Shown here piece after piece: positions 1-64,000 of a stretch of DNA of 64,000 nt (positions are counted from its first letter, which is position 1; every line of letters starts with the position of its first letter). Position numbers and translations under genes: made by a program. The notes beneath the pieces were generated by a model. That model was given only the letters and a program-made list of their open reading frames with translations. It was not told where the DNA came from and ran no database searches. The stretch comes from an uncultured Prevotellaceae bacterium (GTDB lineage Bacteria; Bacteroidota; Bacteroidia; Bacteroidales; Muribaculaceae), in assembly GCA_900318535.1 (NCBI GenBank), contig ONKU01000005.1, positions 62,001-126,000 of the forward strand. The letters run 5' to 3'.

Positions 1-137
1 CCAAGTGTTACGGTGGTGACGTGAGCCGCAAGCGCAAACTGCTCGAGAAGCAGAAAGCGGGAAAGAAGCGCATGAAGCAAATCGGTACCGTGCAAGTGCC
101 GCAAAAGGCCTTCCTTGCCGTCTTGAAACTCGACTAA
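1..137 (+). CDS. lepA: Elongation factor 4 (LepA), C-terminal end only
   Basis: The window opens inside a gene read from base 3 and ending at the TAA at 135-137. The visible 44 residues, including [19 protein letters not shown] and ending in FLAVLKLD, match the highly conserved lysine/arginine-rich C-terminal tail of LepA, the ribosome-associated GTPase that back-translocates or remodels stalled ribosomes. The GTPase domain lies outside the window. The next gene starts 54 bases downstream on the same strand, so co-transcription is possible. Confidence 0.9.
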
Positions 138-191
138 TTGTCAGGTATGGCGAGTTGTAGTTGTCAACTTGCCCATTGTTGAGAGGGAAAC

Positions 192-2282
192 GTGGCCGAC
201 GAACTGCAGCATATTGACCTTGACAATCCCGAGTTCCAGGATGCTTGGAGCGTGCTGCAACGCACCCACCGCTCGGTGTTCCTTACCGGTAAGGCGGGGA
301 CCGGCAAAAGTACGTTTCTGAAGTATATCCGGGACAATATCAAGAAGAAAACCGTAGTGCTGGCACCCACGGGCATTGCTGCCGTGAATGTGGGCGGACA
401 GACGATGCACTCGTTTTTCAAGATTCCCTTCAAACCCATGGTGCCCGATGACCCCGATTATGCGAATCCCGCAAGGATGCGCAAGATGCTGCGGTACACC
501 AAGGAGAAAGTGAAGCTCATCCGTGAACTGGAGCTGATCATCATTGATGAGATATCAATGGTGCGGGCCGACATCATCGACTTTGTGGACCGTGTGCTCC
601 GCGTCTATTCAGGCAACATGCGGGAACCCTTCGGCGGCAAGCAGTTGCTGCTGGTGGGGGATATCTTCCAGTTGGAACCGGTGGTGACGCATGACACGCG
701 TGACATCCTGCGGCGCTATTACAAGAACTTCTTTTTCTTCAATGCGCGGGCATTCGCCCAAATCAACCTGGTTGCCATTGAGTTACGTAAGATATACCGT
801 CAGAGCGACAATGCATTCATTGCCCTGCTGGACCGCATTCGCATCAATCGGGCATCCGACGCCGACATGGCACACCTGAACCAACGATGCGACCCGAACT
901 ACCATGAGGTCAACGATGACTTTGCCATCACTCTCGCCACACGTCGTGACACCGTCGACAGCATCAATGACGAGCACATGAAAGCGCTCAAGACGCCTGA
1001 ATATGTCTATGAGGGCGCCATCGAGGGCGATTTTCCAGAGAACAGCTTACCGACGGCCTACAACCTGGCCCTGAAAGAAGGCGCCCAGGTCATCTTCATT
1101 CGTAACGACAAAGAAGGCCGCTGGTGCAACGGTACGATAGCCCGAGTCACCAAACTGACCGAAACCAGGGTATATGTTGCTCTTGAGAATGGGGAAGAGA
1201 TGGCCGTTGAGCGAGAAGTGTGGGAAAACATGCAGTACACCTACAACGAGAAGGAGAAAAAAGTGGAGGAGAAGGTGCTGGGCACATTTTCACAGATTCC
1301 CATCAAGCCGGCATGGGCTTTGACCGTTCACCGTAGCCAAGGTCTCACATTTAATAAGGTGGTGATCGACTTTGCCGGCGGTGCGTTTACCGGTGGCCAG
1401 ACCTATGTGGCATTGTCGCGCTGTACGTCATTAGAAGGCATTACACTGCTTAAACCTCTGAGTGAGAGGGATATCATCGTCAATATGGCCGTTGTGGAAT
1501 TCAGCCATCAGTTCAATAACCGTAAGGTGATTGATGAAGCGATGGAACATGAACGTGCCAACCAACTCTATCGACGGGCGGTGCATGCATTTGACAATCA
1601 GGAATTTGAGGACTGTGTCAACTGCTTTGCCGATGCCATGAAAATCCGGGACAATTTGCAGAATCCAGCAGTCAAGCGTCTGATATCCAGAAAATTAAAC
1701 TCATTCAAGAAACATGTGCGCACTATCGAGCGCTTGAAGCAAGTGATTGAAAGTCAGAAGAAAACGCTTCAAGAGCTTGCACTAGAATATGTATCGATGG
1801 GCGATCAGGCACTTGCGATGGACGATAGTGGGGTAGTGGAAGAGGGTAGTGTACCCTACGGCAAACGATTGGATGACATCGCAATACGTTCTGCTCTAGC
1901 CAATTACAACAAAGCGTTGAGAATTGTGCCTGACTGTATCGATGCCATGATTGGCAAGGCTCGACTGTTAATGGCTCTGGATCAACTGGATAGTGCCGAA
2001 AAAGAATTGGAGAAAGCGCTGGAACAGGACAAAAACAATTTTTCTGCTCTTTTTATCATGGGTGAGCTGATGCAGCAACTACATGATGTTCCTGAGGCCA
2101 TCAAGTGTTATAAGAAGGCGGCAAAAGCCGACAAGAAACGTCCCGAACCCCATGAAAAACTCCAGGATATCTTCGAGAAGATCGGTCTTGATGACTTAGC
2201 CGAGGAAGAACAAGAAATCGCAAAACGCTTGAGGAGAGCGATTTATAAAGCCAAACCCAACCCGAAACGAAAGAAACGCTGA
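192..2282 (+). CDS. Pif1/RecD-like superfamily 1 helicase with C-terminal TPR repeats
   Basis: This 696-residue protein has a superfamily 1 helicase core. Walker A GKAGTGKST is at residues 34-41, the next helicase motif (APTGIAA) is near 58, and Walker B IIIDEISM is near 116-123. A UvrD/RecD-like C-terminal motif, HRSQGLTF followed by YVALSRC, lies near 380-415. This arrangement is that of Pif1-family 5'-to-3' DNA helicases. From about residue 470 the protein changes to charged helices and tetratricopeptide-like repeats (FIMGELMQQLHDVPEAIKCYKKAAKAD), ending in a basic tail. The start is a GTG at 192, about five bases after GAGAGGG at 181-187, one of the few Shine-Dalgarno-like sites in the window; no in-frame ATG lies before the Walker A motif. 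The DNA substrate and the partner of the TPR part are unknown. Confidence 0.85.
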   Translation: MADELQHIDLDNPEFQDAWSVLQRTHRSVFLTGKAGTGKSTFLKYIRDNIKKKTVVLAPTGIAAVNVGGQTMHSFFKIPFKPMVPDDPDYANPARMRKMLRYTKEKVKLIRELELIIIDEISMVRADIIDFVDRVLRVYSGNMREPFGGKQLLLVGDIFQLEPVVTHDTRDILRRYYKNFFFFNARAFAQINLVAIELRKIYRQSDNAFIALLDRIRINRASDADMAHLNQRCDPNYHEVNDDFAITLATRRDTVDSINDEHMKALKTPEYVYEGAIEGDFPENSLPTAYNLALKEGAQVIFIRNDKEGRWCNGTIARVTKLTETRVYVALENGEEMAVEREVWENMQYTYNEKEKKVEEKVLGTFSQIPIKPAWALTVHRSQGLTFNKVVIDFAGGAFTGGQTYVALSRCTSLEGITLLKPLSERDIIVNMAVVEFSHQFNNRKVIDEAMEHERANQLYRRAVHAFDNQEFEDCVNCFADAMKIRDNLQNPAVKRLISRKLNSFKKHVRTIERLKQVIESQKKTLQELALEYVSMGDQALAMDDSGVVEEGSVPYGKRLDDIAIRSALANYNKALRIVPDCIDAMIGKARLLMALDQLDSAEKELEKALEQDKNNFSALFIMGELMQQLHDVPEAIKCYKKAAKADKKRPEPHEKLQDIFEKIGLDDLAEEEQEIAKRLRRAIYKAKPNPKRKKR

Positions 2283-2894
2283 TTTTTCTCCTCTTTTGAT
2301 ATAGGGGAGTATTTTATAATTTTATCGATTGCTTATTTTACATAATACAAATTATAATTTTTCTTTAAGGGGGCAATGGTTATCACTACATATTGAAAAT
2401 CAGATAAAAAATCTGATCAGAATGTGGAGATGAATTCAAATATGAAATTCTCAGAGACTTGAGTTGATGAAAAAAGCATTGTAAAAAATGTAGAGACGCA
2501 AAAATTTGCGCCCCTTGGTTAGAATACTAGAAATATTCTCACGTCTGGAGACGCAAGATTTTGCGTCTCTACTTTGATGGTATTTAATAATAGACTAATT
2601 CAATACTTACAATTTACTTTTGTGAACTGATGATTTATATTCTAATAAATTATTCTATCAAAATTAAAGTAATTATTTAGATGATTTGAATCATTCATAA
2701 TTAAACTATAAGCAATATAATGGATATCTTTCTTGAGATCTGGATTCTTCTATGTGTTTTAATGTCTATTGAACGCTTTATACGTTGTTTTTCAGTATTT
2801 TAATATTACATAAGTAAAGTGATTATTTAATGTTCGCAAACCTGTTCTTTCATTATGAATTTTTGTGGGCTGTTTACTTCTTTTCTGTCACTAA
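2283..2894. other. AT-rich intergenic region carrying a REP-like repeat pair
   Basis: This gap between the helicase and the ABC exporter is much more AT-rich than its flanks. I find no convincing gene, tRNA or conserved small ORF in it. The only structured content is the palindrome pair at 2490-2572. The promoter for the ABC exporter begins at its right edge. Confidence 0.6.
2490..2572. repeat. REP-like inverted repeat pair (GTAGAGACGCAAAA family)
   Basis: GTAGAGACGCAAAA starts at 2490 and its reverse complement TTTTGCGTCTCTAC ends at 2572. Each side is also palindromic within itself: CGCAAA/TTTGCG at 2497-2510 and GAGACGCAA/TTGCGTCTC at 2548-2569. The same core recurs at 48501-48524 and, degraded, at 56851-56877, so it is a dispersed intergenic element. 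Confidence 0.75.
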
Positions 2895-2927
2895 TTGCGA
2901 CAAAACCATAAAAGTTTACTATCTTTG
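2895..2927 (+). promoter_or_regulatory. Bacteroidetes-type promoter of the ABC exporter
   Basis: TTGC at 2895-2898 and TATCTTTG at 2920-2927 are separated by 21 bases and fit the Bacteroidetes -33/-7 consensus. Transcription would start near 2933, about 25 bases before the chosen ATG at 2958. This argues against a TTG start at 2895, which lies inside the promoter. Confidence 0.7.
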
Positions 2928-2957
2928 TTGCTTTGTAACTATCAAAACTACATTATA

Positions 2958-4724
2958 ATGATAAAGACATTGCTCAAACACGTCAAGCAGTACAAGACAG
3001 CATCATTATTGACGCCTGTTTTTATTATGCTTGAAGTAGTGCTTGACGTGCTTATTCCCTTTGTTACTGCCAAACTCATCGACAATGGCATCAATGCAGG
3101 CCACATGCCAAGCGTTTATAAATATGGCCTCATTATGGTTGTCATGGCATTCTTGAGCATGATGGCTGCCATTCTGGCCGGCAAATACGCTTCTTATGCC
3201 TCATCGGGCTTTGCCTGCAACCTGCGTGATGCCATGTACAAAAACATTCAGCGCTTTGCCTTCAGTGACATTGACAAGTACAGCACTTCTGGCCTGGTCA
3301 CCCGAATGACGACCGATGTAACCAACCTGCAAAATGCTTATCAACAGATCATTCGCACATCGGTTCGTGCTCCATTCAACCTGTTGTCCAGCATTGTGAT
3401 GTGTTTCGTCATCAGTCCTCAGTTAAGTCTCATTTTCATCATTGCCAGTGTGGTTCTCGGCATTATTCTGGCCCTGATTATCAGCAAGGTGTCTAAGATG
3501 TTCGCCTTGGTTTTCAAGCAGTATGATGTACTCAATGCTGTGGTACAGGAGAATGTGACCGGCATACGCGTTGTCAAAGCGTTCGTACGTGAAGACCACG
3601 AGAACAGCAAGTTCTGGAAAGCCGCCAAGCGCCTGTATGACCTCAACGTGAAAGCAGAGAGTCTGATGGCCCTCAATGGTCCCGTGATGAACTTGGTGGT
3701 TTATGGCTGCATCATTGCCATTTCGTGGTTCGGTGCCCAGTTTGTCGTTGGCGGTAGCTTGACGACCGGTCAGCTTACCTCTCTGTTCACCTATGTGATG
3801 ACCATCCTGATGTCACTGATGATGCTCAGCATGATTTTTGTAACCATTACTCAAAGTCTTGCTAGCGGACAGCGTGTGGCTCAGGTGATTAACGAAATTC
3901 CTGATATCGTCAATCCTGACGATGCCCTGACAGAAATTCCCGACGGAAGCATTGATTTCAACCACGTCTTTTTTGCCTATAAGGGAGGTAGTGGTGAATA
4001 TGCCCTCAACGACATAGACCTGCACATTGCCAGCGGTGAATCCATTGGCGTGATTGGCGGCACCGGTAGCGGAAAATCATCACTTATCAACCTTGTGAGC
4101 CGCCTGTACGACGCTTCAAAGGGCGAAGTGCTTATCGGAGGTAACAACGTGAATACCTATGACTTAGAGACCCTTCGCAACAATGTATCGGTAGTCTTGC
4201 AGAAGAATGTCCTCTTCTCGGGCACGATCCTCGAGAACCTGCGCTGGGGAGATGAGAATGCCTCGTTGGAGCAATGCCGTCAAGCCTGCCGCGTTGCGTG
4301 TGCCGACGAGTTCATCATGGAAATGCCTAACGGCTATGAAACCCGCATCGAGCAAGGCGGCACCAACGTCTCCGGCGGCCAAAAGCAACGATTGTGCATC
4401 GCACGCGCCCTACTGAAACGGCCCAAAGTCATGGTGCTGGACGACAGCACCAGCGCCTGTGACAACACCACCGACGCCCGCATTCGTGCAGCCTTGCGCG
4501 ATAACCTGCCCGAAATGACCAAAATCATTATTGCCCAACGCATTAGCAGCATCAAGGATTGCGATCGCATCCTTGTGCTAGACGATGGCAAGATGGCTGG
4601 ATTTGACACCCACGGCAACCTGCTGAAGTCATGTCGCATCTATCAAGAGATCTGTGCTATTCAAGAAGAGGCTGGCGGTGATTTCGACAGTCCGCAAAAT
4701 CAAAGAAAGGAGGGACAATCATGA
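2958..4724 (+). CDS. ABC exporter half-transporter with degenerate nucleotide site (subunit A)
   Basis: This 588-residue type IV ABC exporter has an N-terminal six-helix transmembrane domain (about 1-310) and a nucleotide-binding domain. Walker A is GGTGSGKSS near 366 and the signature is VSGGQ. Walker B reads VMVLDDSTSACD, so the catalytic glutamate is replaced by aspartate. The switch histidine is replaced by glutamine in IIAQRIS. Such changes mark the non-catalytic half of heterodimeric exporters. The stop overlaps the start of the next ABC gene by four bases (ATGA), as expected for translational coupling of two partner subunits. The ATG at 2958 was chosen because the promoter ends at 2927. 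The substrate (drug, lipid or peptide) cannot be read from the sequence. Confidence 0.9.
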   Translation: MIKTLLKHVKQYKTASLLTPVFIMLEVVLDVLIPFVTAKLIDNGINAGHMPSVYKYGLIMVVMAFLSMMAAILAGKYASYASSGFACNLRDAMYKNIQRFAFSDIDKYSTSGLVTRMTTDVTNLQNAYQQIIRTSVRAPFNLLSSIVMCFVISPQLSLIFIIASVVLGIILALIISKVSKMFALVFKQYDVLNAVVQENVTGIRVVKAFVREDHENSKFWKAAKRLYDLNVKAESLMALNGPVMNLVVYGCIIAISWFGAQFVVGGSLTTGQLTSLFTYVMTILMSLMMLSMIFVTITQSLASGQRVAQVINEIPDIVNPDDALTEIPDGSIDFNHVFFAYKGGSGEYALNDIDLHIASGESIGVIGGTGSGKSSLINLVSRLYDASKGEVLIGGNNVNTYDLETLRNNVSVVLQKNVLFSGTILENLRWGDENASLEQCRQACRVACADEFIMEMPNGYETRIEQGGTNVSGGQKQRLCIARALLKRPKVMVLDDSTSACDNTTDARIRAALRDNLPEMTKIIIAQRISSIKDCDRILVLDDGKMAGFDTHGNLLKSCRIYQEICAIQEEAGGDFDSPQNQRKEGQS

Positions 4725-6637
4725 GAATGCCTGGAGGACCTGGAGGCGGCGGAAACCGCCACGTTGTGGTGGACACGACCGGCGTGAACAAGAGAAGCAC
4801 CCTGTGGCGGCTTTTCAAGTTCGTGATGAAGAACTACAAGTTCTCGTTCCTGGCAGTTGCGGTGTGTATCGTTGTTACGGCGTGCACTACCCTTGCCTCT
4901 ACCCTATTCACGCGAACGCTCATCGACGACTACATCACACCGCTGATGGGTCAAGCCCAGCCCGACTACGGACCACTGGCTGTGACACTCGTCAAGCTGG
5001 GAATCGTCCTTATCTTTGGCGCTCTGTGCTCCTATCTGCATAGCCGCCTGATGATTAACGTGAGCCAGGGAACGATGCTCAAGTTGCGTAAGAGCATGTT
5101 TGAGCACATGGAGGCATTGCCCATCAAATTCTTTGACAGCAACACCCACGGCAATGTGATGTCTACCTATACGAATGATGTAGACACACTGCGCCAGATG
5201 ATTTCGGGCAGCTTGCCTCAGGCCTTTAACTCACTCATCACACTCGGAATCACCTTTGCCAGCATGATTGTGATGAGTGTGCCCATGACCATCTTATCTA
5301 TTGTTATGGCTTTGATTATGGCATGGTCAACGACCTATTTGGGCAAGCGTTCACGCAAGCATTTCCGCGTCCAGCAGCAAAAACTGGCCGAGGTAAACGG
5401 CTTCATTGAAGAGATGATGACTGGCCAAAAGGTCGTTAAGGTCTTTTGCCATGAGGATCAGGCCATTAAGCAGTTTGAGGTCATCAACGAGGAACTGCGC
5501 AGCAATACCTACGATGCCAACCGCATCAGCAACATCGTCATGCCCGTCAACGGCAACCTGGGTCACTTGAGCTATGTGCTCATGGGCGTGTTGGGCGCAG
5601 CACTCATTATCAACGGGCACACAGGCATGACACTTGGTACACTGGTGGCGTTCCTCACGCTCAACAAGAGTTTTGCGCGCCCCATTGCCAGCATCAGTCA
5701 GCAGATCAACAGTGTGCTTAATGCGTCGGTGGGCGCTGACCGCATCTTCAAGGTTCTTGATCAAACGACAGAAGTTGACGAAGGTAAAGTCAAGCTGGTG
5801 AACGCCAAACGCGGAGAGGACGGACTGCTCCACCCCACCCTCCAACACACGGGCATCTGGGCATGGAAAATCCCTACAGATACGGGCAGGACACGCTATG
5901 TCAAGGTCTCAGGCGGCGTTAAGTTCAATAATGTGGACTTTGGCTACAACGAAGACAAACAGGTGTTGTTCGACATCGATATCGACGCCATGCCTGACCA
6001 GAAAATCGCCTTTGTGGGCGGCACTGGCGCAGGCAAGACGACCATTACCAATCTGATTAACCGTTTCTATGACATTCAGGACGGCAAAATCACTATCGAC
6101 GGCATCAGCGTTAATGACATCAGCAAGCGCGACCTGCGACACAGTCTGGGTATGGTGCTGCAGGAGACACATCTGTTCACCGGCACTGTGATGGACAACA
6201 TCCGCTATGGACGTCTTGAGGCTACCGACCAGGAATGTATCGAAGCCGCCAAGCTTGTCAATGCCGACAGTTTCATCCGCCGCCTGAGCGACGGCTATCA
6301 CACTGTCCTCAATGCCGATGGCGGTAATCTGAGCCAGGGTGAGCGCCAGCTGCTTGCCATTGCCCGCGCTGCCGTTGCCGATCCTCCCGTTCTCATCCTT
6401 GACGAGGCGACCAGCAGCATCGACACGCGCACCGAGAAACTCGTTCAGTATGGAATGGACTCGCTGATGAAAGGACGTACGACATTTGTCATTGCACACC
6501 GACTGTCCACCGTGCGCAACAGCGACTGCATCATCGTTCTGGAAAAGGGACGCATCATCGAGCGCGGCACCCACGAGGAACTGCTCGCACAGCACGGCAA
6601 GTACTATCAGCTGTATACGGGCGGAGAAATCTCATAA
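4721..6637 (+). CDS. ABC exporter half-transporter with canonical ATPase site (subunit B)
   Basis: This is the 638-residue partner of the preceding gene. After a glycine-rich N-terminus (MRMPGGPGGGG), a transmembrane domain occupies roughly residues 30-340. The ATPase domain has Walker A GGTGAGKTT near 432, a canonical Walker B VLILDEATSS near 556 and switch His in VIAHRLST near 590. Its signature is the variant LSQGE, which in a heterodimer would face the degenerate Walker B of subunit A; subunit A's canonical VSGGQ would face this intact site. An insertion of about 35 residues (near 365-400, rich in G/W/T) sits between the membrane and ATPase domains. A strong terminator follows at 6657. 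Together the two genes encode one asymmetric exporter in the inner membrane. Confidence 0.9.
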   Translation: MRMPGGPGGGGNRHVVVDTTGVNKRSTLWRLFKFVMKNYKFSFLAVAVCIVVTACTTLASTLFTRTLIDDYITPLMGQAQPDYGPLAVTLVKLGIVLIFGALCSYLHSRLMINVSQGTMLKLRKSMFEHMEALPIKFFDSNTHGNVMSTYTNDVDTLRQMISGSLPQAFNSLITLGITFASMIVMSVPMTILSIVMALIMAWSTTYLGKRSRKHFRVQQQKLAEVNGFIEEMMTGQKVVKVFCHEDQAIKQFEVINEELRSNTYDANRISNIVMPVNGNLGHLSYVLMGVLGAALIINGHTGMTLGTLVAFLTLNKSFARPIASISQQINSVLNASVGADRIFKVLDQTTEVDEGKVKLVNAKRGEDGLLHPTLQHTGIWAWKIPTDTGRTRYVKVSGGVKFNNVDFGYNEDKQVLFDIDIDAMPDQKIAFVGGTGAGKTTITNLINRFYDIQDGKITIDGISVNDISKRDLRHSLGMVLQETHLFTGTVMDNIRYGRLEATDQECIEAAKLVNADSFIRRLSDGYHTVLNADGGNLSQGERQLLAIARAAVADPPVLILDEATSSIDTRTEKLVQYGMDSLMKGRTTFVIAHRLSTVRNSDCIIVLEKGRIIERGTHEELLAQHGKYYQLYTGGEIS

Positions 6638-6656
6638 CAAAACTGTCCTACAATCA

Positions 6657-6698
6657 AATCGCCCCACCCTATCCAGCGCAGGATAAAGTGGGGCGATT
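6657..6698. terminator. Bidirectional terminator between the ABC exporter and nhaD
   Basis: AATCGCCCCAC at 6657-6667 pairs with GTGGGGCGATT at 6688-6698, with further pairing inside (TATCC/GGATA). It lies between two convergent genes and is followed by TCTTAAAA on the plus strand. Confidence 0.75.
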
Positions 6699-6716
6699 CT
6701 TAAAAGGTATTGAGCG

Positions 6717-8054
6717 CTACCCTGCAGTCTGCAGGAAGAAAGGACACAAGCTCTCGAGATAGATGATGCCAACGCCGGCCAGATAACCGATCAACGCCAG
6801 CCATGAAATGCGCTTGAAGTACCAGAAGAACGGAATCTTCTCAATGCCCATGGCAACGACACCTGCGGCCGAACCGATGATCAGCAGCGAGCCACCTACG
6901 CCGGCACAGAAGGTGAGCAGGTGCCAGAACAGTCCATCCTCAATGAAGTTCATCAGATAAGGATCAACGGTTCCGGCGGGCGCCATGCCTTCAAACATCT
7001 TGATACATGCCGATACCAGCGGCACGTTATCGACAATCGATGACAATGCACCGATGATGGTGGTCATCAGCACGGGCTCATGGATTTTGGTGTTCATGCC
7101 TTGTGCCAGTTCTGACAGGATACCCACCTGAGACAGCGCTGACACTGCCATAAGGATGCCCAGGAAGAACAGGATAGTGGGCATGTCGATGGTATGCAGT
7201 GCCGATGACACGCGACCACCCAGCTTGGAATCAATCTTGAAGTGTTTCACCCAGAACTCAGTCACACCCCAAATCACACCCAGTGACAACATGATGCCCA
7301 TGAACGGGGGAAGACCGGTCACCGTCTTGAAAATAGGCACAAACAGCAAACCCGAGACGCCAATGATGAGCATTGCTCTGCTCAAGTGAGGATGACGTTC
7401 ATGCAGGTCAGGATGCTTGTCTGAGAGCCTGGTGACCGTCTGTACTCTACCCTCTGTCAAGAAGAATTGTGCGATGAATACCGGCACTACCATTGCAATA
7501 ATGCTGGGGATCAACAGATTGAGAATCAGACCAACGGAGCTCACCTTCTCATCCATCCACAGCATGATGGTAGTCACATCACCAATGGGAGAAAACGCAC
7601 CGCCGGCATTTGCGGCAATCACAATGAGGCCGGCAAACAGCCAACGCTCTTTCTGGTCGCTAAGCAAGCGGCGCAGCATCATCACCATGATGATGGTAGT
7701 TGTCATGTTATCGAGCACGGCCGACATGACAAATGACAGCGAGCACAGAATCCACAAGAGCTGTTTTTTGCTCTTGGCATTGATGTGCTCGGTTATGAAT
7801 GAGAAACCACCGTAACGGTCGATGATCTCCACAATAGTCATGGCACCGATAAGGAACACAACGATCTCACACGCATCACCCAACTGGACCACGATAGCCT
7901 CATGCATCTCAGGGTCGTGCCCAAAGATGGCATATATGGACCACAGTATGCCACAAGTGACTAAAGCAAACACTGCCTTATTCATGTGCAACGGGTGCTC
8001 CAACGCAATCAGCACATAGCCGATTACAAAGATGATGATCATTGTTGTAACCAT
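6717..8054 (-). CDS. nhaD: Sodium/proton antiporter NhaD
   Basis: This 445-residue polytopic inner-membrane protein belongs to the NhaD family of the ion transporter superfamily, which exports Na+ (or Li+) in exchange for protons. Family-like segments are the conserved DNMTTTIIMVMMLRR block near residues 115-130, NAGGAFSPIGDVTTIMLW near 150, and DNVPLVSACIKMF in the second half. Length matches the family. It is convergent with the ABC exporter and separated from it by the terminator at 6657. The gene upstream (DUF4293) is on the same strand but 66 bases away. Na+ extrusion fits an organism that also uses a Na+-pumping decarboxylase at 17-21 kb. Confidence 0.88.
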   Translation of the reverse strand: MVTTMIIIFVIGYVLIALEHPLHMNKAVFALVTCGILWSIYAIFGHDPEMHEAIVVQLGDACEIVVFLIGAMTIVEIIDRYGGFSFITEHINAKSKKQLLWILCSLSFVMSAVLDNMTTTIIMVMMLRRLLSDQKERWLFAGLIVIAANAGGAFSPIGDVTTIMLWMDEKVSSVGLILNLLIPSIIAMVVPVFIAQFFLTEGRVQTVTRLSDKHPDLHERHPHLSRAMLIIGVSGLLFVPIFKTVTGLPPFMGIMLSLGVIWGVTEFWVKHFKIDSKLGGRVSSALHTIDMPTILFFLGILMAVSALSQVGILSELAQGMNTKIHEPVLMTTIIGALSSIVDNVPLVSACIKMFEGMAPAGTVDPYLMNFIEDGLFWHLLTFCAGVGGSLLIIGSAAGVVAMGIEKIPFFWYFKRISWLALIGYLAGVGIIYLESLCPFFLQTAG

Positions 8055-8120
8055 CGTAATGAAGTAGTGGTATTAGTAAATGTTGAGTATATTATCGTAA
8101 CTAATTATAATCCAGCACTC

Positions 8121-8570
8121 TTAACGCAGGCGGTCAGCATCAAGAAGTTTCTTCTTGTCGCGAGACATGGCCTTGTGAGCCATCATCAGGAAGATGATAG
8201 ACAGCACGGGCAGCAAAACGTACCACTGCCACGAAACGGTCCAGCCCTCACGATTGCCAACGACAAAAGCCTGAATGCCAATTGCCACCAGCATGGCCAA
8301 GCCGATGATGATGTCAACAAAGCATACCGTCATCTGGCGCTGAAGGTTCTTATACAGGAAAATGTCGATGAAGGCAAGCAGCGATATAAGAATAATCAGG
8401 GTAATCAGCAACGGGTTAATGTGCAGGTTCCCGGCTCTGCCGGTTTCAAGAGCGCCATAGAGAACCGTCTTGTCGGCCAACTCAAAAGTGAGGGCCGGCA
8501 CAAATGCAAACACCACCATTAAAATCACTGCAATAAGCAGGTAAACAGATTGGATGCGTTGAATAACCAT
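8121..8570 (-). CDS. DUF4293 family membrane protein
   Basis: This 149-residue protein has four predicted transmembrane helices and begins MVIQRIQSVYLLIAV, the typical opening of the Bacteroidetes-specific DUF4293 family. The ATG at 8570 was chosen because the conserved MIQRIQS start sits there and the -7 box TAATTTTG (minus strand, 8616-8623) would put transcription start near 8610. A longer reading from 8618 would begin inside the promoter. Function is unknown. In Bacteroidetes the family is often found near rho or nhaD genes (from memory), and here it lies 66 bases upstream of nhaD. Confidence 0.8.
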   Translation of the reverse strand: MVIQRIQSVYLLIAVILMVVFAFVPALTFELADKTVLYGALETGRAGNLHINPLLITLIILISLLAFIDIFLYKNLQRQMTVCFVDIIIGLAMLVAIGIQAFVVGNREGWTVSWQWYVLLPVLSIIFLMMAHKAMSRDKKKLLDADRLR

Positions 8571-8615
8571 AATAATACAATTATATGTTTTATAAAGTTT
8601 GCTGTTAATTTGCGG

Positions 8616-8623
8616 CAAAATTA
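8616..8623 (-). promoter_or_regulatory. -7 box for the DUF4293 gene
   Basis: The minus strand reads TAATTTTG here, with a TTG about 17-18 bases further upstream. It is divergent from the plus-strand -7 box at 8686. Confidence 0.5.
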
Positions 8624-8685
8624 AGGAAATTTTTCTATAATCAACATTATTCCCCTAGAAAATTCTTTTTTCAACGCAATTTTGT

Positions 8686-8693
8686 TAATTTTG
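8686..8693 (+). promoter_or_regulatory. -7 box for the TPR gene
   Basis: TAATTTTG precedes the ATG at 8740 by 46 bases and fits the Bacteroidetes -7 consensus. I see no clear -33 element. Confidence 0.5.
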
Positions 8694-8739
8694 CATGGTA
8701 TTTGCTACATTGAAGGCGAAATATCACACTTGACAACCA

Positions 8740-10962
8740 ATGACAATACAAGAAATAGATAAAGAACACCAGTTAGCGACTCAAAGTCTTGACGAGGCTG
8801 GTATCAACGATGCGTTCGGGCATATATCGACACTGGTTGACGAATATGGCCGTGCCGACATGAATGATGAGCTCGTGCGCCTGCGCATGTCCTATACCTT
8901 CATGCTCAAGTACCTTGAACAGGGCGTGATGGACCCCCAGCGTGACGAGATTCTGTCAGGTATCCGCCAATCGTTATACACGCTCAACGATCAGTGCTAC
9001 ATGGGCCTGCTGGAGCGTGTCAGCCCCGACGTGTTCTACACACGCCGCCGTGAACTTGGCAATACGTCTTTAGTGAGTATTGTCGAGGAGTACCGCAATG
9101 CGTTGAAAGAATTATCCTTGGTTCAGTCCTCCAATGCTGAGCAACGTGATAGTCATGTCATTTTGTCACGATTACATGATGCCGAAGCTCTTGAGACGAA
9201 AATTTTCAACAGGGTATGGTCGTCATTTCCCCTATCGGCTGATGATGCCGGGACCTTGAAACTGTGCATCAACGGTGACATTTTGCCTGTTCACACCCGT
9301 TGCCTGCTGATTGCGGCATTGATGCTGGGATTGATGAAGTTTTATGATGAGAGCAAATTGCTGATCCTGCTTGAGTCCTATTCCATGAGCGATGAGCCAC
9401 AGGTGCAACTGCGAGCCTTGACCTGTGCGATGCTTACCATGCTGGCCCACAGGCGCCGCACCTCATCTTCTCGCGCCATGCACACCAGGATTGCCGCCAT
9501 GCTTGACATGCCTGATTTCAAACACGACGTGTGGAGCATTCAGGTGCAGCTGGCCCGTTCCCGTAATACCGAGAATGTGAAGCATCGCGTGCGTGACGAC
9601 TTGATTCCCAACATCATGAAGATGCGGCCCGACATCATCGACAAGCTCAAGGACAAGGACACCCAAATCATTGATCTGAGCGACATTGAGGCCAATCCGG
9701 AGTGGCAAGACTGGCTTGACCAGACGGGTATAACCCGCAAAATCGAGGAGTTCAACGCCATGCAGCTCGAGGGCAGTGACGTGTTTATCGCCACATTTGC
9801 CCACCTCAAGACTTTCCCATTCTTCAAGACACTGAGCAACTGGTTTCTCCCCTTCTACCCTGCCCACTCGACGGTGCTTGAGAATCTGGGGGCCGATAAA
9901 CTGTCGCTGGCCGAGGTCGTGCAGCATGCGCCCTACCTGTGCAACAGCGACAAATTCTCGTTCTGCCTGTCCCTGGGTGCCTTGCCCGATTCCCAACGCA
10001 GCTTGATGTCGGCCCAACTCGAGGAACAGAATGCCGCACTGAATGAGGCTAGGCTGAACGAACTCCCCGACAACCGCAAGCAGCGGGTGAGCATTGTAAA
10101 TTCATTTATTCAGGACTTATATCGCTTCTTCAAGCTGTTTTCGCGTCGTCGGGAATTCATTCCGGTGATGGATTACGAGGGGCTGGACATGACCGATTGT
10201 CTGCCTCTGGCCCAGGTAACACGTGATGCCCACGTGCTGGAACTGCTGGGAGCACTGTATTTCAAGAACGAGTTCTATGATGACGCCATCAACTGTTTCA
10301 CCCGCCTCGAAGGCATGGATGACGTGACCGACGACCATATTTATCAGAAAATTGGTTTTGCCTATCAGAATGCCGGCAAGGCCGAGCGGGCTCTCACCTA
10401 TTATAAAAGGTATGAGCTGTTGCATGAGGATGATGCCTGGAACATCCGCCACATTGCGGCCTGTTATCGTGCCATCGGCAAGCATGATGCGGCACTTGAG
10501 TATTACCGCCGCGCCGAGGCACTCAACCCCGAGAATGTTTCCTTGACGTTGACCATCGGCCATCTTCTGCTCGAACTTAACCGTACCAACGATGCTCTAC
10601 AGCAGTACTTTAAGGCTGATTTGTTGGCAAATGCCAAACATAGGGCCTGGAGGCCTATCGCATGGTGCTCGTTCCTGTTAAACGACTATGACCGTGCGAT
10701 TGATTACTATGACCGCATCATCCATGACGACAAGCCCTCACCCCAGGATTACCTCAATCTTGGACACGTGCTGCTGTGTCAAGGAAACTCACGACAGGCC
10801 ATTGAAGCATATCGCGAGTGCCTGCAGAAGATGGGTGGCGATGCCCATAAGTTCAGAGCTGCTTTCAAAGATGACGCGATGGAATTAAGGCTTCACGGCA
10901 TATCCACAGTTGACCAGGCGCTGATTCCGGATGCCGTGTGCTCGGCACAACAAAATGATTAA
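8740..10962 (+). CDS. Large tetratricopeptide-repeat protein upstream of dnaG
   Basis: This 740-residue protein has no signal peptide or transmembrane helix and is probably cytoplasmic. The N-terminal ~450 residues are helical and charged, with no domain I recognise. From about residue 505 to 715 there are successive TPR units, for example YFKNEFYDDAINCFTRLEG, KIGFAYQNAGKAERALTYY, ACYRAIGKHDAALEYYRRAE and NLGHVLLCQGNSRQAIEAY. The gene ends 15 bases before dnaG on the same strand, so the two are probably co-transcribed. TPRs usually act as protein-binding scaffolds; no specific partner can be named. Confidence 0.8.
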   Translation: MTIQEIDKEHQLATQSLDEAGINDAFGHISTLVDEYGRADMNDELVRLRMSYTFMLKYLEQGVMDPQRDEILSGIRQSLYTLNDQCYMGLLERVSPDVFYTRRRELGNTSLVSIVEEYRNALKELSLVQSSNAEQRDSHVILSRLHDAEALETKIFNRVWSSFPLSADDAGTLKLCINGDILPVHTRCLLIAALMLGLMKFYDESKLLILLESYSMSDEPQVQLRALTCAMLTMLAHRRRTSSSRAMHTRIAAMLDMPDFKHDVWSIQVQLARSRNTENVKHRVRDDLIPNIMKMRPDIIDKLKDKDTQIIDLSDIEANPEWQDWLDQTGITRKIEEFNAMQLEGSDVFIATFAHLKTFPFFKTLSNWFLPFYPAHSTVLENLGADKLSLAEVVQHAPYLCNSDKFSFCLSLGALPDSQRSLMSAQLEEQNAALNEARLNELPDNRKQRVSIVNSFIQDLYRFFKLFSRRREFIPVMDYEGLDMTDCLPLAQVTRDAHVLELLGALYFKNEFYDDAINCFTRLEGMDDVTDDHIYQKIGFAYQNAGKAERALTYYKRYELLHEDDAWNIRHIAACYRAIGKHDAALEYYRRAEALNPENVSLTLTIGHLLLELNRTNDALQQYFKADLLANAKHRAWRPIAWCSFLLNDYDRAIDYYDRIIHDDKPSPQDYLNLGHVLLCQGNSRQAIEAYRECLQKMGGDAHKFRAAFKDDAMELRLHGISTVDQALIPDAVCSAQQND

Positions 10963-10977
10963 AGTAACACTTGAGTG

Positions 10978-13209
10978 ATGATTGACGAACAAACGGTACA
11001 ACAGATACTTAACGCTGCCGATATTGTTGACGTAGTGAGTGATTTCGTCGCATTAAAACGCCGCGGAGCTAACTGGGTTGGATTGTGCCCTTTTCACAAC
11101 GATAGACGACCATCTTTTTGGGTATCTCCATCGAAAGGTCTATGTAAGTGTTTTTCATGTGGAGAGGGTGGTAGCCCAGTTCATTTCATCATGAAGCACG
11201 AACAACTCAGCTTTCCTGAGGCCCTGCGATACCTGGCCCGTAAATACCATATTGAGATCCATGAAAAGGAGCTCACCGATGACGAAAAGCAGGCGCAGAG
11301 CAAACGTGAGGCTATGCTCATGCTCAACGAGTGGGCTTGTGATTATTTCGAGAAACAGTTACACGATACCCAGGCTGGTCAAGACATAGGACTCTCCTAC
11401 TTCAAGGAACGCGGCTTCAATGACGTCACCATCAAGGAGTTCAGGCTGGGTTACTCCAGTGAGGGATATGACGACTTTTACAAGGCTGCAGTTGCTCAGG
11501 GTTTTAATCCGCAATTGCTGTTTGATGTCGGTCTGTGCATGCCTGATGACCGCGGAGGCGGCCGTGACCGTTTTCGTGGCCGTGTCATGTTTCCCATCAT
11601 GAACACTGCTGGAAAAGTCATCGCCTTTGGCGGCAGGACACTTAGAAAGGACAAGAACATCGCCAAATACGTCAACTCGCCAGAGTCGTCCATCTACTCC
11701 AAGCGTGATGTCATCTACGGGCTGTATCAGGCAAAACGTGAGATCAGCAAACAGGACAAATGTTTTATTGTTGAGGGATATGCCGATGTCATCTCGATGC
11801 ATCAGGCCGGATTCAAGAATGTTATTGCTTCGTCTGGCACGGCGTTAACTGAAGGGCACATTCATCTGATTAGCAGATACACTAAGAATGTAACCGAGAT
11901 GTTTGATGGTGACGAGGCTGGCATTAAAGCGGCCTTACGTGGAGTTGACATGCTGCTTAAAGAAGGCCTCAATATCAAGGTCTTGCCCTTGCCTCCCGAG
12001 GATGACCCCGACACATTTGTCCGTGCCCACAGCCACACCGAGGTCGAAGAATACATCAAGCAGAACGAGGCGGATTTCATCAATTTCAAGTCCAGTGTGG
12101 TGCTGAAGGATGCGCAAAATGATCCTATCAAGCGCACCGCAGCCATTACCGACGTTGTCAAGTCTATCGCCATCATTCCCGATGAGATTGCACAAATGGT
12201 CTATGCCAAGGAATGCAGCAACCTGTTCGGCATGGATGAGCAAACGATCCTGCGGCAGATCAAGCACTACCGCAACAAGTATATCGAGCAGTGGCGCAAG
12301 GAGCGCCAGCAGCAACAAGCAAGAGAACAACGCTTGGCAGGCAATGTGCAAGCCGAGGAAATGCCGATAGACGCTCCCCATCCTGCCGATGAACTGACTG
12401 ACAACACCACTATAGCACCTCAACAAGTGCAAGATGTGCCTCGAACCGGAAGCAGGTCAAATAATGTCAATGTTCAGGAGCGAGAGGTCATCAGGCTCAT
12501 TGTCAACTATGGCATGTGCTACTTGACCGACACCAGATATGAAGACGGAACAGTGAAGCCCACCAGTGTCCTGGAGTACATCAGTAACGAATTGATGCTG
12601 GACAACATGAGCTTCAGCGACCCGTTGTACCGCCACACATTCGAGCTCGCCAAACAATACATCGACGGCTACTATCGTGACCTTGAGTCGTTCAAAGCCC
12701 AACTCGAGGAGCGCATCCGCGAGTACTTCGACGAAGAGATGAAAGAGCTCGACAACAACGAGTTAGATGCTCTCGACAGCACAGCGCTCATTCTGGCTCA
12801 GGAACAAAAAGAGAAAACGGCCACCTCACGTGCCAACGTAAGAGCCAATAACGACTTGATGGAATTCAGCAGCGGTTATCTAATGAAGGCACTTTGCTCG
12901 CTGGACGATGATCCCGTGCGCCAGTTGGCTTGCGAGCTCGCAACCGATAACTTGCCTCAACTCAGTAAGATACACACGCAATTTGCCGTCATTGTCGAGG
13001 AACGTGACAAACTGATTCATCTTGTTCCCCAGCGACTGTTTAACTGGAAAAACGCCATACTGGTGCTTCGCATTAACGAACTGAAGTCTAAAATCGCGCA
13101 CTCCTCCCCCGAGGAACAGCCGCAACTCATGGAACAGTTGCAGACTCTGTATGCCACCAGGCACACACTAGCAGCCTTCATCGGAGACAGGGTTGTCAAC
13201 CCCAAATAG
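10978..13209 (+). CDS. dnaG: DNA primase
   Basis: DnaG makes the RNA primers for chromosomal replication and acts with the replicative helicase. The N-terminal CHC2 zinc finger is visible as CPFHNDRRPSFWV...CFSCGEGG (about residues 37-65). The catalytic core includes the RNAP-like basic region (FGGRTL) and a Toprim domain with FIVEGYADVISMHQAG near 260 and MFDGDEAG near 305. At 743 residues it is longer than E. coli DnaG (581); a Gln/Ala-rich linker at about 440-500 precedes a helical C-terminal helicase-interaction domain. A GTG at 10975 is immediately followed by the ATG at 10978; I prefer the ATG. It follows the TPR gene by 15 bases. Confidence 0.95.
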   Translation: MIDEQTVQQILNAADIVDVVSDFVALKRRGANWVGLCPFHNDRRPSFWVSPSKGLCKCFSCGEGGSPVHFIMKHEQLSFPEALRYLARKYHIEIHEKELTDDEKQAQSKREAMLMLNEWACDYFEKQLHDTQAGQDIGLSYFKERGFNDVTIKEFRLGYSSEGYDDFYKAAVAQGFNPQLLFDVGLCMPDDRGGGRDRFRGRVMFPIMNTAGKVIAFGGRTLRKDKNIAKYVNSPESSIYSKRDVIYGLYQAKREISKQDKCFIVEGYADVISMHQAGFKNVIASSGTALTEGHIHLISRYTKNVTEMFDGDEAGIKAALRGVDMLLKEGLNIKVLPLPPEDDPDTFVRAHSHTEVEEYIKQNEADFINFKSSVVLKDAQNDPIKRTAAITDVVKSIAIIPDEIAQMVYAKECSNLFGMDEQTILRQIKHYRNKYIEQWRKERQQQQAREQRLAGNVQAEEMPIDAPHPADELTDNTTIAPQQVQDVPRTGSRSNNVNVQEREVIRLIVNYGMCYLTDTRYEDGTVKPTSVLEYISNELMLDNMSFSDPLYRHTFELAKQYIDGYYRDLESFKAQLEERIREYFDEEMKELDNNELDALDSTALILAQEQKEKTATSRANVRANNDLMEFSSGYLMKALCSLDDDPVRQLACELATDNLPQLSKIHTQFAVIVEERDKLIHLVPQRLFNWKNAILVLRINELKSKIAHSSPEEQPQLMEQLQTLYATRHTLAAFIGDRVVNPK

Positions 13210-13260
13210 TTTTTTCGGTTTTTTTATGGGAGTTTGACTCCTTTTCCAAGTAAAAATTTG

Positions 13261-13268
13261 TAAATTTG
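13261..13268 (+). promoter_or_regulatory. -7 box for the LysM gene
   Basis: TAAATTTG matches the Bacteroidetes -7 box. A TTTG at 13233-13236 is somewhat far upstream (24 bases). Transcription would start near 13274, giving a leader of about 68 bases that contains a possible 18-codon ORF (13283-13339). Confidence 0.5.
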
Positions 13269-13341
13269 CCGAATGTATTGGTATGAAAAATGCCGATACG
13301 TTCGACCATTACTTTAAGCATACATTGATAATTTATTGATT

Positions 13342-15375
13342 ATGAAATTCAAAAATATCATCACGCTGGCATTTTTATCGCTTGCTGTTTCATCATTGGC
13401 TCAGATTCAATTGAATCTGCCCACGACACAGATTGGTGACAAGGAGTATTACCGCTACGACTCGAGTAACGGCGAGAGTATTTATGACATCGCTGCAAAG
13501 CTCGGCGTCACCAAGGATTACATCATCCAAAATAATCCTGATGCGGCCGACGGGATCTCCAACGGAATGACGCTTTATTTCCCAACCGGGAAGACAGTGA
13601 CGCCAGCACAAGCGACACTGAAATCGCAATATCCTGTCCTCATGCACGAAGTCAAGCAAGGAGAAACCCTCTACGGTCTGGCCAAGAGCTACGGAACAAC
13701 CATCGATGAGTTGATTGCAGTTAATCCCGGATCGGAAAATGGCATCAAGATTGGTCAGAAGCTGATGATACCATCGTCTCGAACCAACGAGCGGGCCGCC
13801 GTTGACGCCGACAAGCAGGTGCATGACGCATTCAGCCAGAACTCAATCCAAATCACTCCGCAAGGTTCTGACCCAGTTTACCAGACCATAAATGACGGTG
13901 AGGACATCTACACCATCGCCAAACATTATAACACCTCGATAGAGTCTATTCTAATCAACAATCCCGGCTTGAAGCCCGACGAGTACGTTGCCGGCACTAA
14001 CATTAAGGTCGTGCCCAACACAGCCGTTCCATTCAACTATGAGCGCGTGGGCCGCCGCAACTACAAGTACGAAGTGAAACGCGGCGAGACCTATGCTTCT
14101 ATTGCTACCGACAATGGCATCAGCGAGGCTGAACTCAAGGCTGCCAATCCTGATTTGAAGAAGGTTAAAAAGGGCAAAACCATCATCCTTCCCAAGCCCT
14201 ATACCGAACAGGTGACCGGCGACATGGCAACCATTCCCGTCGAAGAGTTGCGCGCCTACTACCAGCCACGCATCCAAGACCTGTATGAAAACCTTGTGGC
14301 CAAGCGACTTGAGAACGAGGTGAATATCGCCCTGGTATTGCCGTTCCAGTTGCACAAGAGCGCACCACCCAAGCAGGCCTACCTTTACACGGATTATTAT
14401 AAGGGCTTCCTGCTGGCCATGGACAGTGTAAGCAGGATTACCAACAGGCATATCAACATCAAGGTATATGACACACAGCACAACCTGAATGTCACCGACA
14501 GCATTCTTGCCCTGCCCGAACTCAAGTCGATGAACATGATCATCGCACCCAGCGAGCCCCAGCAACTGGCAAGAATCAATGCCTTTGGCAAAGCCAATGG
14601 CGTGCCCGTGATGAACTGCTTCACAACCAAGAACGAAGACTATCTGGATAATCCTTACGTCTATCAGGTCAACACTCCCACCAACGAGATGATGCACGAT
14701 GTAATGAAATGGTTTGATGAGCAATTCAAGGGTTACAATGTGGTTTTCCTGAATGCCTCCAGCGAGAGTGACAAGGAAATGTTTGAGCACATGCGCACAC
14801 ACATCAACCGCAAGAAGTATCCCACGGCCACTATCAACGTGAGTGGTGATTTGACCTACAACGACATCTCTAACCAGATGAATCCCGGTTCAAAATATGT
14901 ATTCATCCCCTCGTCGGGCGACAAGGCGCTGGTCAAGAAGTATATCAAGGCGCTCAAGCAAGTCAAGAACGAGCGTTTTGACTGCGACCTGTCACTGATT
15001 GCCTATCCCGAGTACGTACTGTACCTCAAGGATTATCAGACCGACCTTCAGGACGTAGATACCTACATGTTTACACGATTCTTTAATGCCAAGGGATTCC
15101 GTACCCGTGATCTCGAGGCTGCCTATAAGACCAACTTCGGCGGCGAGCCGCTGTCGGCAGTGCCCAATATGGCCATCTATGGCTATGACACGGGCATGTA
15201 TTTGCTCAAATCACTGGGAGTCGACGGCATTATTGACGAAGAGACACCGCTTTACAAGGGCATTCAGACGAGTTTCCGCTGGGAACGCGGCGACAACTGG
15301 CGCGGTTACACCAACCAAGCGATTGAGGTAGTACACTTCTCTACCGATCACCAGATTACCGTCCATGTGAAATGA
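13342..15375 (+). CDS. Secreted multi-LysM protein with periplasmic-binding-like domain
   Basis: This 677-residue protein starts with a signal peptide (MKFKNIITLAFLSLAVSSLA) and is exported. Four LysM-like repeats follow: GESIYDIAAKLGV near 40, HEVKQGETLYGLAKSYG near 100, NDGEDIYTIAKHYN near 180 and EVKRGETYASIATDNGI near 245. They suggest binding to peptidoglycan. From about residue 325 the protein resembles a type 1 periplasmic-binding fold (VNIALVLPFQLHK; YYKGFLLAMDSV; NMIIAPSEPQQLARI), as found in amino-acid-type receptors. The gene overlaps the following barrel gene by four bases (ATGA), suggesting that a periplasmic peptidoglycan-anchored sensor or scaffold works with an outer-membrane protein. 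The ATG at 13342 was chosen because the signal peptide starts there. Confidence 0.8.
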   Translation: MKFKNIITLAFLSLAVSSLAQIQLNLPTTQIGDKEYYRYDSSNGESIYDIAAKLGVTKDYIIQNNPDAADGISNGMTLYFPTGKTVTPAQATLKSQYPVLMHEVKQGETLYGLAKSYGTTIDELIAVNPGSENGIKIGQKLMIPSSRTNERAAVDADKQVHDAFSQNSIQITPQGSDPVYQTINDGEDIYTIAKHYNTSIESILINNPGLKPDEYVAGTNIKVVPNTAVPFNYERVGRRNYKYEVKRGETYASIATDNGISEAELKAANPDLKKVKKGKTIILPKPYTEQVTGDMATIPVEELRAYYQPRIQDLYENLVAKRLENEVNIALVLPFQLHKSAPPKQAYLYTDYYKGFLLAMDSVSRITNRHINIKVYDTQHNLNVTDSILALPELKSMNMIIAPSEPQQLARINAFGKANGVPVMNCFTTKNEDYLDNPYVYQVNTPTNEMMHDVMKWFDEQFKGYNVVFLNASSESDKEMFEHMRTHINRKKYPTATINVSGDLTYNDISNQMNPGSKYVFIPSSGDKALVKKYIKALKQVKNERFDCDLSLIAYPEYVLYLKDYQTDLQDVDTYMFTRFFNAKGFRTRDLEAAYKTNFGGEPLSAVPNMAIYGYDTGMYLLKSLGVDGIIDEETPLYKGIQTSFRWERGDNWRGYTNQAIEVVHFSTDHQITVHVK

Positions 15376-16049
15376 GGCGCATCGCATTCCTATTGACAGC
15401 GCTGACCGCATTGCTCGCTACGGCCCAAACCCACTATGAGGGGACTATTGCTGTGGGAGGCAAGGCCGGTGCATCGTTTTCACGCGTCAATTTCAACCCC
15501 ACTGTCCAGCAAGTGATGCTGCCGGGCATGACAGCAGGTGTGATGTTCCGTTACATCGAAGAAAAGAACTTTGGACTTGTCGCAGAACTGAACATGACCC
15601 AGCGAGGATGGAAAGAAGCGTTTGAGGAGAGCGACTACAGCTACAATCACCGTTTCACTTATCTTGAGTTGCCGATCATGACTCACATTTTCTTTGGGAA
15701 TCAGCGGATTAAAGGTTTCTTCAATCTGGGTCCTGAAATCAATGTGATGCTGGGCGACGGCATCAAGTCCAACTTTTCCTACCCGGATGCCGCTAGTCTG
15801 GATTATTTCATCAACGACACCCGTCATATCGAGCAGATGACCATGAAAGTCAATAACAAGTTCGATTATGGCATCTGTGGCGGTGCCGGTATGGAAATCA
15901 ACATCAATCCCAAACACTCCTTGTTACTGGAGGGGCGCTTTTACTATGGACTGACTGATGTCTTTCCCAACCACAAAACCGACATTTTTTCAAGCTCCAA
16001 TTCCATGACGGTAACAGTAACGCTTGGATACTTTTACCGCTTGAAGTGA
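15372..16049 (+). CDS. Outer-membrane beta-barrel protein, PorT-like
   Basis: This 225-residue protein has a signal peptide (MRRIAFLLTALTALLATAQ) and alternating amphipathic strands ending in an aromatic residue pattern (VTVTLGYFYRLK), typical of an eight-strand outer-membrane barrel of the PF13568/PorT type. It includes FGLVAELNMTQRGW and YLELPIMTHIFF, segments often seen in this family. Its start overlaps the stop of the LysM gene, so they form a two-gene unit. The product likely sits in the outer membrane. PorT-type barrels are required for T9SS in some Bacteroidetes, but sequence alone cannot tell whether this one is. Confidence 0.75.
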   Translation: MRRIAFLLTALTALLATAQTHYEGTIAVGGKAGASFSRVNFNPTVQQVMLPGMTAGVMFRYIEEKNFGLVAELNMTQRGWKEAFEESDYSYNHRFTYLELPIMTHIFFGNQRIKGFFNLGPEINVMLGDGIKSNFSYPDAASLDYFINDTRHIEQMTMKVNNKFDYGICGGAGMEININPKHSLLLEGRFYYGLTDVFPNHKTDIFSSSNSMTVTVTLGYFYRLK

Positions 16050-16067
16050 TCGAGAGCAGTATGCTCC

Positions 16068-16394
16068 TCACTTGCTCTTTTTCTTAGCCCACAAATGACT
16101 GGCCGTGAATGTGGCCGCTATCAAGACAAAAACGATAGCGGGCAATGTTGTCATTACCAATTCTTTATACCCCATGATCAACATGGCGGCTATTGCCGGC
16201 AAGGCCATGGCGATAAGCATCAGCAATACCCCAACGATGACACGCACGCGGCGAATATCGTACATGTCGCGAGTCTTCTTGGAAGCGATGTTGTATCCCA
16301 CGATAAAGTCGTCGCCGCGTCCCAGCATGATGACAACTGCAACAACGACAATCAGCAGCGAAATGACAGACAGAATAATGAAAGCGGTCAACAT
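16068..16394 (-). CDS. DUF3784 small membrane protein
   Basis: This 108-residue protein has three predicted transmembrane segments and the block LGRGDDFIVGYNIASKKTRDMYDIRRVRVIVG, whose G-x-G/D-x-x-x-GYN pattern is characteristic of DUF3784. The ATG at 16394 was chosen because a minus-strand -7 box (TATATTTG, 16417-16424) would give transcription near 16410. The protein ends in KKKSK on the cytoplasmic side. Function is unknown. It is convergent with the barrel gene, 18 bases apart. Confidence 0.7.
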   Translation of the reverse strand: MLTAFIILSVISLLIVVVAVVIMLGRGDDFIVGYNIASKKTRDMYDIRRVRVIVGVLLMLIAMALPAIAAMLIMGYKELVMTTLPAIVFVLIAATFTASHLWAKKKSK

Positions 16395-16416
16395 AACGGT
16401 GAAATCATTTTTTTTG

Positions 16417-16424
16417 CAAATATA
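16417..16424 (-). promoter_or_regulatory. -7 box for the DUF3784 gene
   Basis: The minus strand reads TATATTTG followed by GC, a close match to the Bacteroidetes -7 box. It gives a short leader of about 15 bases. Confidence 0.55.
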
Positions 16425-16472
16425 AGCATTGTTTTTCGGCATCTAGCCACATTATATAAAAGATATTTTTTG

Positions 16473-16480
16473 TAATTTTG
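16473..16480 (+). promoter_or_regulatory. -7 box for the methylmalonyl-CoA operon
   Basis: TAATTTTG lies 59 bases before the ATG of the epimerase gene and is the only good -7 match upstream of the five-gene unit. Confidence 0.55.
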
Positions 16481-16539
16481 TGCGTTATTTTGAAAACCTA
16501 CTTATTAACATTAAATAATTGTTTAAAAACCAGAAAGTT

Positions 16540-16962
16540 ATGAACATTTCGCACATCGAACATGTGGGCATCGCCGTTACCTCGCTTGAGGAGGCCATCC
16601 CTTTCTATGAGAACATGCTGGGCATCAAGTGCTTTGCAATCGAAGAAGTAGCTGACCAGAAGGTAAAGACCGCCTTTTTCAAGGTTGGCCAGACCAAGAT
16701 TGAGCTTCTTGAGGCTACTGCCCCCGAGAGCGCAATCGCCAAGTTCATTGAGAAGAACGGTGGACGCGGTGGCATCCAGCACATCGCATTTGCTATCGAG
16801 GATGGCGTTGCCAACGCACTTGCCGAGGTACAGGAGAAGGGCGGCCGCGTCGTTGATGCACAGCCCCGCAAGGGTGCTGAGGGCCTGAATATCGCCTTCC
16901 TGCATCCCAAGACCACTTGTGGCGCTCTTGTAGAGCTTTGCGAAGATCCCAACAAAAAATAA
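16540..16962 (+). CDS. mce: Methylmalonyl-CoA epimerase
   Basis: This 140-residue glyoxalase-fold protein interconverts the (S) and (R) epimers of methylmalonyl-CoA. Family features are the opening ISHIEHVGIAVTSLEEAIPFY with its metal-binding His, the GGRGGIQHIAFAIED block supplying a second His, and the terminal GALVELCE with its Glu. The ATG at 16540 was chosen; a TTG seven codons upstream would be out of line with the family. It is the first gene of the operon with the Na+-pumping decarboxylase, 15 bases before mmdA. That matches the succinate-to-propionate route, where mutase product must be epimerised before decarboxylation. Confidence 0.93.
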   Translation: MNISHIEHVGIAVTSLEEAIPFYENMLGIKCFAIEEVADQKVKTAFFKVGQTKIELLEATAPESAIAKFIEKNGGRGGIQHIAFAIEDGVANALAEVQEKGGRVVDAQPRKGAEGLNIAFLHPKTTCGALVELCEDPNKK

Positions 16963-16977
16963 TCCACACAGAACATT

Positions 16978-18591
16978 ATGGGAAAACAACTTGAAAAGAT
17001 TCAAGAGCTGATTGAGCGTCGCGAGAAGGCACGCATGGGCGGTGGCGAGAAAGCTATTGCCAAGCAGCACGAGAAGGGCAAATTCACTGCCCGTGAGCGC
17101 ATCAACATGCTCCTTGACGAGGGTAGCTTTGAGGAACTGGACATGTTTGTTCAGCACCGTTGCACCAACTTCGGCATGGAGAAGAAGACCTATGACGGCG
17201 ACGGCGTTGTGACCGGTTTCGGTACCGTTGGCGGACGTCTGGTCTATGTCTTTGCTCAGGATGCCACCGTTATTGGCGGTTCGCTGGGTGAGACCATGGC
17301 ATTGAAGATGTGTAAGGTGATGGACCTGGCTATGAAGCAGGGTGCACCTGTTGTCGGCCTGAATGACTCGGGCGGTGCCCGCATCCAGGAGAGCGTGAAC
17401 GCCCTGGCCGGTTATGCCGAGATTTTCCAGCGCAACATCAACGCATCGGGTGTCATTCCTCAAATCAGTGCCATCCTTGGCCCCTGTGCCGGTGGTGCCG
17501 TTTACTCCCCTGCCCTGACCGACTTCATCATCATGGCCAAGGGTATCTCGTTCATGTTCCTGACCGGTCCCAAGGTGGTTAAGACCGTGACTGGTGAGAA
17601 CGTGACTCAGGAGCAACTGGGTGGTGCTGGTGTACATGCCAGCAAGAGTGGTGTGGCTCACTTTGCAGCCGAGACCGAGGAAGAGGCCATCGCCATCATC
17701 CGTCAGCTGTTGAGCTACATGCCCAGCAACAACATGGAGGAGACTCCCCGCGTGGAGTGCACCGATCCCATCGACCGTGTGGAGGATGCCCTGAACAACA
17801 TCATCCCCGAGAGTGCCAATGACCCCTACGACATGTATCAGGTCATCAGCGCCATCGTCGACAACGGTGAGTTCCTCGAGGTCCACAAGGATTTCGCCAA
17901 GAACATCATCGTCGGCTTTGCCCGCTTCAACGGCCAGGCTGTCGGCGTTGTTGCCAACCAGCCCAACTGCATGGCAGGTGTGCTCGACGTGAACGCCTCG
18001 AAGAAGGGCGGCCGCTTCGTTCGTTTCTGCGATGCCTTCAATATTCCTCTGGTAACCCTCGTTGACGTGCCTGGCTTCCTGCCCGGTACCGGCCAAGAGT
18101 ACAACGCCGTTATCATGAACGGTGCCAAGTTGCTCTACGCCTATGGCGAGGCTACCGTGCCCAAGGTGACTGTTACCCTGCGCAAGAGCTATGGTGGCTC
18201 GCACATCGTGATGAGCTGCAAGCAGCTGCGTGGTGACCTGAACTACGCTTGGCCCAGCGCCGAGATCGCTGTGATGGGTGCTGCCGGTGCTGCCGAGATT
18301 CTTTATGCCAAGGACAGCAAGAACTTCAAGACCCAGGCCGAAGAGGCTAAGGCTGCTGGCGACGAAGCCAAGGCTAAGGAACTGCTCGAGGCTGGCAAGA
18401 AGTTCATCCAGGAGAAGGAAGACGAGTACAACAAACTCTTCTGCACGCCTTACAATGCAGCCCGCTATGGCTACATCGATGACGTGATTGAGCCGAGGAA
18501 CACCCGTTTCCGCGTAATCCGCGCCCTGGAAGTACTTCGCACCAAGAAGTTGACCAACCCTGCCAAGAAGCACGGTAATATCCCCCTGTAA
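16978..18591 (+). CDS. mmdA: Methylmalonyl-CoA decarboxylase / acyl-CoA carboxyltransferase subunit
   Basis: This 537-residue carboxyltransferase transfers the carboxyl group from methylmalonyl-CoA to the biotin carrier, releasing propionyl-CoA. Both crotonase-like halves are visible: LNDSGGARIQESVNALAGY with GPCAGGAVYSPAL in the N-terminal half, and VDVPGFLPGTGQEYN with KSYGGSHIVMS in the C-terminal half. It is about 20-30 residues longer than usual, owing to an Ala/Lys/Glu-rich helical stretch near 440-480 (EEAKAAGDEAKAKELLEAG). Genes for the carrier and the membrane pump follow, so decarboxylation (Na+ pump) rather than ATP-driven carboxylation is inferred; no biotin carboxylase gene is in the cluster. 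Confidence 0.92.
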   Translation: MGKQLEKIQELIERREKARMGGGEKAIAKQHEKGKFTARERINMLLDEGSFEELDMFVQHRCTNFGMEKKTYDGDGVVTGFGTVGGRLVYVFAQDATVIGGSLGETMALKMCKVMDLAMKQGAPVVGLNDSGGARIQESVNALAGYAEIFQRNINASGVIPQISAILGPCAGGAVYSPALTDFIIMAKGISFMFLTGPKVVKTVTGENVTQEQLGGAGVHASKSGVAHFAAETEEEAIAIIRQLLSYMPSNNMEETPRVECTDPIDRVEDALNNIIPESANDPYDMYQVISAIVDNGEFLEVHKDFAKNIIVGFARFNGQAVGVVANQPNCMAGVLDVNASKKGGRFVRFCDAFNIPLVTLVDVPGFLPGTGQEYNAVIMNGAKLLYAYGEATVPKVTVTLRKSYGGSHIVMSCKQLRGDLNYAWPSAEIAVMGAAGAAEILYAKDSKNFKTQAEEAKAAGDEAKAKELLEAGKKFIQEKEDEYNKLFCTPYNAARYGYIDDVIEPRNTRFRVIRALEVLRTKKLTNPAKKHGNIPL

Positions 18592-18598
18592 TCCATCA

Positions 18599-19627
18599 AT
18601 GCACACTGTTATGAGTAAAAAAGCATTGACATTATTGCTGCTCTGCGCCATCCTCGCACTGCCCACGTTCGCCCAAGGACGCCGCAACGTGCGCATCAAC
18701 GAGGTGATGGTGCAGCAGGACAGCACGGGCGGCAACGGCTGGGTCGAGTTCTACAACTCGTCTTACAGCACAGTTGCCGTCGAGAAGATGTTCATCACCA
18801 CTTTGAGCCGTGAGGAAATCACTAATCACATCAAAGCAGTGACTGACACTTCCAACATGAAACCCAATAAGGTGCTGATTGAATTGTGCAAGGAGCGCCC
18901 CATGGACATCTATGAGATTCCTCGTGGCGATGAGCGCAACACCAAAATCGCACCCCGCACCCACTTTGTCATGGAAGCTGACGGAACCCCCAAGAAAGGA
19001 ACCTTCCACATGCCTTTCACCTTCACCGCCGGCAAGGACAATTACATCGCCCTCTATGACGTGAATGGAGACCTGGTTGACGACGTTACTATTCCCGCCA
19101 GTCTGAATTATGGCGAGACCTATGCCGTTAAGGCTGAGGGACGTCTTCCCAGCATCTTGAACGACGCTATTCCTGCCGATTCGATCTGGACCGTCAAGGA
19201 CAACAGCACGATAGAAAAAGCCATCACCAAGGGCAACTACAACATCCGCGAAGTGAACGAGAACATCGAGGCCTTCCACGATAAGGATCCCCACGGTTTC
19301 TGGATTGCTTTGCTGGCGATGTCGGTAGTGTTCAGCGCCCTGGCCCTGCTGTACATCTGCTTCAAATTGTTTGGCAAATTTGCCAGCCGCAACCTGAAGG
19401 ACAACAGCAAGGAAGAGCCTGCTGCCCCCGTTGCAGCTACAGCCGCAGCCGTTCCCGCAACTGGCGGCACCGATGGCGAGACGATGGCAGCAATCTGCTT
19501 TGCGCTCTATCAGCACCTCAACGCCCACGACACCGAGAGTGGCGTGTTGACGCTGGCACCGCGCGATGGTTCGTCATGGGCTGGCAAGGCTGGTCTGATG
19601 CGTGAATTACCCGTTATCAAGAAATAA
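18599..19627 (+). CDS. OadG-like decarboxylase subunit with N-terminal lamin-tail-like domain
   Basis: This 342-residue protein starts with a signal peptide (KKALTLLLLCAILALPTFA). Residues about 27-65 resemble a lamin-tail domain (VRINEVMVQQDSTGGNGWVEFYN), and the exported N-terminal part extends to about 230. A single transmembrane helix (FWIALLAMSVVFSALALLYI, about 235-255) and a cytoplasmic Ala/Pro-rich tail follow, as in the small gamma/delta (OadG) subunits of Na+-translocating decarboxylases. Ordinary OadG subunits are about 80-120 residues, so the exported part is an added module. Position between mmdA and the biotin carrier supports a role in assembling the pump. An ATG at 18611 is an equally possible start. 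Confidence 0.8.
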   Translation: MHTVMSKKALTLLLLCAILALPTFAQGRRNVRINEVMVQQDSTGGNGWVEFYNSSYSTVAVEKMFITTLSREEITNHIKAVTDTSNMKPNKVLIELCKERPMDIYEIPRGDERNTKIAPRTHFVMEADGTPKKGTFHMPFTFTAGKDNYIALYDVNGDLVDDVTIPASLNYGETYAVKAEGRLPSILNDAIPADSIWTVKDNSTIEKAITKGNYNIREVNENIEAFHDKDPHGFWIALLAMSVVFSALALLYICFKLFGKFASRNLKDNSKEEPAAPVAATAAAVPATGGTDGETMAAICFALYQHLNAHDTESGVLTLAPRDGSSWAGKAGLMRELPVIKK

Positions 19628-19652
19628 TCACCAATAAAAATCATTCACTCTA

Positions 19653-20084
19653 ATGAAGGAATATAAATATAAGATCAATGGTAACGAGTATAATGTTGCC
19701 ATCGAAAACATTGAGGACAACATCGCCCACATCCAGGTCAACGGTGTGAATTATGACGTAGAGTTGCCCGAGCAGCCCAAGGCAGCGCCTGCCGTTAAGC
19801 GTGTCGCAGTGAGCGATGCTCCCGCAGCCGCTCCCAAGCCCGCAGCACGCAAGGCTGCTCCCGCCGCTGGCGGTCACGTGATTGAGTCACCGCTTCCCGG
19901 TGTCATCAAGGAAATCTTTGTCAAGGTGGGTCAGCAGGTAAAGGCCGACGACGTAGTCTGCATTCTCGAAGCCATGAAGATGGGTAACGAGATCCACGCT
20001 GGCGTTGACGGTACAGTCAAGAGCATCGAGGTATCGAAGGAAGATTCGGTACTCGAGGGTAACACTATCATGGTAATCGGATAA
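19653..20084 (+). CDS. mmdC: Biotin carboxyl carrier subunit of the methylmalonyl-CoA decarboxylase
   Basis: This 143-residue protein is the mobile biotin carrier that shuttles CO2 between the carboxyltransferase and the membrane pump. The C-terminal biotinyl domain (about residues 72-143) contains the canonical EAMKMGNE motif, with biotin expected on Lys109. A proline/alanine-rich hinge (AAPKPAARKAAPAAGG) lies at about 55-70. The N-terminal KYKINGNEYNVAIENIEDN resembles the start of related gamma subunits. It sits 25 bases after the OadG-like gene and 14 before the pump gene. Confidence 0.93.
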   Translation: MKEYKYKINGNEYNVAIENIEDNIAHIQVNGVNYDVELPEQPKAAPAVKRVAVSDAPAAAPKPAARKAAPAAGGHVIESPLPGVIKEIFVKVGQQVKADDVVCILEAMKMGNEIHAGVDGTVKSIEVSKEDSVLEGNTIMVIG

Positions 20085-20098
20085 ATTGACACCTGATT

Positions 20099-21253
20099 AT
20101 GGTACTGCTTGACAATTTCCTGTTCACCAAGTTGTTGGACTTCTGGCACTTTACCGGATTCTACAACTTTGACTACACTAACCTGATCATGATTTTGGTG
20201 GGTCTGTTCTTCATCTACCTCGCCATTAAACATGATTTTGAGCCCATGCTCCTTGTTCCCATTGGCTTTGGTATCCTGATTGGTAACATTCCCTTCCAGC
20301 CGGGTAACGAGATAGGCATCTATGAGGAGGGCTCCGTGCTCAACATCCTGTATCAGGGTGTGCGCAACGGATGGTACCCGCCGCTCATCTTCCTGGGCAT
20401 CGGTGCGATGACCGACTTCAGCGCCCTGCTTGCCAACCCCAAACTGATGCTTGTGGGTGCAGCTGCGCAGTTCGGTATCTTCGGTGCCTATATGATTGCC
20501 CTTGCCCTGGGCTTTATGCCCGACCAGGCAGGTGCTATCGCCATCATCGGCGGTGCTGACGGTCCCACTGCTATCTTCCTGTCGTCGAAGTTGGCTCCCA
20601 ACCTGATGGGTGCTATCGCCGTGAGTGCCTACAGCTATATGGCCCTCGTACCGGTGATCCAGCCGCCTATCATGCGTCTGCTCACGACCGAGAAGGAGCG
20701 CAAGATGCGCATGAAACCTGCCCGCAAGGTCAGCCAGCTCGAGAAGATCATCTTCCCCATCTTCGGTTTGCTGCTCACCTGCTTTGTGGTGCCTTCGGCA
20801 ATTCCCCTGCTGGGTATGTTGTTCTTCGGTAACCTGCTGCGCGAGAGTGGCGTGACCAAGCGTCTTGCCCATACCGCCAGCAATGCCATGACCGACATCG
20901 TAACCATCCTGCTGGGTATGACCGTGGGTGCATCGACCCAGGCTTCGCAGTTCCTGACCAAGGAGACCATCTTCATCTTCTTCTTGGGCTTCTGTGCCTT
21001 CGTCATCGCCACCTGCTCGGGTGTACTGTTTGTGAAGATCTTCAACCTCATCTTGCCCAAGAGCAAGAAGTTGAACCCGCTCATCGGCAATGCAGGCGTT
21101 TCGGCCGTTCCTATGGCTGCCCGCATCAGCAATGACCAGGGTCTGAAGGCAGATCCCAGCAACTACCTGCTCATGCACGCCATGGGTCCCAACGTGGCCG
21201 GTGTGATCGGTTCGGCAGTTGCCGCTGGTGTCCTCCTGGGCTTCCTGGGATAA
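20099..21253 (+). CDS. mmdB: Na+-translocating decarboxylase beta subunit
   Basis: This 384-residue polytopic inner-membrane protein is the pump that decarboxylates carboxybiotin and exports Na+. Family signatures include [18 protein letters not shown], the [13 protein letters not shown] block with the Asp central to Na+ transport in OadB-type subunits, and [13 protein letters not shown]. It is the last gene of the operon and is followed by a long stem terminator at 21289. Together with the epimerase, carboxyltransferase and carrier it converts methylmalonyl-CoA to propionyl-CoA while conserving energy as a Na+ gradient. Confidence 0.94.
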
Positions 21254-21259
21254 CATCAG

Positions 21260-21284
21260 ATATTAGATATTAGATAATAGATAT
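21260..21284. repeat. Seven-base-period TTAG repeat
   Basis: ATATTAG, ATATTAG and ATAATAG follow one another directly after mmdB. It is one of five intergenic short-period TTAG/CTAA repeats in the window. Confidence 0.6.
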
Positions 21285-21288
21285 CAGT

Positions 21289-21340
21289 GAGAATAGTCAA
21301 TAGTCGGGGCATCTGCCCGCTATTGACTATTCTCTTTTTT
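21289..21340 (+). terminator. Terminator of the methylmalonyl-CoA operon
   Basis: GAGAATAGTCAATAG at 21289-21303 pairs perfectly with its complement ending at 21334. The loop contains GGGCA/TGCCC pairing. A TTTTTT run follows at 21335-21340. Confidence 0.9.
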
Positions 21341-21387
21341 CTCCACAATAAATTGCCGAAAAACAAACAGAATAAGTGAAATTTGTT

Positions 21388-21395
21388 TATCTTTG
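21388..21395 (+). promoter_or_regulatory. -7 box for the small SH3-like secreted protein
   Basis: TATCTTTG followed by C is the consensus Bacteroidetes -7 box, 38 bases before the ATG at 21434. No clear -33 partner is seen. Confidence 0.55.
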
Positions 21396-21433
21396 CAGAG
21401 ATGAATAATAAAACATCAATAAATTATAAATAA

Positions 21434-21955
21434 ATGCGTGGAAAGATGAAAAAGATAGCATTGTTGATTGTTTTGCTTGTGACAGCGTTTACTGTCGGCG
21501 CTCAAGAGAAGACGTTAATCGCTTATCTTTACGGCGATTCCAGCTCCTACATCCTGAACAAGCCCAGTGGGGCCACAGTCATGACGCTGTCATATGAAGA
21601 GCCATACATGTTCAGCTTGTCATCGCCTCAGGACGGTTGGTGGAAAATCAATGACCTGTGGAATGCCGCCGACGATGAGGACCCGACATCGCTTGTGGGC
21701 TCCGACACTGGTGAATATTGGATTCATTTCTCGGACCTCTGCCTGGGCACGAGCAACTATGGAGGGCAAGAGCTGCACCTGCGTTCAGCTCCCCATCAGG
21801 ATGCCGACATCGTTTTTTCCTTCGATCAGGAACTCATACTCATGCCTCTGGACTTCGATGGCGACTGGACCAAGGTCATGGTGGACGGCTGCGACATCGT
21901 CGGCTGGATAGAAAACGAGTGGCTGTGCAGCAACCCGTTGACCAACTGCTGCTAA
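21434..21955 (+). CDS. Secreted small protein with possible SH3-like repeats
   Basis: This 173-residue protein has a signal peptide (KKIALLIVLLVTAFTVGA). Two tryptophan-rich halves may be bacterial SH3-like domains: one around QDGWWKINDLW and a second around LHLRSAPHQDADIVF ... WTKVMVDGCDIVGWIENEWL, where LRSAP and GWI resemble SH3b features. Six acidic residues in a short loop (DDEDP) and a double Cys at the C-terminus are notable. Upstream of the ATG at 21434 is A/T-rich, as favoured in Bacteroidetes; an ATG at 21446 would also keep the signal peptide. It is probably periplasmic or surface-exposed. Function is unknown. Confidence 0.6.
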   Translation: MRGKMKKIALLIVLLVTAFTVGAQEKTLIAYLYGDSSSYILNKPSGATVMTLSYEEPYMFSLSSPQDGWWKINDLWNAADDEDPTSLVGSDTGEYWIHFSDLCLGTSNYGGQELHLRSAPHQDADIVFSFDQELILMPLDFDGDWTKVMVDGCDIVGWIENEWLCSNPLTNCC

Positions 21956-22019
21956 CCCGTGCTTGTTCATTTATCCTTTTTCCAGAATTAAAAGTAAATC
22001 ACTTTAAATATTGACAATT

Positions 22020-22583
22020 ATGAAATACCTACGACAAATCCTGCTGCTTGCATGCATAATAACCGCGCTTGCTGTAGCCGCCGAGCAACCTGACCCTGTT
22101 ATCTCATCGATTAGAGACGCTTATCAAAAAGCCAAAGAGTCCATGAAGAAGAACAAGGGCATGGGCAACGAAATGGTCACAACACTCAACTATACTGTGC
22201 GTGGTCAAGGAAAAAGCAATGAGACTCTCCATTTCTACTACAACACTGTCGAAGGTACCTACTGGCTCGCTGAAGGCGATGACAGAGATCCTCATTTCTT
22301 TTACTACCCTCTCTATTTTGTCACCCGCACTTATAATATCGGGAAAAAGAAATACTACGAGGAATTCCTTTACGATCCATCAAGTCAAAATCTGCTATTT
22401 GCTTTAACACAAGACTATGATGAAAATGGAAAACGCTTTGACCGCCGCTTCTATTTCCATGACAGAAGCATCTACCACGTTATCGGTCCGGAGCCTACGC
22501 CTTTCATGGTGGATAATGTCATCTATCAGGCGAATGAACTAAGACTCGCCTTTGACTGGATCTTAAGGAATCCAAAAGAATGA
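22020..22583 (+). CDS. Secreted protein of unknown function
   Basis: This 187-residue protein has a signal peptide (MKYLRQILLLACIITALAVAA). I do not recognise the family. The mature part is rich in Tyr and Phe (HFFYYPLYFVTRTYN, KKKYYEEFLYDPSS) and in charged residues, with no transmembrane helix after the signal. It resembles secreted hypothetical proteins of gut Bacteroidales in composition. It follows the SH3-like gene by 64 bases without an obvious promoter, so the pair may be co-transcribed. A terminator follows at 22606. The ATG at 22020 was preferred over an in-frame TTG three codons earlier. Confidence 0.65.
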   Translation: MKYLRQILLLACIITALAVAAEQPDPVISSIRDAYQKAKESMKKNKGMGNEMVTTLNYTVRGQGKSNETLHFYYNTVEGTYWLAEGDDRDPHFFYYPLYFVTRTYNIGKKKYYEEFLYDPSSQNLLFALTQDYDENGKRFDRRFYFHDRSIYHVIGPEPTPFMVDNVIYQANELRLAFDWILRNPKE

Positions 22584-22605
22584 GATGAATTCGTCTTTAA
22601 GACAC

Positions 22606-22645
22606 AAAGCGGTTGTATTACCTCATGGGTAATCAACCGCTTTTT
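22606..22645. terminator. Bidirectional terminator
   Basis: AAAGCGGTTG at 22606-22615 pairs with CAACCGCTTT at 22634-22643, with inner pairing ATTACC/GGGTAAT and a T run. It separates the convergent secreted-protein gene and smpB. Confidence 0.85.
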
Positions 22646-22668
22646 ATATCATGGGTAATGGTAGGGTT

Positions 22669-23139
22669 TTACTGCTTGAACATGCGATCGATGGCGCGCT
22701 TGTCCTCGCGCTCCTTGATGCTCTGGCGCTTGTCGTACTGCTTCTTGCCTCGGGCAATGGCAATAACCAGTTTAGCCAGGCCGCGTTCATTGATGAACAG
22801 CCGCAACGGGACAATAGAATAGCCGGGCTGCAGATTGTCCTTGGCGATGCGGCGGATCTCCTTGCGGTTGAGCAACAGTTTACGGTCACGGTGGGTCGTG
22901 TGATTGTTATAGGAGCCGAAGCTGTACTCGGCAATGTACATGTTCTTAACCCACACCTCACCATTGATGACCATGCAATAGGTATCGGTAAGACCGACCT
23001 TACCTTGCCTGATGGACTTGATCTCGGTACCCGTTAGGACGATGCCTGCAGTAAAGGTCTCGACAATCTCATAGTCGAATGTCGCCCTACGGTTCTTGAC
23101 GTTGATCGTATTGTTATGGTTATTGTTGTTTCTGGACAT
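22669..23139 (-). CDS. smpB: SsrA-binding protein SmpB
   Basis: SmpB binds tmRNA and brings it to stalled ribosomes for trans-translation. The 156-residue length and sequence fit the family: [33 protein letters not shown] at the N-terminus, [17 protein letters not shown], and the basic C-terminal tail with [21 protein letters not shown]. The tmRNA gene itself is not in this window. It lies 12 bases downstream of the Yip1-family gene on the same strand, so the two are likely co-transcribed from the -7 box at 23714. Confidence 0.96.
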
Positions 23140-23151
23140 CGCTCAAAACAA

Positions 23152-23697
23152 TTAAATGATCAGCAGGCTGAGCAGCGCCTCCAGCAACAAGGGCAAACCC
23201 AGCAGCAATACCGATGAGATGACAACAAACTTAGCCACCTTATCCTTCTTGACAAACAGATGGTCGGTACCGCGGTAGGCCATCCAGGGCAGATACACCA
23301 TCAAGAAAAGCACCGGCGTGAAATCACTGGGCAGCAGGTTGCGCAACACCCTGAGCAGCACCAGCAGGATAAGGTTGTACAGGATATAGTCATTCAACCT
23401 GGCCGTGGCGCCTTCGGTCTTCACCAGTTCGGGATAAAAGCCGCCAAGCAGGTAGATGATGATGTAGTAACTGATGAAATAGGTCGAGAAAAGTACGATA
23501 CCCGTCATCAGCGACGTCGAGAACGTGATCGTGTGATCATAAAGCATTGGCACAAAGCACGACAAGGCCAACGCACACAACAGCGGAAGGTAAGCGCTAC
23601 GCAGCACCTTGCCCGTCGGAATGTTGGACTCATTAATGACTTCCCAGCCGTATTTTGGGGCTGTTATCACACAAAATATGTTATGCCAAATGCTCAT
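23152..23697 (-). CDS. Yip1-family membrane protein
   Basis: This 181-residue protein has about five hydrophobic helices and the opening MSIWHNIFCVITAPKYGWEVI, typical of bacterial Yip1 (DUF1282-like) membrane proteins. The ATG at 23697 was chosen because a -7 box on the minus strand (TATCTTTG, 23714-23721) would start transcription near 23708. A reading from 23727 would begin inside the promoter. The family's molecular role in bacteria is unknown. It precedes smpB by 12 bases. Confidence 0.75.
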   Translation of the reverse strand: MSIWHNIFCVITAPKYGWEVINESNIPTGKVLRSAYLPLLCALALSCFVPMLYDHTITFSTSLMTGIVLFSTYFISYYIIIYLLGGFYPELVKTEGATARLNDYILYNLILLVLLRVLRNLLPSDFTPVLFLMVYLPWMAYRGTDHLFVKKDKVAKFVVISSVLLLGLPLLLEALLSLLII

Positions 23698-23713
23698 TGT
23701 CGATTTTGCGGCT

Positions 23714-23721
23714 GCAAAGAT
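23714..23721 (-). promoter_or_regulatory. -7 box for the Yip1-smpB unit
   Basis: The minus strand reads TATCTTTGC, an exact consensus -7 box about 17 bases before the ATG at 23697. Confidence 0.6.
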
Positions 23722-23815
23722 ACACATTTATTTACAAATACAAACTCTCCAAACCGATTTTAATTTACATTAGCAAAAACAATCTTAAATTCTTGATTCC
23801 GGCGGGAAAATAGAC

Positions 23816-23823
23816 TATCTTTG
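23816..23823 (+). promoter_or_regulatory. -7 box for the FGSNL-motif gene
   Basis: TATCTTTGC lies 34 bases before the ATG at 23858 and is divergent from the Yip1 promoter. Confidence 0.6.
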
Positions 23824-23857
23824 CAGCAGTCAGTTATACTATCAATTACCTGTTACT

Positions 23858-24277
23858 ATGGAAGAGAACAAAAAGAAAAATGAAGGATCAATGGGCAGAT
23901 TCACACCCGAGAAGATCAGGGAATTAGCTCCGAATGAGATATTTGTGTTCGGCAGCAATCTGGATGGATTTCATGCCGGTGGAGCTGCACGCGCTGCAGT
24001 GAACCAGTTTGGTGCGATTTGGGGTCAAGGTGTAGGACTTCAAGGTCAGTGTTATGCCATCCCCACAATGCAAGGCGGTGTCGAGACCATCAAGCCCTAT
24101 GTTGACGAGTTTATCCAGTTTGCCAAGACCCGGCCTGACCTGTACTTCTATGTCACTCGCATCGGGTGCGGCATCGCAGGATTTATCGACGAGGATATCG
24201 CTCCCCTATTCGGTGATGCACTAGCACTGGACAATGTTGCATTACCCAAGTCGTTCTATGATATTTTGACTCAATAA
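23858..24277 (+). CDS. FGSNL-motif protein (A1S_2505-like, possibly macro-domain-like)
   Basis: This 139-residue cytoplasmic protein has the strong motif IFVFGSNLDGFHAGGAARAA near residues 30-50, followed by GAIWGQGVGLQGQCYAIPTM and YVTRIGCGIAGF. The family is found on phages, plasmids and chromosomes and is often named A1S_2505 family phage non-structural protein. The pattern of Asn-x-x-G-x-x-x-x-G-A followed by a Gly-rich loop and a late RIGCGIAG loop recalls ADP-ribose-binding macro domains; that link is inference. A lysine-rich N-terminal dozen residues (EENKKKNEGS) precedes the conserved core. It is a monocistronic gene with its own promoter. Confidence 0.65.
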   Translation: MEENKKKNEGSMGRFTPEKIRELAPNEIFVFGSNLDGFHAGGAARAAVNQFGAIWGQGVGLQGQCYAIPTMQGGVETIKPYVDEFIQFAKTRPDLYFYVTRIGCGIAGFIDEDIAPLFGDALALDNVALPKSFYDILTQ

Positions 24278-24308
24278 CCCTTTTTATTCACTCATTAAAC
24301 AGTTCACG

Positions 24309-24953
24309 ATGAAGAAATTATTATTTGCAATGACTACTGTGTTGATGGCTCTAGCCGCTTGTTCAACACAGGGCACCGACGAGAACCAAGTGGCCACAGC
24401 TGCCAATAAGGACAATGGCCAGGCTGCTATCGAAAACATCATGACCCGCACTAGCATCCGCCAATACAAAGACCAGCCCGTGGAGCAAGAGAAGATTGAC
24501 ATCATGCTCAAGGCCGCAATGGCAGCACCAACTGCCGTTAACCTGCAGCCCTGGCACTTTATTGTCATCACCGACAAGAAGACTATCGGTCTGCTCTCCG
24601 GCAAACAGCCTACCAACGCACCGTTGCTGATCGCTGTGTGCGGTGACACCGACAAGACCACCATGCCTGACGGCAAGATGAAGCTGCCCGACTTTTGGGT
24701 ACAAGATGTGTCGGCTGCTACCGAGAATCTGCTGCTCGCCGCTCATGCCCTGGGACTGGGTGCCGTCTGGACAGGCGTATATCCAGCAATGGAGCGTGTC
24801 GCCGAGGTAGCCAATGTGTTGAACTGCCCGCAGAACATCGTTCCCGTTGCTGTTGTGCGCGTCGGTTATCCTGACGAGGCTCCTGAGCCCAAGAACAAAT
24901 TCAAGGAGGAGAACATCAGCTATAACAAGTTCGGCGGAAAGCTGGAGAAATAA
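24309..24953 (+). CDS. Nitroreductase-family lipoprotein
   Basis: This 214-residue protein has a lipoprotein signal peptide (MKKLLFAMTTVLMALAAC, lipobox LAAC with Cys18). An FMN-dependent nitroreductase domain follows from about residue 47: TRTSIRQYKDQPVEQEKID, MAAPTAVNLQPWHFIVI and LAAHALGLGAVWTGVYP, all typical phosphate- and flavin-binding segments. Most nitroreductases are cytoplasmic; anchoring to a membrane outside the cytoplasm is unusual but known in Bacteroidetes. The electron donor there is unclear. It starts 31 bases after the FGSNL gene, possibly on the same transcript, and ends at a terminator. Confidence 0.82.
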   Translation: MKKLLFAMTTVLMALAACSTQGTDENQVATAANKDNGQAAIENIMTRTSIRQYKDQPVEQEKIDIMLKAAMAAPTAVNLQPWHFIVITDKKTIGLLSGKQPTNAPLLIAVCGDTDKTTMPDGKMKLPDFWVQDVSAATENLLLAAHALGLGAVWTGVYPAMERVAEVANVLNCPQNIVPVAVVRVGYPDEAPEPKNKFKEENISYNKFGGKLEK

Positions 24954-24977
24954 GGCCTCAATTCCTTGAACGGAAAC

Positions 24978-25020
24978 AAGAAACTCGTCCACACACACAG
25001 GTGCGGGCGAGTTTCTTCTT
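24978..25020. terminator. Bidirectional terminator
   Basis: AAGAAACTCG at 24978-24987 pairs with CGAGTTTCTT at 25008-25017, flanked by A-rich and T-rich sequence. It lies between the nitroreductase and the convergent epsG-like gene. Confidence 0.8.
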
Positions 25021-25042
25021 GTATCTAAGAGCATCTGAAAAA

Positions 25043-26200
25043 TCAGAACAGGAAGGTGTGGTAAAGCTCCGGCTGATAGATGCTGCCACCAATCATTACT
25101 GACTTGGCAATCTCGTAATAAACATAATAGAAATTGGAGACCGCGATGACCGCAAAGGCCCACCACAGGCGCTTGCGCCACAGGTAATACAACAGGTAGC
25201 ACAGCATGATCACGAAGCAGGTGCGCATGAGTTCGCCCGGCCGAGCAAGATACTGGGTTGTGTTGGCAAACAGATTGATATATCCCATATAAAGCAGAGC
25301 AAAACGATAGGTGGCCGACAAATACTTGTCACCTGCAAACATGCTCTTGATGCCTGGATAGAACCAGATCATCGCTAAGCAGGACAACAACGGGAACAGT
25401 CGCGCAGGACCGATTACCGAGCGGAAAGCATACTCCAAATTATGGGACATGAACAGGCGGTGATAATGGCCATAACCCATCACCTCGGCCATCTGGCCGA
25501 TGCGGTCAAAGATCCAGCGGATCCACTGCGGGAAAGATCCCAAAGCGATGCAAAGAGCCAACAGTGCAAACGGCAGCCAACGTTTAGCTTTGGATGCCGG
25601 AATGAGCGGAATGACATACAGGGGAATGAACAGGACGCACATCTTGTGGATGGATACCGCAACCAATGACAGCAGCAGGTACCACCAGAACTTGCGCCGC
25701 ACGATGAATTCCACCATCACGACAAAGAGGGCTTCGACCACCGACTGACGTATAAAACCCATCCAGAAGATATAATATGGGCCCAAGAATATGCACAGTG
25801 CCAGCCATGGCAACAACACCTTGCGCTGCCTGAGGGCATAGAACAACAATACAATCTGTACCAATGCCCAGAAGGCGAAATAGAAGGCGAAATGCATTCC
25901 CGCCTTGCCAAAGGCATGGGCCACCAGCGAAAAACCGGGCTCGAAATTCTCACGCGAATACTCACCCAGGGACTGCATGGCTACATAATGGTTGTAGTAC
26001 ATGTTGTAGTCCCAGCTCGTTTGCCACCGCAGTGCAGATACCACCACATAGATGAGAATCGACGCTAAAATCTCCCAGGAGAACAACGACAACTGTTTGC
26101 CGCCAGCAGCAATGGCATGCTGCTCACGTTGCCCGACATGCCAGCCCAGCCATGCCATCACAAGAGCAGTACAAGTATATACAACAAGACTCAATACCAT
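25043..26200 (-). CDS. EpsG-family polysaccharide membrane protein
   Basis: This 385-residue protein has about ten transmembrane helices. The W-D-Y-N-x-Y-Y-x-x-Y pattern (SWDYNMYYNHYV), FEPGFSL, FWMGFIRQSVVEALFVV and SIHKMCVLFIPLYVI match EpsG-like proteins, which resemble O-antigen polymerases and take part in exopolysaccharide formation. It starts six bases after the end of sprA and so very probably belongs to the same transcript. No glycosyltransferases are nearby, so its polysaccharide partner is not encoded here. Confidence 0.8.
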   Translation of the reverse strand: MVLSLVVYTCTALVMAWLGWHVGQREQHAIAAGGKQLSLFSWEILASILIYVVVSALRWQTSWDYNMYYNHYVAMQSLGEYSRENFEPGFSLVAHAFGKAGMHFAFYFAFWALVQIVLLFYALRQRKVLLPWLALCIFLGPYYIFWMGFIRQSVVEALFVVMVEFIVRRKFWWYLLLSLVAVSIHKMCVLFIPLYVIPLIPASKAKRWLPFALLALCIALGSFPQWIRWIFDRIGQMAEVMGYGHYHRLFMSHNLEYAFRSVIGPARLFPLLSCLAMIWFYPGIKSMFAGDKYLSATYRFALLYMGYINLFANTTQYLARPGELMRTCFVIMLCYLLYYLWRKRLWWAFAVIAVSNFYYVYYEIAKSVMIGGSIYQPELYHTFLF

Positions 26201-26206
26201 AGTCGC

Positions 26207-29200
26207 CTACTTGACAAGAGACATGTTGATGGACAAACCATAGTTGCTGTTCGTCGTGGGATAGGACGAGGTAGAAACAAGCGGCATGTTGCTCTGGTAG
26301 TCGAAATAAGCACCCAAAGTGATGCGCTTGCTCACGACATAGTTGGCAGTGAAATTGACGCCCCAAGTGCGAGTACCATTCGTGGCCTGAGCCGTGTTGG
26401 ACTCAATTTTGCGAATGAGAGAAACATTGCTCGTCATCTTCACATTCAGATTGAGCGTGAGGTCGTTGTTCACATTCTGCTGCTTGGTTTTGAGCTTCAG
26501 CACCTGATTGAAGTTGGCAATCTTATAACTGCCGCCCAGAGTGAACGACTTGGCTGACGCCTCGACAAGCTGGCCTGCCGACGAGTTGAGCGTCAGGGTA
26601 CGTTGGTCGTCATACTGCGCATTGATCGAGATGTCGTTGAAGAAGGTGGCGGTGAATCCCACCAGAGGCGCGAACTTCTCGGTCAGCGTGATGGAAGCAA
26701 TATTGTAAGGTGACGACGGGATGGCGCCCAGAGTCAACTGATCCTGGGTGAAGCCCAATCCTTCACCGATACTTACCCAGTCGCTGAACGAAGTGAACGA
26801 ACCGACGCTGTAAGTACACTGGTAAGCATGGTTCAAGTTGAACGACTTGAACAGCTTCTTGAAGAACGGAATGCGCATCAGGCCGTCATAAGTAACGCGC
26901 CAGTTAGGCAAAATCGCTTTGATACCGGGGAAGGGATTCAAGTCAACCTTCTTGGGATCCTTGCCGGAGTATGCCGCCATGAATGCGGGAATCAACACGT
27001 CACTGCTCGACTTGTTGATGGCACCACTCTCCAGACTGTAAGTTTTCCCTGCCAATCCATTTTCCAGCAGGAAGCCACGGTCAGGATAGGTCGAGCCCAT
27101 GTACTTCTGTTGCAGGCGATCGGCCACGACAGGAATATTCTCCAGGAACTTATCAAAGACCTCACTGCGGTAATTGTCATCGGACTTAAAGCCCTTGAGC
27201 GCCGTAGCCAGCGCCACATGCGTCTTGGTGTAACTACCGCCATAGATAATCGTCGGGTCGTCATACATGAACTGAATCTGGTTTGTACGGTTGTCCGTGC
27301 GGTTACCCGTCAGCGTGATCTTCAGGCCGGCAATGGGCTCAAGCTGAATTTCAGCATTGAACTCTTGTGTTCGAGCATACAATGCCGGGGTTGTCTGGCT
27401 TTGGTCTCCCATGAGCCATCCACGGTCCAATGCTCGGTCAATATAGGACTGACCGGCGAAACCGAAGGCGAAGTCCAAACCAGGAGACATGTAATCATAA
27501 CGGGTCGACTGGCCAAAGATATCACCAATTTCAGGAATGAATTGCGGAATTGTGAGCGAGGTGGTGTGCTTATAGCGCACATTCACGCTGCGAACACTCA
27601 TCATCACACGGCTTGCGTATTGGGCAGCCTCGGTGAAGAAGTTGTGCCGTTCCTCTTTCTGCACCTCGGTAATCGTGAATTTCAGGTTCTCGGTGCCCAA
27701 GGTGGTGATTTCCACATTATCCTTGTCCTTGATATTGTATTCAACCTTGAAGATCTCATTGTCGGTCGTTGTTGCCGTCACTTTGACGTTCTTCACGCCC
27801 AACTTGTGGTTGATGACCGTAGCTGAATCAGGATTCAGTTTGATCGTTCTTGAGAACTTTTTAGGCTTCTCCTTCTTTTGTGCTTGCTTACCACGCTTGG
27901 TATTCTTGCTCGAGAAGCGCTCATCCACCTTCTTGAGGTAAGGAATCTTGGTGTAGAACTGCTCTAGCGCAAAGCGGCCCTCAAGCATGCGAGATGTCTG
28001 ATTGGCAATCGTGTTACCCGATGAAATCTCATCGACAATAGCTCCACGATCCCAGCGGTAGACAGAATTATAGGACGCATTGGCGGTAATCCAGCTCAGG
28101 ATAGGAATCTGGTTGAACGGAGCCTTATAGTTAACCGTGAAGGTCTGGTTGTAGGCCCATGGTGTACCTAAATCCTTGATCGACCTCATCACCGAGTCGC
28201 GCCAGTCACGATACTCATCAGGGAAGAGTTTACGGTTTACCTGTCCGACGGGTTCCATGATGTGAGCAGTCGTGTTGCTGTTGAATGATGCCGTCAATGA
28301 CTTGGTGAAATTCCATGACAAAGCAAACTGCCTGTCCCACATGAAATTCTTGCTGACCGATACCGGCAACTCAACATCGATGCCCGTTTCGTTACGGGTC
28401 TGTTGCTCGTAATAATAACGGGAGATATTGGTGCTGAATGCCAGATTGGTGGGCAGCCAGTGGAATTCCCAATCACGGAAGAATTTCATGTCCTTGTTCT
28501 TCTCATCAACGAAACGCGAGAACGGCTTGAAAGGCTTGGCGTAAGGTGTCCAGCTATACTGGAGGCTTCCGCGATAGTCATTTGTGTTCTCGTAGACATT
28601 CTCAGGATCATTGAGATGCTGCTTGTTGAATGAGTAGCTGAACGAGAAATTGGCAGGATCCCACGGCATGGGATTCTTCATCGTTTTCACATCAAATTTG
28701 AGACCCGAAATCGAGAAGCTCTTGGCTGTGCGCTGAGTGACAGCATATTCCATGATACTGTCGCGCTGTTCCTTGGTCTCGCAGATGTCCAACGACTCGT
28801 TCAGTCTCACATCCTGGTCAAGAGGATTGTACTTGGGAGTGGTTTTCTCATTACTATAGGAATAGTAAATGGGAGCATGCAGTTTGGCCTTCTCGGGAAT
28901 GAAGCGGCCCAGGTCGGACTGTACGGCAATATTATACTGGTCGTAATTGTCGAGACGGCGCTGCGACAGGCTCTGGTCAACCGAACCGAAGCCTTCGGTC
29001 TCCTTGTGGAAGCCCACGTTGACCGTAGCGATGTCACTCATGTTGAGCGTCATCGATGCCTTAGCAGCCCAACCGCCTTCGCTGTCAAAGTCGGTTACAC
29101 GCAACTCGTCGACCCAAACTACGCAGCTCTTGGTAGAAGGTGAATTGTTGCGCACACCAATCAGCATTACCCTCACCTTGCTCAATGAGGGGTTACCAAT

Positions 29201-32200
29201 CACATATACCTTATTATTAGGATGATCTTCGTCGATGTCCTGGAATCGTATTGCATATCCGACGCCTTCGGCACCTGCCATCTTGGCGGCATTACGATTC
29301 TTCTTGGCATTGACCAGCACATCGAGATTGATGTCCAGCATGTTCTCCTCGGGCCACACCTTGAGCCTGTCGCTGGAGCTGTTGGTGCTGTAACGGCCGG
29401 CAGGAGTCACTGTCAACGGAATCTCGTACTCGTAATAGTTGTTCTTGACGTCTGAGCCAATGCGGACAAACAGGGAGATGTCGCCATTCCTCAGATTGCT
29501 CTCATTGCCGATGGTTGCCTCGTTGTGGACAAACATCTGCAAGCGCTTGTAAGTGCGCAGGTCCAGATCGGTGTTACGGTAAACGCCACGGGCATCACCG
29601 GCATCAAGGTTATCAACCGTGAGTTGCATTGACTGCTCGTTGAGCTGGGTGATCTGGGATTGGCCGCTATCGATGATGCGCGACACACCAGGAGGCAGCA
29701 CGTAGTTAACCGGCTCACGTGAGGCGTTCTCCTCAATATTCACCGTGTTGATGCTGATACTGCCGTTTGCAGGATGCTCACCACGCATGTTGAGGTTATA
29801 CTTGTAGTTGCGCCACTCGCCACGCACGAGTTCAAGCGAAGCAAATCTCAAGTGAGTCGTCGCCTTGAAACCCGTCATGAACATACGCATGAAGCGGATG
29901 GTCGAGAAATCCTGAATGCTTCCCACCTTCTTCTGGTAGTCGCCCAAAGGAATCGTGAACTGGTACCAAGTGGCCTGCTGTGTCTCACCATTACGGGTGT
30001 GGACATTTGCGACCTGCTTGTCGGTCACATAATTCATGCCAACCTTCAACGAGTCAGGATGAATGGCTATGCGATACTGGAAATAGCGTTCATACTCGTT
30101 CAACGTGTTATCCTGGTTGATGTCCTCGACATCAGGAGTGGAGCGCGACGTTTGATACTGGCCATCGCTGGCATCACTTTGAGACAACGAGTTTCCTTCA
30201 GTGCCGTTATAATGCTTGTAACGATCATTGATGGAGCTGCGGACGTTATCGTAATAGGAGTGGCGATAGAATGCGTAATTGTCACCGGCAGGGTCATTGA
30301 ACGGCGAGAACGGGTCTTCCTGCATCGATGCAACTGTGGACTCAGGCAGAACAGCACGCAACTCACTGAGGAAGGTCTTGTAAGAAGGATGGTTGAACTC
30401 ATCGGCAGTCGATAAGCCGTCCAAGCCCACATCCTGGAGAATACGTGCACCGTTGGTGTTATCAAAAGCATAAGTCAACGATGATTGGGACGATACCTTA
30501 CCCCATACGGTTGAGGTAAGATAGGTAGTGTCATTGTTGATGGGCAGACCATTCTCGTAGCTCTTGAGTCCGTCTTTCAGGATATCCTCGCTCACCTCAC
30601 CCAGATTGAAGTACAGAGATCCACCATCCATGTTATCCAATTCGGGATCCATGAACGGGTCAAGCATCCAGAATTGGATGTACTCGATATTGGATTGTTC
30701 GAAATTGGTATTATCGACTTTGCGCATGATACCACCCCATCGCTTCTCGGGATAGAGGAGGTAACCGTCCTGATCGACGTTAGTGCCGTCGAGGTTGTAC
30801 GGGCCACGCTCACGGGGATAGAACGAGAGGTTCAGCGTCTGGATTACCGACGACTCACCATAGTTCAGCTCACGTCCCGGGAACACCTCGCTGTAAGCCA
30901 CCTCACGTGCATAAGGATAGGACAAGGCATTCAGGTCATTCTTGATGTAGCCAGGCGCATAGGACGAGTTGCGCTGCGTGAACAGGCGGTCAACATAATA
31001 CCATGACAGCAACGCACGATTCTTGCCGTATGCCACGTCATTGGTGGTCGCAGCCTCGGGGAACAAGGCATCACCTGAAGGGTCATAAGGCGTAGATGAC
31101 AAGAACCATGAATAAGGAGTGCGCATGTCGATACCCGACTGGGTGGACTCAAAGTCGTCGATGTATGAGCTACCCGAGTTGGAGCCGCGCTTGGCCTGAT
31201 GGGGAACCAACTGGGCAAACTCTCCCAGGAAGTTGATGCTGGAAGGAGCAACGGCATTGACCGTGGGAATCTTGTTGAGCAGGTTGGTCAGCCACATGAA
31301 TTGGGTGTTGAAAGACATGTTCATACCCCAAATCGTGTTGTTCACCAACTCGCTACCGATCGCTACCTTATCACCAATGGCTTTTTCGCCGTAGTGCATC
31401 ACAGTGGCACCAATATGGAAATTCTTGTTGATGGCATAATCCAGGTCCAAACCCAACAGAGTCTTGCGCTGCATGCTGAAGGTGGACTGGTTTTCCAGCG
31501 ACACGCTGATGTTGGTGCCCGCATCGATGATACTCTGGTTAGTGATGGTCACCGTACCCATGGTGTAATCCACCGTATAGTCACTGTTCTCGGTCAAGGT
31601 CACACCTCCGGCTGTTACCACAACCGATCCGCGTGCCACGTTGGTGGCATTGAGCTTGATGACGCTACCCGAACTGGACTGGTACTCACCCGCAAGGACA
31701 AACTTGTTTTTGTCACTGAACTGCTGAGCCACAGTGAGTGTTGAGTCATAGAGCTCGGTATAGATGTAATACTTGGCGATTTCGTCGTTGTTGAATTTCT
31801 TACGCAGATGCTCACCAAAGGGTTCCACTACAGGGAAAATGACCTTACCCGTCGAGGACTGGATCGTATAGCCCTCCAGATAATCGAAACGGCCATCAAT
31901 ATTTGTTTCCTGATTGGCATCCAAGCGGTCAAGGTTCATCACCTGCAGCAGCGGGGTACCGTTTATTTCTCCGGCGGGGATATAAGTCAATTCGTTACCC
32001 GTGGTGTCACTCAGGTATTTAATGTTCAGTTTGAAGTTGTTTTTCTGGATCTGGTAGGCACCCAAGGCATAAACATTTTTCATCGCCAGATCCCACATGG
32101 GATAGTAAGGCGATGAAGTGGTGCTCTTAAGCATCTTAACGTAGAGCGACTGGTCGGTCGATGTGATATCACCAGAGAATTCGCCCACTTGGTAAGTCTT

Positions 32201-33676
32201 ACCACCATAGGTGTACTCATAAGCAACGGCCAGAATCTCATCACTCGACAAGGCCGTCTTGAGCATGATGTAGCCTAAGTTGGAATTCAAAGTGTATTCC
32301 GACGAGGACAGCAGTCGTGCACTCTCGATCTTCTCGTAGTCGGTACCACCCTCAAAGTCGTACGCCTTCAATGGGCTCAGTGCTGTTGAGGCCTTGCTCA
32401 TGTAGCGGGCATCGGGGTAGTTATCCTTGATTTCCGTTAACAGGTTGTTCGAGGAGTTGGATGGCATACTGGCTCCTGTACCAATCCAGTGATGGTTGCT
32501 GATGTTGCGTTCGTCACCCTCACCCAGATCCATGAATGCCATGATGTTGCGCGACTCATTGTAGTTGTTGCGCTTATTGGTAATCCACACTTCGATGCGT
32601 GTGATGTGCATACCCGACGACACCAGCGGCAACCTTGAGCACCAGGCGTCGTAATTGTCACGGAAGAAATGGGAGAGGAAGAAGTTGCGGTTCTGGTCGT
32701 ATTTGTCGGCCTGGATGTAGAATTCGTTGGTCTGCGAACCGCCTTTGGTGTTTACTGTCTGGGATTCACTGTTCTGCTGCGAAACCAGAGCTGTGGCGGT
32801 GAGTTTACCGAACTGCAGCTTGGTCTTCACACCGAACAGGGCAGCGCTACCATGAATCAGGGACGATCCGGTAGTCATGCTCACATTACCGGCCTCGATG
32901 TTCTTGATGATTTCGTCTTCCTTGCCCTCGTAGGCCAGTTTCAGGTTCTTGCTGTCGAAATCAAAGGTAGCTCCCGTATTATAGGACATGTTAAAGCGCA
33001 TCTTGTCGCCCACCGAAGCCGTGATATTGGCCTGAATCTTCTGTTCAAAGTCAAAGTAGGTCTTGCGGCGCTGCGATACTGACAGGGCGGGGTTGTCAGT
33101 CGAGTTGCTCTTCACACCCATGTTGATGACCACCGAACCAGTGGTTTTAAGTTGCACGCCACCAGGACCAAAGACCGATTCCAGAGGTCCCATGCCAAAC
33201 TGCATGTCCAAGAAATTGAACGGGTCTTTTTCCTTGTTTTGAGCATTCTCGGCATTCTTCTGCCGGTAGTATTCCATCATCGAGCGCCTGAAATCCATGT
33301 TGCTGAATTCATCAGGTGACATGATGTAGGGAGTGACGATGTCATGGTCACCCAGTCGAGTATGGATAACATAGCAGCCCGTCTCGGGGTCAAATTCCAC
33401 CTCACTGCTGATGTTAGAGGGAGTCTTCAAGTCAGCAGAATACTCACCCATTCCCTGCACATCGTTGTAATTGCTGGGAATGGTGGGCTTAACGTCAAAG
33501 TGGAGATCCAGTTGAGGCGTTGTCTGTTGCCGTGCACTGGGACGGGTATCGGGAGGAGGCGGAGGAGGTGGCAAGGTGCTGGTCACATATTGAGCCAACA
33601 TAGAGTCATTGCCGGCCCACCAACCCAGCAGGGCGCCAAAGATGATCGAAATTATTATTTTTTTACGGTTCAGCAT
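26207..33676 (-). CDS. sprA: SprA, outer-membrane translocon of the type IX secretion system
   Basis: This 2489-residue protein forms the very large outer-membrane barrel through which type IX secretion substrates pass. A signal peptide-like start (LNRKKIIISIIFGALLGWW ... LAQ) is followed by a run of seven prolines. The long repetitive beta-rich sequence has family-typical blocks: FDPETGCYVIHTRLGDHDIVTPYIM near 100, DDFESTQSGIDMRTPYSWFL, FYPRERGPYNLDGTNVD, GGIMRKVDNTNFEQSNIEYIQFWMLDPF and VWVDELRVTDFDSEGGWAA. The length is at the upper end of known SprA proteins. It follows ruvA by 48 bases and is followed by epsG within six. The ATG at 33676 was chosen over a TTG two codons earlier. Confidence 0.95.
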   Translation of the reverse strand: MLNRKKIIISIIFGALLGWWAGNDSMLAQYVTSTLPPPPPPPDTRPSARQQTTPQLDLHFDVKPTIPSNYNDVQGMGEYSADLKTPSNISSEVEFDPETGCYVIHTRLGDHDIVTPYIMSPDEFSNMDFRRSMMEYYRQKNAENAQNKEKDPFNFLDMQFGMGPLESVFGPGGVQLKTTGSVVINMGVKSNSTDNPALSVSQRRKTYFDFEQKIQANITASVGDKMRFNMSYNTGATFDFDSKNLKLAYEGKEDEIIKNIEAGNVSMTTGSSLIHGSAALFGVKTKLQFGKLTATALVSQQNSESQTVNTKGGSQTNEFYIQADKYDQNRNFFLSHFFRDNYDAWCSRLPLVSSGMHITRIEVWITNKRNNYNESRNIMAFMDLGEGDERNISNHHWIGTGASMPSNSSNNLLTEIKDNYPDARYMSKASTALSPLKAYDFEGGTDYEKIESARLLSSSEYTLNSNLGYIMLKTALSSDEILAVAYEYTYGGKTYQVGEFSGDITSTDQSLYVKMLKSTTSSPYYPMWDLAMKNVYALGAYQIQKNNFKLNIKYLSDTTGNELTYIPAGEINGTPLLQVMNLDRLDANQETNIDGRFDYLEGYTIQSSTGKVIFPVVEPFGEHLRKKFNNDEIAKYYIYTELYDSTLTVAQQFSDKNKFVLAGEYQSSSGSVIKLNATNVARGSVVVTAGGVTLTENSDYTVDYTMGTVTITNQSIIDAGTNISVSLENQSTFSMQRKTLLGLDLDYAINKNFHIGATVMHYGEKAIGDKVAIGSELVNNTIWGMNMSFNTQFMWLTNLLNKIPTVNAVAPSSINFLGEFAQLVPHQAKRGSNSGSSYIDDFESTQSGIDMRTPYSWFLSSTPYDPSGDALFPEAATTNDVAYGKNRALLSWYYVDRLFTQRNSSYAPGYIKNDLNALSYPYAREVAYSEVFPGRELNYGESSVIQTLNLSFYPRERGPYNLDGTNVDQDGYLLYPEKRWGGIMRKVDNTNFEQSNIEYIQFWMLDPFMDPELDNMDGGSLYFNLGEVSEDILKDGLKSYENGLPINNDTTYLTSTVWGKVSSQSSLTYAFDNTNGARILQDVGLDGLSTADEFNHPSYKTFLSELRAVLPESTVASMQEDPFSPFNDPAGDNYAFYRHSYYDNVRSSINDRYKHYNGTEGNSLSQSDASDGQYQTSRSTPDVEDINQDNTLNEYERYFQYRIAIHPDSLKVGMNYVTDKQVANVHTRNGETQQATWYQFTIPLGDYQKKVGSIQDFSTIRFMRMFMTGFKATTHLRFASLELVRGEWRNYKYNLNMRGEHPANGSISINTVNIEENASREPVNYVLPPGVSRIIDSGQSQITQLNEQSMQLTVDNLDAGDARGVYRNTDLDLRTYKRLQMFVHNEATIGNESNLRNGDISLFVRIGSDVKNNYYEYEIPLTVTPAGRYSTNSSSDRLKVWPEENMLDINLDVLVNAKKNRNAAKMAGAEGVGYAIRFQDIDEDHPNNKVYVIGNPSLSKVRVMLIGVRNNSPSTKSCVVWVDELRVTDFDSEGGWAAKASMTLNMSDIATVNVGFHKETEGFGSVDQSLSQRRLDNYDQYNIAVQSDLGRFIPEKAKLHAPIYYSYSNEKTTPKYNPLDQDVRLNESLDICETKEQRDSIMEYAVTQRTAKSFSISGLKFDVKTMKNPMPWDPANFSFSYSFNKQHLNDPENVYENTNDYRGSLQYSWTPYAKPFKPFSRFVDEKNKDMKFFRDWEFHWLPTNLAFSTNISRYYYEQQTRNETGIDVELPVSVSKNFMWDRQFALSWNFTKSLTASFNSNTTAHIMEPVGQVNRKLFPDEYRDWRDSVMRSIKDLGTPWAYNQTFTVNYKAPFNQIPILSWITANASYNSVYRWDRGAIVDEISSGNTIANQTSRMLEGRFALEQFYTKIPYLKKVDERFSSKNTKRGKQAQKKEKPKKFSRTIKLNPDSATVINHKLGVKNVKVTATTTDNEIFKVEYNIKDKDNVEITTLGTENLKFTITEVQKEERHNFFTEAAQYASRVMMSVRSVNVRYKHTTSLTIPQFIPEIGDIFGQSTRYDYMSPGLDFAFGFAGQSYIDRALDRGWLMGDQSQTTPALYARTQEFNAEIQLEPIAGLKITLTGNRTDNRTNQIQFMYDDPTIIYGGSYTKTHVALATALKGFKSDDNYRSEVFDKFLENIPVVADRLQQKYMGSTYPDRGFLLENGLAGKTYSLESGAINKSSSDVLIPAFMAAYSGKDPKKVDLNPFPGIKAILPNWRVTYDGLMRIPFFKKLFKSFNLNHAYQCTYSVGSFTSFSDWVSIGEGLGFTQDQLTLGAIPSSPYNIASITLTEKFAPLVGFTATFFNDISINAQYDDQRTLTLNSSAGQLVEASAKSFTLGGSYKIANFNQVLKLKTKQQNVNNDLTLNLNVKMTSNVSLIRKIESNTAQATNGTRTWGVNFTANYVVSKRITLGAYFDYQSNMPLVSTSSYPTTNSNYGLSINMSLVK

Positions 33677-33724
33677 GAACAATAATCTAAAAACAAGTCA
33701 CTCGACCCCGTCGTCGTCGCCTGA

Positions 33725-34318
33725 TCACATCAGTTTGAGAGCCTGTTTGATCGCTTGCTCGACAGTTAATGCCGGATTGCTGGAAAACAGGGACTTAAGC
33801 GCTTTTTGCGATGCTTGTTGAGTGAATCCCAACATGACAAGGGCGGCAAGTGCTTCGTCAAAAGTCTCACCCGAGGCAAGGTCAGTTTTATCTAATAACG
33901 TATCATCTGCCAGTTTTATTTTATCCTTGAGGTCAACAATTATGCGTTGGGCCGTTTTTGCACCAACCCCTTTCACTGATTTGAAAAGCGCAACATTGTT
34001 ACCTGCGATTGCTCTCGAGAAATCCTCCACGTTCATCGATGACATGATCATGCGGGCGATATTAGGGCCAACACCTGATACAGAGATGAGTAGGAGGAAA
34101 GCCTCTCGCTCCTTTTTGGTGCTAAAGCCATAAAGCAGATGGGCATCTTCACGAATGGCCTCGTGGACATACAATTTAGCCTCATTCCCCTGCCCTATCG
34201 TTGCCAGGCCGTCATAAGTCAACAGGGATATGTTCAACATGTATCCAATGCCGTGATTATCAATAACTGCATAGGCAGGATTGAGTTCGGTAATGTTCCC
34301 TTTGATATAATCAATCAT
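33725..34318 (-). CDS. ruvA: Holliday junction branch migration subunit RuvA
   Basis: RuvA binds four-way DNA junctions and loads the RuvB motor. The 197-residue protein starts MIDYIKGNITELNPAYAVID and contains YVHEAIREDAHLLYGF, the helix-hairpin-helix pair LLISVSGVGPNIARMIMS and FKSVKGVGAKTAQRIIVDLKDK, and a small C-terminal RuvB-binding domain (ALVMLGFTQQASQKAL). It sits between the subtilase genes (15 bases) and sprA (48 bases). ruvA next to sprA is a recurrent arrangement in Bacteroidetes (from memory). Confidence 0.96.
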   Translation of the reverse strand: MIDYIKGNITELNPAYAVIDNHGIGYMLNISLLTYDGLATIGQGNEAKLYVHEAIREDAHLLYGFSTKKEREAFLLLISVSGVGPNIARMIMSSMNVEDFSRAIAGNNVALFKSVKGVGAKTAQRIIVDLKDKIKLADDTLLDKTDLASGETFDEALAALVMLGFTQQASQKALKSLFSSNPALTVEQAIKQALKLM

Positions 34319-34333
34319 ATGCTGTCAATTATC

Positions 34334-36445
34334 TTAGTTTTGAATTATGTTTATCACTCGGTTTATATCCGAGATATTGATTTCGGTATTCCTGTCCACA
34401 TCTGCCCGAACCAGAACAGATGTGGCATGGTCTGAAGCTGATCCTAGAATAATGCTAATTATTGCCTGAACATCAGCAATATTCACTTCGCCATCGCAGT
34501 TCACATCGCCAGTCATGAGGGTGTTGTTTATCACGTCATTCACAGCAGCCCACACGTCTAACTTGCCAGCTCCCCACTGTAAAGCGTTACCCTGAACTAC
34601 ATATTCATCCTTCACCGAGGTGCGTTTCAATGCTTCACGCACGTCATGGGCTGTAAGCATGGGATTAGCCTGCAGCATCAATGCAATAGCGCCTGTAACG
34701 GCTGGAGTTGACATGGATGTACCCTTATTGGGATAATAAGGGTATTCCACCCCATCGACTACCGCCGAAGCCGGCCAGCTGCTGCGGTCAGAGTTCACAT
34801 CATAACGGTTGGCCGAAGAAATGACCACTGCACCCGGAGCGCACACATCAGGGCGTTGAAGACCGTTCTCATCAGGTCCAAACGATGAGAAAGATGCTAT
34901 GTCTGTCGGGCAAAAGCCGTCAAAGAAGGCCATTTCTCCAGTTGCCATGGGATAAGATTGTCTAGAGCAATAAGCTCCCACAGAAATCACATCATCGGTT
35001 GTTGCCAAGTCACTGATGGAACCCGTCGAGGACCCCCCCGTGGCTCCAGGCATTCCAAAAGAGTAGAAATAGGCGTTTTGAGTGCACCAGCCAACCAATT
35101 CAGTACCGGTTTCAGCAATATACTGCAGTCCAATGAGATGGCCTGGTTGAACGGACTCCACGTCGAACTCCCAGATAGAATGAAAGCGTTCATTGCTCAA
35201 CAGATTCCCTTCTTCGTCAAATTGAGGCTCTAAGCCGCTGGCAAAGTAAAGTTCACCAATATAAAAGGCTGCAAAAGCAGGGTCCCATTCACTTGAGATG
35301 GTGAAAATGCTGTCTTCGGGCAAAGTGCCGACCACTGGAGACGCATACTCCAGCGCACCAGTAGAGCGATTGACAATCACGACACGGGTCCGGTGCTCCT
35401 GGGGGCTGTTATTCCACATACTCACATAGCCCTGCCGCTGCAGTCCACCCCATCGGTTACGCAGAAAAGTAGTCGCGGTATCAGTAGCAAACTTCGTCTG
35501 GTAACGGAAACACACGGGGTATTCGCCATCGTTACCGGCTGAAAGCACACACACGCGCCCAGCACCAGATAGCGACGAGAACACTCGGCATAAGAAGGAT
35601 GTCCCGTCATTGGGTCCCGAATTGCTGCCGATGCTCATGTTGATAACGCAGGGTTTGCCCACTCGATCAGCATAATCAAAAATGTACTTCACCGCATTTG
35701 CGATATTGACATCGGTAAACTTCTGCTCTGGCATGCCGCACGCCACGATATCAGCATCACAAGCCACGCCATGCCATCCATTTGACTTATAGCTGCCAGC
35801 TGCCGTGCCCAACGTGTGAGTCCCGTGAGAGGAGATCGTATCGTCTGTCTTGAGCAACGCGATGTCCGATGGATTCTCATAACAGCTACCCGGCAGTTCA
35901 TAACCATCGATCACTGGAGAGCGTCCCGTGGAGTCGACAGGGAGATAGACAGCACGAATGCGTGAACGACCGGCACTATCACAAAAGTTGATGTGTTTGA
36001 AGTCGATACCCGTATCAATCACACCAACAATCACTCCTTGTCCATTGAAGGTTCCCAAGTGCCCATGTTGTACCTGTGCAAGATCCACATTAGAATAATA
36101 ACGGGAACTGTCGTTGCACAAGTGCAAGGGTTGGGCCAGAGAGACAAAGGATACTCCTGAATGTGAAGTAACCAGGGGCAAACGATCAAGAGAAATGCGT
36201 GCCGAGACAAAGCCATCGAAAACGGCATCTACCACCACGCCCTGACGCTGAAGATCGTCTAAACACCCCATGTCATTCACGCCAATGAACGCCTGATATG
36301 TTGAGACGGCAGCTGAGTTGAATATCGAAGCGTATGGCCGATGGGACAACAACAGCCTCGACGCCACACTCAATGGTGCCGACGCCAAGGCAGTCATGGC
36401 TATCACGGCCAGGCCCAACATCGTCAACTTTAACCGCATACCCAT
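34334..36445 (-). CDS. Secreted S8 subtilase with C-terminal dockerin-like repeats (second of pair)
   Basis: This 703-residue exported peptidase has the catalytic Asp in GVIDTGID (Asp144), His in SSHGTHT (His207) and Ser in GTSMSTP (Ser577). An oxyanion-type SAGNDG lies between His and Ser. The N-terminus is a signal peptide or anchor (LTMLGLAVIAMTALASAPL), then an inhibitor-like region to about 110. About 300 residues are inserted between His and Ser. The last ~58 residues carry two dockerin-like calcium loops (DVNCDGEVNIADV and DVDRNTEINISDI). No T9SS C-terminal sorting domain follows, so the route to the outside is uncertain. It overlaps no neighbour and lies 15 bases before ruvA. An ATG at 36439 is an alternative start. 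Confidence 0.88.
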   Translation of the reverse strand: MGMRLKLTMLGLAVIAMTALASAPLSVASRLLLSHRPYASIFNSAAVSTYQAFIGVNDMGCLDDLQRQGVVVDAVFDGFVSARISLDRLPLVTSHSGVSFVSLAQPLHLCNDSSRYYSNVDLAQVQHGHLGTFNGQGVIVGVIDTGIDFKHINFCDSAGRSRIRAVYLPVDSTGRSPVIDGYELPGSCYENPSDIALLKTDDTISSHGTHTLGTAAGSYKSNGWHGVACDADIVACGMPEQKFTDVNIANAVKYIFDYADRVGKPCVINMSIGSNSGPNDGTSFLCRVFSSLSGAGRVCVLSAGNDGEYPVCFRYQTKFATDTATTFLRNRWGGLQRQGYVSMWNNSPQEHRTRVVIVNRSTGALEYASPVVGTLPEDSIFTISSEWDPAFAAFYIGELYFASGLEPQFDEEGNLLSNERFHSIWEFDVESVQPGHLIGLQYIAETGTELVGWCTQNAYFYSFGMPGATGGSSTGSISDLATTDDVISVGAYCSRQSYPMATGEMAFFDGFCPTDIASFSSFGPDENGLQRPDVCAPGAVVISSANRYDVNSDRSSWPASAVVDGVEYPYYPNKGTSMSTPAVTGAIALMLQANPMLTAHDVREALKRTSVKDEYVVQGNALQWGAGKLDVWAAVNDVINNTLMTGDVNCDGEVNIADVQAIISIILGSASDHATSVLVRADVDRNTEINISDINRVINIIQN

Positions 36446-36460
36446 CAGATGTACACCTGA

Positions 36461-38500
36461 TTAGCTATTCAAGATGATCTCAATAATCCTGTTTACGTCA
36501 CTGATGTTGACTTCATCATCTTTGTTCACGTCGGCTCTCCTAAGAAAATCAGCTGAGACTTCTTCGCCCTGAATGATACTGATCACGACATTGATGTCAG
36601 CAATATTCACCTCGCGGTCACCATTCACGTCACCAACAATCTCATCGAGTTTCAAGACGTGCAACAGTCCGGCATAGGCATCCAGCTTGCCAGCGCCCCA
36701 TCGTTGACGGTCAGCAGGCTTGACATATTCATCCTGACGAGCAGAATACTTGAGAATATCTCGAACGTCATTCACCGATAGACTGGGGTTGGCCTGCAAC
36801 CACAATGCGATAGTGCCAGCGACAATAGGAGCCGACATTGATGTGCCCAAGTCAGGCGAATAGGTATATTCCACTCCATTAACCCAGGCTGAGGGCTGCC
36901 AGTACTGCAGATTGGGAGGATTTACAAAATATCGGTTTGCCGACGACACCAGCACACTTCCAGGAGCGCAGATGTCGGGACGAGATATACCGTTCTCATC
37001 AGGTCCGAAAGAGGAGAAAGAGGACAGATATCCAGGTTTGCTGTTGGGGCGGAAATATGTTGATCCATCCCTCAACGGGACAGTCTGGCGACTGTTATAA
37101 GAACCTACAGAAATCACGCTGTCGGTTGTTGCGATGTCACTGATAGAACCTACCGATGATCCTTTCAACGCCCACGAAAAACCATAACTGTCGATGTAGG
37201 CATATTTTGACGTGAAGATTGCCAATTCATTGGTCGATGGCGAGAAGTATTGGAATCCCAAACAATAGCTGTTGCTCTTGGCGAGCATGTTTAAGCGGCT
37301 CATCGAGTTAGGTTTGCCATTAGACTCTATCGAACCGATAATCTCCACATCGCCCGTGAAATAACGAGCCAGCACAGTGTCGGTCTCGGTCGAGAGATTT
37401 GCGACAACACCCGTGGATGTGGCACCGATGGCACGCGAGCGGTACAGCACCTCGCCTGTGATGGTATTGACAACAATCAAGCGGGTGTTAAACGGTTTCT
37501 TGGCATTGCTCCTGGCATTGACATAGCCGGTATACTCGGTAGCGCCACGGAATCCATTAAGCAGCGTGAACACGGTGTCGTTGGAATTAGCAATCGAACG
37601 ATGTGCAGTCACGTTATAGGCACCGTCGTTGCCTGCCGAAGCCACAATGATTCGACCTGCACCCGTGACTTGTTCGCACAGGCGGTTCAGGTAAGACGTA
37701 CCGTCGTGCGATCCCACATTGGAGCACAGGCTCATGGAGATCACACAGGGCTTCATCTTGCGGCGGGCATAATCCATAATATAGCTGATACAGTTAGCCA
37801 CCCTGACATCGTTGAGTTCGCCTTCGGGCATACCGCACATCACAATATCGGCTTCAGGTGCCATGCCGTACCATCCATTATCCCGGTATCCTCCAGCAGC
37901 AAGGCCTGCGGTCAGCGTGCCATGGGTACTGGCATTGTCGTCGGTAGTGAGACTAGCTATTTCGCTAGGTGTCTCATAAGCACTTCCTGGCAGGCGCACC
38001 AGGTTGACGATGGGAGGTGTGCTGGTAGTATCGAGTGGCAAATACACAGCCTTGACTCGTGATGTACCATTTTGATTCAAGAAGTTGATATGGCTGAAGT
38101 CAAAACCGCAGTCAATAATGCCCACAATAACGCCTTCGCCAGTATAGGGCCCCTCCAATCCTTCTCCCAGATGCACGGGTTCCACATTTGACATGTAGCG
38201 GGCAGTGTCGCTACTGGTGAGCAGCGTCAACGCCTTGGTCACATATTCTACGCCCTCAATATCGAGCAATGAGAAAGGGTCGACATCGTTCTTGATGCGC
38301 ACAGTCATAAAGCCGTCATAGCGGCCCGTAATTAGCACACCAGACTGGCTTAACTGGTAAAGCGAGAACTCACTGAGCGAGCTGTTCACCTCGAGGAATG
38401 CCTCGTAATAATCTTGATTGGACTGAGCCCTCATGTTATGAGGGCATACAACACCCAAAAACAGCCAGGCAAGCACCAGGCATAATAGATTCCTTTTCAT
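36461..38500 (-). CDS. Secreted S8 subtilase with C-terminal dockerin-like repeats (first of pair)
   Basis: This 679-residue paralogue of the next gene has a signal peptide (MKRNLLCLVLAWLFLGVVC). Catalytic residues read Asp130 in GIIDCGFD, His193 in STHGTLT and Ser554 in GTSMSAP, with SAGNDG before the serine. The Asp motif is DCGFD instead of the usual DTGID, and the His motif HGTLT instead of HGTHT, but the triad is intact. The C-terminus has two dockerin-like loops (DVNGDREVNIADI and DVNKDDEVNISDV). It is the first gene of a run of five on the minus strand, with a -7 box at 38573-38580 and a GC-rich hairpin in its leader. Targets are unknown; protein or peptide degradation at the cell surface is inferred. 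Confidence 0.88.
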   Translation of the reverse strand: MKRNLLCLVLAWLFLGVVCPHNMRAQSNQDYYEAFLEVNSSLSEFSLYQLSQSGVLITGRYDGFMTVRIKNDVDPFSLLDIEGVEYVTKALTLLTSSDTARYMSNVEPVHLGEGLEGPYTGEGVIVGIIDCGFDFSHINFLNQNGTSRVKAVYLPLDTTSTPPIVNLVRLPGSAYETPSEIASLTTDDNASTHGTLTAGLAAGGYRDNGWYGMAPEADIVMCGMPEGELNDVRVANCISYIMDYARRKMKPCVISMSLCSNVGSHDGTSYLNRLCEQVTGAGRIIVASAGNDGAYNVTAHRSIANSNDTVFTLLNGFRGATEYTGYVNARSNAKKPFNTRLIVVNTITGEVLYRSRAIGATSTGVVANLSTETDTVLARYFTGDVEIIGSIESNGKPNSMSRLNMLAKSNSYCLGFQYFSPSTNELAIFTSKYAYIDSYGFSWALKGSSVGSISDIATTDSVISVGSYNSRQTVPLRDGSTYFRPNSKPGYLSSFSSFGPDENGISRPDICAPGSVLVSSANRYFVNPPNLQYWQPSAWVNGVEYTYSPDLGTSMSAPIVAGTIALWLQANPSLSVNDVRDILKYSARQDEYVKPADRQRWGAGKLDAYAGLLHVLKLDEIVGDVNGDREVNIADINVVISIIQGEEVSADFLRRADVNKDDEVNISDVNRIIEIILNS

Positions 38501-38539
38501 ATTCCAAACGGATTAAACCTTTATTTCAACAAACCATAC

Positions 38540-38554
38540 CCCCGGCATCCGGGG
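38540..38554 (-). promoter_or_regulatory. GC-rich hairpin in the leader of the subtilase operon
   Basis: CCCCGG at 38540-38545 and CCGGGG at 38549-38554 form a six-base stem with a three-base loop, 40 bases before the ATG at 38500. It stands out in an AT-rich leader and has no T run, so it is a structure that could affect translation or RNA stability. Confidence 0.45.
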
Positions 38555-38572
38555 ACCAATAATTTCAAACCA

Positions 38573-38580
38573 CAAAAGTA
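38573..38580 (-). promoter_or_regulatory. -7 box for the subtilase-ruvA-sprA-epsG run
   Basis: The minus strand reads TACTTTTG, giving transcription from about 38567 and a leader of about 67 bases. I see no -33 TTTG at the expected distance. Confidence 0.5.
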
Positions 38581-38653
38581 GTAAAAATCATGCTGATACC
38601 CACTTTTTTGAACAAAAAAATGCCGTATATCATCGAAACATGGCTGTTTTTCC

Positions 38654-38684
38654 TTGTTAGTGTAAAAGAAAACCAGTATCTTTG
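38654..38684 (+). promoter_or_regulatory. Promoter of the ECF S-component gene
   Basis: TTGT at 38654-38657 and TATCTTTG at 38677-38684 are 19 bases apart, a full -33/-7 match. The ATG at 38717 is 32 bases downstream. Confidence 0.7.
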
Positions 38685-38716
38685 CCACGAAGAAACCATC
38701 AAAACAAGAAACGAAA

Positions 38717-39232
38717 ATGGAAAGAAACGCAGTTATCAACCTGTATTCGTTAGGCTGGCGCGAGATGCGCACCTATCTGTTAACTCTGTTGTTTGTTGTG
38801 GGCAATCTCGCGTTACCGCAGTTGTGCCACCTGTTCCCGCAAGGTGGTCTCATTCTGTTGCCCATCTACTTTTTCACGCTGATTGCTGCCTATAAGTTCG
38901 GCTTCCGCGTGGGCCTGTTGACGGCTGTACTGTCACCGCTAGTGAATTCGGCATTATTCGGCATGCCTCCTGCTGCCGCACTGCCCATCATCATGATTAA
39001 GGGCGTGTTACTTGCACTTGCGGCTGCATGGATCGCCAACCGTAGCAAGGGTGCATCACTGCTGGCTCTCATCGCCGTGGTACTTGGATATCAGCTCGTT
39101 GGCGGATTGATTGAATGGGCTATGACCGGTAGCCTTGCCAGTGCGTTACAAGACTGGAAACTGGGATGGCCTGGCATGCTGCTGCAAGCCGTAGGCGGTT
39201 GGCTGGTACTCAACCACCTGCTACGTCGCTAG
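38717..39232 (+). CDS. ECF-type transporter S component-like membrane protein
   Basis: This 171-residue protein has five to six hydrophobic helices and resembles the substrate-binding S component of energy-coupling-factor importers. Evidence is LLPIYFFTLIAAYKFGFRVGLLTAVLSPLVNSALFG, with the small-residue loop and P-L-x-N pattern common in S components, and its size. No ECF ATPase or T component is adjacent, so it would use a shared module encoded elsewhere. The substrate (a vitamin or related small molecule) cannot be told. It has its own promoter and a strong terminator. Confidence 0.65.
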   Translation: MERNAVINLYSLGWREMRTYLLTLLFVVGNLALPQLCHLFPQGGLILLPIYFFTLIAAYKFGFRVGLLTAVLSPLVNSALFGMPPAAALPIIMIKGVLLALAAAWIANRSKGASLLALIAVVLGYQLVGGLIEWAMTGSLASALQDWKLGWPGMLLQAVGGWLVLNHLLRR

Positions 39233-39252
39233 TTTATAATTGACATAGAATT

Positions 39253-39292
39253 ATCCGTGAGCCATCCTACAACATGCTGATGGCTCACGGAT
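39253..39292. terminator. Bidirectional terminator
   Basis: ATCCGTGAGCCATC at 39253-39266 pairs perfectly with its complement at 39279-39292, followed by ATATTTATTCT. It lies between the S-component gene and the convergent DUF3667 gene. Confidence 0.85.
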
Positions 39293-39312
39293 ATATTTAT
39301 TCTCATCATTGA

Positions 39313-40596
39313 TTATTCTTTGCCAGTTTTAACCTTGCAGCTGTACTTCTTATAGAAGAAACCGGGCAAGAATGCGATAGCGGCTGAGAGAGCGCAACAG
39401 CACAACGTTACCGCTAAAAATATCCAGACATTATGATGACCACAAATCAATTTGCTCACAAAGGCCGACAGTAAGGGAATGGCTATAATCAACGAGTAAG
39501 AAATTACTTTACTCAGAGAGAATACGTACCTGTTGGCTACCGGTTTGCTCCTGTGCAGAATACTGCTGGCAAAAATGTAGGTCAAGAAGAACAGTATCGC
39601 CATCAGCAGTATGCAAACACCCCATTCTATCCCTTTCTCATAAGTCGCGCCGCCTATAGCAACCAGCGTGCATACTACAAAGAAAGCAACAAAAACCGCA
39701 AAAAGCAATCGCATGATTGTCGCTTTCCAGGTCAAACCGTAGAACTGATGGAAATCAGAAACATATAGGTAAAACGTAAACAAATAGAAAGCCCATTTGA
39801 TAAGTTCTGCGATGGCGGACACCAAACCACCTATACCCACCAAAATTGTTGACGATGAAGCAAGCAACTGTTTTTCGGCTAAATTATAGAGACTATTGAT
39901 GGGTGCAGCAAACAGATTACAGATATAAATCTGACTGATTACAAATATCATGAAGATAAAGGTCTCCACAAAATTGTAATCCCCTACCCTGCGGAAAGCC
40001 ACACGAATACAACAAACCATGAAGAGGACCAAAACCAACACTTCATAAAGTGGGTGATCAGACAGGAATTGAGCAACATTGACCAAGCTCTGAGCAACAG
40101 ATGCAAGAGTTGGTGACAAGTTCATTTTCTCGACATGTATTTCACTGGCAATCGTGCCCAGGAAGGAATCAATCTCAGCACCTGTGACAAAATTGACAAA
40201 CAGCGTCAATGCCATGGTCACGGCAAGCAGCTTGAATGGCGGGAAATAAAGCTGACGGTGTCCAAGCAAATAGTCACGCACCATATAGCCAGGGCGCCAA
40301 AAGAGTTCCATTATCGTACGGAACATCGGTCGGTTACCTAATCCCCAAATGTCGAGAAAATTCAATATAGTCCTACGCCAGGAGAAACGGTCCCACGAGC
40401 CTGCCTGCCCACACTGCGGGCAAAAACGGCCTTTATATTGCTCACCGCAATTTGTGCAAGTGCGCATCGTTTCATCAGCAGGACGTGGCGAGTGTCCACG
40501 TTGTTGACGGCGATCAAGACGCAGATCAAAAGCCTTGAGTCTGCGCTTGAGGGTATTCTTCTTAATCGGTTTTGGGGGACGTAGAGATCTTTTCAT
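39313..40596 (-). CDS. DUF3667 membrane protein with zinc ribbon
   Basis: This 427-residue protein has a basic N-terminal segment (KRSLRPPKPIKKN...), then a zinc ribbon CTNCGEQYKGRFCPQCG, then WRRTILNFLDIWGLGNRPMFRTI and FWRPGYMVRDYLLGHRQLYFPPFKLL, which define DUF3667. Several transmembrane helices fill the second half. The ATG at 40596 was chosen; many relatives begin just before the zinc ribbon, which would correspond to an ATG at 40467. A -7-like box (TATTTTTG, minus strand, 40601-40608) lies only a few bases before 40596, so either the transcript is nearly leaderless or the later start is used. Function is unknown. Confidence 0.75.
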   Translation of the reverse strand: MKRSLRPPKPIKKNTLKRRLKAFDLRLDRRQQRGHSPRPADETMRTCTNCGEQYKGRFCPQCGQAGSWDRFSWRRTILNFLDIWGLGNRPMFRTIMELFWRPGYMVRDYLLGHRQLYFPPFKLLAVTMALTLFVNFVTGAEIDSFLGTIASEIHVEKMNLSPTLASVAQSLVNVAQFLSDHPLYEVLVLVLFMVCCIRVAFRRVGDYNFVETFIFMIFVISQIYICNLFAAPINSLYNLAEKQLLASSSTILVGIGGLVSAIAELIKWAFYLFTFYLYVSDFHQFYGLTWKATIMRLLFAVFVAFFVVCTLVAIGGATYEKGIEWGVCILLMAILFFLTYIFASSILHRSKPVANRYVFSLSKVISYSLIIAIPLLSAFVSKLICGHHNVWIFLAVTLCCCALSAAIAFLPGFFYKKYSCKVKTGKE

Positions 40597-40611
40597 GCTG
40601 CAAAAATACAA

Positions 40612-40650
40612 AAAATCCCGAGAGGACAAAATATTGCCTCACGGGATTTT
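40612..40650 (-). terminator. Terminator of the galactose cluster
   Basis: On the minus strand AAAATCCCGTGAGG and CCTCTCGGGATTTT form a near-perfect stem followed by a T-rich stretch. It ends transcription from the nucleotidyltransferase gene, and its T tract merges into the -7-like box of the DUF3667 gene. Confidence 0.8.
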
Positions 40651-40687
40651 ATCTTAATCCATCCGGCAGTAATGCCGTGATATGTAA

Positions 40688-41593
40688 TCAGAACATCTTT
40701 TCAGGATAAACGCCGGTGGCGTGAAGTTCTGCAAACTTATCAACTACACCCTGACGGTCTGCTGCATAGGTCACACCGAACCACTTACTCTCGGTGGTAA
40801 GGACCTTAACCTGGGCTGTGCCGTTGTTGACCATTTCATTAACAACGGTGGGGATGAAGAATTCGGCCTTGGGCTTGTCGATGCATTCCTTGAGGAAGTC
40901 GATAAAAGCAGCTTCACTGTGAGCGAAGTAATCAGGAGTGAAGCCCCAGAAATTCATCGATACAGGGGTATCGAATTCCAGATGCTGCACATCGCCGTTC
41001 TCGTCGGTGAACGCGATGTTGTGATCGGCATCATAACCGATGCTAGTGCGCTCGACAACGCCTGTAAGCAGGCCGTCGCGGGTCTCACACACGCCACGTG
41101 CCACGGTGCCGCTCTCGCTCATGGTATTGCCCACCTTGAAGCCCACCATGCTGTAATGACCCTTGCTGTCCTCGGGCAATGACGACAATTCGGCAGCCAT
41201 CACCTCGAAGCTGTTACGGCCATAGTAGTCATCGGCATTGATTATGGCAAAGGGCTCGTTAATGACGTCCTTGCCCATCAGCAGTGCATGGTTAGTGCCC
41301 CATGGCTTTGCGCGGTCGGCAGGGCATGTAAAGCCCTCGGGCAGATCGTTCAGGCCCTGGAAAACGAGTTCAACAGGAATATGGCCTTCGTATTTGGACA
41401 GAATTTTCTCGCGGAAGTCAGCCTCAAAGTCCTTGCGGATCACAAAGACCACTTTGCCAAAACCGCTGTGAATAGCGTCATAAATCGAATAGTCCATGAT
41501 GGTCTCACCGTGAGGGCCCAGACCATCAAGCTGCTTGAGGCCACCATATCGGCTGCCCATGCCTGCTGCAAGTACAAATAATGTAGGTTTCAT
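40688..41593 (-). CDS. Sugar-phosphate nucleotidyltransferase, in the galactose cluster
   Basis: This 301-residue protein is a GT-A-fold nucleotidyltransferase: FVLAAGMGSRYGGLKQLDGLGPHGETIMDYSIYDA carries the G-x-G-x-R signature and substrate-binding Lys, and FAIINADDYYGRN gives the metal-binding Asp pair. Such enzymes join a sugar 1-phosphate with an NTP. It lies 17 bases after galM, which follows galK, so UTP-dependent activation of galactose 1-phosphate or glucose 1-phosphate is a reasonable inference. No galT or galE gene is in the window. It ends at the terminator at 40612-40650. Confidence 0.8.
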   Translation of the reverse strand: MKPTLFVLAAGMGSRYGGLKQLDGLGPHGETIMDYSIYDAIHSGFGKVVFVIRKDFEADFREKILSKYEGHIPVELVFQGLNDLPEGFTCPADRAKPWGTNHALLMGKDVINEPFAIINADDYYGRNSFEVMAAELSSLPEDSKGHYSMVGFKVGNTMSESGTVARGVCETRDGLLTGVVERTSIGYDADHNIAFTDENGDVQHLEFDTPVSMNFWGFTPDYFAHSEAAFIDFLKECIDKPKAEFFIPTVVNEMVNNGTAQVKVLTTESKWFGVTYAADRQGVVDKFAELHATGVYPEKMF

Positions 41594-41610
41594 GTTAGTT
41601 TTTTTAGTTA

Positions 41611-42663
41611 CTAGATGGTTTTGAAGTCAAAGATAATAGTACGGCGGTATTCCTCGTCGGGGCGAAGGACCGCTGACGGGAAATTATCATGGTTAGGAGC
41701 ATCGGGAATGCCCTGGCACTCGATGGCTACACCGTCATAGTCATGATACTGTTTGCCGCTCTTGCTCATGGGGCAGCCTTCGAGCCAATTACCCGTATAG
41801 ACTTGGACGCCAGGCTGGTCGGTACTGATTTCAACCTTGCGGCCTGAAGTCTCGTCACACAGCACAGCTGCCAAGTGCAAATCGCCGTCCTCATAGCCGT
41901 CGATAACCCAGCAACTGTCGTAGCCCTTGCCTATCTTCAAAGCGGGGAAATCCTGCTTGATGTCACGGCCGGCCACCTTGGGTTGTGTGAAGTCCATCGG
42001 CGTGCCCTCGACGGGCGCCATTTCGCCCGTGGGGATGATGTCCTCGTCGGTCACCAGATAACGTGAACAGTTGAGCTGGAGCACCTGGTTGAGTGCTGTG
42101 CCCTCCCTGTCCTCGCCAGCCATATTAAAATAGGTGTGGTTGGTCAGGTTCAATACCGTGGGAGCATCGGTCACGGCGCCAAGGTCGATCTTGAGCACAT
42201 TGTCGTCGCTCCAGGTATAGGCCACACGTGCGTTGAGGCATCCGGGATAGTTCTCGTCTCCATCGGGGCTCTCGAGCGTGAAGACCACGGTATCACCATC
42301 CATGTCGCACTCCCAAATCTTGTTCTGGAAGCCAACATTGCCACCATGCAGGTGGTGCTTGCCCTGATGGTTGCAGTTGAGCTGGTAGGCCTTGCCATCC
42401 AGTTCGAACTGACCCTTGCAGATGCGGTTGGCAAATCGTCCCGGAACCTTGCCGGCACAGGGGCCATCAAAGAAATAGTCATTCAGTTCTTTGTAACCCA
42501 GCACCACGTCGGCCAGTTTGCCGTCACGGTCGGGAACCTTGATTTCCAAAATACCTGCGCCCAGCGACGACAGTTTCACGCTTGCACCACTGGCATTGAT
42601 GAGTTCATAGGTGGTAATTTCGCCACGCTCGGTTTCAAATGTATCGATTCTGATGCTCTTCAT
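41611..42663 (-). CDS. galM: Aldose 1-epimerase (galactose mutarotase)
   Basis: GalM interconverts the alpha and beta anomers of galactose or glucose so that galactokinase can use them. The 350-residue protein has family signatures: VPGRFANRICKGQFELDGKAYQLNCNHQGKHHLHGG with the catalytic His region, TNHTYFNMAG, and GVQVYTGNWL and AIECQGIPDAPN near the C-terminus, including the Glu of the AIECQ motif. No signal peptide is seen, so it is cytoplasmic. It starts one base after the galK stop codon. Confidence 0.93.
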   Translation of the reverse strand: MKSIRIDTFETERGEITTYELINASGASVKLSSLGAGILEIKVPDRDGKLADVVLGYKELNDYFFDGPCAGKVPGRFANRICKGQFELDGKAYQLNCNHQGKHHLHGGNVGFQNKIWECDMDGDTVVFTLESPDGDENYPGCLNARVAYTWSDDNVLKIDLGAVTDAPTVLNLTNHTYFNMAGEDREGTALNQVLQLNCSRYLVTDEDIIPTGEMAPVEGTPMDFTQPKVAGRDIKQDFPALKIGKGYDSCWVIDGYEDGDLHLAAVLCDETSGRKVEISTDQPGVQVYTGNWLEGCPMSKSGKQYHDYDGVAIECQGIPDAPNHDNFPSAVLRPDEEYRRTIIFDFKTI

Positions 42664-42664
42664 G

Positions 42665-43801
42665 TCAGTCCACTACTTTGTGAGCTCCGTCGCTGATGAT
42701 GACGTTGATTACCTCGGGCTCATGTCCGTATTTTGCATTGAATTTCTCCTTGGCTGTAGCGATGAAGTTGTCATATCGCTCATCCTTGACCAGGTTGATG
42801 GTGCAGCCGCCAAAGCCGCCGCCCATGATGCGCGAACCGGTCACGCCGCACTCGCGGGCCACATCGTTGAGGTAGTCCAGCTCCTCGCAGCTCACTTCAT
42901 AGTCCCTTGACAGGCCATCATGCGTCTCAAACATGCAACGGCCAACGGTCTCGTAGTCGCCACGCTCCAGCGCATCGCACACGTCAAGCACACGCTGTTT
43001 CTCGCCGATGACGAAGCGGGCACGGCGGTAATCCTCATCGCTCACCTTATCGCGCACGTCGGCCAGCATGGTATAGGTGGCGTCGCGCAGGGTCTCTAAA
43101 CCCAGGGTAGCAGCCACGCGCTCGCAGGACTCACGGCGCTTGTTATAGGGCGAGTCCACCAGTTCGTGCTTCACCTTGCTGTTGAGCAGCACCAGCTTGT
43201 AGCCCTCGGGATGGAAGGGGAAATATTCATGCTCGAGCGAGCGGCAATCAAGGCGCATGAGGCAATCCTTCTTGCCGAACACGCTGGCGAACTGGTCCAT
43301 GATGCCACAGTTCACGCCACAGTAGTTGTGCTCAGTGCTTTGGCCGATTTTTGCCAGCTCGAACTTGTCAATCTTGTTGTCGTTGAACATGTCATTCAGC
43401 GCAAAGGCGAAGCAGGACTCAAGCGCTGCCGATGAAGACAGGCCAGCTCCCAGGGGCACATTGCCCGCAAACACCGTGTCAAAGCCCTTGACCGTGCCGC
43501 CGCGCTTGATGGTCTCACGGCAAACGCCAAAGATGTAGCGCGCCCACTGCTCCTGAGGTGCATCCTCCTCATTGAGGCCGAACTCGCTGTAGGCGTCCAT
43601 GTCCATACTGTAGACACGCACCTTGTCGGTACCGTTAATGTTGATCGCAGCCATGATGTACTTGTCAATGGCTCCCGGAAATACAAAACCACCGTTATAG
43701 TCGGTGTGTTCTCCAATCAGGTTGATGCGGCCAGCCGAAGCATAAATCACGCAATCGGTGCCGAAACGATTTTTGAATTGCTCTTGAATTCTCTCTTTCA
43801 T
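42665..43801 (-). CDS. galK: Galactokinase
   Basis: GalK phosphorylates galactose to galactose 1-phosphate with ATP. This 378-residue GHMP kinase has the galactokinase signature GRINLIGEHTDYNGGFVFP near residue 25-45, the phosphate-binding PLGAGLSSSAALE near 115, and the C-terminal GGGFGGCTINLV. It is the first gene of the galK-galM-nucleotidyltransferase run. The 135 bases upstream hold no clear -33/-7 pair, so its promoter was not identified. Confidence 0.95.
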   Translation of the reverse strand: MKERIQEQFKNRFGTDCVIYASAGRINLIGEHTDYNGGFVFPGAIDKYIMAAININGTDKVRVYSMDMDAYSEFGLNEEDAPQEQWARYIFGVCRETIKRGGTVKGFDTVFAGNVPLGAGLSSSAALESCFAFALNDMFNDNKIDKFELAKIGQSTEHNYCGVNCGIMDQFASVFGKKDCLMRLDCRSLEHEYFPFHPEGYKLVLLNSKVKHELVDSPYNKRRESCERVAATLGLETLRDATYTMLADVRDKVSDEDYRRARFVIGEKQRVLDVCDALERGDYETVGRCMFETHDGLSRDYEVSCEELDYLNDVARECGVTGSRIMGGGFGGCTINLVKDERYDNFIATAKEKFNAKYGHEPEVINVIISDGAHKVVD

Positions 43802-43936
43802 TGTGAATAAAATATTTAGTTAATGATTGATCTTCTAATCTAATAGTATAGAAACAATGCGATAGGGATATTGCAACAAAACACTGGGAACATACCTTAC
43901 CGGCAATTCCCGCCCCGTTGAATCACAACCCAGAAG

Positions 43937-44416
43937 CTACTTGATAAAGTAGTTGCTTCTGTCGTTGATGATTCGCTCAACGTTCTCGATATTGATGTGT
44001 CCGTTAATGACAACCAGGGCATCGGCCGTCATACTGGCATTCGCAAGTACGAGCTCGGTGACGTACTGACCATCACGACGTGCAAGCACCATGAGATTGT
44101 CGTCGCCACGCTGGTTGGTCATTATTTCCTCGTAGTAGCGGTTCTTATAAAGATTCTGCAGGTGCTTGCGGAACTTATCGCGAACATTGCCGTTGCATTT
44201 ACTCAAATCAAGCACTTGCACCGAATTGATGCCGATGCTCGATTCTGACAAGGTAGGCGATAAAATGCGTCCTAGTCCCAGTAAGCCACTGCCCACGTTG
44301 ACATATTCGGCATGCCTTGCATCACGCAGGTCGTTAATGATGTCATCGGCATTACGGGTGTACAGGCTACAAGAAACCACCAATGCTGAAAACAATAATA
44401 ACAGTGCTTTTTTCAT
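43937..44416 (-). CDS. DUF4252 lipoprotein
   Basis: This 159-residue protein has a lipoprotein signal (KKALLLLFSALVVSC, lipobox VVSC with Cys16). The C-terminal segment ADALVVINGHINIENVERIIND matches the LVV-x-x-G-x-x pattern that ends DUF4252 domains of Bacteroidetes. The mature part is a small alpha/beta domain, probably attached to a membrane in the periplasm or on the surface. Function is unknown. It is divergent from pgk. Confidence 0.75.
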   Translation of the reverse strand: MKKALLLLFSALVVSCSLYTRNADDIINDLRDARHAEYVNVGSGLLGLGRILSPTLSESSIGINSVQVLDLSKCNGNVRDKFRKHLQNLYKNRYYEEIMTNQRGDDNLMVLARRDGQYVTELVLANASMTADALVVINGHINIENVERIINDRSNYFIK

Positions 44417-44569
44417 ATCTACACATTTTTTTAGTTTACAGAGGGCAAATATAGCGCAAAAAGTCCGTTAATGGTCGATGTTAATTCTTAAAAATGGCAA
44501 AATAGCAGAAATCACCGCTAAAAAAATGATTTTTTCCATAAAACGGACTCCATTTGAAGATAATTTCTT

Positions 44570-44577
44570 AATTTTGC
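44570..44577 (+). promoter_or_regulatory. -7 box of pgk
   Basis: TAATTTTG followed by CAG lies 52 bases before the ATG at 44629. No well-placed -33 element is seen. Confidence 0.5.
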
Positions 44578-44628
44578 AGTTTAAATAGATCATAACAGTT
44601 ATCAACAATTCATACATTTAATAACAAC

Positions 44629-45882
44629 ATGGCTAAAATCAATGATTTTAATTTTGCCGGTAAGAAGGCAATCGTGCGCGTAGACTTTAACGTACCCCTG
44701 AACGAAAAAGGAGAAATCACCGACGACACCCGCATCCGTGGTGCAGTCCCCACATTAAAGAAGATTCTTGCCGACGGCGGTGCGCTCATCATCATGTCAC
44801 ACATGGGCAAGCCCAAAGGCAAAATCAACCATAAAATGTCTCTGAGCCAGATTACCAGTGCTGTAGCCGCTGCGTTGTGCACCCCTGTAAAGTTTGCTCA
44901 GGATAGTGCCGATGCCAAGGCTCAAGCCGATGAGCTGCAGCCCGGTGAGGTGCTCTTGCTCGAGAACCTGCGCTTCCACCCCGAAGAGGAAGGCAAGCCC
45001 GTTGGCATCGAGAAGGATGATCCCAACTATGATGCCGCCAAGAAGGAGATGAAGACCCGCCAGACCGAGTTTGCCAAGACCCTGGCCAGCTATGCCGACG
45101 TATATGTGAACGATGCCTTTGGTACCGCTCACCGTCGCCACGCATCCACTGCCGTTATCGCCGACTTCTTCGACAATGACCACAAGATGCTGGGTTACCT
45201 GATGGAGAAGGAAGTGACCGCTATCGACAACGTGATGAAGAATGCTCAGCACCCCTTCACCGCTATCATCGGCGGCAGCAAGGTTTCATCTAAGCTGTCG
45301 GTTATCAAGAACTTGCTCGACAAGGTGGACAACCTCATCATCGGCGGTGGTATGGGTTATACCTTCATCAAGGCACAGGGTGGCCACATCGGCGACTCGC
45401 TGCACGAGGACGACCTGATGCCCGAGGCTCTGAACGTCATCGCCGCTGCCAAGGAGAAAGGCGTGAACCTGAGCCTCTCGGTAGCTACTGTAGCCGGTGA
45501 CAGCTTCTCCAATGACGCTAACCGCCAGACTGTTGACATCTACAACATTCCCGACGGTTGGGAGGGTATGGATGCCAGCGAAGCATCGCTTGAGAACTGG
45601 AAGAAGATCATCCTCGACTCCAAGACCATCCTGTGGAACGGTCCTGTAGGCGTATTTGAGTTTGAAAACTTTGCACACGGCACCGGCGAGATCGCCAAGT
45701 ATGTAGCCGAGGCAACCCAAAACGGAGCCTACTCGCTCGTGGGCGGTGGCGACTCAGTAGCAGCCGTCAACAAGTTCGGCCTTGCCGACAAGGTATCCTA
45801 CGTCTCAACCGGCGGCGGTGCTATGCTCGAAGCCATCGAGGGCAAGACCCTGCCCGGCGTAGCAGCCATCCTGGGCGAGTAA
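44629..45882 (+). CDS. pgk: Phosphoglycerate kinase
   Basis: Pgk makes ATP and 3-phosphoglycerate from 1,3-bisphosphoglycerate in glycolysis. The 417-residue protein shows the family signature [15 protein letters not shown] near residue 9, SHMGKPKGK near 60, [12 protein letters not shown] near 165 and the C-terminal nucleotide-binding [16 protein letters not shown] with FVSTGGGA-like [11 protein letters not shown]. It is transcribed alone. A period-8 repeat region and a terminator (46025) follow. Confidence 0.97.
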
Positions 45883-45907
45883 CCCTAGCCTGCCGATTTG
45901 GCCTCAC

Positions 45908-46015
45908 GCTAAGGCGCAGAGCCGCTAAGATTTTATAGGTCGGCGAATTAAACGAATTTAACTAATTGGCATCCGCGCTCTTGGGCTTCATGCTAAGGCG
46001 CTAAGGCGCTAAGAT
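45908..46015. repeat. Period-8 GCTAAGGC repeat blocks
   Basis: GCTAAGGC occurs in an eight-base array at 45992-46015 (GCTAAGGC, GCTAAGGC, GCTAAGAT). A degenerate version at 45908-45931 (GCTAAGGC, GCAGAGCC, GCTAAGAT) lies 84 bases upstream. Confidence 0.65.
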
Positions 46016-46024
46016 TTAATCAAT

Positions 46025-46067
46025 CAGACAACTTGGATTTTCACAATCTGAGTTGTCTGTTTTTTTA
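46025..46067 (+). terminator. Terminator of pgk
   Basis: CAGACAACT at 46025-46033 pairs with AGTTGTCTG at 46051-46059, with GATT/AATC inside, followed by eight T at 46060-46067. Confidence 0.88.
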
Positions 46068-46089
46068 TTCAATAGGTTTTTAATATTAG

Positions 46090-46123
46090 TTGCACTATAT
46101 TTGGGAAAAAAGCATTACCTTTG
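46090..46123 (+). promoter_or_regulatory. Promoter of pta-ackA
   Basis: TACCTTTG at 46116-46123 is a -7 box with TTGC at 46090-46093, 22 bases upstream. A second possible -7 box, TATATTTG, is at 46096-46103. The ATG of pta is at 46179. Confidence 0.5.
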
Positions 46124-46178
46124 GGGCAATTAAACGTGAATAATCAATTTTCCTAAAATACGATTTAAAAAGAGAACA

Positions 46179-47189
46179 ATGGAACCTTTGTTTGAGAAAC
46201 TCAAGAGCAACGCGATTGCCAACAGGCAGCGCATCATCCTTCCCGAGAGTACTGAACCCCGCACCTTGACGGCCGCCAACCGCATTATCGCCGATGGCAT
46301 CGCCGACATCGTCCTCATTGGCGACAAAGCCGAAATATTGGCCAAGGCCGCTGAACTGGGACTCGAAAACATCGACAAGGCCACGGTTGTAAATCCCAAC
46401 GACGCCGAAGCTGTCGAGAAATATGCCCAGCTGTTCTATGAGCTGCGCAAGTCCAAGGGCGTGACCATCGAGGACGCCCGCAAGAAAGTGCTCGACCCAC
46501 TGTACCTGGGATGCCTGATTATCAAGAACGGTGATGCCGACGGCCAGGTAGCCGGTGCCATGAACACCACAGGCAACGTGCTGCGTGCTGCCTTCCAGGT
46601 ATTGAAGACTGCTCCCGGCATCAGCACCGTGAGCGGCGCATTCCTGATGCTGTTGCCCGAGGGTTCGCCCTACGGCCACAATGGTGTGATGGTATTTGCC
46701 GACTGCGCTGTCGTTCCCGATCCCGATGCCCAGCAGCTGGCACAGATTGCCGTGAGCGCCGACCGCACCGCACGCGCTCTGGCCGAAATCGACGATCCCA
46801 AGATTGCCATGCTGAGCTTCTCGACCAAGGGCAGCGCCAAGCATGAGCGCGTGGACAAGGTTGTAGAGGCTACCCGCCTGGCCCTTGAGATGAATCCTAA
46901 CCTGAAGATTGACGGTGAATTGCAGGCCGACGCCGCCATCGTTCCCAGTGTGGGCGCCAGCAAAGCTCCCGGCAGCACGATTGCCGGTCATGCCAACGTG
47001 CTCGTCTTCCCCGACCTGGGTGTGGGCAACATCGCTTACAAGCTGGTTCAGCGCATCGCTGGTGCCAAGGCCGTAGGTCCCGTCCTGCAAGGTCTTGCCG
47101 CTCCTGTCAACGACTTGTCGCGCGGCTGCAACGATGACGACATCTACCGCACCGTGATCCTGACCTGCAACCAGGCGATTAACAGATAG
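46179..47189 (+). CDS. pta: Phosphate acetyltransferase
   Basis: Pta converts acetyl-CoA and phosphate to acetyl phosphate. The 336-residue protein is the short form lacking the N-terminal regulatory domain: it starts MEPLFEKLKSNAIANRQRIILPES and has family blocks VAGAMNTTGNVLRAAFQVLKT, FADCAVVPDPDAQQLAQIA, AMLSFSTKGSAKHE and VFPDLGVGNIAYKLVQRIAGA. It lies 50 bases before ackA, with a 14-base tandem repeat in the gap. Together they form the acetate-producing, ATP-yielding branch of fermentation. Confidence 0.96.
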   Translation: MEPLFEKLKSNAIANRQRIILPESTEPRTLTAANRIIADGIADIVLIGDKAEILAKAAELGLENIDKATVVNPNDAEAVEKYAQLFYELRKSKGVTIEDARKKVLDPLYLGCLIIKNGDADGQVAGAMNTTGNVLRAAFQVLKTAPGISTVSGAFLMLLPEGSPYGHNGVMVFADCAVVPDPDAQQLAQIAVSADRTARALAEIDDPKIAMLSFSTKGSAKHERVDKVVEATRLALEMNPNLKIDGELQADAAIVPSVGASKAPGSTIAGHANVLVFPDLGVGNIAYKLVQRIAGAKAVGPVLQGLAAPVNDLSRGCNDDDIYRTVILTCNQAINR

Positions 47190-47217
47190 ATTAGTGATTA
47201 GAGATTAGTGATTAGAG
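47190..47217. repeat. Tandem repeat of 14 bases between pta and ackA
   Basis: ATTAGTGATTAGAG occurs twice, head to tail. It is a member of the TTAG/CTAA short-period repeats of this window. Confidence 0.7.
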
Positions 47218-47239
47218 AAATTTAAAAACTATTATAATA

Positions 47240-48454
47240 ATGAATATCTTAGTATTGAATTGCGGCAGCAGCTCTGCCAAGTATAAACTCATCGAGATTA
47301 AAGAGAACAAGACCCTCGCCGAGGGTGGTGTGGAGAAAATCGGTCTGCCCGACGGTTTCATCAAGCTGAAATTCGACGATGGCAGCAAGAAGAACATCGA
47401 CCTGGGTCTTATCGACCATAAGGGTGCCATCAAGGCTATCCTCGATGCCCTGATCAACCCCGAATATGGCTGCATCAAGGATCTGAAGGAAATCGACGCT
47501 GTTGGTCACCGCGTGGTGCATGGTGGCGAGAAGTTCAGCCGCAGTGTCCTCATCACCGACGAGGTGAAGGAGATGATTCGCGAGTGCTACGGCATTGCCC
47601 CGCTGCACAATCCCGTGAACATGGCAGGCATCGAGGCTATCGAGGCCGTATTGCCCAATGTGCCCCAGGTGGCTGTGTTTGACACTGCCTTCCACCAGAC
47701 GATGCCCAAGTCGGCATTCATGTATCCCCTGCCCATGGAGTACTATACCAACGACCACGTTCGCCGCTACGGCTTCCACGGCACTAGCCACCGCTTCATC
47801 GCTCAGCGCGTGTGCGAAATGCTGGGCACAACTCCCGAGGGCAAGCGCATCATCAGCTGCCACATCGGTAACGGCGCCAGCATCAGCGCCATCAAGGACG
47901 GCAAGAGCATCGACACCACGATGGGTCTGACCCCCACCGAGGGCCTGATGATGGGTACCCGCTCGGGTGACGTCGATCCCGGTGCATTGCTGTTCCTCAT
48001 GGAGAAATACAACCTCAGTCCCAAGGAGATGCTCAACATCATCAACAAGAAGAGCGGTGTGCTGGGTATCACTGGCGTGAGCAGCGATATGCGTGACGTC
48101 GTTGACGCCGCCGAGAAGGACCACAACGAGCGTGCTCAGCTGGCTCTCGACATGTACGAGCTGCGCATCCTCAAGACCATCGGCGCCTATGCAGCCGAGT
48201 TGAACGGTGTGGACATCATCGCCTTCACGGGCGGTGTGGGTGAAAACCAGTTCCAGACCCGCAAGCGCGTGTGCCGCAACCTGTCCTACCTGGGCGTGAA
48301 GATTGACGAAGAGCTCAACGACACCCTGTGGCGCGGCAAGGAAGGCGAGATCAGCACGCCCGACAGCAAAGTCAAGGTTGTTGTCGTCCTCACCGACGAG
48401 GAATACATGATTGCCCGTGACACCGAAGCCATCGTCGAGGGTCGCGAACCGTAA
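47240..48454 (+). CDS. ackA: Acetate kinase
   Basis: AckA makes ATP and acetate from acetyl phosphate and ADP. The 404-residue protein shows the family signatures LVLNCGSSSAKYKL near residue 4, VGHRVVHGGEKF near 85, FDTAFHQTMP near 150, RRYGFHGTSHRF near 180 and the C-terminal FTGGVGENQFQTRK. It closes the pta-ackA unit. A palindromic repeat with a following T run (48501-48533) may serve as its terminator. Confidence 0.97.
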   Translation: MNILVLNCGSSSAKYKLIEIKENKTLAEGGVEKIGLPDGFIKLKFDDGSKKNIDLGLIDHKGAIKAILDALINPEYGCIKDLKEIDAVGHRVVHGGEKFSRSVLITDEVKEMIRECYGIAPLHNPVNMAGIEAIEAVLPNVPQVAVFDTAFHQTMPKSAFMYPLPMEYYTNDHVRRYGFHGTSHRFIAQRVCEMLGTTPEGKRIISCHIGNGASISAIKDGKSIDTTMGLTPTEGLMMGTRSGDVDPGALLFLMEKYNLSPKEMLNIINKKSGVLGITGVSSDMRDVVDAAEKDHNERAQLALDMYELRILKTIGAYAAELNGVDIIAFTGGVGENQFQTRKRVCRNLSYLGVKIDEELNDTLWRGKEGEISTPDSKVKVVVVLTDEEYMIARDTEAIVEGREP

Positions 48455-48500
48455 AGCAAACTGCGAATTACACAAATTAAACTAACCGTTTAATGAATAT

Positions 48501-48524
48501 AGAGACGCAAAATTTTGCGTCTCT
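48501..48524. repeat. Perfect 24-base REP-like palindrome
   Basis: AGAGACGCAAAA is followed at once by its exact complement TTTTGCGTCTCT. An ACTTTTTTT run follows at 48525-48533, so on the plus strand it could act as the ackA terminator. It is the same family as the repeats at 2490 and 56851. Confidence 0.8.
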
Positions 48525-48536
48525 ACTTTTTTTATG

Positions 48537-48544
48537 TACTTTTG
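48537..48544 (+). promoter_or_regulatory. -7 box of pheS
   Basis: TACTTTTG lies 24 bases before the ATG at 48569 and supports that start over one further upstream. Confidence 0.5.
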
Positions 48545-48568
48545 CACGTTAATTCAATAGAGAAGACT

Positions 48569-49606
48569 ATGTTAAAGGACAAAATAGAGGCGCTGAAGGC
48601 GCAAATTGCAGACCTCAAGGCTGAGAATGAGGAGGCCTTGGAGGCTTTGCGTATCAAATATCTGAGCAAGAAAGGTGAAGTAACCGCTTTATTCAACGAG
48701 TTCCGAGATGTGCCCCCCGAGCAGAAACGCGAACTTGGCCAGAAACTCAACGAGTTGAAAAACCTGGCCACCGAGAAGATCAATGCACTGCGCGAGGCCA
48801 CCAAGCAACAGGCCAAAGAGCAGAACAAGATTGACATCACTCGTCCCGCTTTCCCAGCTGAACTGGGTACCCGTCACCCCATCTCGGTGGTGCGCAAGCA
48901 GATCATCGACATCTTCTCCCGTCTGGGCTTCACCATTGCCGACGGCCCCGAGGTCGAGGATGACTGGCACGTTTTCAGTGCGCTGAACTTCGCCGCTGAC
49001 CATCCCGCACGTGACATGCAGGATACCTTTTTCATCGAGAAGAACGAACAGGATGTGACCCGCAACATCGTGCTCAGGAGCCACACCAGCTCGGTACAGG
49101 TGCGCACGATGGAGCGTCAGCAGCCGCCCATCCGCATCATCTGCCCCGGCCGCGTTTACCGCAACGAGGCCATCACCGCCCGCGCCCACTGCTTCTTTCA
49201 CCAGATTGAAGGCTTATACATTGATAAAAACGTGACTTTTGCAGACCTGAAGCAGGTGCTGCTGCACTTCGCCAAGGAGCTTTTCGGCACCGAGACCGAG
49301 ATCCGTCTGCGTCCCAGCTACTTCCCGTTCACCGAGCCCAGTGCCGAGATGGACGTGACCTGCATGCTGTGCGGCGGCAAGGGCTGCGGTTTCTGCAAGC
49401 ATACGGGTTGGGTCGAGATTCTGGGTTGCGGCATGGTGGATCCCGCTGTGCTTGAAGCCAGCGGTATCGACAGCACCGTCTATAGCGGCTATGCCTTCGG
49501 CCTTGGCGTAGAGCGTATCACCAACCTCAAGTATATGGTGAAGGACCTGCGCATGTTCAGCGAGAACGATGTCCGCTTCCTTGACGAGTTCAAGAGCGCA
49601 CATTGA
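48569..49606 (+). CDS. pheS: Phenylalanine-tRNA ligase alpha subunit
   Basis: PheS is the catalytic subunit of the class II enzyme that charges tRNA-Phe. The 345-residue protein has an N-terminal coiled-coil tRNA-binding region (MLKDKIEALKAQIADLKAENEEALEALRIKYL), motif 1 near FPAELGTRHPISVV, motif 2 with RITARAHCFFHQIEGLYI and motif 3 GYAFGLGVERITNLKY. A four-Cys segment CMLCGGKGCGFCKHTGW resembles the zinc-ribbon-like insert of Bacteroidetes PheS. pheT is not adjacent; the next gene is nth. Confidence 0.96.
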   Translation: MLKDKIEALKAQIADLKAENEEALEALRIKYLSKKGEVTALFNEFRDVPPEQKRELGQKLNELKNLATEKINALREATKQQAKEQNKIDITRPAFPAELGTRHPISVVRKQIIDIFSRLGFTIADGPEVEDDWHVFSALNFAADHPARDMQDTFFIEKNEQDVTRNIVLRSHTSSVQVRTMERQQPPIRIICPGRVYRNEAITARAHCFFHQIEGLYIDKNVTFADLKQVLLHFAKELFGTETEIRLRPSYFPFTEPSAEMDVTCMLCGGKGCGFCKHTGWVEILGCGMVDPAVLEASGIDSTVYSGYAFGLGVERITNLKYMVKDLRMFSENDVRFLDEFKSAH

Positions 49607-49607
49607 G

Positions 49608-49630
49608 TTTTTACCGCTTGGCGGTAAAAA
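49608..49630. repeat. Short perfect palindrome after pheS
   Basis: TTTTTACCGC and GCGGTAAAAA flank a three-base loop (TTG). It has no T run after the stem on either strand, so a terminator role is unclear. It is the left flank of a seven-base-period repeat. Confidence 0.6.
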
Positions 49631-49660
49631 AGTTTAGAGTATAGAGTTTAGGGTTTAGAG
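49631..49660. repeat. Seven-base-period TTTAG repeat
   Basis: AGTTTAG, AGTATAG, AGTTTAG and GGTTTAG follow in frame of seven bases between two palindromes, downstream of pheS and upstream of nth. Confidence 0.65.
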
Positions 49661-49662
49661 AG

Positions 49663-49685
49663 GTGCCGTGACTGAGTCACGGCAC
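49663..49685. repeat. Short perfect palindrome before nth
   Basis: GTGCCGTGAC and GTCACGGCAC flank a three-base loop (TGA), 49 bases before the nth ATG. It mirrors the palindrome at 49608 in size but not sequence. Confidence 0.65.
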
Positions 49686-49733
49686 AGGGAACCTGGCTCT
49701 ACGGCAAATGACAGGCTTTGCAATAAAACTAGC

Positions 49734-50363
49734 ATGACAATTAAGGAGCGATATCAGGGAATACTGGAGTATTTCCAGCAGGCACAGCCCAATCCCGAGA
49801 CCGAATTGCAGCACGGCAGTCCCTATGAACTGCTGGTGGCAGTGATGTTGAGTGCCCAATGCACCGACAAGCGGGTGAACATGGTCACTCCTGCCCTGTT
49901 TCAGGCCTACCCCACTCCGCAAGCCATGGCTGCTGCCAGTGTTGAGGAAATCCTGCAATACGTCAAGAGCGTCTCCTATCCAAACAGCAAAGCCGCCCAC
50001 TTGCAGGCAATGGCCAGGATGCTGGTAGATGAGTTTGAAGGCCAGGTGCCCGACAACATGAAGGACCTGACCTCGCTGCCCGGCGTGGGACGCAAGACGG
50101 CCAATGTGGTGATGGGCGCTGCCTTTGGTCAACCGACAATTCCTGTTGACACTCATGTCTATCGCGTTTCGCACCGTTTGGGCTTGTCACAAGGCAAAAC
50201 TCCTGACGACGTTGAACGCGACCTGAGCCGCCACATTCCCGCTCCATTACGCTTCAAGGCTCACCACTGGATATTGCTGCACGGGCGGTATGTATGCAAA
50301 TCACTTCGCCCCGATTGCTTGAACTGCGGTATCCAGCAGTATTGCAAGCAGTATAACAAATAG
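49734..50363 (+). CDS. nth: Endonuclease III
   Basis: Nth removes oxidised pyrimidines from DNA and nicks the strand. The 209-residue protein has the helix-hairpin-helix LPGVGRKTANVV with catalytic Lys121, the catalytic Asp139 in VDTHVYRVSHRLGL, and the C-terminal [4Fe-4S] loop with Cys188, Cys195, Cys198 and Cys204 (C-x6-C-x2-C-x5-C). The ATG at 49734 was chosen because the family starts there; the open frame extends upstream through the palindrome at 49663. Confidence 0.95.
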   Translation: MTIKERYQGILEYFQQAQPNPETELQHGSPYELLVAVMLSAQCTDKRVNMVTPALFQAYPTPQAMAAASVEEILQYVKSVSYPNSKAAHLQAMARMLVDEFEGQVPDNMKDLTSLPGVGRKTANVVMGAAFGQPTIPVDTHVYRVSHRLGLSQGKTPDDVERDLSRHIPAPLRFKAHHWILLHGRYVCKSLRPDCLNCGIQQYCKQYNK

Positions 50364-50526
50364 GGTGTCCTTTATGAGCGGCAAAGTGTCCCAAATTTCA
50401 CATAATTGGTAGTTTTAAGCCTGCTTGATTAAACCAAGCGAGTTTTCAAGTGTCAAAGAAACGTTTTTTCGTAAATAAGCATATAAACAAGAAAACAACC
50501 CAATCGTATTAAATAAAGAAAAGATT

Positions 50527-51147
50527 ATGAAGAAAGTTTTTGTTTTGATTGCTGCTGCAATCGTTAGCATGAGCGCTATGGCTCAAGTTCAATTTGGTGG
50601 AAAGGTCGGTTTTGACATGACCCACTTCTGGGGCAAGGATGTTGGGCACGATCTTGTACCCAACTATCAATTAGGTTTGATGATGGAATATAAGTTTAAT
50701 CCGTCGTTTGCTATCGCTCCTGAAGTTGTCTTTGCAGCCCAAGGTGGCAAGGAATCTGAAGATGGCGCTAAAGTCACCTATCACACCAACTATATTAATG
50801 TCCCCGTGATGCTCAAGTTCTATGCTACGCCGTCATTCAGCATTGACTTTGGACCTCAAGTTGGCTTCAATGTTTATAGCAAAGCCACGGCTGCCTACAG
50901 CGGTTACAAAGCAACTCTTGATATTAAGGAGATGACCAACTTAGTTGACTTTGGTGTGGGATTAGGTTGCACATATAACTTGACCAATAATGCTTTTGTT
51001 CAGGCCCGTTATAATCTTGGTTTGACCAAAGCATTCAAAGGTGGCAGCGAAACGTTTGACTATGAGGGATATGACATCGAACTGAGTGGCGATTCTCCCG
51101 ACGTCAAGAACGGCAACATCCAGATTGCCTTCGGTATGAAGTTCTGA
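50527..51147 (+). CDS. Outer-membrane beta-barrel protein (porin-like family)
   Basis: This 206-residue protein has a signal peptide (MKKVFVLIAAAIVSMSAMA) and a short barrel domain of alternating strands ending IQIAFGMKF, where the terminal Phe is typical for outer-membrane insertion. Segments such as FGGKVGFDMTHFWG, SFAIAPEVVFAAQGG, TNYINVPVMLKFYATPSFSIDFGPQVGF and VDFGVGLGCTYNLTNNAFVQARYNLGL place it with PF13568-type barrels. Its codon composition is more AT-rich than neighbours such as pheS. It is followed by a strong terminator and lies alone. Confidence 0.82.
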   Translation: MKKVFVLIAAAIVSMSAMAQVQFGGKVGFDMTHFWGKDVGHDLVPNYQLGLMMEYKFNPSFAIAPEVVFAAQGGKESEDGAKVTYHTNYINVPVMLKFYATPSFSIDFGPQVGFNVYSKATAAYSGYKATLDIKEMTNLVDFGVGLGCTYNLTNNAFVQARYNLGLTKAFKGGSETFDYEGYDIELSGDSPDVKNGNIQIAFGMKF

Positions 51148-51182
51148 TTATAGAATCAAGATTGAGAGAGAAAATAATTCAG

Positions 51183-51218
51183 TAAAGCGGCTGCTCCGTC
51201 ATTGGAGCAGCCGCTTTA
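51183..51218 (+). terminator. Terminator of the barrel gene
   Basis: A 15-base perfect stem (TAAAGCGGCTGCTCC at 51183-51197 with its complement at 51204-51218) is followed by ATTCTTCT. Confidence 0.85.
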
Positions 51219-51337
51219 ATTCTTCTCGCCAGTATGGTCACAAAAAATCTTGTATAAGACATCGCTACGACCTGCTGTTGATTACAGTAGTTTGAATTCT
51301 AAATTTATATATAAAAATATAAAAATTACTTAAAATA

Positions 51338-51370
51338 TTTGTAAGATTCAAAAAATCCATAGTACATTTG
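51338..51370 (+). promoter_or_regulatory. Full promoter for a candidate small RNA
   Basis: TTTG at 51338-51341 and TACATTTG at 51363-51370 are 21 bases apart, an exact match to the Bacteroidetes -33/-7 layout. No coding frame follows on this strand; instead a hairpin and T run follow within 65 bases. Confidence 0.65.
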
Positions 51371-51376
51371 TACGTG

Positions 51377-51446
51377 TGTTTTTCATGGTATTAGATTTAA
51401 GGTTTGTGGAGGCTGTCGGGAGACATCTTCCACTTTTTTATTTTTT
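51377..51446 (+). ncRNA. Candidate small RNA (about 70 nt) next to def
   Basis: A complete transcription unit without a protein frame lies here. After the promoter at 51338-51370, the RNA would read GTATTAGATTTAAGG, then a hairpin (GTGGAGGCTGTC at 51406-51417 with a near-complement at 51422-51433, loop GGGA), then TTTTTT-A-TTTTTT. The unit is antisense to the last three codons of def. The short unpaired 5' part and 3' intrinsic terminator resemble free-standing Bacteroidales small RNAs; I recall conserved Bacteroidales motifs with a similar ATTAGATTTAAGG box, but I cannot confirm the family. A role in def 3'-end regulation is an alternative. Confidence 0.55.
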
Positions 51447-52010
51447 CCGCCTTGCGGGAGCAATCTTGCACTTGTAATCACAAGAGACTTTCCCCTTCAT
51501 CATATTGTTAAGTTTGCTGCGGATGATCTGTTTGCGGATGGGTGAAATGCGGTCTACAAACAGGGTCTTTTCCAGGTGGTCGCACTCGTGTTGCACCACA
51601 CGGGCAAGATAGCCCTCGATGTCCTTCTCATGCTGCTGGAACTGCTCGTCCTGCCAGGCGAGATGGATTTTCTCGATGCGTTGTACGTTTTCATGAATGC
51701 CGGGCACACTCAGGCAGCCTTCCTCGCGTGTGACTGGTGAAGCGCTCTCGTCAACGGTGATTTTGGGATTGATAAGCACCATGCGCACATCTTTCAGTTC
51801 AGGAAAATCCTCGGCCAACACATCCACATCGATATAAACGATGCGGGCGTTAACGCCCACTTGAGGTGCGGCAATGCCGATACCTTGTGTGTGATACATG
51901 GTCTCCTTCATGTTCTCAATGAGCTCTTGCAGATTGGGATAATCAGGAGTGACCTCCGCGTTCTCGGCGCGCAACACGGGATGACCATATATATAAATAG
52001 GTAATATCAT
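51438..52010 (-). CDS. def: Peptide deformylase
   Basis: Def removes the formyl group from the first methionine of new proteins. This 190-residue metalloenzyme has the three family motifs: GIGIAAPQVG near 43-52, EGCLSVPG near 97-104 and the metal-binding QHECDH near 139-144. The C-terminus is strongly basic (CKIAPARRKK). It is the last gene of the rho-yqgF-def run, three bases after yqgF, and overlaps the terminator T run of the candidate small RNA on the other strand. Confidence 0.97.
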   Translation of the reverse strand: MILPIYIYGHPVLRAENAEVTPDYPNLQELIENMKETMYHTQGIGIAAPQVGVNARIVYIDVDVLAEDFPELKDVRMVLINPKITVDESASPVTREEGCLSVPGIHENVQRIEKIHLAWQDEQFQQHEKDIEGYLARVVQHECDHLEKTLFVDRISPIRKQIIRSKLNNMMKGKVSCDYKCKIAPARRKK

Positions 52011-52013
52011 AGA

Positions 52014-52442
52014 TTAAGTATTTGGTTGATTGTATATGCTTTGCAAGTAATCATTAAGGATGATGGTCGCTGCGATGGCATCGACACGCGACTTGTCGCG
52101 TCGGTCACTTTTCTTCATGCCACCGTCGATCATCGCCTGGTGGGCTATCGTGCTGGTGAAGCGCTCATCATACATCACCACGGGCATGTCGGGCAACTCC
52201 TTTTTCAGGCGGTTGACAAAGGGGGTGATGTACTTCATGCTCTCGCTGGGTTCCCCATTGAGTTGGGTGGGCTTGCCAACGACAATCCGGTCTACCGGAT
52301 CATGGGCAATGTAATCCTTGATGAACTGCATGAGCGTGTGGGTGGGCACTGTGGCCAGATTGCCCGCCACAATCTGCAGCGGGTCTGTCACAGCGACGCC
52401 AGTGCGCTTGCGCCCATAGTCGATGCCCATGATACGTCCCAT
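52014..52442 (-). CDS. ruvX: Holliday junction resolvase-like protein YqgF/RuvX
   Basis: This 142-residue RNase H-fold protein starts MGRIMGIDYGRKRTGVAVTD with the first catalytic Asp, and has IVVGKPTQLNGEPSESM and MYDERFTSTIAHQAMIDGG with further acidic residues, then DAIAATIILNDYL. The family is a predicted or demonstrated Holliday junction nuclease or processes 16S rRNA ends in other bacteria. The ATG at 52442 was chosen as the family start; the open frame extends further into rho. It lies 25 bases after rho and three before def. Confidence 0.93.
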   Translation of the reverse strand: MGRIMGIDYGRKRTGVAVTDPLQIVAGNLATVPTHTLMQFIKDYIAHDPVDRIVVGKPTQLNGEPSESMKYITPFVNRLKKELPDMPVVMYDERFTSTIAHQAMIDGGMKKSDRRDKSRVDAIAATIILNDYLQSIYNQPNT

Positions 52443-52467
52443 CGTCCTTAATGACTGAAAAACGGGA

Positions 52468-54570
52468 TTATTCCTGTTGCATGGTGAGCAGGAACTCCTC
52501 GTTATCGCGAGTGCGGTCCATGCGTTCTTTAACAAACTCCATAGCCTCGACCGAGGTGCGGTCGCTCAAGAAACGACGGATGATCCACATCTTGTTCAAG
52601 GTATCCTGCGGCAAGAGCAGGTCGTCGCGACGGGTACTCGAAGCCATCACATCCACAGCGGGGAAGATGCGCTTGTTGGAGAGCTTGCGGTCGAGCTGCA
52701 ACTCCATGTTACCGGTTCCCTTGAATTCCTCAAAGATGACCTCATCCATCTTAGAGCCGGTTTCTGTGAGCGCCGTAGCAATGATGGTCAAGCTACCGCC
52801 ACCCTCGATATTGCGTGCGGCACCAAAGAAGCGCTTGGGACGCTGCAATGCGTTGGCATCAACACCACCGGTCAGGATCTTACCTGATGCGGGAGCTATC
52901 GTGTTATAGGCACGTGCCAGACGAGTGATGGAGTCAAGCAGGATCACCACATCGTGACCGCATTCCACCAGGCGCTTGGCCTTGCTCAATACCAGGTCAG
53001 CAATCTTGACATGGCGGTCGGCGGGTTCGTCAAAGGTTGATGCGATCACCTCGGCATTCACGCTGCGGGCCATATCGGTCACCTCCTCGGGGCGCTCGTC
53101 GATGAGCAGGATAATCATGTAGGTCTCGGGGTGATTCTCCGAGATGGCATTGGCGATCTCCTTCAAGAGCATGGTCTTACCAGTCTTGGGCTGAGCGACG
53201 ATGAGGCCGCGCTGACCCTTGCCGATGGGCGAGAACATATCCACTACACGCTGCGAGACAGTGGGATGCGTCTTGCTGACAAGATCAAATTTCTCGTTAG
53301 GGAACAGAGGCACCAGATGCTCGAAGGGGACACGGTCGCGCACATAAGAAGGAGTGCGTCCGTTGATCAGACGGATCTCGCTCATGGGGAAGTATTTCTC
53401 TCCCTCCATGGGCGGACGGATAGTGCCCTCGATGACGTCACCGGTCTTGAGGCCGTAAGCCTTGATCTGTGACTGCTGCACATAGATGTCATCAGGAGAA
53501 GTCAAGTAGTTGTAGTCACTCGAGCGCAGGAATCCATAACCCTCGGGAGCGATGTCAAGCACACCCTGAGCCTCCAGAATACCATCGAAGTTATAGGGCT
53601 GTTCAAGATAAGGATTCACATCGGCAATCTGCTGCTGTTGCTGCTGTTTCATCTTGCGCTTGTTCTTCTTGCTTTCCTTCACCACTTTAGGCTCCTGGAT
53701 GACAATGGGAGCGACAGCTGCTTCTTCGGCCTGACGTTTACGCTCTTCCTCGGCACGGCGCTGAGCCTCTTCACGCTCCTGCTGGGTGCGGGGTTTGAAG
53801 GTAAACGAGCCACCAGTGTTAAAGAACGAGTTCAGCGATACATCTTCGCGCTCGCGACTTTCAACCATAGGAGCAGTCTGCTCGGTCTCAGCCACCTCTT
53901 CGTCCATGACCGGTTCATATTGAACAGGCTCGGGCTCTTCTTGCAGTAAAACCTCGTTTGGACCCTGTTGGTCAATCGGTGCGTCCAGGTTATCAAACGG
54001 CAAAACGGGCTCTGCAATCGTCTGTTTGGGCTTGCGGCCACGGCGACGTGCAGGCTGTTCAGCGGTCATCACTTCCTTCTGGGCATCGGTTTCGCCGTCA
54101 GCGTCTTTGGCTACGTCCTGTTGATCGCCAGCCTGAGCCTCGATCAAAGCGGCTTCACGAGCGGCTTTCTCGGCTGCCGAAGGACGTCCTCTCTTACGTT
54201 TAGGCGGTTCTGCCTCGGCAGGTTGTTCTACTGCAGGCATGGCCGGTTTTACTTCTTTTGGGGTATCTTCAGCTTTGGGTGCTTCCTCAGCTTTAGTTTT
54301 CTTTTGATTATTTTTGTTGGTTTTGGTAGCGACGGCATCATCCTTGGTCACCTCATTGCCATTGGCTTTAGCGGCCGGCTGACGGATGCGTTCGCGGCGA
54401 CGTTTTACAGGCTCCGAGGCATTGGCTGCTTCAGTTTCGGCCTGCTGGTCCAAGACCTGATAGACGAGATCATCGTGATCAATTGAGTCCACACGCTTAA
54501 TCCCCATTGACTTGGCTAAATCGCGGAGCTGCTCATCGCTCATCTCATTCAGTTGATTGATATTGTACAT
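52468..54570 (-). CDS. rho: Transcription termination factor Rho with long N-terminal insert
   Basis: Rho is the hexameric RNA helicase that ends transcription at C-rich sites. The 700-residue protein is much longer than E. coli Rho (419). Residues about 1-45 are the Rho_N domain ([19 protein letters not shown]). A low-complexity region of about 270 residues follows, rich in Ala, Glu, Lys, Gln and Arg ([22 protein letters not shown]). Then come the RNA-binding cold-shock-like domain ([13 protein letters not shown]) and the ATPase with Walker A PKTGKTML, Walker [17 protein letters not shown] and [29 protein letters not shown]. Such inserts are typical of Bacteroidetes Rho. It heads the rho-yqgF-def run and has a long leader. 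Confidence 0.97.
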
Positions 54571-54847
54571 ATTTATATAAGTTCTAAAAGATGCGCTTGG
54601 GCAAGATTGCCTTTTATCGCATCTTAGCGTGCACTGGAGTACACGCCATTTCTAGTTAATGCTTCAATAATTGTTGTGATATAAAATCCATTTCATCACT
54701 CCCAAACACTTTCTGTATTTATACTGGCATTGTGTATATAACAAGCCGGCCAGAATTTTGCCCAACAAAAGTATCGGTAAAAGTGGGGGAAGTGGAATTG
54801 AGTGATTTATCAAATGCAAAATGCCCCTCTTGGGCTGAAATGCGGTG
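54571..54847 (-). promoter_or_regulatory. Long structured 5' leader of rho
   Basis: A promoter on the minus strand at 54848-54879 would give a leader of about 270 bases. Near its 3' end are two hairpins: AAGATGCG/CGCATCTT at 54588-54625 and GCGTG/CACGC (with ACT/AGT inside) at 54627-54646. A second possible -7 box (TACTTTTG, minus strand, 54766-54773) would shorten it to about 190 bases. Long leaders are a known site of rho autoregulation in other bacteria; here that is inference. Confidence 0.5.
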
Positions 54848-54879
54848 CAAAGATATGAATTTATTTCCATCTGAGCAAA
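54848..54879 (-). promoter_or_regulatory. Promoter of rho
   Basis: On the minus strand TTTG (54876-54879) and TATCTTTG (54848-54855) are 20 bases apart, a full -33/-7 match. The plus-strand -7 box of the CCA-adding fusion gene is directly next to it. Confidence 0.65.
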
Positions 54880-54887
54880 AAAAATCG

Positions 54888-54895
54888 TAATTTTG
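54888..54895 (+). promoter_or_regulatory. -7 box of the CCA-adding fusion gene
   Basis: TAATTTTG lies 19 bases before the ATG at 54915 and gives a very short leader. Confidence 0.55.
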
Positions 54896-54914
54896 CGGTC
54901 CAAATCAGCAAAAT

Positions 54915-56831
54915 ATGGTGATTAACCGTCAAATAATAGCCGAACATGTCAATCTGCCAGTAATGAAACTGGTGGGAAGTGTTGCCGATGAGCTGCACCG
55001 CGAGTGCTATGTCGTTGGTGGATATGTCAGGGACATTTTCCTTGAACGGCCCAGCAACGATATGGATTTTGTGACAGTGGGCAGCGGCATCGAGGTGGCT
55101 CGGGCTGTGGCTAACCGTCTGGGCAAGCGTGCCCACCTGGCTGTTTTCCGCACCTACGGCACGGCCCAGGTCAAGACCCGCCAGTGGGAACTGGAATTTG
55201 TCGGGGCACGGCGAGAGTCCTATCACCGCGAGAGCCGCAATCCCATTGTGGAGGATGGCACTCTGGACGACGACCAGAAACGCCGCGATTTCACCATTAA
55301 CGCCATGGCCATCTGCCTGAACAAGGAGCGTTATGGCGAGTTGCTTGACCCCTTTGACGGCATTGGCGACATGGAGCGCCGCATTATCCGTACTCCGCTG
55401 GATCCCGACATCACCTTCAGCGATGACCCGTTGAGGATGATGCGTGCCGTCAGGTTCGCCACACAGTTGGATTTTGACATTTATCCTGAGACTTTCGAGG
55501 CGATTCGCCGCAATGCCAAGCGCATCCGCATCATCACCCGTGAGCGCATTGCCGAGGAACTGATGAAAATCATGCGTTCGCCCCAACCGTCACGCGGATG
55601 GAAGCTGCTGGAACAGTGCGGACTGTTGCCACTCATTTTCCCCGAGTTGGCAGCGCTCAAGGGCATCGAGACCGTGAACGGCCGTGGCCATAAGGACAAT
55701 TTCATGCACACCCTGCAGGTGCTTGACAACGTGGCTGCTGTCAGTGATGACGTATGGCTCCGTTGGGCCGCACTGCTGCATGATGTGGGCAAGGCACGCA
55801 CCAAGCGCTGGGACCCGCAGCTGGGCTGGACGTTCCACAACCATAATTTCGTAGGCGAGAAAATGGTGCCCAAGATCTTTGCCAAGATGCGCCTGCCGCT
55901 CAACGAGCACATGAAATATGTGAAGAAGCTCGTTGGACTGCACATGCGCCCCATTGCACTGGTCGAGGACGAGGTGACCGACAGCGCCGTGCGCCGTCTG
56001 CTATTTGATGCGGGCGATGACATTGACGACCTGATGACGCTGTGCAAAGCCGACATAACAAGCAAGAACCAGAACAAGGTGCAGCGTTTCCGCGAAAACT
56101 TCGACCTGGTGAAGCAAAAACTGGTGGATATCGAGGAGAAAGACCGGGTGCGCAATTTCCAACCCCCTATCGATGGCGAGGAAATCATGACGACCTTTGG
56201 CCTGGAACCCTCCCGTCCAGTAGGGTATATCAAGGATGCCATCAAGGACGCCATTCTCGACGGCGTTATCACCAACGACTATGCGTCGGCCTACCGTCTC
56301 ATGCTTGATAAGGCCGCAGAACTGGGTATTTCTCCCGTTCACGCCGGCCAATTGTGCCACACGACGATACCATCTCCTGTGGGTTCACTGATTATCGCTG
56401 CCAGTGACAAGGGAATCGCCTATATCGGCTGGAACAAAGATGACATCGGCGATTTGGCCCAAAAACTGAATCTGCAGCCGATAGAAGAGCTCTCTCCCCT
56501 GCTCTCGCAGTGCATCAAGCAGTTGGGCGAGTATTTTGACGGAACCCGTCGCGAGTTCTCATTACCCTTGCATGTGACAGGCACCGACTACCAGCTCAAG
56601 GCATGGGACGAGCTGCAAAAGATTCCCTATGGCGAGACCATCAGCTATGGCGAACAGGCAACCCGCTTGGGCAATCCCAAGGGAGCACGTGCTGTTGCAC
56701 AAGCCAACCATAACAACCCTGTTGCCATCGTCGTTCCTTGCCATCGTGTGATCAATGCCGATGGCACTTTGGGAGGTTACGCCTCGGGTACTGATATCAA
56801 ACGAGAGCTCCTATCTCTAGAGAAGCACTGA
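54915..56831 (+). CDS. Fusion of CCA-adding tRNA nucleotidyltransferase (HD type) and O6-alkylguanine-DNA alkyltransferase
   Basis: This single 638-residue frame joins two enzymes. Residues about 1-475 are a CCA-adding tRNA nucleotidyltransferase: class II signature CYVVGGYVRDIFL with DMDFV acidic pair near 25-50, RRDFTINAMA near 130, DPLRMMRAVRFAT near 175, and an HD phosphohydrolase domain (HTLQVLDNV, LLHDVGKA). Residues about 485-638 are a complete MGMT/Ogt domain that repairs alkylated DNA: PYGETISYGEQA, ARAVAQANHNNP with the Arg finger, and PCHRV with acceptor Cys609. Both catalytic sets are intact. The junction near 56340 shows no stop, frameshift or repeat. Such a pairing of tRNA end maturation and DNA repair is unusual. 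Confidence 0.9.
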   Translation: MVINRQIIAEHVNLPVMKLVGSVADELHRECYVVGGYVRDIFLERPSNDMDFVTVGSGIEVARAVANRLGKRAHLAVFRTYGTAQVKTRQWELEFVGARRESYHRESRNPIVEDGTLDDDQKRRDFTINAMAICLNKERYGELLDPFDGIGDMERRIIRTPLDPDITFSDDPLRMMRAVRFATQLDFDIYPETFEAIRRNAKRIRIITRERIAEELMKIMRSPQPSRGWKLLEQCGLLPLIFPELAALKGIETVNGRGHKDNFMHTLQVLDNVAAVSDDVWLRWAALLHDVGKARTKRWDPQLGWTFHNHNFVGEKMVPKIFAKMRLPLNEHMKYVKKLVGLHMRPIALVEDEVTDSAVRRLLFDAGDDIDDLMTLCKADITSKNQNKVQRFRENFDLVKQKLVDIEEKDRVRNFQPPIDGEEIMTTFGLEPSRPVGYIKDAIKDAILDGVITNDYASAYRLMLDKAAELGISPVHAGQLCHTTIPSPVGSLIIAASDKGIAYIGWNKDDIGDLAQKLNLQPIEELSPLLSQCIKQLGEYFDGTRREFSLPLHVTGTDYQLKAWDELQKIPYGETISYGEQATRLGNPKGARAVAQANHNNPVAIVVPCHRVINADGTLGGYASGTDIKRELLSLEKH

Positions 56832-56850
56832 ATATAGAGCCATGTTAACT

Positions 56851-56877
56851 GGAGTCGCAAATTATTTGCGTCTCTAC
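56851..56877. repeat. Degraded REP-like palindrome
   Basis: GAGTCGCAA at 56852-56860 and TTGCGTCTC at 56866-56874 pair with one mismatch, the same family as at 2490 and 48501. It lies directly after the fusion gene. Confidence 0.65.
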
Positions 56878-56891
56878 TGGTTTCAATAACA

Positions 56892-56937
56892 AATCAGGTC
56901 GCAACGGGGATAGCCACTGCGACCTGATTGATTTTTT
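56892..56937. terminator. Terminator of the CCA-adding fusion gene
   Basis: AATCAGGTCGCA at 56892-56903 pairs with its complement at 56918-56929, followed by GATTTTTTG. It lies between convergent genes. Confidence 0.85.
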
Positions 56938-56948
56938 GTAACCGTATT

Positions 56949-57650
56949 TTAGTTCTTCAATGAGTAAGTGACAGTGGTAACGACACGCACTTTCTTGATC
57001 CATGGCGTGTACTCGTCACGATTATCGATAGAGAACTGGCCCTGGTCGGCGCTCACGATTTTGTTGAGTTTGCTCTTGGAATTCTTGGCAAACTGCTCGG
57101 CAGTGGCCTGTGCGTTCTCGATGGCTTCCTGCATCATTTTGGGCTTCATCTCCTTGAAAGCAACAAATTCATACCTAATCTGGTTCTCATAGCTGTCACC
57201 TGTGATGGCCACCCCCTCCTTCAGCAGATCACCCTGCTTGGCGATGAGTTTGCGCACCTGGTCAACATTCTTACTCGTCACGGTAAGCACCGAGGTCACG
57301 ATATAGCGGTAAGCCTTGTTCGTCTCATACTCTCGAGCGGTCAGATCGACTACCTGGGGAGCATTTAGGCTGATTTCATCTTCCTTCACGCCGCCCTTAA
57401 TCAAGAAGGACTTGATTTTAGCTTGAGTGGCGGCAATGCGGTCATAAAGACCCGGCAGGTCGTTACCCACTTCCTTGGAGACTATGGGCCACGTCACCTT
57501 GTCGGCCGGCACTTCCTGCTCGGCAAGACCCTTAACACTGACCTTGCGGTCCTTGCTGGCAAAGTCATCAATACCAGCCTTGATAAACCAGCCCAGGCAA
57601 AAAACGCTCAATGCGAGAAGGGCTGCCGAAATGATTTCTTTCTGTTTCAT
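56949..57650 (-). CDS. SIMPL-domain (DUF541) periplasmic or membrane-anchored protein
   Basis: This 233-residue protein has an N-terminal hydrophobic segment ([17 protein letters not shown]) as anchor or signal, then a SIMPL domain: [42 protein letters not shown] and [31 protein letters not shown], with the typical A-x-x-x-A-x-x-x-A helix and short final strands. SIMPL proteins are associated with oxidative or signalling stress in other bacteria; the exact role is unknown. It is a single gene, convergent with the fusion gene. Confidence 0.85.
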
Positions 57651-57754
57651 AATTGTGTAAAAAGTCTAATGAATAAAATCCAATCGCATCATTAACTGCA
57701 AAATCCGCGCCATATTGTGTATAACAAGTAAAAAAATGTTGTTTTTGTTGTTAT

Positions 57755-59329
57755 TTATGTCGACTGAGCGCTGAAAGTATCTGCTAGAGCCTCGGCACAT
57801 CGTTCACCGTCAATGGCGCTGGAAACGATGCCACCGGCATAACCGGCACCCTCGCCACAGGGATAAAGGCCCTGCAGGGTAACATGGTGCAGCAGCATAT
57901 TGTCACGGGGAATACGCAATGGCGATGAAGTGCGGGTCTCGACACCGATGACGATGGCGTCGTTGGTGAGGAAGCCACGGGCATTCTTGCCAAAGACCTT
58001 AAAGCCCTTGCGCAAACGGTTGGCAACAAAGGGCGGCATCCACAAATCCAGTCGGGAAGGCTGCACACCGGGCAGATAGGATGATGGCGGAAGGTTGCGC
58101 GACGACTTGCCATCGACAAAGTCCTTCATGCGCTGGGCTCCCGCAATCAGCGTGTTGTCGGCCTCGGCAAAGGCGCGGCGCTCCATGTCCTGCTGGAACT
58201 TCATCATCGCCAGCACGCCAAATTTCTTATACTGGTCGGGCAAGTCTTCGGGATGCAATTCCACGACCATGCCCGAGTTGGCCCAGTGCGAGCCGCGGTT
58301 GCTGGGCGACATGCCGTTGACCACGAGACCGTCTTGCTCACTCACTGCCGGGACAACGAAACCGCCTGGACACATGCAGAATGAATACACGCCACGGTGG
58401 TCCACTTGGGTGACAAAATTGTACTCGGCGGCAGGAAGGTATTCTCCACGGCCCAGCACACTGTGATATTGTATCTGATCGATGATGCGCTGGGGATGCT
58501 CTAGGCGAACGCCCACGGCAATGCCTTTGGGCTCGACGTCGATGTCGCTGTCATGAAGCATCTGGTAAACGTCACGGGCAGAGTGTCCGGTTGCCAGTAT
58601 AACAGGACCTTCAAAGCCTTCACCAGTAGCGGTTTCCACGCCAGTCACCTTGTCACCCTCGACAATCAGGCGGGTAACGCGCGTCTCGAAATGTACCTCG
58701 CCGCCACAACGCAGGATGGTCTCACGCATCGCCTTGATGACGCCTGGCAACTTGTCACTGCCGATATGGGGGTGCGCATCGATAAGAATGTCTTCACGTG
58801 CACCGTGCTGGACAAAAATGCCCAGGACACGGTCCACCGAGCCACGCTTCTTGCTGCGGGTATAAAGTTTGCCGTCGCTGTAGGCTCCTGCCCCACCCTC
58901 GCCAAAGCAGTAGTTGCTCTCCGGGTTCACAATTCCCTCGCGTTGAATCATCGAGGCGTCGATGCGGCGATTCATCACATCCTTGCCGCGCTCCAGCACA
59001 ATGGGTTTGATGCCCAATTCGATGAGCCTGAGCGCAGCAAACAGTCCGCCAGGACCCATGCCCACGACAATGGCTTGACGTTTACCGTCCACGGGCTTAT
59101 ACTCGATGGGCGGCACCAGATAGTCCTGCGTCATGGGCTCGTCGATATAGACGCGCACCTTGAGGTTGACCACCACATTGCGCTGGCGAGCGTCGATGGA
59201 GCGCTTCAATACCCTGATACCCTGGATGCTTTGGGCGGGGATGTCATGGTGCTTGGCCAGATGCTGGGCGATGTCGCCCATGCTGGCAGCCGTGCGGGGA
59301 TTGACGCGCAATTGAAGTTCCTGAATCAT
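57755..59329 (-). CDS. FAD-dependent dehydrogenase of the COG2509 type
   Basis: This 524-residue protein has an N-terminal ~90-residue domain (IQELQLRVNPRTAASMGDIAQHLAKHHDI) and then a Rossmann FAD-binding motif (AIVVGMGPGGLFAALRLIELGIKPIVLERG, near 92). Later segments GEGGAGAYSDGKLYTR and FCMCPGGFVVPA, and a final PCGEGAGYAGGIVSSAIDGERCAEAL, match the uncharacterised FAD-dependent dehydrogenase family COG2509. No signal peptide is seen. The ATG at 59329 was chosen as the family start; a -7-like box (minus strand TATTTTTG, 59351-59358) lies just upstream. The substrate is unknown. Confidence 0.85.
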   Translation of the reverse strand: MIQELQLRVNPRTAASMGDIAQHLAKHHDIPAQSIQGIRVLKRSIDARQRNVVVNLKVRVYIDEPMTQDYLVPPIEYKPVDGKRQAIVVGMGPGGLFAALRLIELGIKPIVLERGKDVMNRRIDASMIQREGIVNPESNYCFGEGGAGAYSDGKLYTRSKKRGSVDRVLGIFVQHGAREDILIDAHPHIGSDKLPGVIKAMRETILRCGGEVHFETRVTRLIVEGDKVTGVETATGEGFEGPVILATGHSARDVYQMLHDSDIDVEPKGIAVGVRLEHPQRIIDQIQYHSVLGRGEYLPAAEYNFVTQVDHRGVYSFCMCPGGFVVPAVSEQDGLVVNGMSPSNRGSHWANSGMVVELHPEDLPDQYKKFGVLAMMKFQQDMERRAFAEADNTLIAGAQRMKDFVDGKSSRNLPPSSYLPGVQPSRLDLWMPPFVANRLRKGFKVFGKNARGFLTNDAIVIGVETRTSSPLRIPRDNMLLHHVTLQGLYPCGEGAGYAGGIVSSAIDGERCAEALADTFSAQST

Positions 59330-59381
59330 AGCTAAATCATTTTTAGAGCACAAAAATACGGCAAATTTGGCATTTTTACAC

Positions 59382-59389
59382 TACTTTTG
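59382..59389 (+). promoter_or_regulatory. -7 box for the HAD gene
   Basis: TACTTTTG lies 30 bases before the ATG at 59420 and argues against an earlier TTG start. Confidence 0.5.
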
Positions 59390-59419
59390 TCATTTAATTC
59401 ATCAATCAGACAAACAGAC

Positions 59420-60070
59420 ATGAGTGACAATACCACCCGCAAGCGGGGCGTGCTTTTTGACCTGGACGGTGTATTGCTCGACAGTGAGGGCAATTACACC
59501 ATCTTTTGGGCACAGATGGATAAGGAATTTCCCACAGGCATTGACAATTTCGCCAGTTACATCAAAGGGCTTCATCTGACCCGTATTCTTGGCTTTTTTG
59601 AAAACGATGAAGTGCGACAGCAGGTACAGGACAGGCTGTTGGATTTTGAACGCGACACGAAATATGAATTCTTCCCAGGCGCACTCGACTTTGTCAGGCG
59701 ACTGGGTGACGCCGGCATCCCCATGGCCATCGTCACATCGAGCGACCACAAGAAAATGCAGGCCCTGTATGAGCAGTATCCCGAATTCCCCACCCTGTTT
59801 GACCACATCATCACAGGCGACATGGTGACCAAGGCCAAACCCGATCCCGAGTGTTTCCTGACAGGCGCCAAACTGCTGGGAGTGGACATCAAGGACTGTA
59901 TCGTGTTTGAAGACTCCCGTAACGGGCTGATTGCCGCACGCGAATCGGGCGCAATGGTCATTGGCCTGCCCACCACATTGGCGCCAGATGAGGTGAGCCA
60001 ATTGTGCGATATGATGGTGGACGCGGTGAGCCAGTTGAGCGTGAAGCAGATTCTGGACATGGAGCGTTAA
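59420..60070 (+). CDS. HAD-superfamily phosphatase, beta-phosphoglucomutase-like
   Basis: This 216-residue HAD hydrolase has motif I FDLDGVLLDSEG with both Asp residues, motif II VTSSD near 110, motif III KAKPDPECF and motif IV VFEDSRNGLIAARESG. A helical cap lies between motif I and II. This layout is shared by phosphatases and beta-phosphoglucomutase-type enzymes, so the sugar phosphate or other substrate cannot be told. It is divergent from the FAD dehydrogenase gene and 82 bases before the Fur-family gene. Confidence 0.88.
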   Translation: MSDNTTRKRGVLFDLDGVLLDSEGNYTIFWAQMDKEFPTGIDNFASYIKGLHLTRILGFFENDEVRQQVQDRLLDFERDTKYEFFPGALDFVRRLGDAGIPMAIVTSSDHKKMQALYEQYPEFPTLFDHIITGDMVTKAKPDPECFLTGAKLLGVDIKDCIVFEDSRNGLIAARESGAMVIGLPTTLAPDEVSQLCDMMVDAVSQLSVKQILDMER

Positions 60071-60112
60071 CTCTCCCCCTTACGGTGAATTATCTTCAAA
60101 AGACCAAAAATC

Positions 60113-60144
60113 TTTGCTTAGTTTCAAAATTGGTTGTACTTTTG
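60113..60144 (+). promoter_or_regulatory. Promoter of the Fur-family gene
   Basis: TTTG at 60113-60116 and TACTTTTG at 60137-60144 are 20 bases apart, a full -33/-7 match, and the ATG at 60153 is nine bases downstream. The leader is therefore extremely short. Confidence 0.65.
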
Positions 60145-60152
60145 TCACACCA

Positions 60153-60662
60153 ATGAAGACCAATCCAAATATTGATGATCTTGCTGGCCGCAACAACCCT
60201 GTTGTGCGCAAGTTCAATGAGTTTCTTGACTCACGGGGCATGCGCAGGACAGCCGAGCGGTACGCCATCCTGGACCGTATCATGTCCATCAACGGGCACT
60301 TCACTATCGAGGAACTGCAGCAAATGATCGAAGAGGAGGGTTTTCGCGTGAGCCGCTCGACGGTTTATAACACTGTCGAGTTGCTGATGGAGGCCAAGAT
60401 GCTGCGCCGGCACGTGTTTGAGGGTATGCAGGCCCAATACGAGCGCATTACCCTGCCTCACACCCACCTGATCTGCACCACATGCGGTAAGGTCAAGGAA
60501 GTGAGGGACACCAACTTTGCCGCTTTCATGAACGCGCACCGCTTCAATGCCTTTAACACTGACCACTACAGCCTGTACATCTACGGCACCTGCAGCACAT
60601 GTGCACGCAAGTCCAAGCGCTCAGCACAGGCCAATAAAACGAGTAAACTCAAGAATAAATAA
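60153..60662 (+). CDS. Fur-family metal-responsive repressor
   Basis: This 169-residue protein has an N-terminal winged helix (RRTAERYAILDRIMSINGHFTIEELQQMIEEEGFRVSRSTVYNTVELLMEAKML), where SRSTVYNTVELL is the recognition helix, and a metal-binding dimerisation domain (THLICTTCGKVKEV). It has CxxC pairs (CTTCG and CSTCARK) that likely hold structural zinc. Which metal or peroxide it senses (Fur, Zur or PerR) is not decided by the sequence. The ATG at 60153 was chosen because the promoter ends at 60144; this implies almost no leader. The next gene (DUF1015) starts 41 bases downstream. Confidence 0.9.
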   Translation: MKTNPNIDDLAGRNNPVVRKFNEFLDSRGMRRTAERYAILDRIMSINGHFTIEELQQMIEEEGFRVSRSTVYNTVELLMEAKMLRRHVFEGMQAQYERITLPHTHLICTTCGKVKEVRDTNFAAFMNAHRFNAFNTDHYSLYIYGTCSTCARKSKRSAQANKTSKLKNK

Positions 60663-60703
60663 TTTATCTATTAACACTTTTAGAACCATTAATTTAATTC
60701 ATC

Positions 60704-61948
60704 ATGGCTAAAGTAAAACCGTTCCGTGGCGTGAGACCGCCCAAAGAGTATGTAGAAAAAGTAGCTTCCAAGCCCTACGACGTGCTGTCGAGTGAAGAGG
60801 CACGTGCCGAGGCCGGCGACAACGAGATGTGTCTGTATCACATCATCAAGCCCGAAATCGACTTCGAACCCGGCACTGGCGAGCATGAGCCCAAGGTCTA
60901 TGACAAGGCCGTAGAGAACTTCAAGAAGTTCCAGGAGAAGGGCTGGCTGGTTCAGGATCCCCAGGACTGCTACTACATCTATGCTCAGACCATGGATGGC
61001 CGCACCCAGTATGGATTTGTTGTAGGCGCCAGCGTTGAGGATTACCTCACCGGCCGCATCAAGAAGCATGAGCTCACCCGCCGTGAGAAAGAGGCCGACC
61101 GCATGCACCACATCGAGATCAACAACGCCAACATCGAGCCGGTATTCCTGGCATTCCCCGATAACAGCACCCTCGAGGACATCATCGACCGCACTGCCCA
61201 GACGGCTCCCGAATATGACTTCGTGAGCGAGGACGGCATCGGCCACACCCTGTGGGTAATCAAGGATCAGGAAACCATCGACACCATCACCCGTGAATTC
61301 GGTGAAATTCCTTACCTGTACATCGCCGACGGTCACCACCGCACCGCTGCCGCTGCCCACGTGGGCGAGGAGAAAGCCAAGGCCGATCCCAACCACAACG
61401 GCACCGAGGAGTACAACTACCTGCTGGCAGTATGCTTCCCACAGTCACACCTCAAGGTGATGGACTACAACCGCGTGGTTGTTGACCTGAACGGCAACAC
61501 CGAGGAGCAGTTCCTCGAGAAACTCGCCGACAAGTTCATCGTCGAGGAAAAGGGCACCGAAATCTACAAGCCCGCCAAGCTGCACAACTTCTCGCTGTAC
61601 CTGGGCGGCAAGTGGTATTCACTGACTGCCAAGGAAGGCACTTATGACGACAACGACCCCATCGGCGTGCTCGACGTGACCATCAGCAGCGATTATATCC
61701 TGCGCGACATCCTGGGCATCACCGACCTGCGTACCGACAAGCGCATCGACTTCGTTGGCGGTATCCGCGGCTTGGGCGAACTGAAACGTCGTGTTGACAG
61801 TGGCGAGATGAAGATGGCTCTGGCCCTCTATCCCGTGACCATGAAGCAGATCATCGACATTGCCGACAGCGGCAAGATCATGCCTCCCAAGGCTACCTGG
61901 TTTGAGCCCAAACTGCGTTCGGGTCTCATCATCCACAAGCTTGACTAG
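60704..61948 (+). CDS. DUF1015 family protein
   Basis: This 414-residue cytoplasmic protein matches DUF1015 (COG4198): VKPFRGVRPPKEYVEKVASKPYDVLSSEEAR at the N-terminus, TRREKEADRMHHIEINNANIEPV in the middle and the highly conserved YIADGHHRTAAAAHVGEE near 205-220. The DGHHR core resembles the active-site loop of ParB-like kinases or NTPases; that is inference. In related bacteria the gene often lies next to serine-biosynthesis genes (from memory), but no ser genes are here. It has no clear promoter of its own and may be read from the Fur-family promoter. Confidence 0.85.
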   Translation: MAKVKPFRGVRPPKEYVEKVASKPYDVLSSEEARAEAGDNEMCLYHIIKPEIDFEPGTGEHEPKVYDKAVENFKKFQEKGWLVQDPQDCYYIYAQTMDGRTQYGFVVGASVEDYLTGRIKKHELTRREKEADRMHHIEINNANIEPVFLAFPDNSTLEDIIDRTAQTAPEYDFVSEDGIGHTLWVIKDQETIDTITREFGEIPYLYIADGHHRTAAAAHVGEEKAKADPNHNGTEEYNYLLAVCFPQSHLKVMDYNRVVVDLNGNTEEQFLEKLADKFIVEEKGTEIYKPAKLHNFSLYLGGKWYSLTAKEGTYDDNDPIGVLDVTISSDYILRDILGITDLRTDKRIDFVGGIRGLGELKRRVDSGEMKMALALYPVTMKQIIDIADSGKIMPPKATWFEPKLRSGLIIHKLD

Positions 61949-61956
61949 GTTTTAGG

Positions 61957-61977
61957 CTAAGGACTAAAAACTAAGAA
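61957..61977. repeat. Seven-base-period CTAA repeat
   Basis: CTAAGGA, CTAAAAA and CTAAGAA lie directly after the DUF1015 gene, another member of the short-period TTAG/CTAA repeats. Confidence 0.55.
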
Positions 61978-61984
61978 AAAACTT

Positions 61985-62020
61985 AAAAAGCGTTATCGAG
62001 GCAATCGATGACGCTTTTTT
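61985..62020 (+). terminator. Terminator of the DUF1015 gene
   Basis: AAAAAGCGT at 61985-61993 pairs with ACGCTTTTT at 62011-62019, with ATCGA/TCGAT inside, and is followed by TTTCG and TTTTTT. Confidence 0.88.
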
Positions 62021-62064
62021 TCGTTTTTTATTAACAAAGCCACCATTATTAACGAAAAAAGAAC

Positions 62065-62072
62065 TATATTTG
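62065..62072 (+). promoter_or_regulatory. -7 box of dnaN
   Basis: TATATTTG lies 53 bases before the dnaN ATG. No clear -33 partner is seen. Confidence 0.5.
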
Positions 62073-62125
62073 TAGGTTAAAAGAGAAAACAAAAAATTAA
62101 TCACGCAATAAAGAGACATAACTGT

Positions 62126-63244
62126 ATGAAATTCAACGTTCAAAGTAAATTGTTGCTCAGCCGTCTGAATGCGGTGAGCAAAGTGGTGAGCAGTAACAAC
62201 GCCTTTGCAATCCTCGACAATTTCCTGTTCGAGTTGCAGAGCGACCGTCTTGTGGTGACCGGCAGCGACATGGAAACCCGTTTGACGACCAACATCGAGG
62301 TGCAGAATGTGGAAGGTACCGGTAAGTTTGCCATTGATGTCAAGCGCACCATCAACTCCCTGAAAGAGTTGCCCGACACGGCATTGACCTTTGAAATCAA
62401 CGACGAGACGCTGGCCGTGAAAGTGACCTATCTGAACGGTTACTACGATGCCATGGCCCTCAATGGTGACGAATTCCCCGAGAAGGCTGCCAATGCCAAC
62501 GACGTGAAGCAGTTCGCACTGCCCGCCAGGAGCATCGCCGCAGGCATCGGCCACACCCTGTTCGCAGTAGGCAAGGACGACATGCATCCGCAGTTCACCG
62601 GCATCTTCTGGGACATCAAGCCCGACATGATTGTCTATGTCGCCAGTGACTCCCACAAGCTGGTGCGTTACCGTCAGACCAATGTAAAACCCGACTTTGA
62701 GCGCAATTTCATCCTGCCGGCTAAGCCCGCCGCCATCCTGATGAGCGTGCTGGACAAGGGCAGCGAGGAACCCGTGAGCATCACCATCGACGAGAACAGC
62801 GCCACATTTGAGAACGCCGACTTCCAACTGTCGTGCCGCTTCATCAACGGTCGCTACCCCAACTACAACTCGGTAATTCCTGAGGACAACCCCTACACCA
62901 TGGCTGTGGACCGCCAGACGCTGCTGAACGCAGTGCGCCGCGTGGCCGTGTTTGCCAACGTGGGTGGCTTGGTTCGCCTGGACTTGAGCGCTGACCACGT
63001 GGTGCTCACCGCCCAGGACGTGGACCACTCGACTGCTGCCGAGGAGACCATCGCCTGCGAATATAACGGTGAACCCATGAACATCGGTTTCAAGAGTGCC
63101 GACGTGATCGATGTGGTGAACAACATCGACAGCGAGGGCGTCTTCCTCAAGCTCCTCGACCCTGCTCGCGCAGGTGTGTTCGTACCCAGTGAGCAAAAGG
63201 CTGGCGAGGACCTCATCGTGCTGCAGATGCCCATGATGATTTAA
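62126..63244 (+). CDS. dnaN: DNA polymerase III sliding clamp (beta subunit)
   Basis: DnaN is the ring-shaped clamp that tethers polymerase III to DNA. The 372-residue protein has three repeated clamp folds: MKFNVQSKLLLSRLNAVSKVVSSNNAFAILDNFLFEL at the N-terminus, FVVAS-type VYVASDSHKLVRY near 170-182 and the C-terminal VFVPSEQKAGEDLIVLQMPMMI. It lies 19 bases before the exonuclease gene, and a clamp beside a DEDDh exonuclease makes functional sense. dnaA is not adjacent and no oriC-type DnaA box cluster is visible. Confidence 0.97.
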   Translation: MKFNVQSKLLLSRLNAVSKVVSSNNAFAILDNFLFELQSDRLVVTGSDMETRLTTNIEVQNVEGTGKFAIDVKRTINSLKELPDTALTFEINDETLAVKVTYLNGYYDAMALNGDEFPEKAANANDVKQFALPARSIAAGIGHTLFAVGKDDMHPQFTGIFWDIKPDMIVYVASDSHKLVRYRQTNVKPDFERNFILPAKPAAILMSVLDKGSEEPVSITIDENSATFENADFQLSCRFINGRYPNYNSVIPEDNPYTMAVDRQTLLNAVRRVAVFANVGGLVRLDLSADHVVLTAQDVDHSTAAEETIACEYNGEPMNIGFKSADVIDVVNNIDSEGVFLKLLDPARAGVFVPSEQKAGEDLIVLQMPMMI

Positions 63245-63263
63245 TCTAACTGTCAAGAACCAC

Positions 63264-64000
63264 ATGGAACTGAACCTGAAACGCCCTCTCGTGGTCTTTG
63301 ACCTGGAATCCACAGGACTGAACATCACCGAGGACCGCATCATCGAACTGTCCTACGTCAAGGTGTTCCCTGGCGGTGAGGAGGAAAGCCGCACCTACCG
63401 CTTCAACCCCGAGAAGGTGATTCCCCAACAGGCCATCGACGTGCATGGTATCACGAACGAGGACCTGAAGGACGAGCCCACCTTCAAGGAGCGGGCACAC
63501 GAGATTGCGCGTGTGTTTGAGGGCAGCGATATCGCGGGATTCAACAGCAACCACTTCGATATTCCCCTGCTGGCCCAAGAGATGAGCAAAGCCGGTGTGG
63601 AGTTTGACCCCTCACAGCACAAGTTCATCGACGTGCAGACGATCTACCACAAACGGGAGAAGCGAGATCTGGAGGCGGCCTGCATCTTCTACTGCGGCCA
63701 TCCGATGGAGAATCACCACTCTGCCGCCGATGATGCCAAGACCACCCTCGAGGTGCTCAAGGCCCAACTTGACCACTATGCCAACGATGCCGAGCCGCTG
63801 GTCAATGATATCGACTTCCTGTCACAGTACTCTTCTCACAACCGAAATGTGGACCTGGCAGGACGCATCATCCTCAATGACCAAAAACAGCCGGTCTTCA
63901 ACTTTGGCAAGCACAGGGGAAAAACGGTTCAAGAGGTTTTCACCAAATTAGACCTTGGATACTATGACTGGATGATGAAGAGCGATTTTGCCGAGAACAC
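63264..64000 (+). CDS. 3'-5' exonuclease of the DnaQ/epsilon family, cut by window end
   Basis: The gene starts at ATG 63264 and is still open at the window end (245 residues visible). Residues about 8-175 form a DEDDh exonuclease: the first D-x-E in VVFDLESTGLN, the middle Asp in GFNSNHFDIPLL, and the HHSAADDAKTTLE block with catalytic His and Asp. The segment after about 210 (PVFNFGKHRGKTVQEV) resembles the small C-terminal domain seen in some Bacteroidetes exonucleases of this type. It follows dnaN by 19 bases, so the two are likely co-transcribed. It may act in proofreading or DNA repair. Confidence 0.88.
   Translation, partial: MELNLKRPLVVFDLESTGLNITEDRIIELSYVKVFPGGEEESRTYRFNPEKVIPQQAIDVHGITNEDLKDEPTFKERAHEIARVFEGSDIAGFNSNHFDIPLLAQEMSKAGVEFDPSQHKFIDVQTIYHKREKRDLEAACIFYCGHPMENHHSAADDAKTTLEVLKAQLDHYANDAEPLVNDIDFLSQYSSHNRNVDLAGRIILNDQKQPVFNFGKHRGKTVQEVFTKLDLGYYDWMMKSDFAEN

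Follow-up and report, generated by a model that had tools for sequence, protein, structure and literature searches.

Class II bacterial CCA-adding enzymes, those with an HD domain being of the E. coli Cca type, consist of a PolyA_pol head, an RNA-binding domain, and an HD domain, carry the GG-V-RD, DxD, and RRD motifs, and adopt the tRNA nucleotidyltransferase fold. The protein described here shares these features but, unlike those enzymes, bears a complete alkyltransferase at its C-terminus. This alkyltransferase resembles the Ogt/MGMT proteins (PF02870 and PF01035; TIGR00589) in that both domains are complete and the PCHR and other active-site residues are invariant; it differs in not being a separate protein, as a few residues connect it to the tRNA enzyme that precedes it. 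Natural fusions of alkyltransferases with other domains exist, Ada being one of them. Others, namely AGT-EndoV of Ferroplasma, ATL-EndoV of archaea, and the histone-like AGT-2 of C. elegans, are covered in a 2023 review of alkyltransferases (PMC10779285), in the main text of which the word tRNA does not occur. The present fusion is similar to these proteins and to Ada in joining an alkyltransferase to another functional domain (an enzyme in the case of EndoV), whereas their partners act on DNA or in transcription and the partner in the present case matures tRNA. Each of the two domain families is well known, and the fused architecture appears to be undescribed in the literature searched, where no account of a CCA–alkyltransferase fusion was found (full-text search of non-subscription papers, judged by titles and abstract openings). 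A tRNA-maturation enzyme and a suicide DNA-repair protein are joined in a gene that substitutes for a stand-alone repair gene in most of the species sampled from a large genus of the rumen and gut.

The window, which is the whole 64,000-nucleotide stretch of DNA analysed here, comes from a genome of 2,924,856 bases (2.92 Mb) in 43 contigs that is 92.3% complete and presumably belongs to the genus Sodaliphilus in the Muribaculaceae. The genus is assigned from a locus of S. fimicaballi (L109), whose match (3487–5409) has the same end point as the hit in genus member G002 (3502–5409). The features of the locus are as follows.

54888..54895, plus strand: TAATTTTG, a Bacteroidota-type −7-like box upstream of the ATG, with TANNTTTG in relatives
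54915..56831, plus strand: cca-ogt fusion gene, 638 aa, a single ATG-started frame without stop or frameshift
55005..55391, plus strand: PolyA_pol head, residues 31–159 (GGYVRD 35–40, DMD 49–51), from Pfam, with motifs conserved across 76 fusions
55470..55655, plus strand: PolyA_pol_RNAbd, residues 186–247, from Pfam
55701..55958, plus strand: HD domain, residues 263–348 (HD at 289–290), from Pfam and motif conservation
56331..56351, plus strand: junction, residues about 473–479, between the last CCA helix (456–469) and the first alkyltransferase strand (479–487) of the AlphaFold2 model
56358..56573, plus strand: Methyltransf_1N, the N-terminal (ribonuclease-like) domain of the alkyltransferase, residues 482–553, from Pfam, in 51 of the 52 members of set A1
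56589..56825, plus strand: DNA_binding_1, the catalytic domain of the alkyltransferase, residues 559–637, from Pfam, in all 52 members of set A1
56736..56750, plus strand: PCHRV active site, residues 608–612, with the acceptor Cys609; P608, C609, H610, and R611 are invariant in 76 of 76 fusions
56892..56929, no strand assigned: 16-pair inverted repeat between convergent genes, a possible terminator, placed by the scan on the minus strand only

The sequence-only reading of one uninterrupted frame, encoding a class II tRNA nucleotidyltransferase with an HD domain followed by a complete alkyltransferase, is confirmed by the open reading frame, the motifs, and Pfam, whose curated cut-offs are exceeded by all five domains. 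It had also assigned the gene its own −7 box and terminator. The former holds: TAATTTTG, which we take to be of the Bacteroidota −7 type, precedes the ATG, and TANNTTTG lies within 70 nt upstream of the gene in 39 of 54 relatives, while it occurs in 2.45% of mononucleotide shuffles of the corresponding 70 nt in the window. The terminator is weakly supported; the inverted repeat is present, but it is placed on the minus strand only, and the two terminator-like sites in the region are not above chance, the shuffle mean being 2.5.

The N-terminal part is likely to be the CCA-adding tRNA nucleotidyltransferase of its host. Among 76 fusions, GGYVRD and D49 are retained in all and D51 in 75 (one has His), R124 and D125 of the RRD motif are retained in all and R123 in 75 (one residue is unread), so that the CCA motifs, HD included, are each retained in at least 75 of 76. 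The CCA specificity is drawn from context, because the CCA part scores below the cut-off of every listed NCBIfam CCA-type equivalog: all of the tRNA equivalogs listed fall below their own cut-offs, the best being CCA tRNA nucleotidyltransferase, and TIGR02692 gives 360.2 bits against a cut-off of 438.8. The fusion is the only nucleotidyltransferase match in its own genome, and an encoded CCA is absent from six of the seven tRNAs found in a partial sample of that genome (302,905 of 2,924,856 bases), which suggests that the CCA half is probably essential. A second nucleotidyltransferase, 34–36% identical to the CCA half, is present in six of 101 genus genomes (G050, G005, G080, G059, G017, and G030), and in G059 it is the only one found.

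The C-terminal part scores 109 bits against TIGR00589 (the ogt superfamily in NCBIfam), above a cut-off of 46.4. Besides the PCHR residues, Y578, R592, N601, G625, and E636 are invariant in all 76 distinct full-length fusions, including that of the window; by comparison with human MGMT, Y578, R592, N601, and E636 presumably correspond to the active-site Tyr, the arginine finger, the Asn hinge, and the Glu. The fusion is the sole PF01035 match in its own genome, and the C-terminal part is predicted to be the only O6-alkylguanine-DNA alkyltransferase of the host, which would transfer an alkyl group once to Cys609. The Ada Zn-binding domain is not among the Pfam matches of the fusion protein, and PF02805 has no match in the 14 genus genomes searched, the host included; hence, no induced response of the Ada type is to be expected there.

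In the AlphaFold2 model, built from 52 fused sequences (mean pLDDT 89.1, pTM 0.62), a short coil with a pLDDT of about 95 joins the last CCA helix to the first alkyltransferase strand; because the pTM is only 0.62, the model does not establish the placement of the two domains relative to each other. Foldseek matches include tRNA nucleotidyltransferases and, lower down, M. tuberculosis OGT, with 40–41% identity to its chains, and E. coli Ada. The stretch from residue 472 to residue 491 is 20 residues long in 67 of 76 fusions, that is, in 67 of the 68 found outside two related genera (g23 and g28), and spans 24–32 residues in the eight fusions from those genera. It is conceivable that a separate internal start feeds a lone alkyltransferase product, although the codon of residue 480 is CTG in 35 and TTG in 14 of the 76 fusions, with no conserved start codon there, and ATG463, while invariant in all 76, is situated inside the last CCA helix and has a Met at the equivalent position in most of the unfused CCA proteins compared.

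The fusion is widespread in the genus. Counting species that are related, and hence not independent, 77 of 101 genus genomes, the host included, contain an uninterrupted fusion (one open frame whose match begins no later than residue 8 and reaches at least residue 634), and five more (G007, G020, G024, G030, and G075) keep the junction in frame but are interrupted at another point by a contig break, a truncation, or a frameshift, which brings the in-frame junction to 82 of 101. CCA alone, ending near residue 477, is found in 11 genomes; in one of the remainder the match stops at a contig edge, one has a distant paralogue only, and six have no match, and the genomes with only the paralogue or no match are 62–83% complete. 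The PF01035 family was found in 90 of the 101 genomes; in all 82 with the junction there is no PF01035 match besides the fused copy. Eight of the 11 CCA-only genomes have a separate alkyltransferase (which in G045 amounts to no more than a short frame of 133 aa), and three have none; G008, G012, and G035, with an unfused CCA and no alkyltransferase found, are 77–87% complete and may have lost the function. In a family sample of 247 genomes from 30 genera, tallied from the matches listed, the fusion occurs in five of five g28 and four of nine g23 genomes, one of which is interrupted by the end of a contig. Seven of these nine fused genomes have no other alkyltransferase match, and the other two add only a DNA_binding_1 frame of 122–131 aa. 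When residues 380–638 served as the query, the matches listed for 393 genomes of the order and 395 of the phylum included none across the junction except the window's own. Among the named records that have the fusion are Candidatus Sodaliphilus fimicaballi, Ca. S. limicaballi, and numerous MAGs from ruminants assigned to Muribaculaceae, Prevotellaceae, or Bacteroidales.

A possible route to the fusion can be read from the neighbourhoods of relatives (neighbour names are from Pfam on one member each). In L136, an unfused cca follows RNase Y, a PSP1-domain protein, GldH, an HAD hydrolase, and an M24 peptidase, and L138, also unfused, has the same row without HAD. In G110 (L256), PSP1 and M24 genes belong to a similar row whose last members are cca, PTPS (QueD-like), radical SAM (QueE-like), and ogt, all on one strand. 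In G126 (genus g27), the rny-psp1-gldH-HAD-cca-ogt row, which is without M24, ends in cca and ogt genes that overlap by ATGA in different frames (L255, 5503–5506). The row ends in the fused gene in G127 and G165 (g28) and in G122 (g23), and the fused gene has other neighbours in G218 and G240 (g23). The overlapping pair of G126 is likely to represent the pre-fusion state and makes the route concrete, which supports the earlier suggestion that neighbouring genes had merged; because the pair groups with the fusions on neither the CCA nor the alkyltransferase tree, it illustrates this route and is not taken as the direct ancestor. Relatives display unfused cca, ogt further downstream, overlapping cca-ogt, the fused gene, and its later loss, which are plausible steps that make the course of this fusion legible. 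In Sodaliphilus, the fused gene is located elsewhere than in that row, and in the clade of the window it is divergent from rho. In another Sodaliphilus clade, the fused gene begins at the stop of nth (endonuclease III) at 12 named loci (L098, L099, L100, L101, L103, L106, L107, L110, L112, L116, L120, and L135), with a 4-nt overlap in ten, a 1-nt overlap in one, and a 4-nt gap in one; at these loci, co-translation may link base-excision repair with tRNA maturation and alkyl repair.

Between one and three fusion events would account for the trees. On the alkyltransferase tree, the Sodaliphilus fusions and the g23 and g28 fusions stand apart, and constraining them together is not rejected (p 0.373). 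The first such tree had 117 rows, of which 52 were omitted from the test tree, comprising 46 fusions for thinning and six long or outlying rows; two of the latter are the fusions L117 and L114, the second of which had been placed away from the remaining fusions. The CCA tree (LG+G4; 54 chosen rows, not all loci, with ten of the 11 CCA-only Sodaliphilus genomes included) rejects a single fused clade (p 1.5e-40), a result that fits repeated gains and one gain with losses alike. Within Sodaliphilus, CCA-only genomes occupy two places inside the fused group on this tree, and a tree that constrains the Sodaliphilus fusions to a group excluding these genomes is rejected (AU p 0.000273). Because the CCA-only genomes are nested in this way and the junction length is near-constant, it is more likely that the C-terminal half was lost twice or more than that it was gained repeatedly. 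The separate genes with a stop in close relatives that the sequence-only reading had envisaged do occur, in the CCA-only genomes, but they leave the fusion standing, as the ten placed on the tree nest inside the fused group. No ogt remnant was detected behind CCA by tblastn (E ≤0.01) over 92–1200 nt at 20 unfused loci, which amount to 19 places as L128 equals L185; the tandem gene of G126 alone matched. Six separate alkyltransferases of CCA-only species form their own distant clade, and for this reason they are not regarded as the split-off half; three others (L182–L184) are more distant still.

With good confidence, the gene is read as encoding a genuine bifunctional protein that arose from the merger of neighbouring genes, its halves being most likely independent of each other. 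An ogt gene would have come to sit directly downstream of cca; the two would then have overlapped and been coupled in translation until a small indel in the overlapping stretch brought them into one frame, and the merged gene would have displaced the separate ogt across most of Sodaliphilus as well as in parts of two related genera. The CCA half would mature tRNAs, the tethered alkyltransferase would remove O6-alkylguanine damage once per molecule, and co-synthesis with a tRNA-maturation gene could ensure a constant supply of the repair protein.

The coupling of tRNA upkeep to DNA repair under alkylation stress, as raised by the sequence-only reading, found no positive evidence here and, while possible, is unlikely. 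Such coupling could operate if alkylation of Cys609 destabilised the whole protein and slowed translation during repair, or if tRNA binding positioned the repair domain. Alkylated alkyltransferases are destabilised in other organisms, and a functional link would agree with the fixed length of the junction, with variable sequence, in nearly all fusions outside g23 and g28, with the confident modelling of the junction, and with the finding of no other alkyltransferase or CCA-type enzyme in the host genome. However, the domain placement is not established by the model, the related genera differ in junction length, and CCA-only Sodaliphilus genomes appear inside the fused group without any remnant; these clean apparent losses of the alkyltransferase half indicate that CCA does not need it. 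The comparison of fusion-bearing and fusion-free species within one genus provides a clean test of whether the functions are coupled or merely co-supplied. A specific form, in which the protein serves as an alkylation sensor for translation, with alkyl damage inactivating or destabilising the CCA enzyme so that tRNA maturation falls with the DNA-repair load, is slightly more doubtful; if true, it would link DNA alkylation directly to protein synthesis through one polypeptide.

It is very improbable that the alkyltransferase half has been turned to RNA, repairing O6-alkylguanine in the tRNA held by the CCA half. Its physical attachment to a tRNA-binding enzyme is the one feature of the locus that favours this role; two features count against it, namely the retention of the active-site residues and the lack of a separate DNA-repair gene where the fused copy occurs. 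Ala595, which is at least 90% conserved in set A1, presumably occupies the position of Gly131 in human MGMT, as judged by eye from a comparison with the human sequence. In the part of the review PMC10814553 that deals with human MGMT, the ribonuclease H-like N-domain is considered a feature that might favour RNA, and RNA repair is described as hindered by a 2'-hydroxyl clash at Gly131. On that account, the alanine would not relieve the clash, and an RNA-directed role is therefore disfavoured.

There is similarly scant probability that the merger was passive and is now decaying, with the CCA half alone mattering and the alkyltransferase a tolerated tail that is being lost. There have probably been at least two losses in the genus, and a protein query for the alkyltransferase domain went unmatched in 22 of 198 family genomes, so that the domain is dispensable. 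The median dN/dS (NG86, 255 close pairs with CCA identity of at least 90% and dS of 0.1–2 in both parts) is 0.149 for the alkyltransferase, about three times the 0.047 of the CCA half. However, the alkyltransferase values range from 0.056 to only 0.331, the active site is invariant throughout the 76 fusions, and none of the junction-bearing genus genomes has another PF01035 match. Both halves are under purifying selection, and the fusion is real, old, and maintained by selection in many species. An assembly or sequencing artefact masking a stop codon at the junction, a caveat of the earlier reading, has a negligible probability: almost every genome is a multi-contig draft and most of the named records are metagenome assemblies, but the same in-frame junction recurs in the 82 separate species assemblies of the genus and in eight further distinct sequences from two other genera, which rules out a hidden stop or assembly error.

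Several minor observations concern individual relatives of the bifunctional protein. An apparent N-terminal extension in G004, a 758-aa frame, was rejected as a real extension, as reading by eye shows an open upstream frame with the CCA start lying within it. The same CCA-only species encodes a longer alkyltransferase (L183, 459–1409) that is preceded, as judged by eye, by an AraC-type helix-turn-helix-like stretch, and the Ada Zn domain has no match in the G004 genome. Short DNA_binding_1 frames of 122–144 aa are present at L182 (G045), L184 (G004), G122:C7:160656, and G206:C4:3866; those at L182 and L184 seemingly lack the N-terminal domain and keep PCHRV, so that they have the look of alkyltransferase-like proteins with the acceptor Cys retained.
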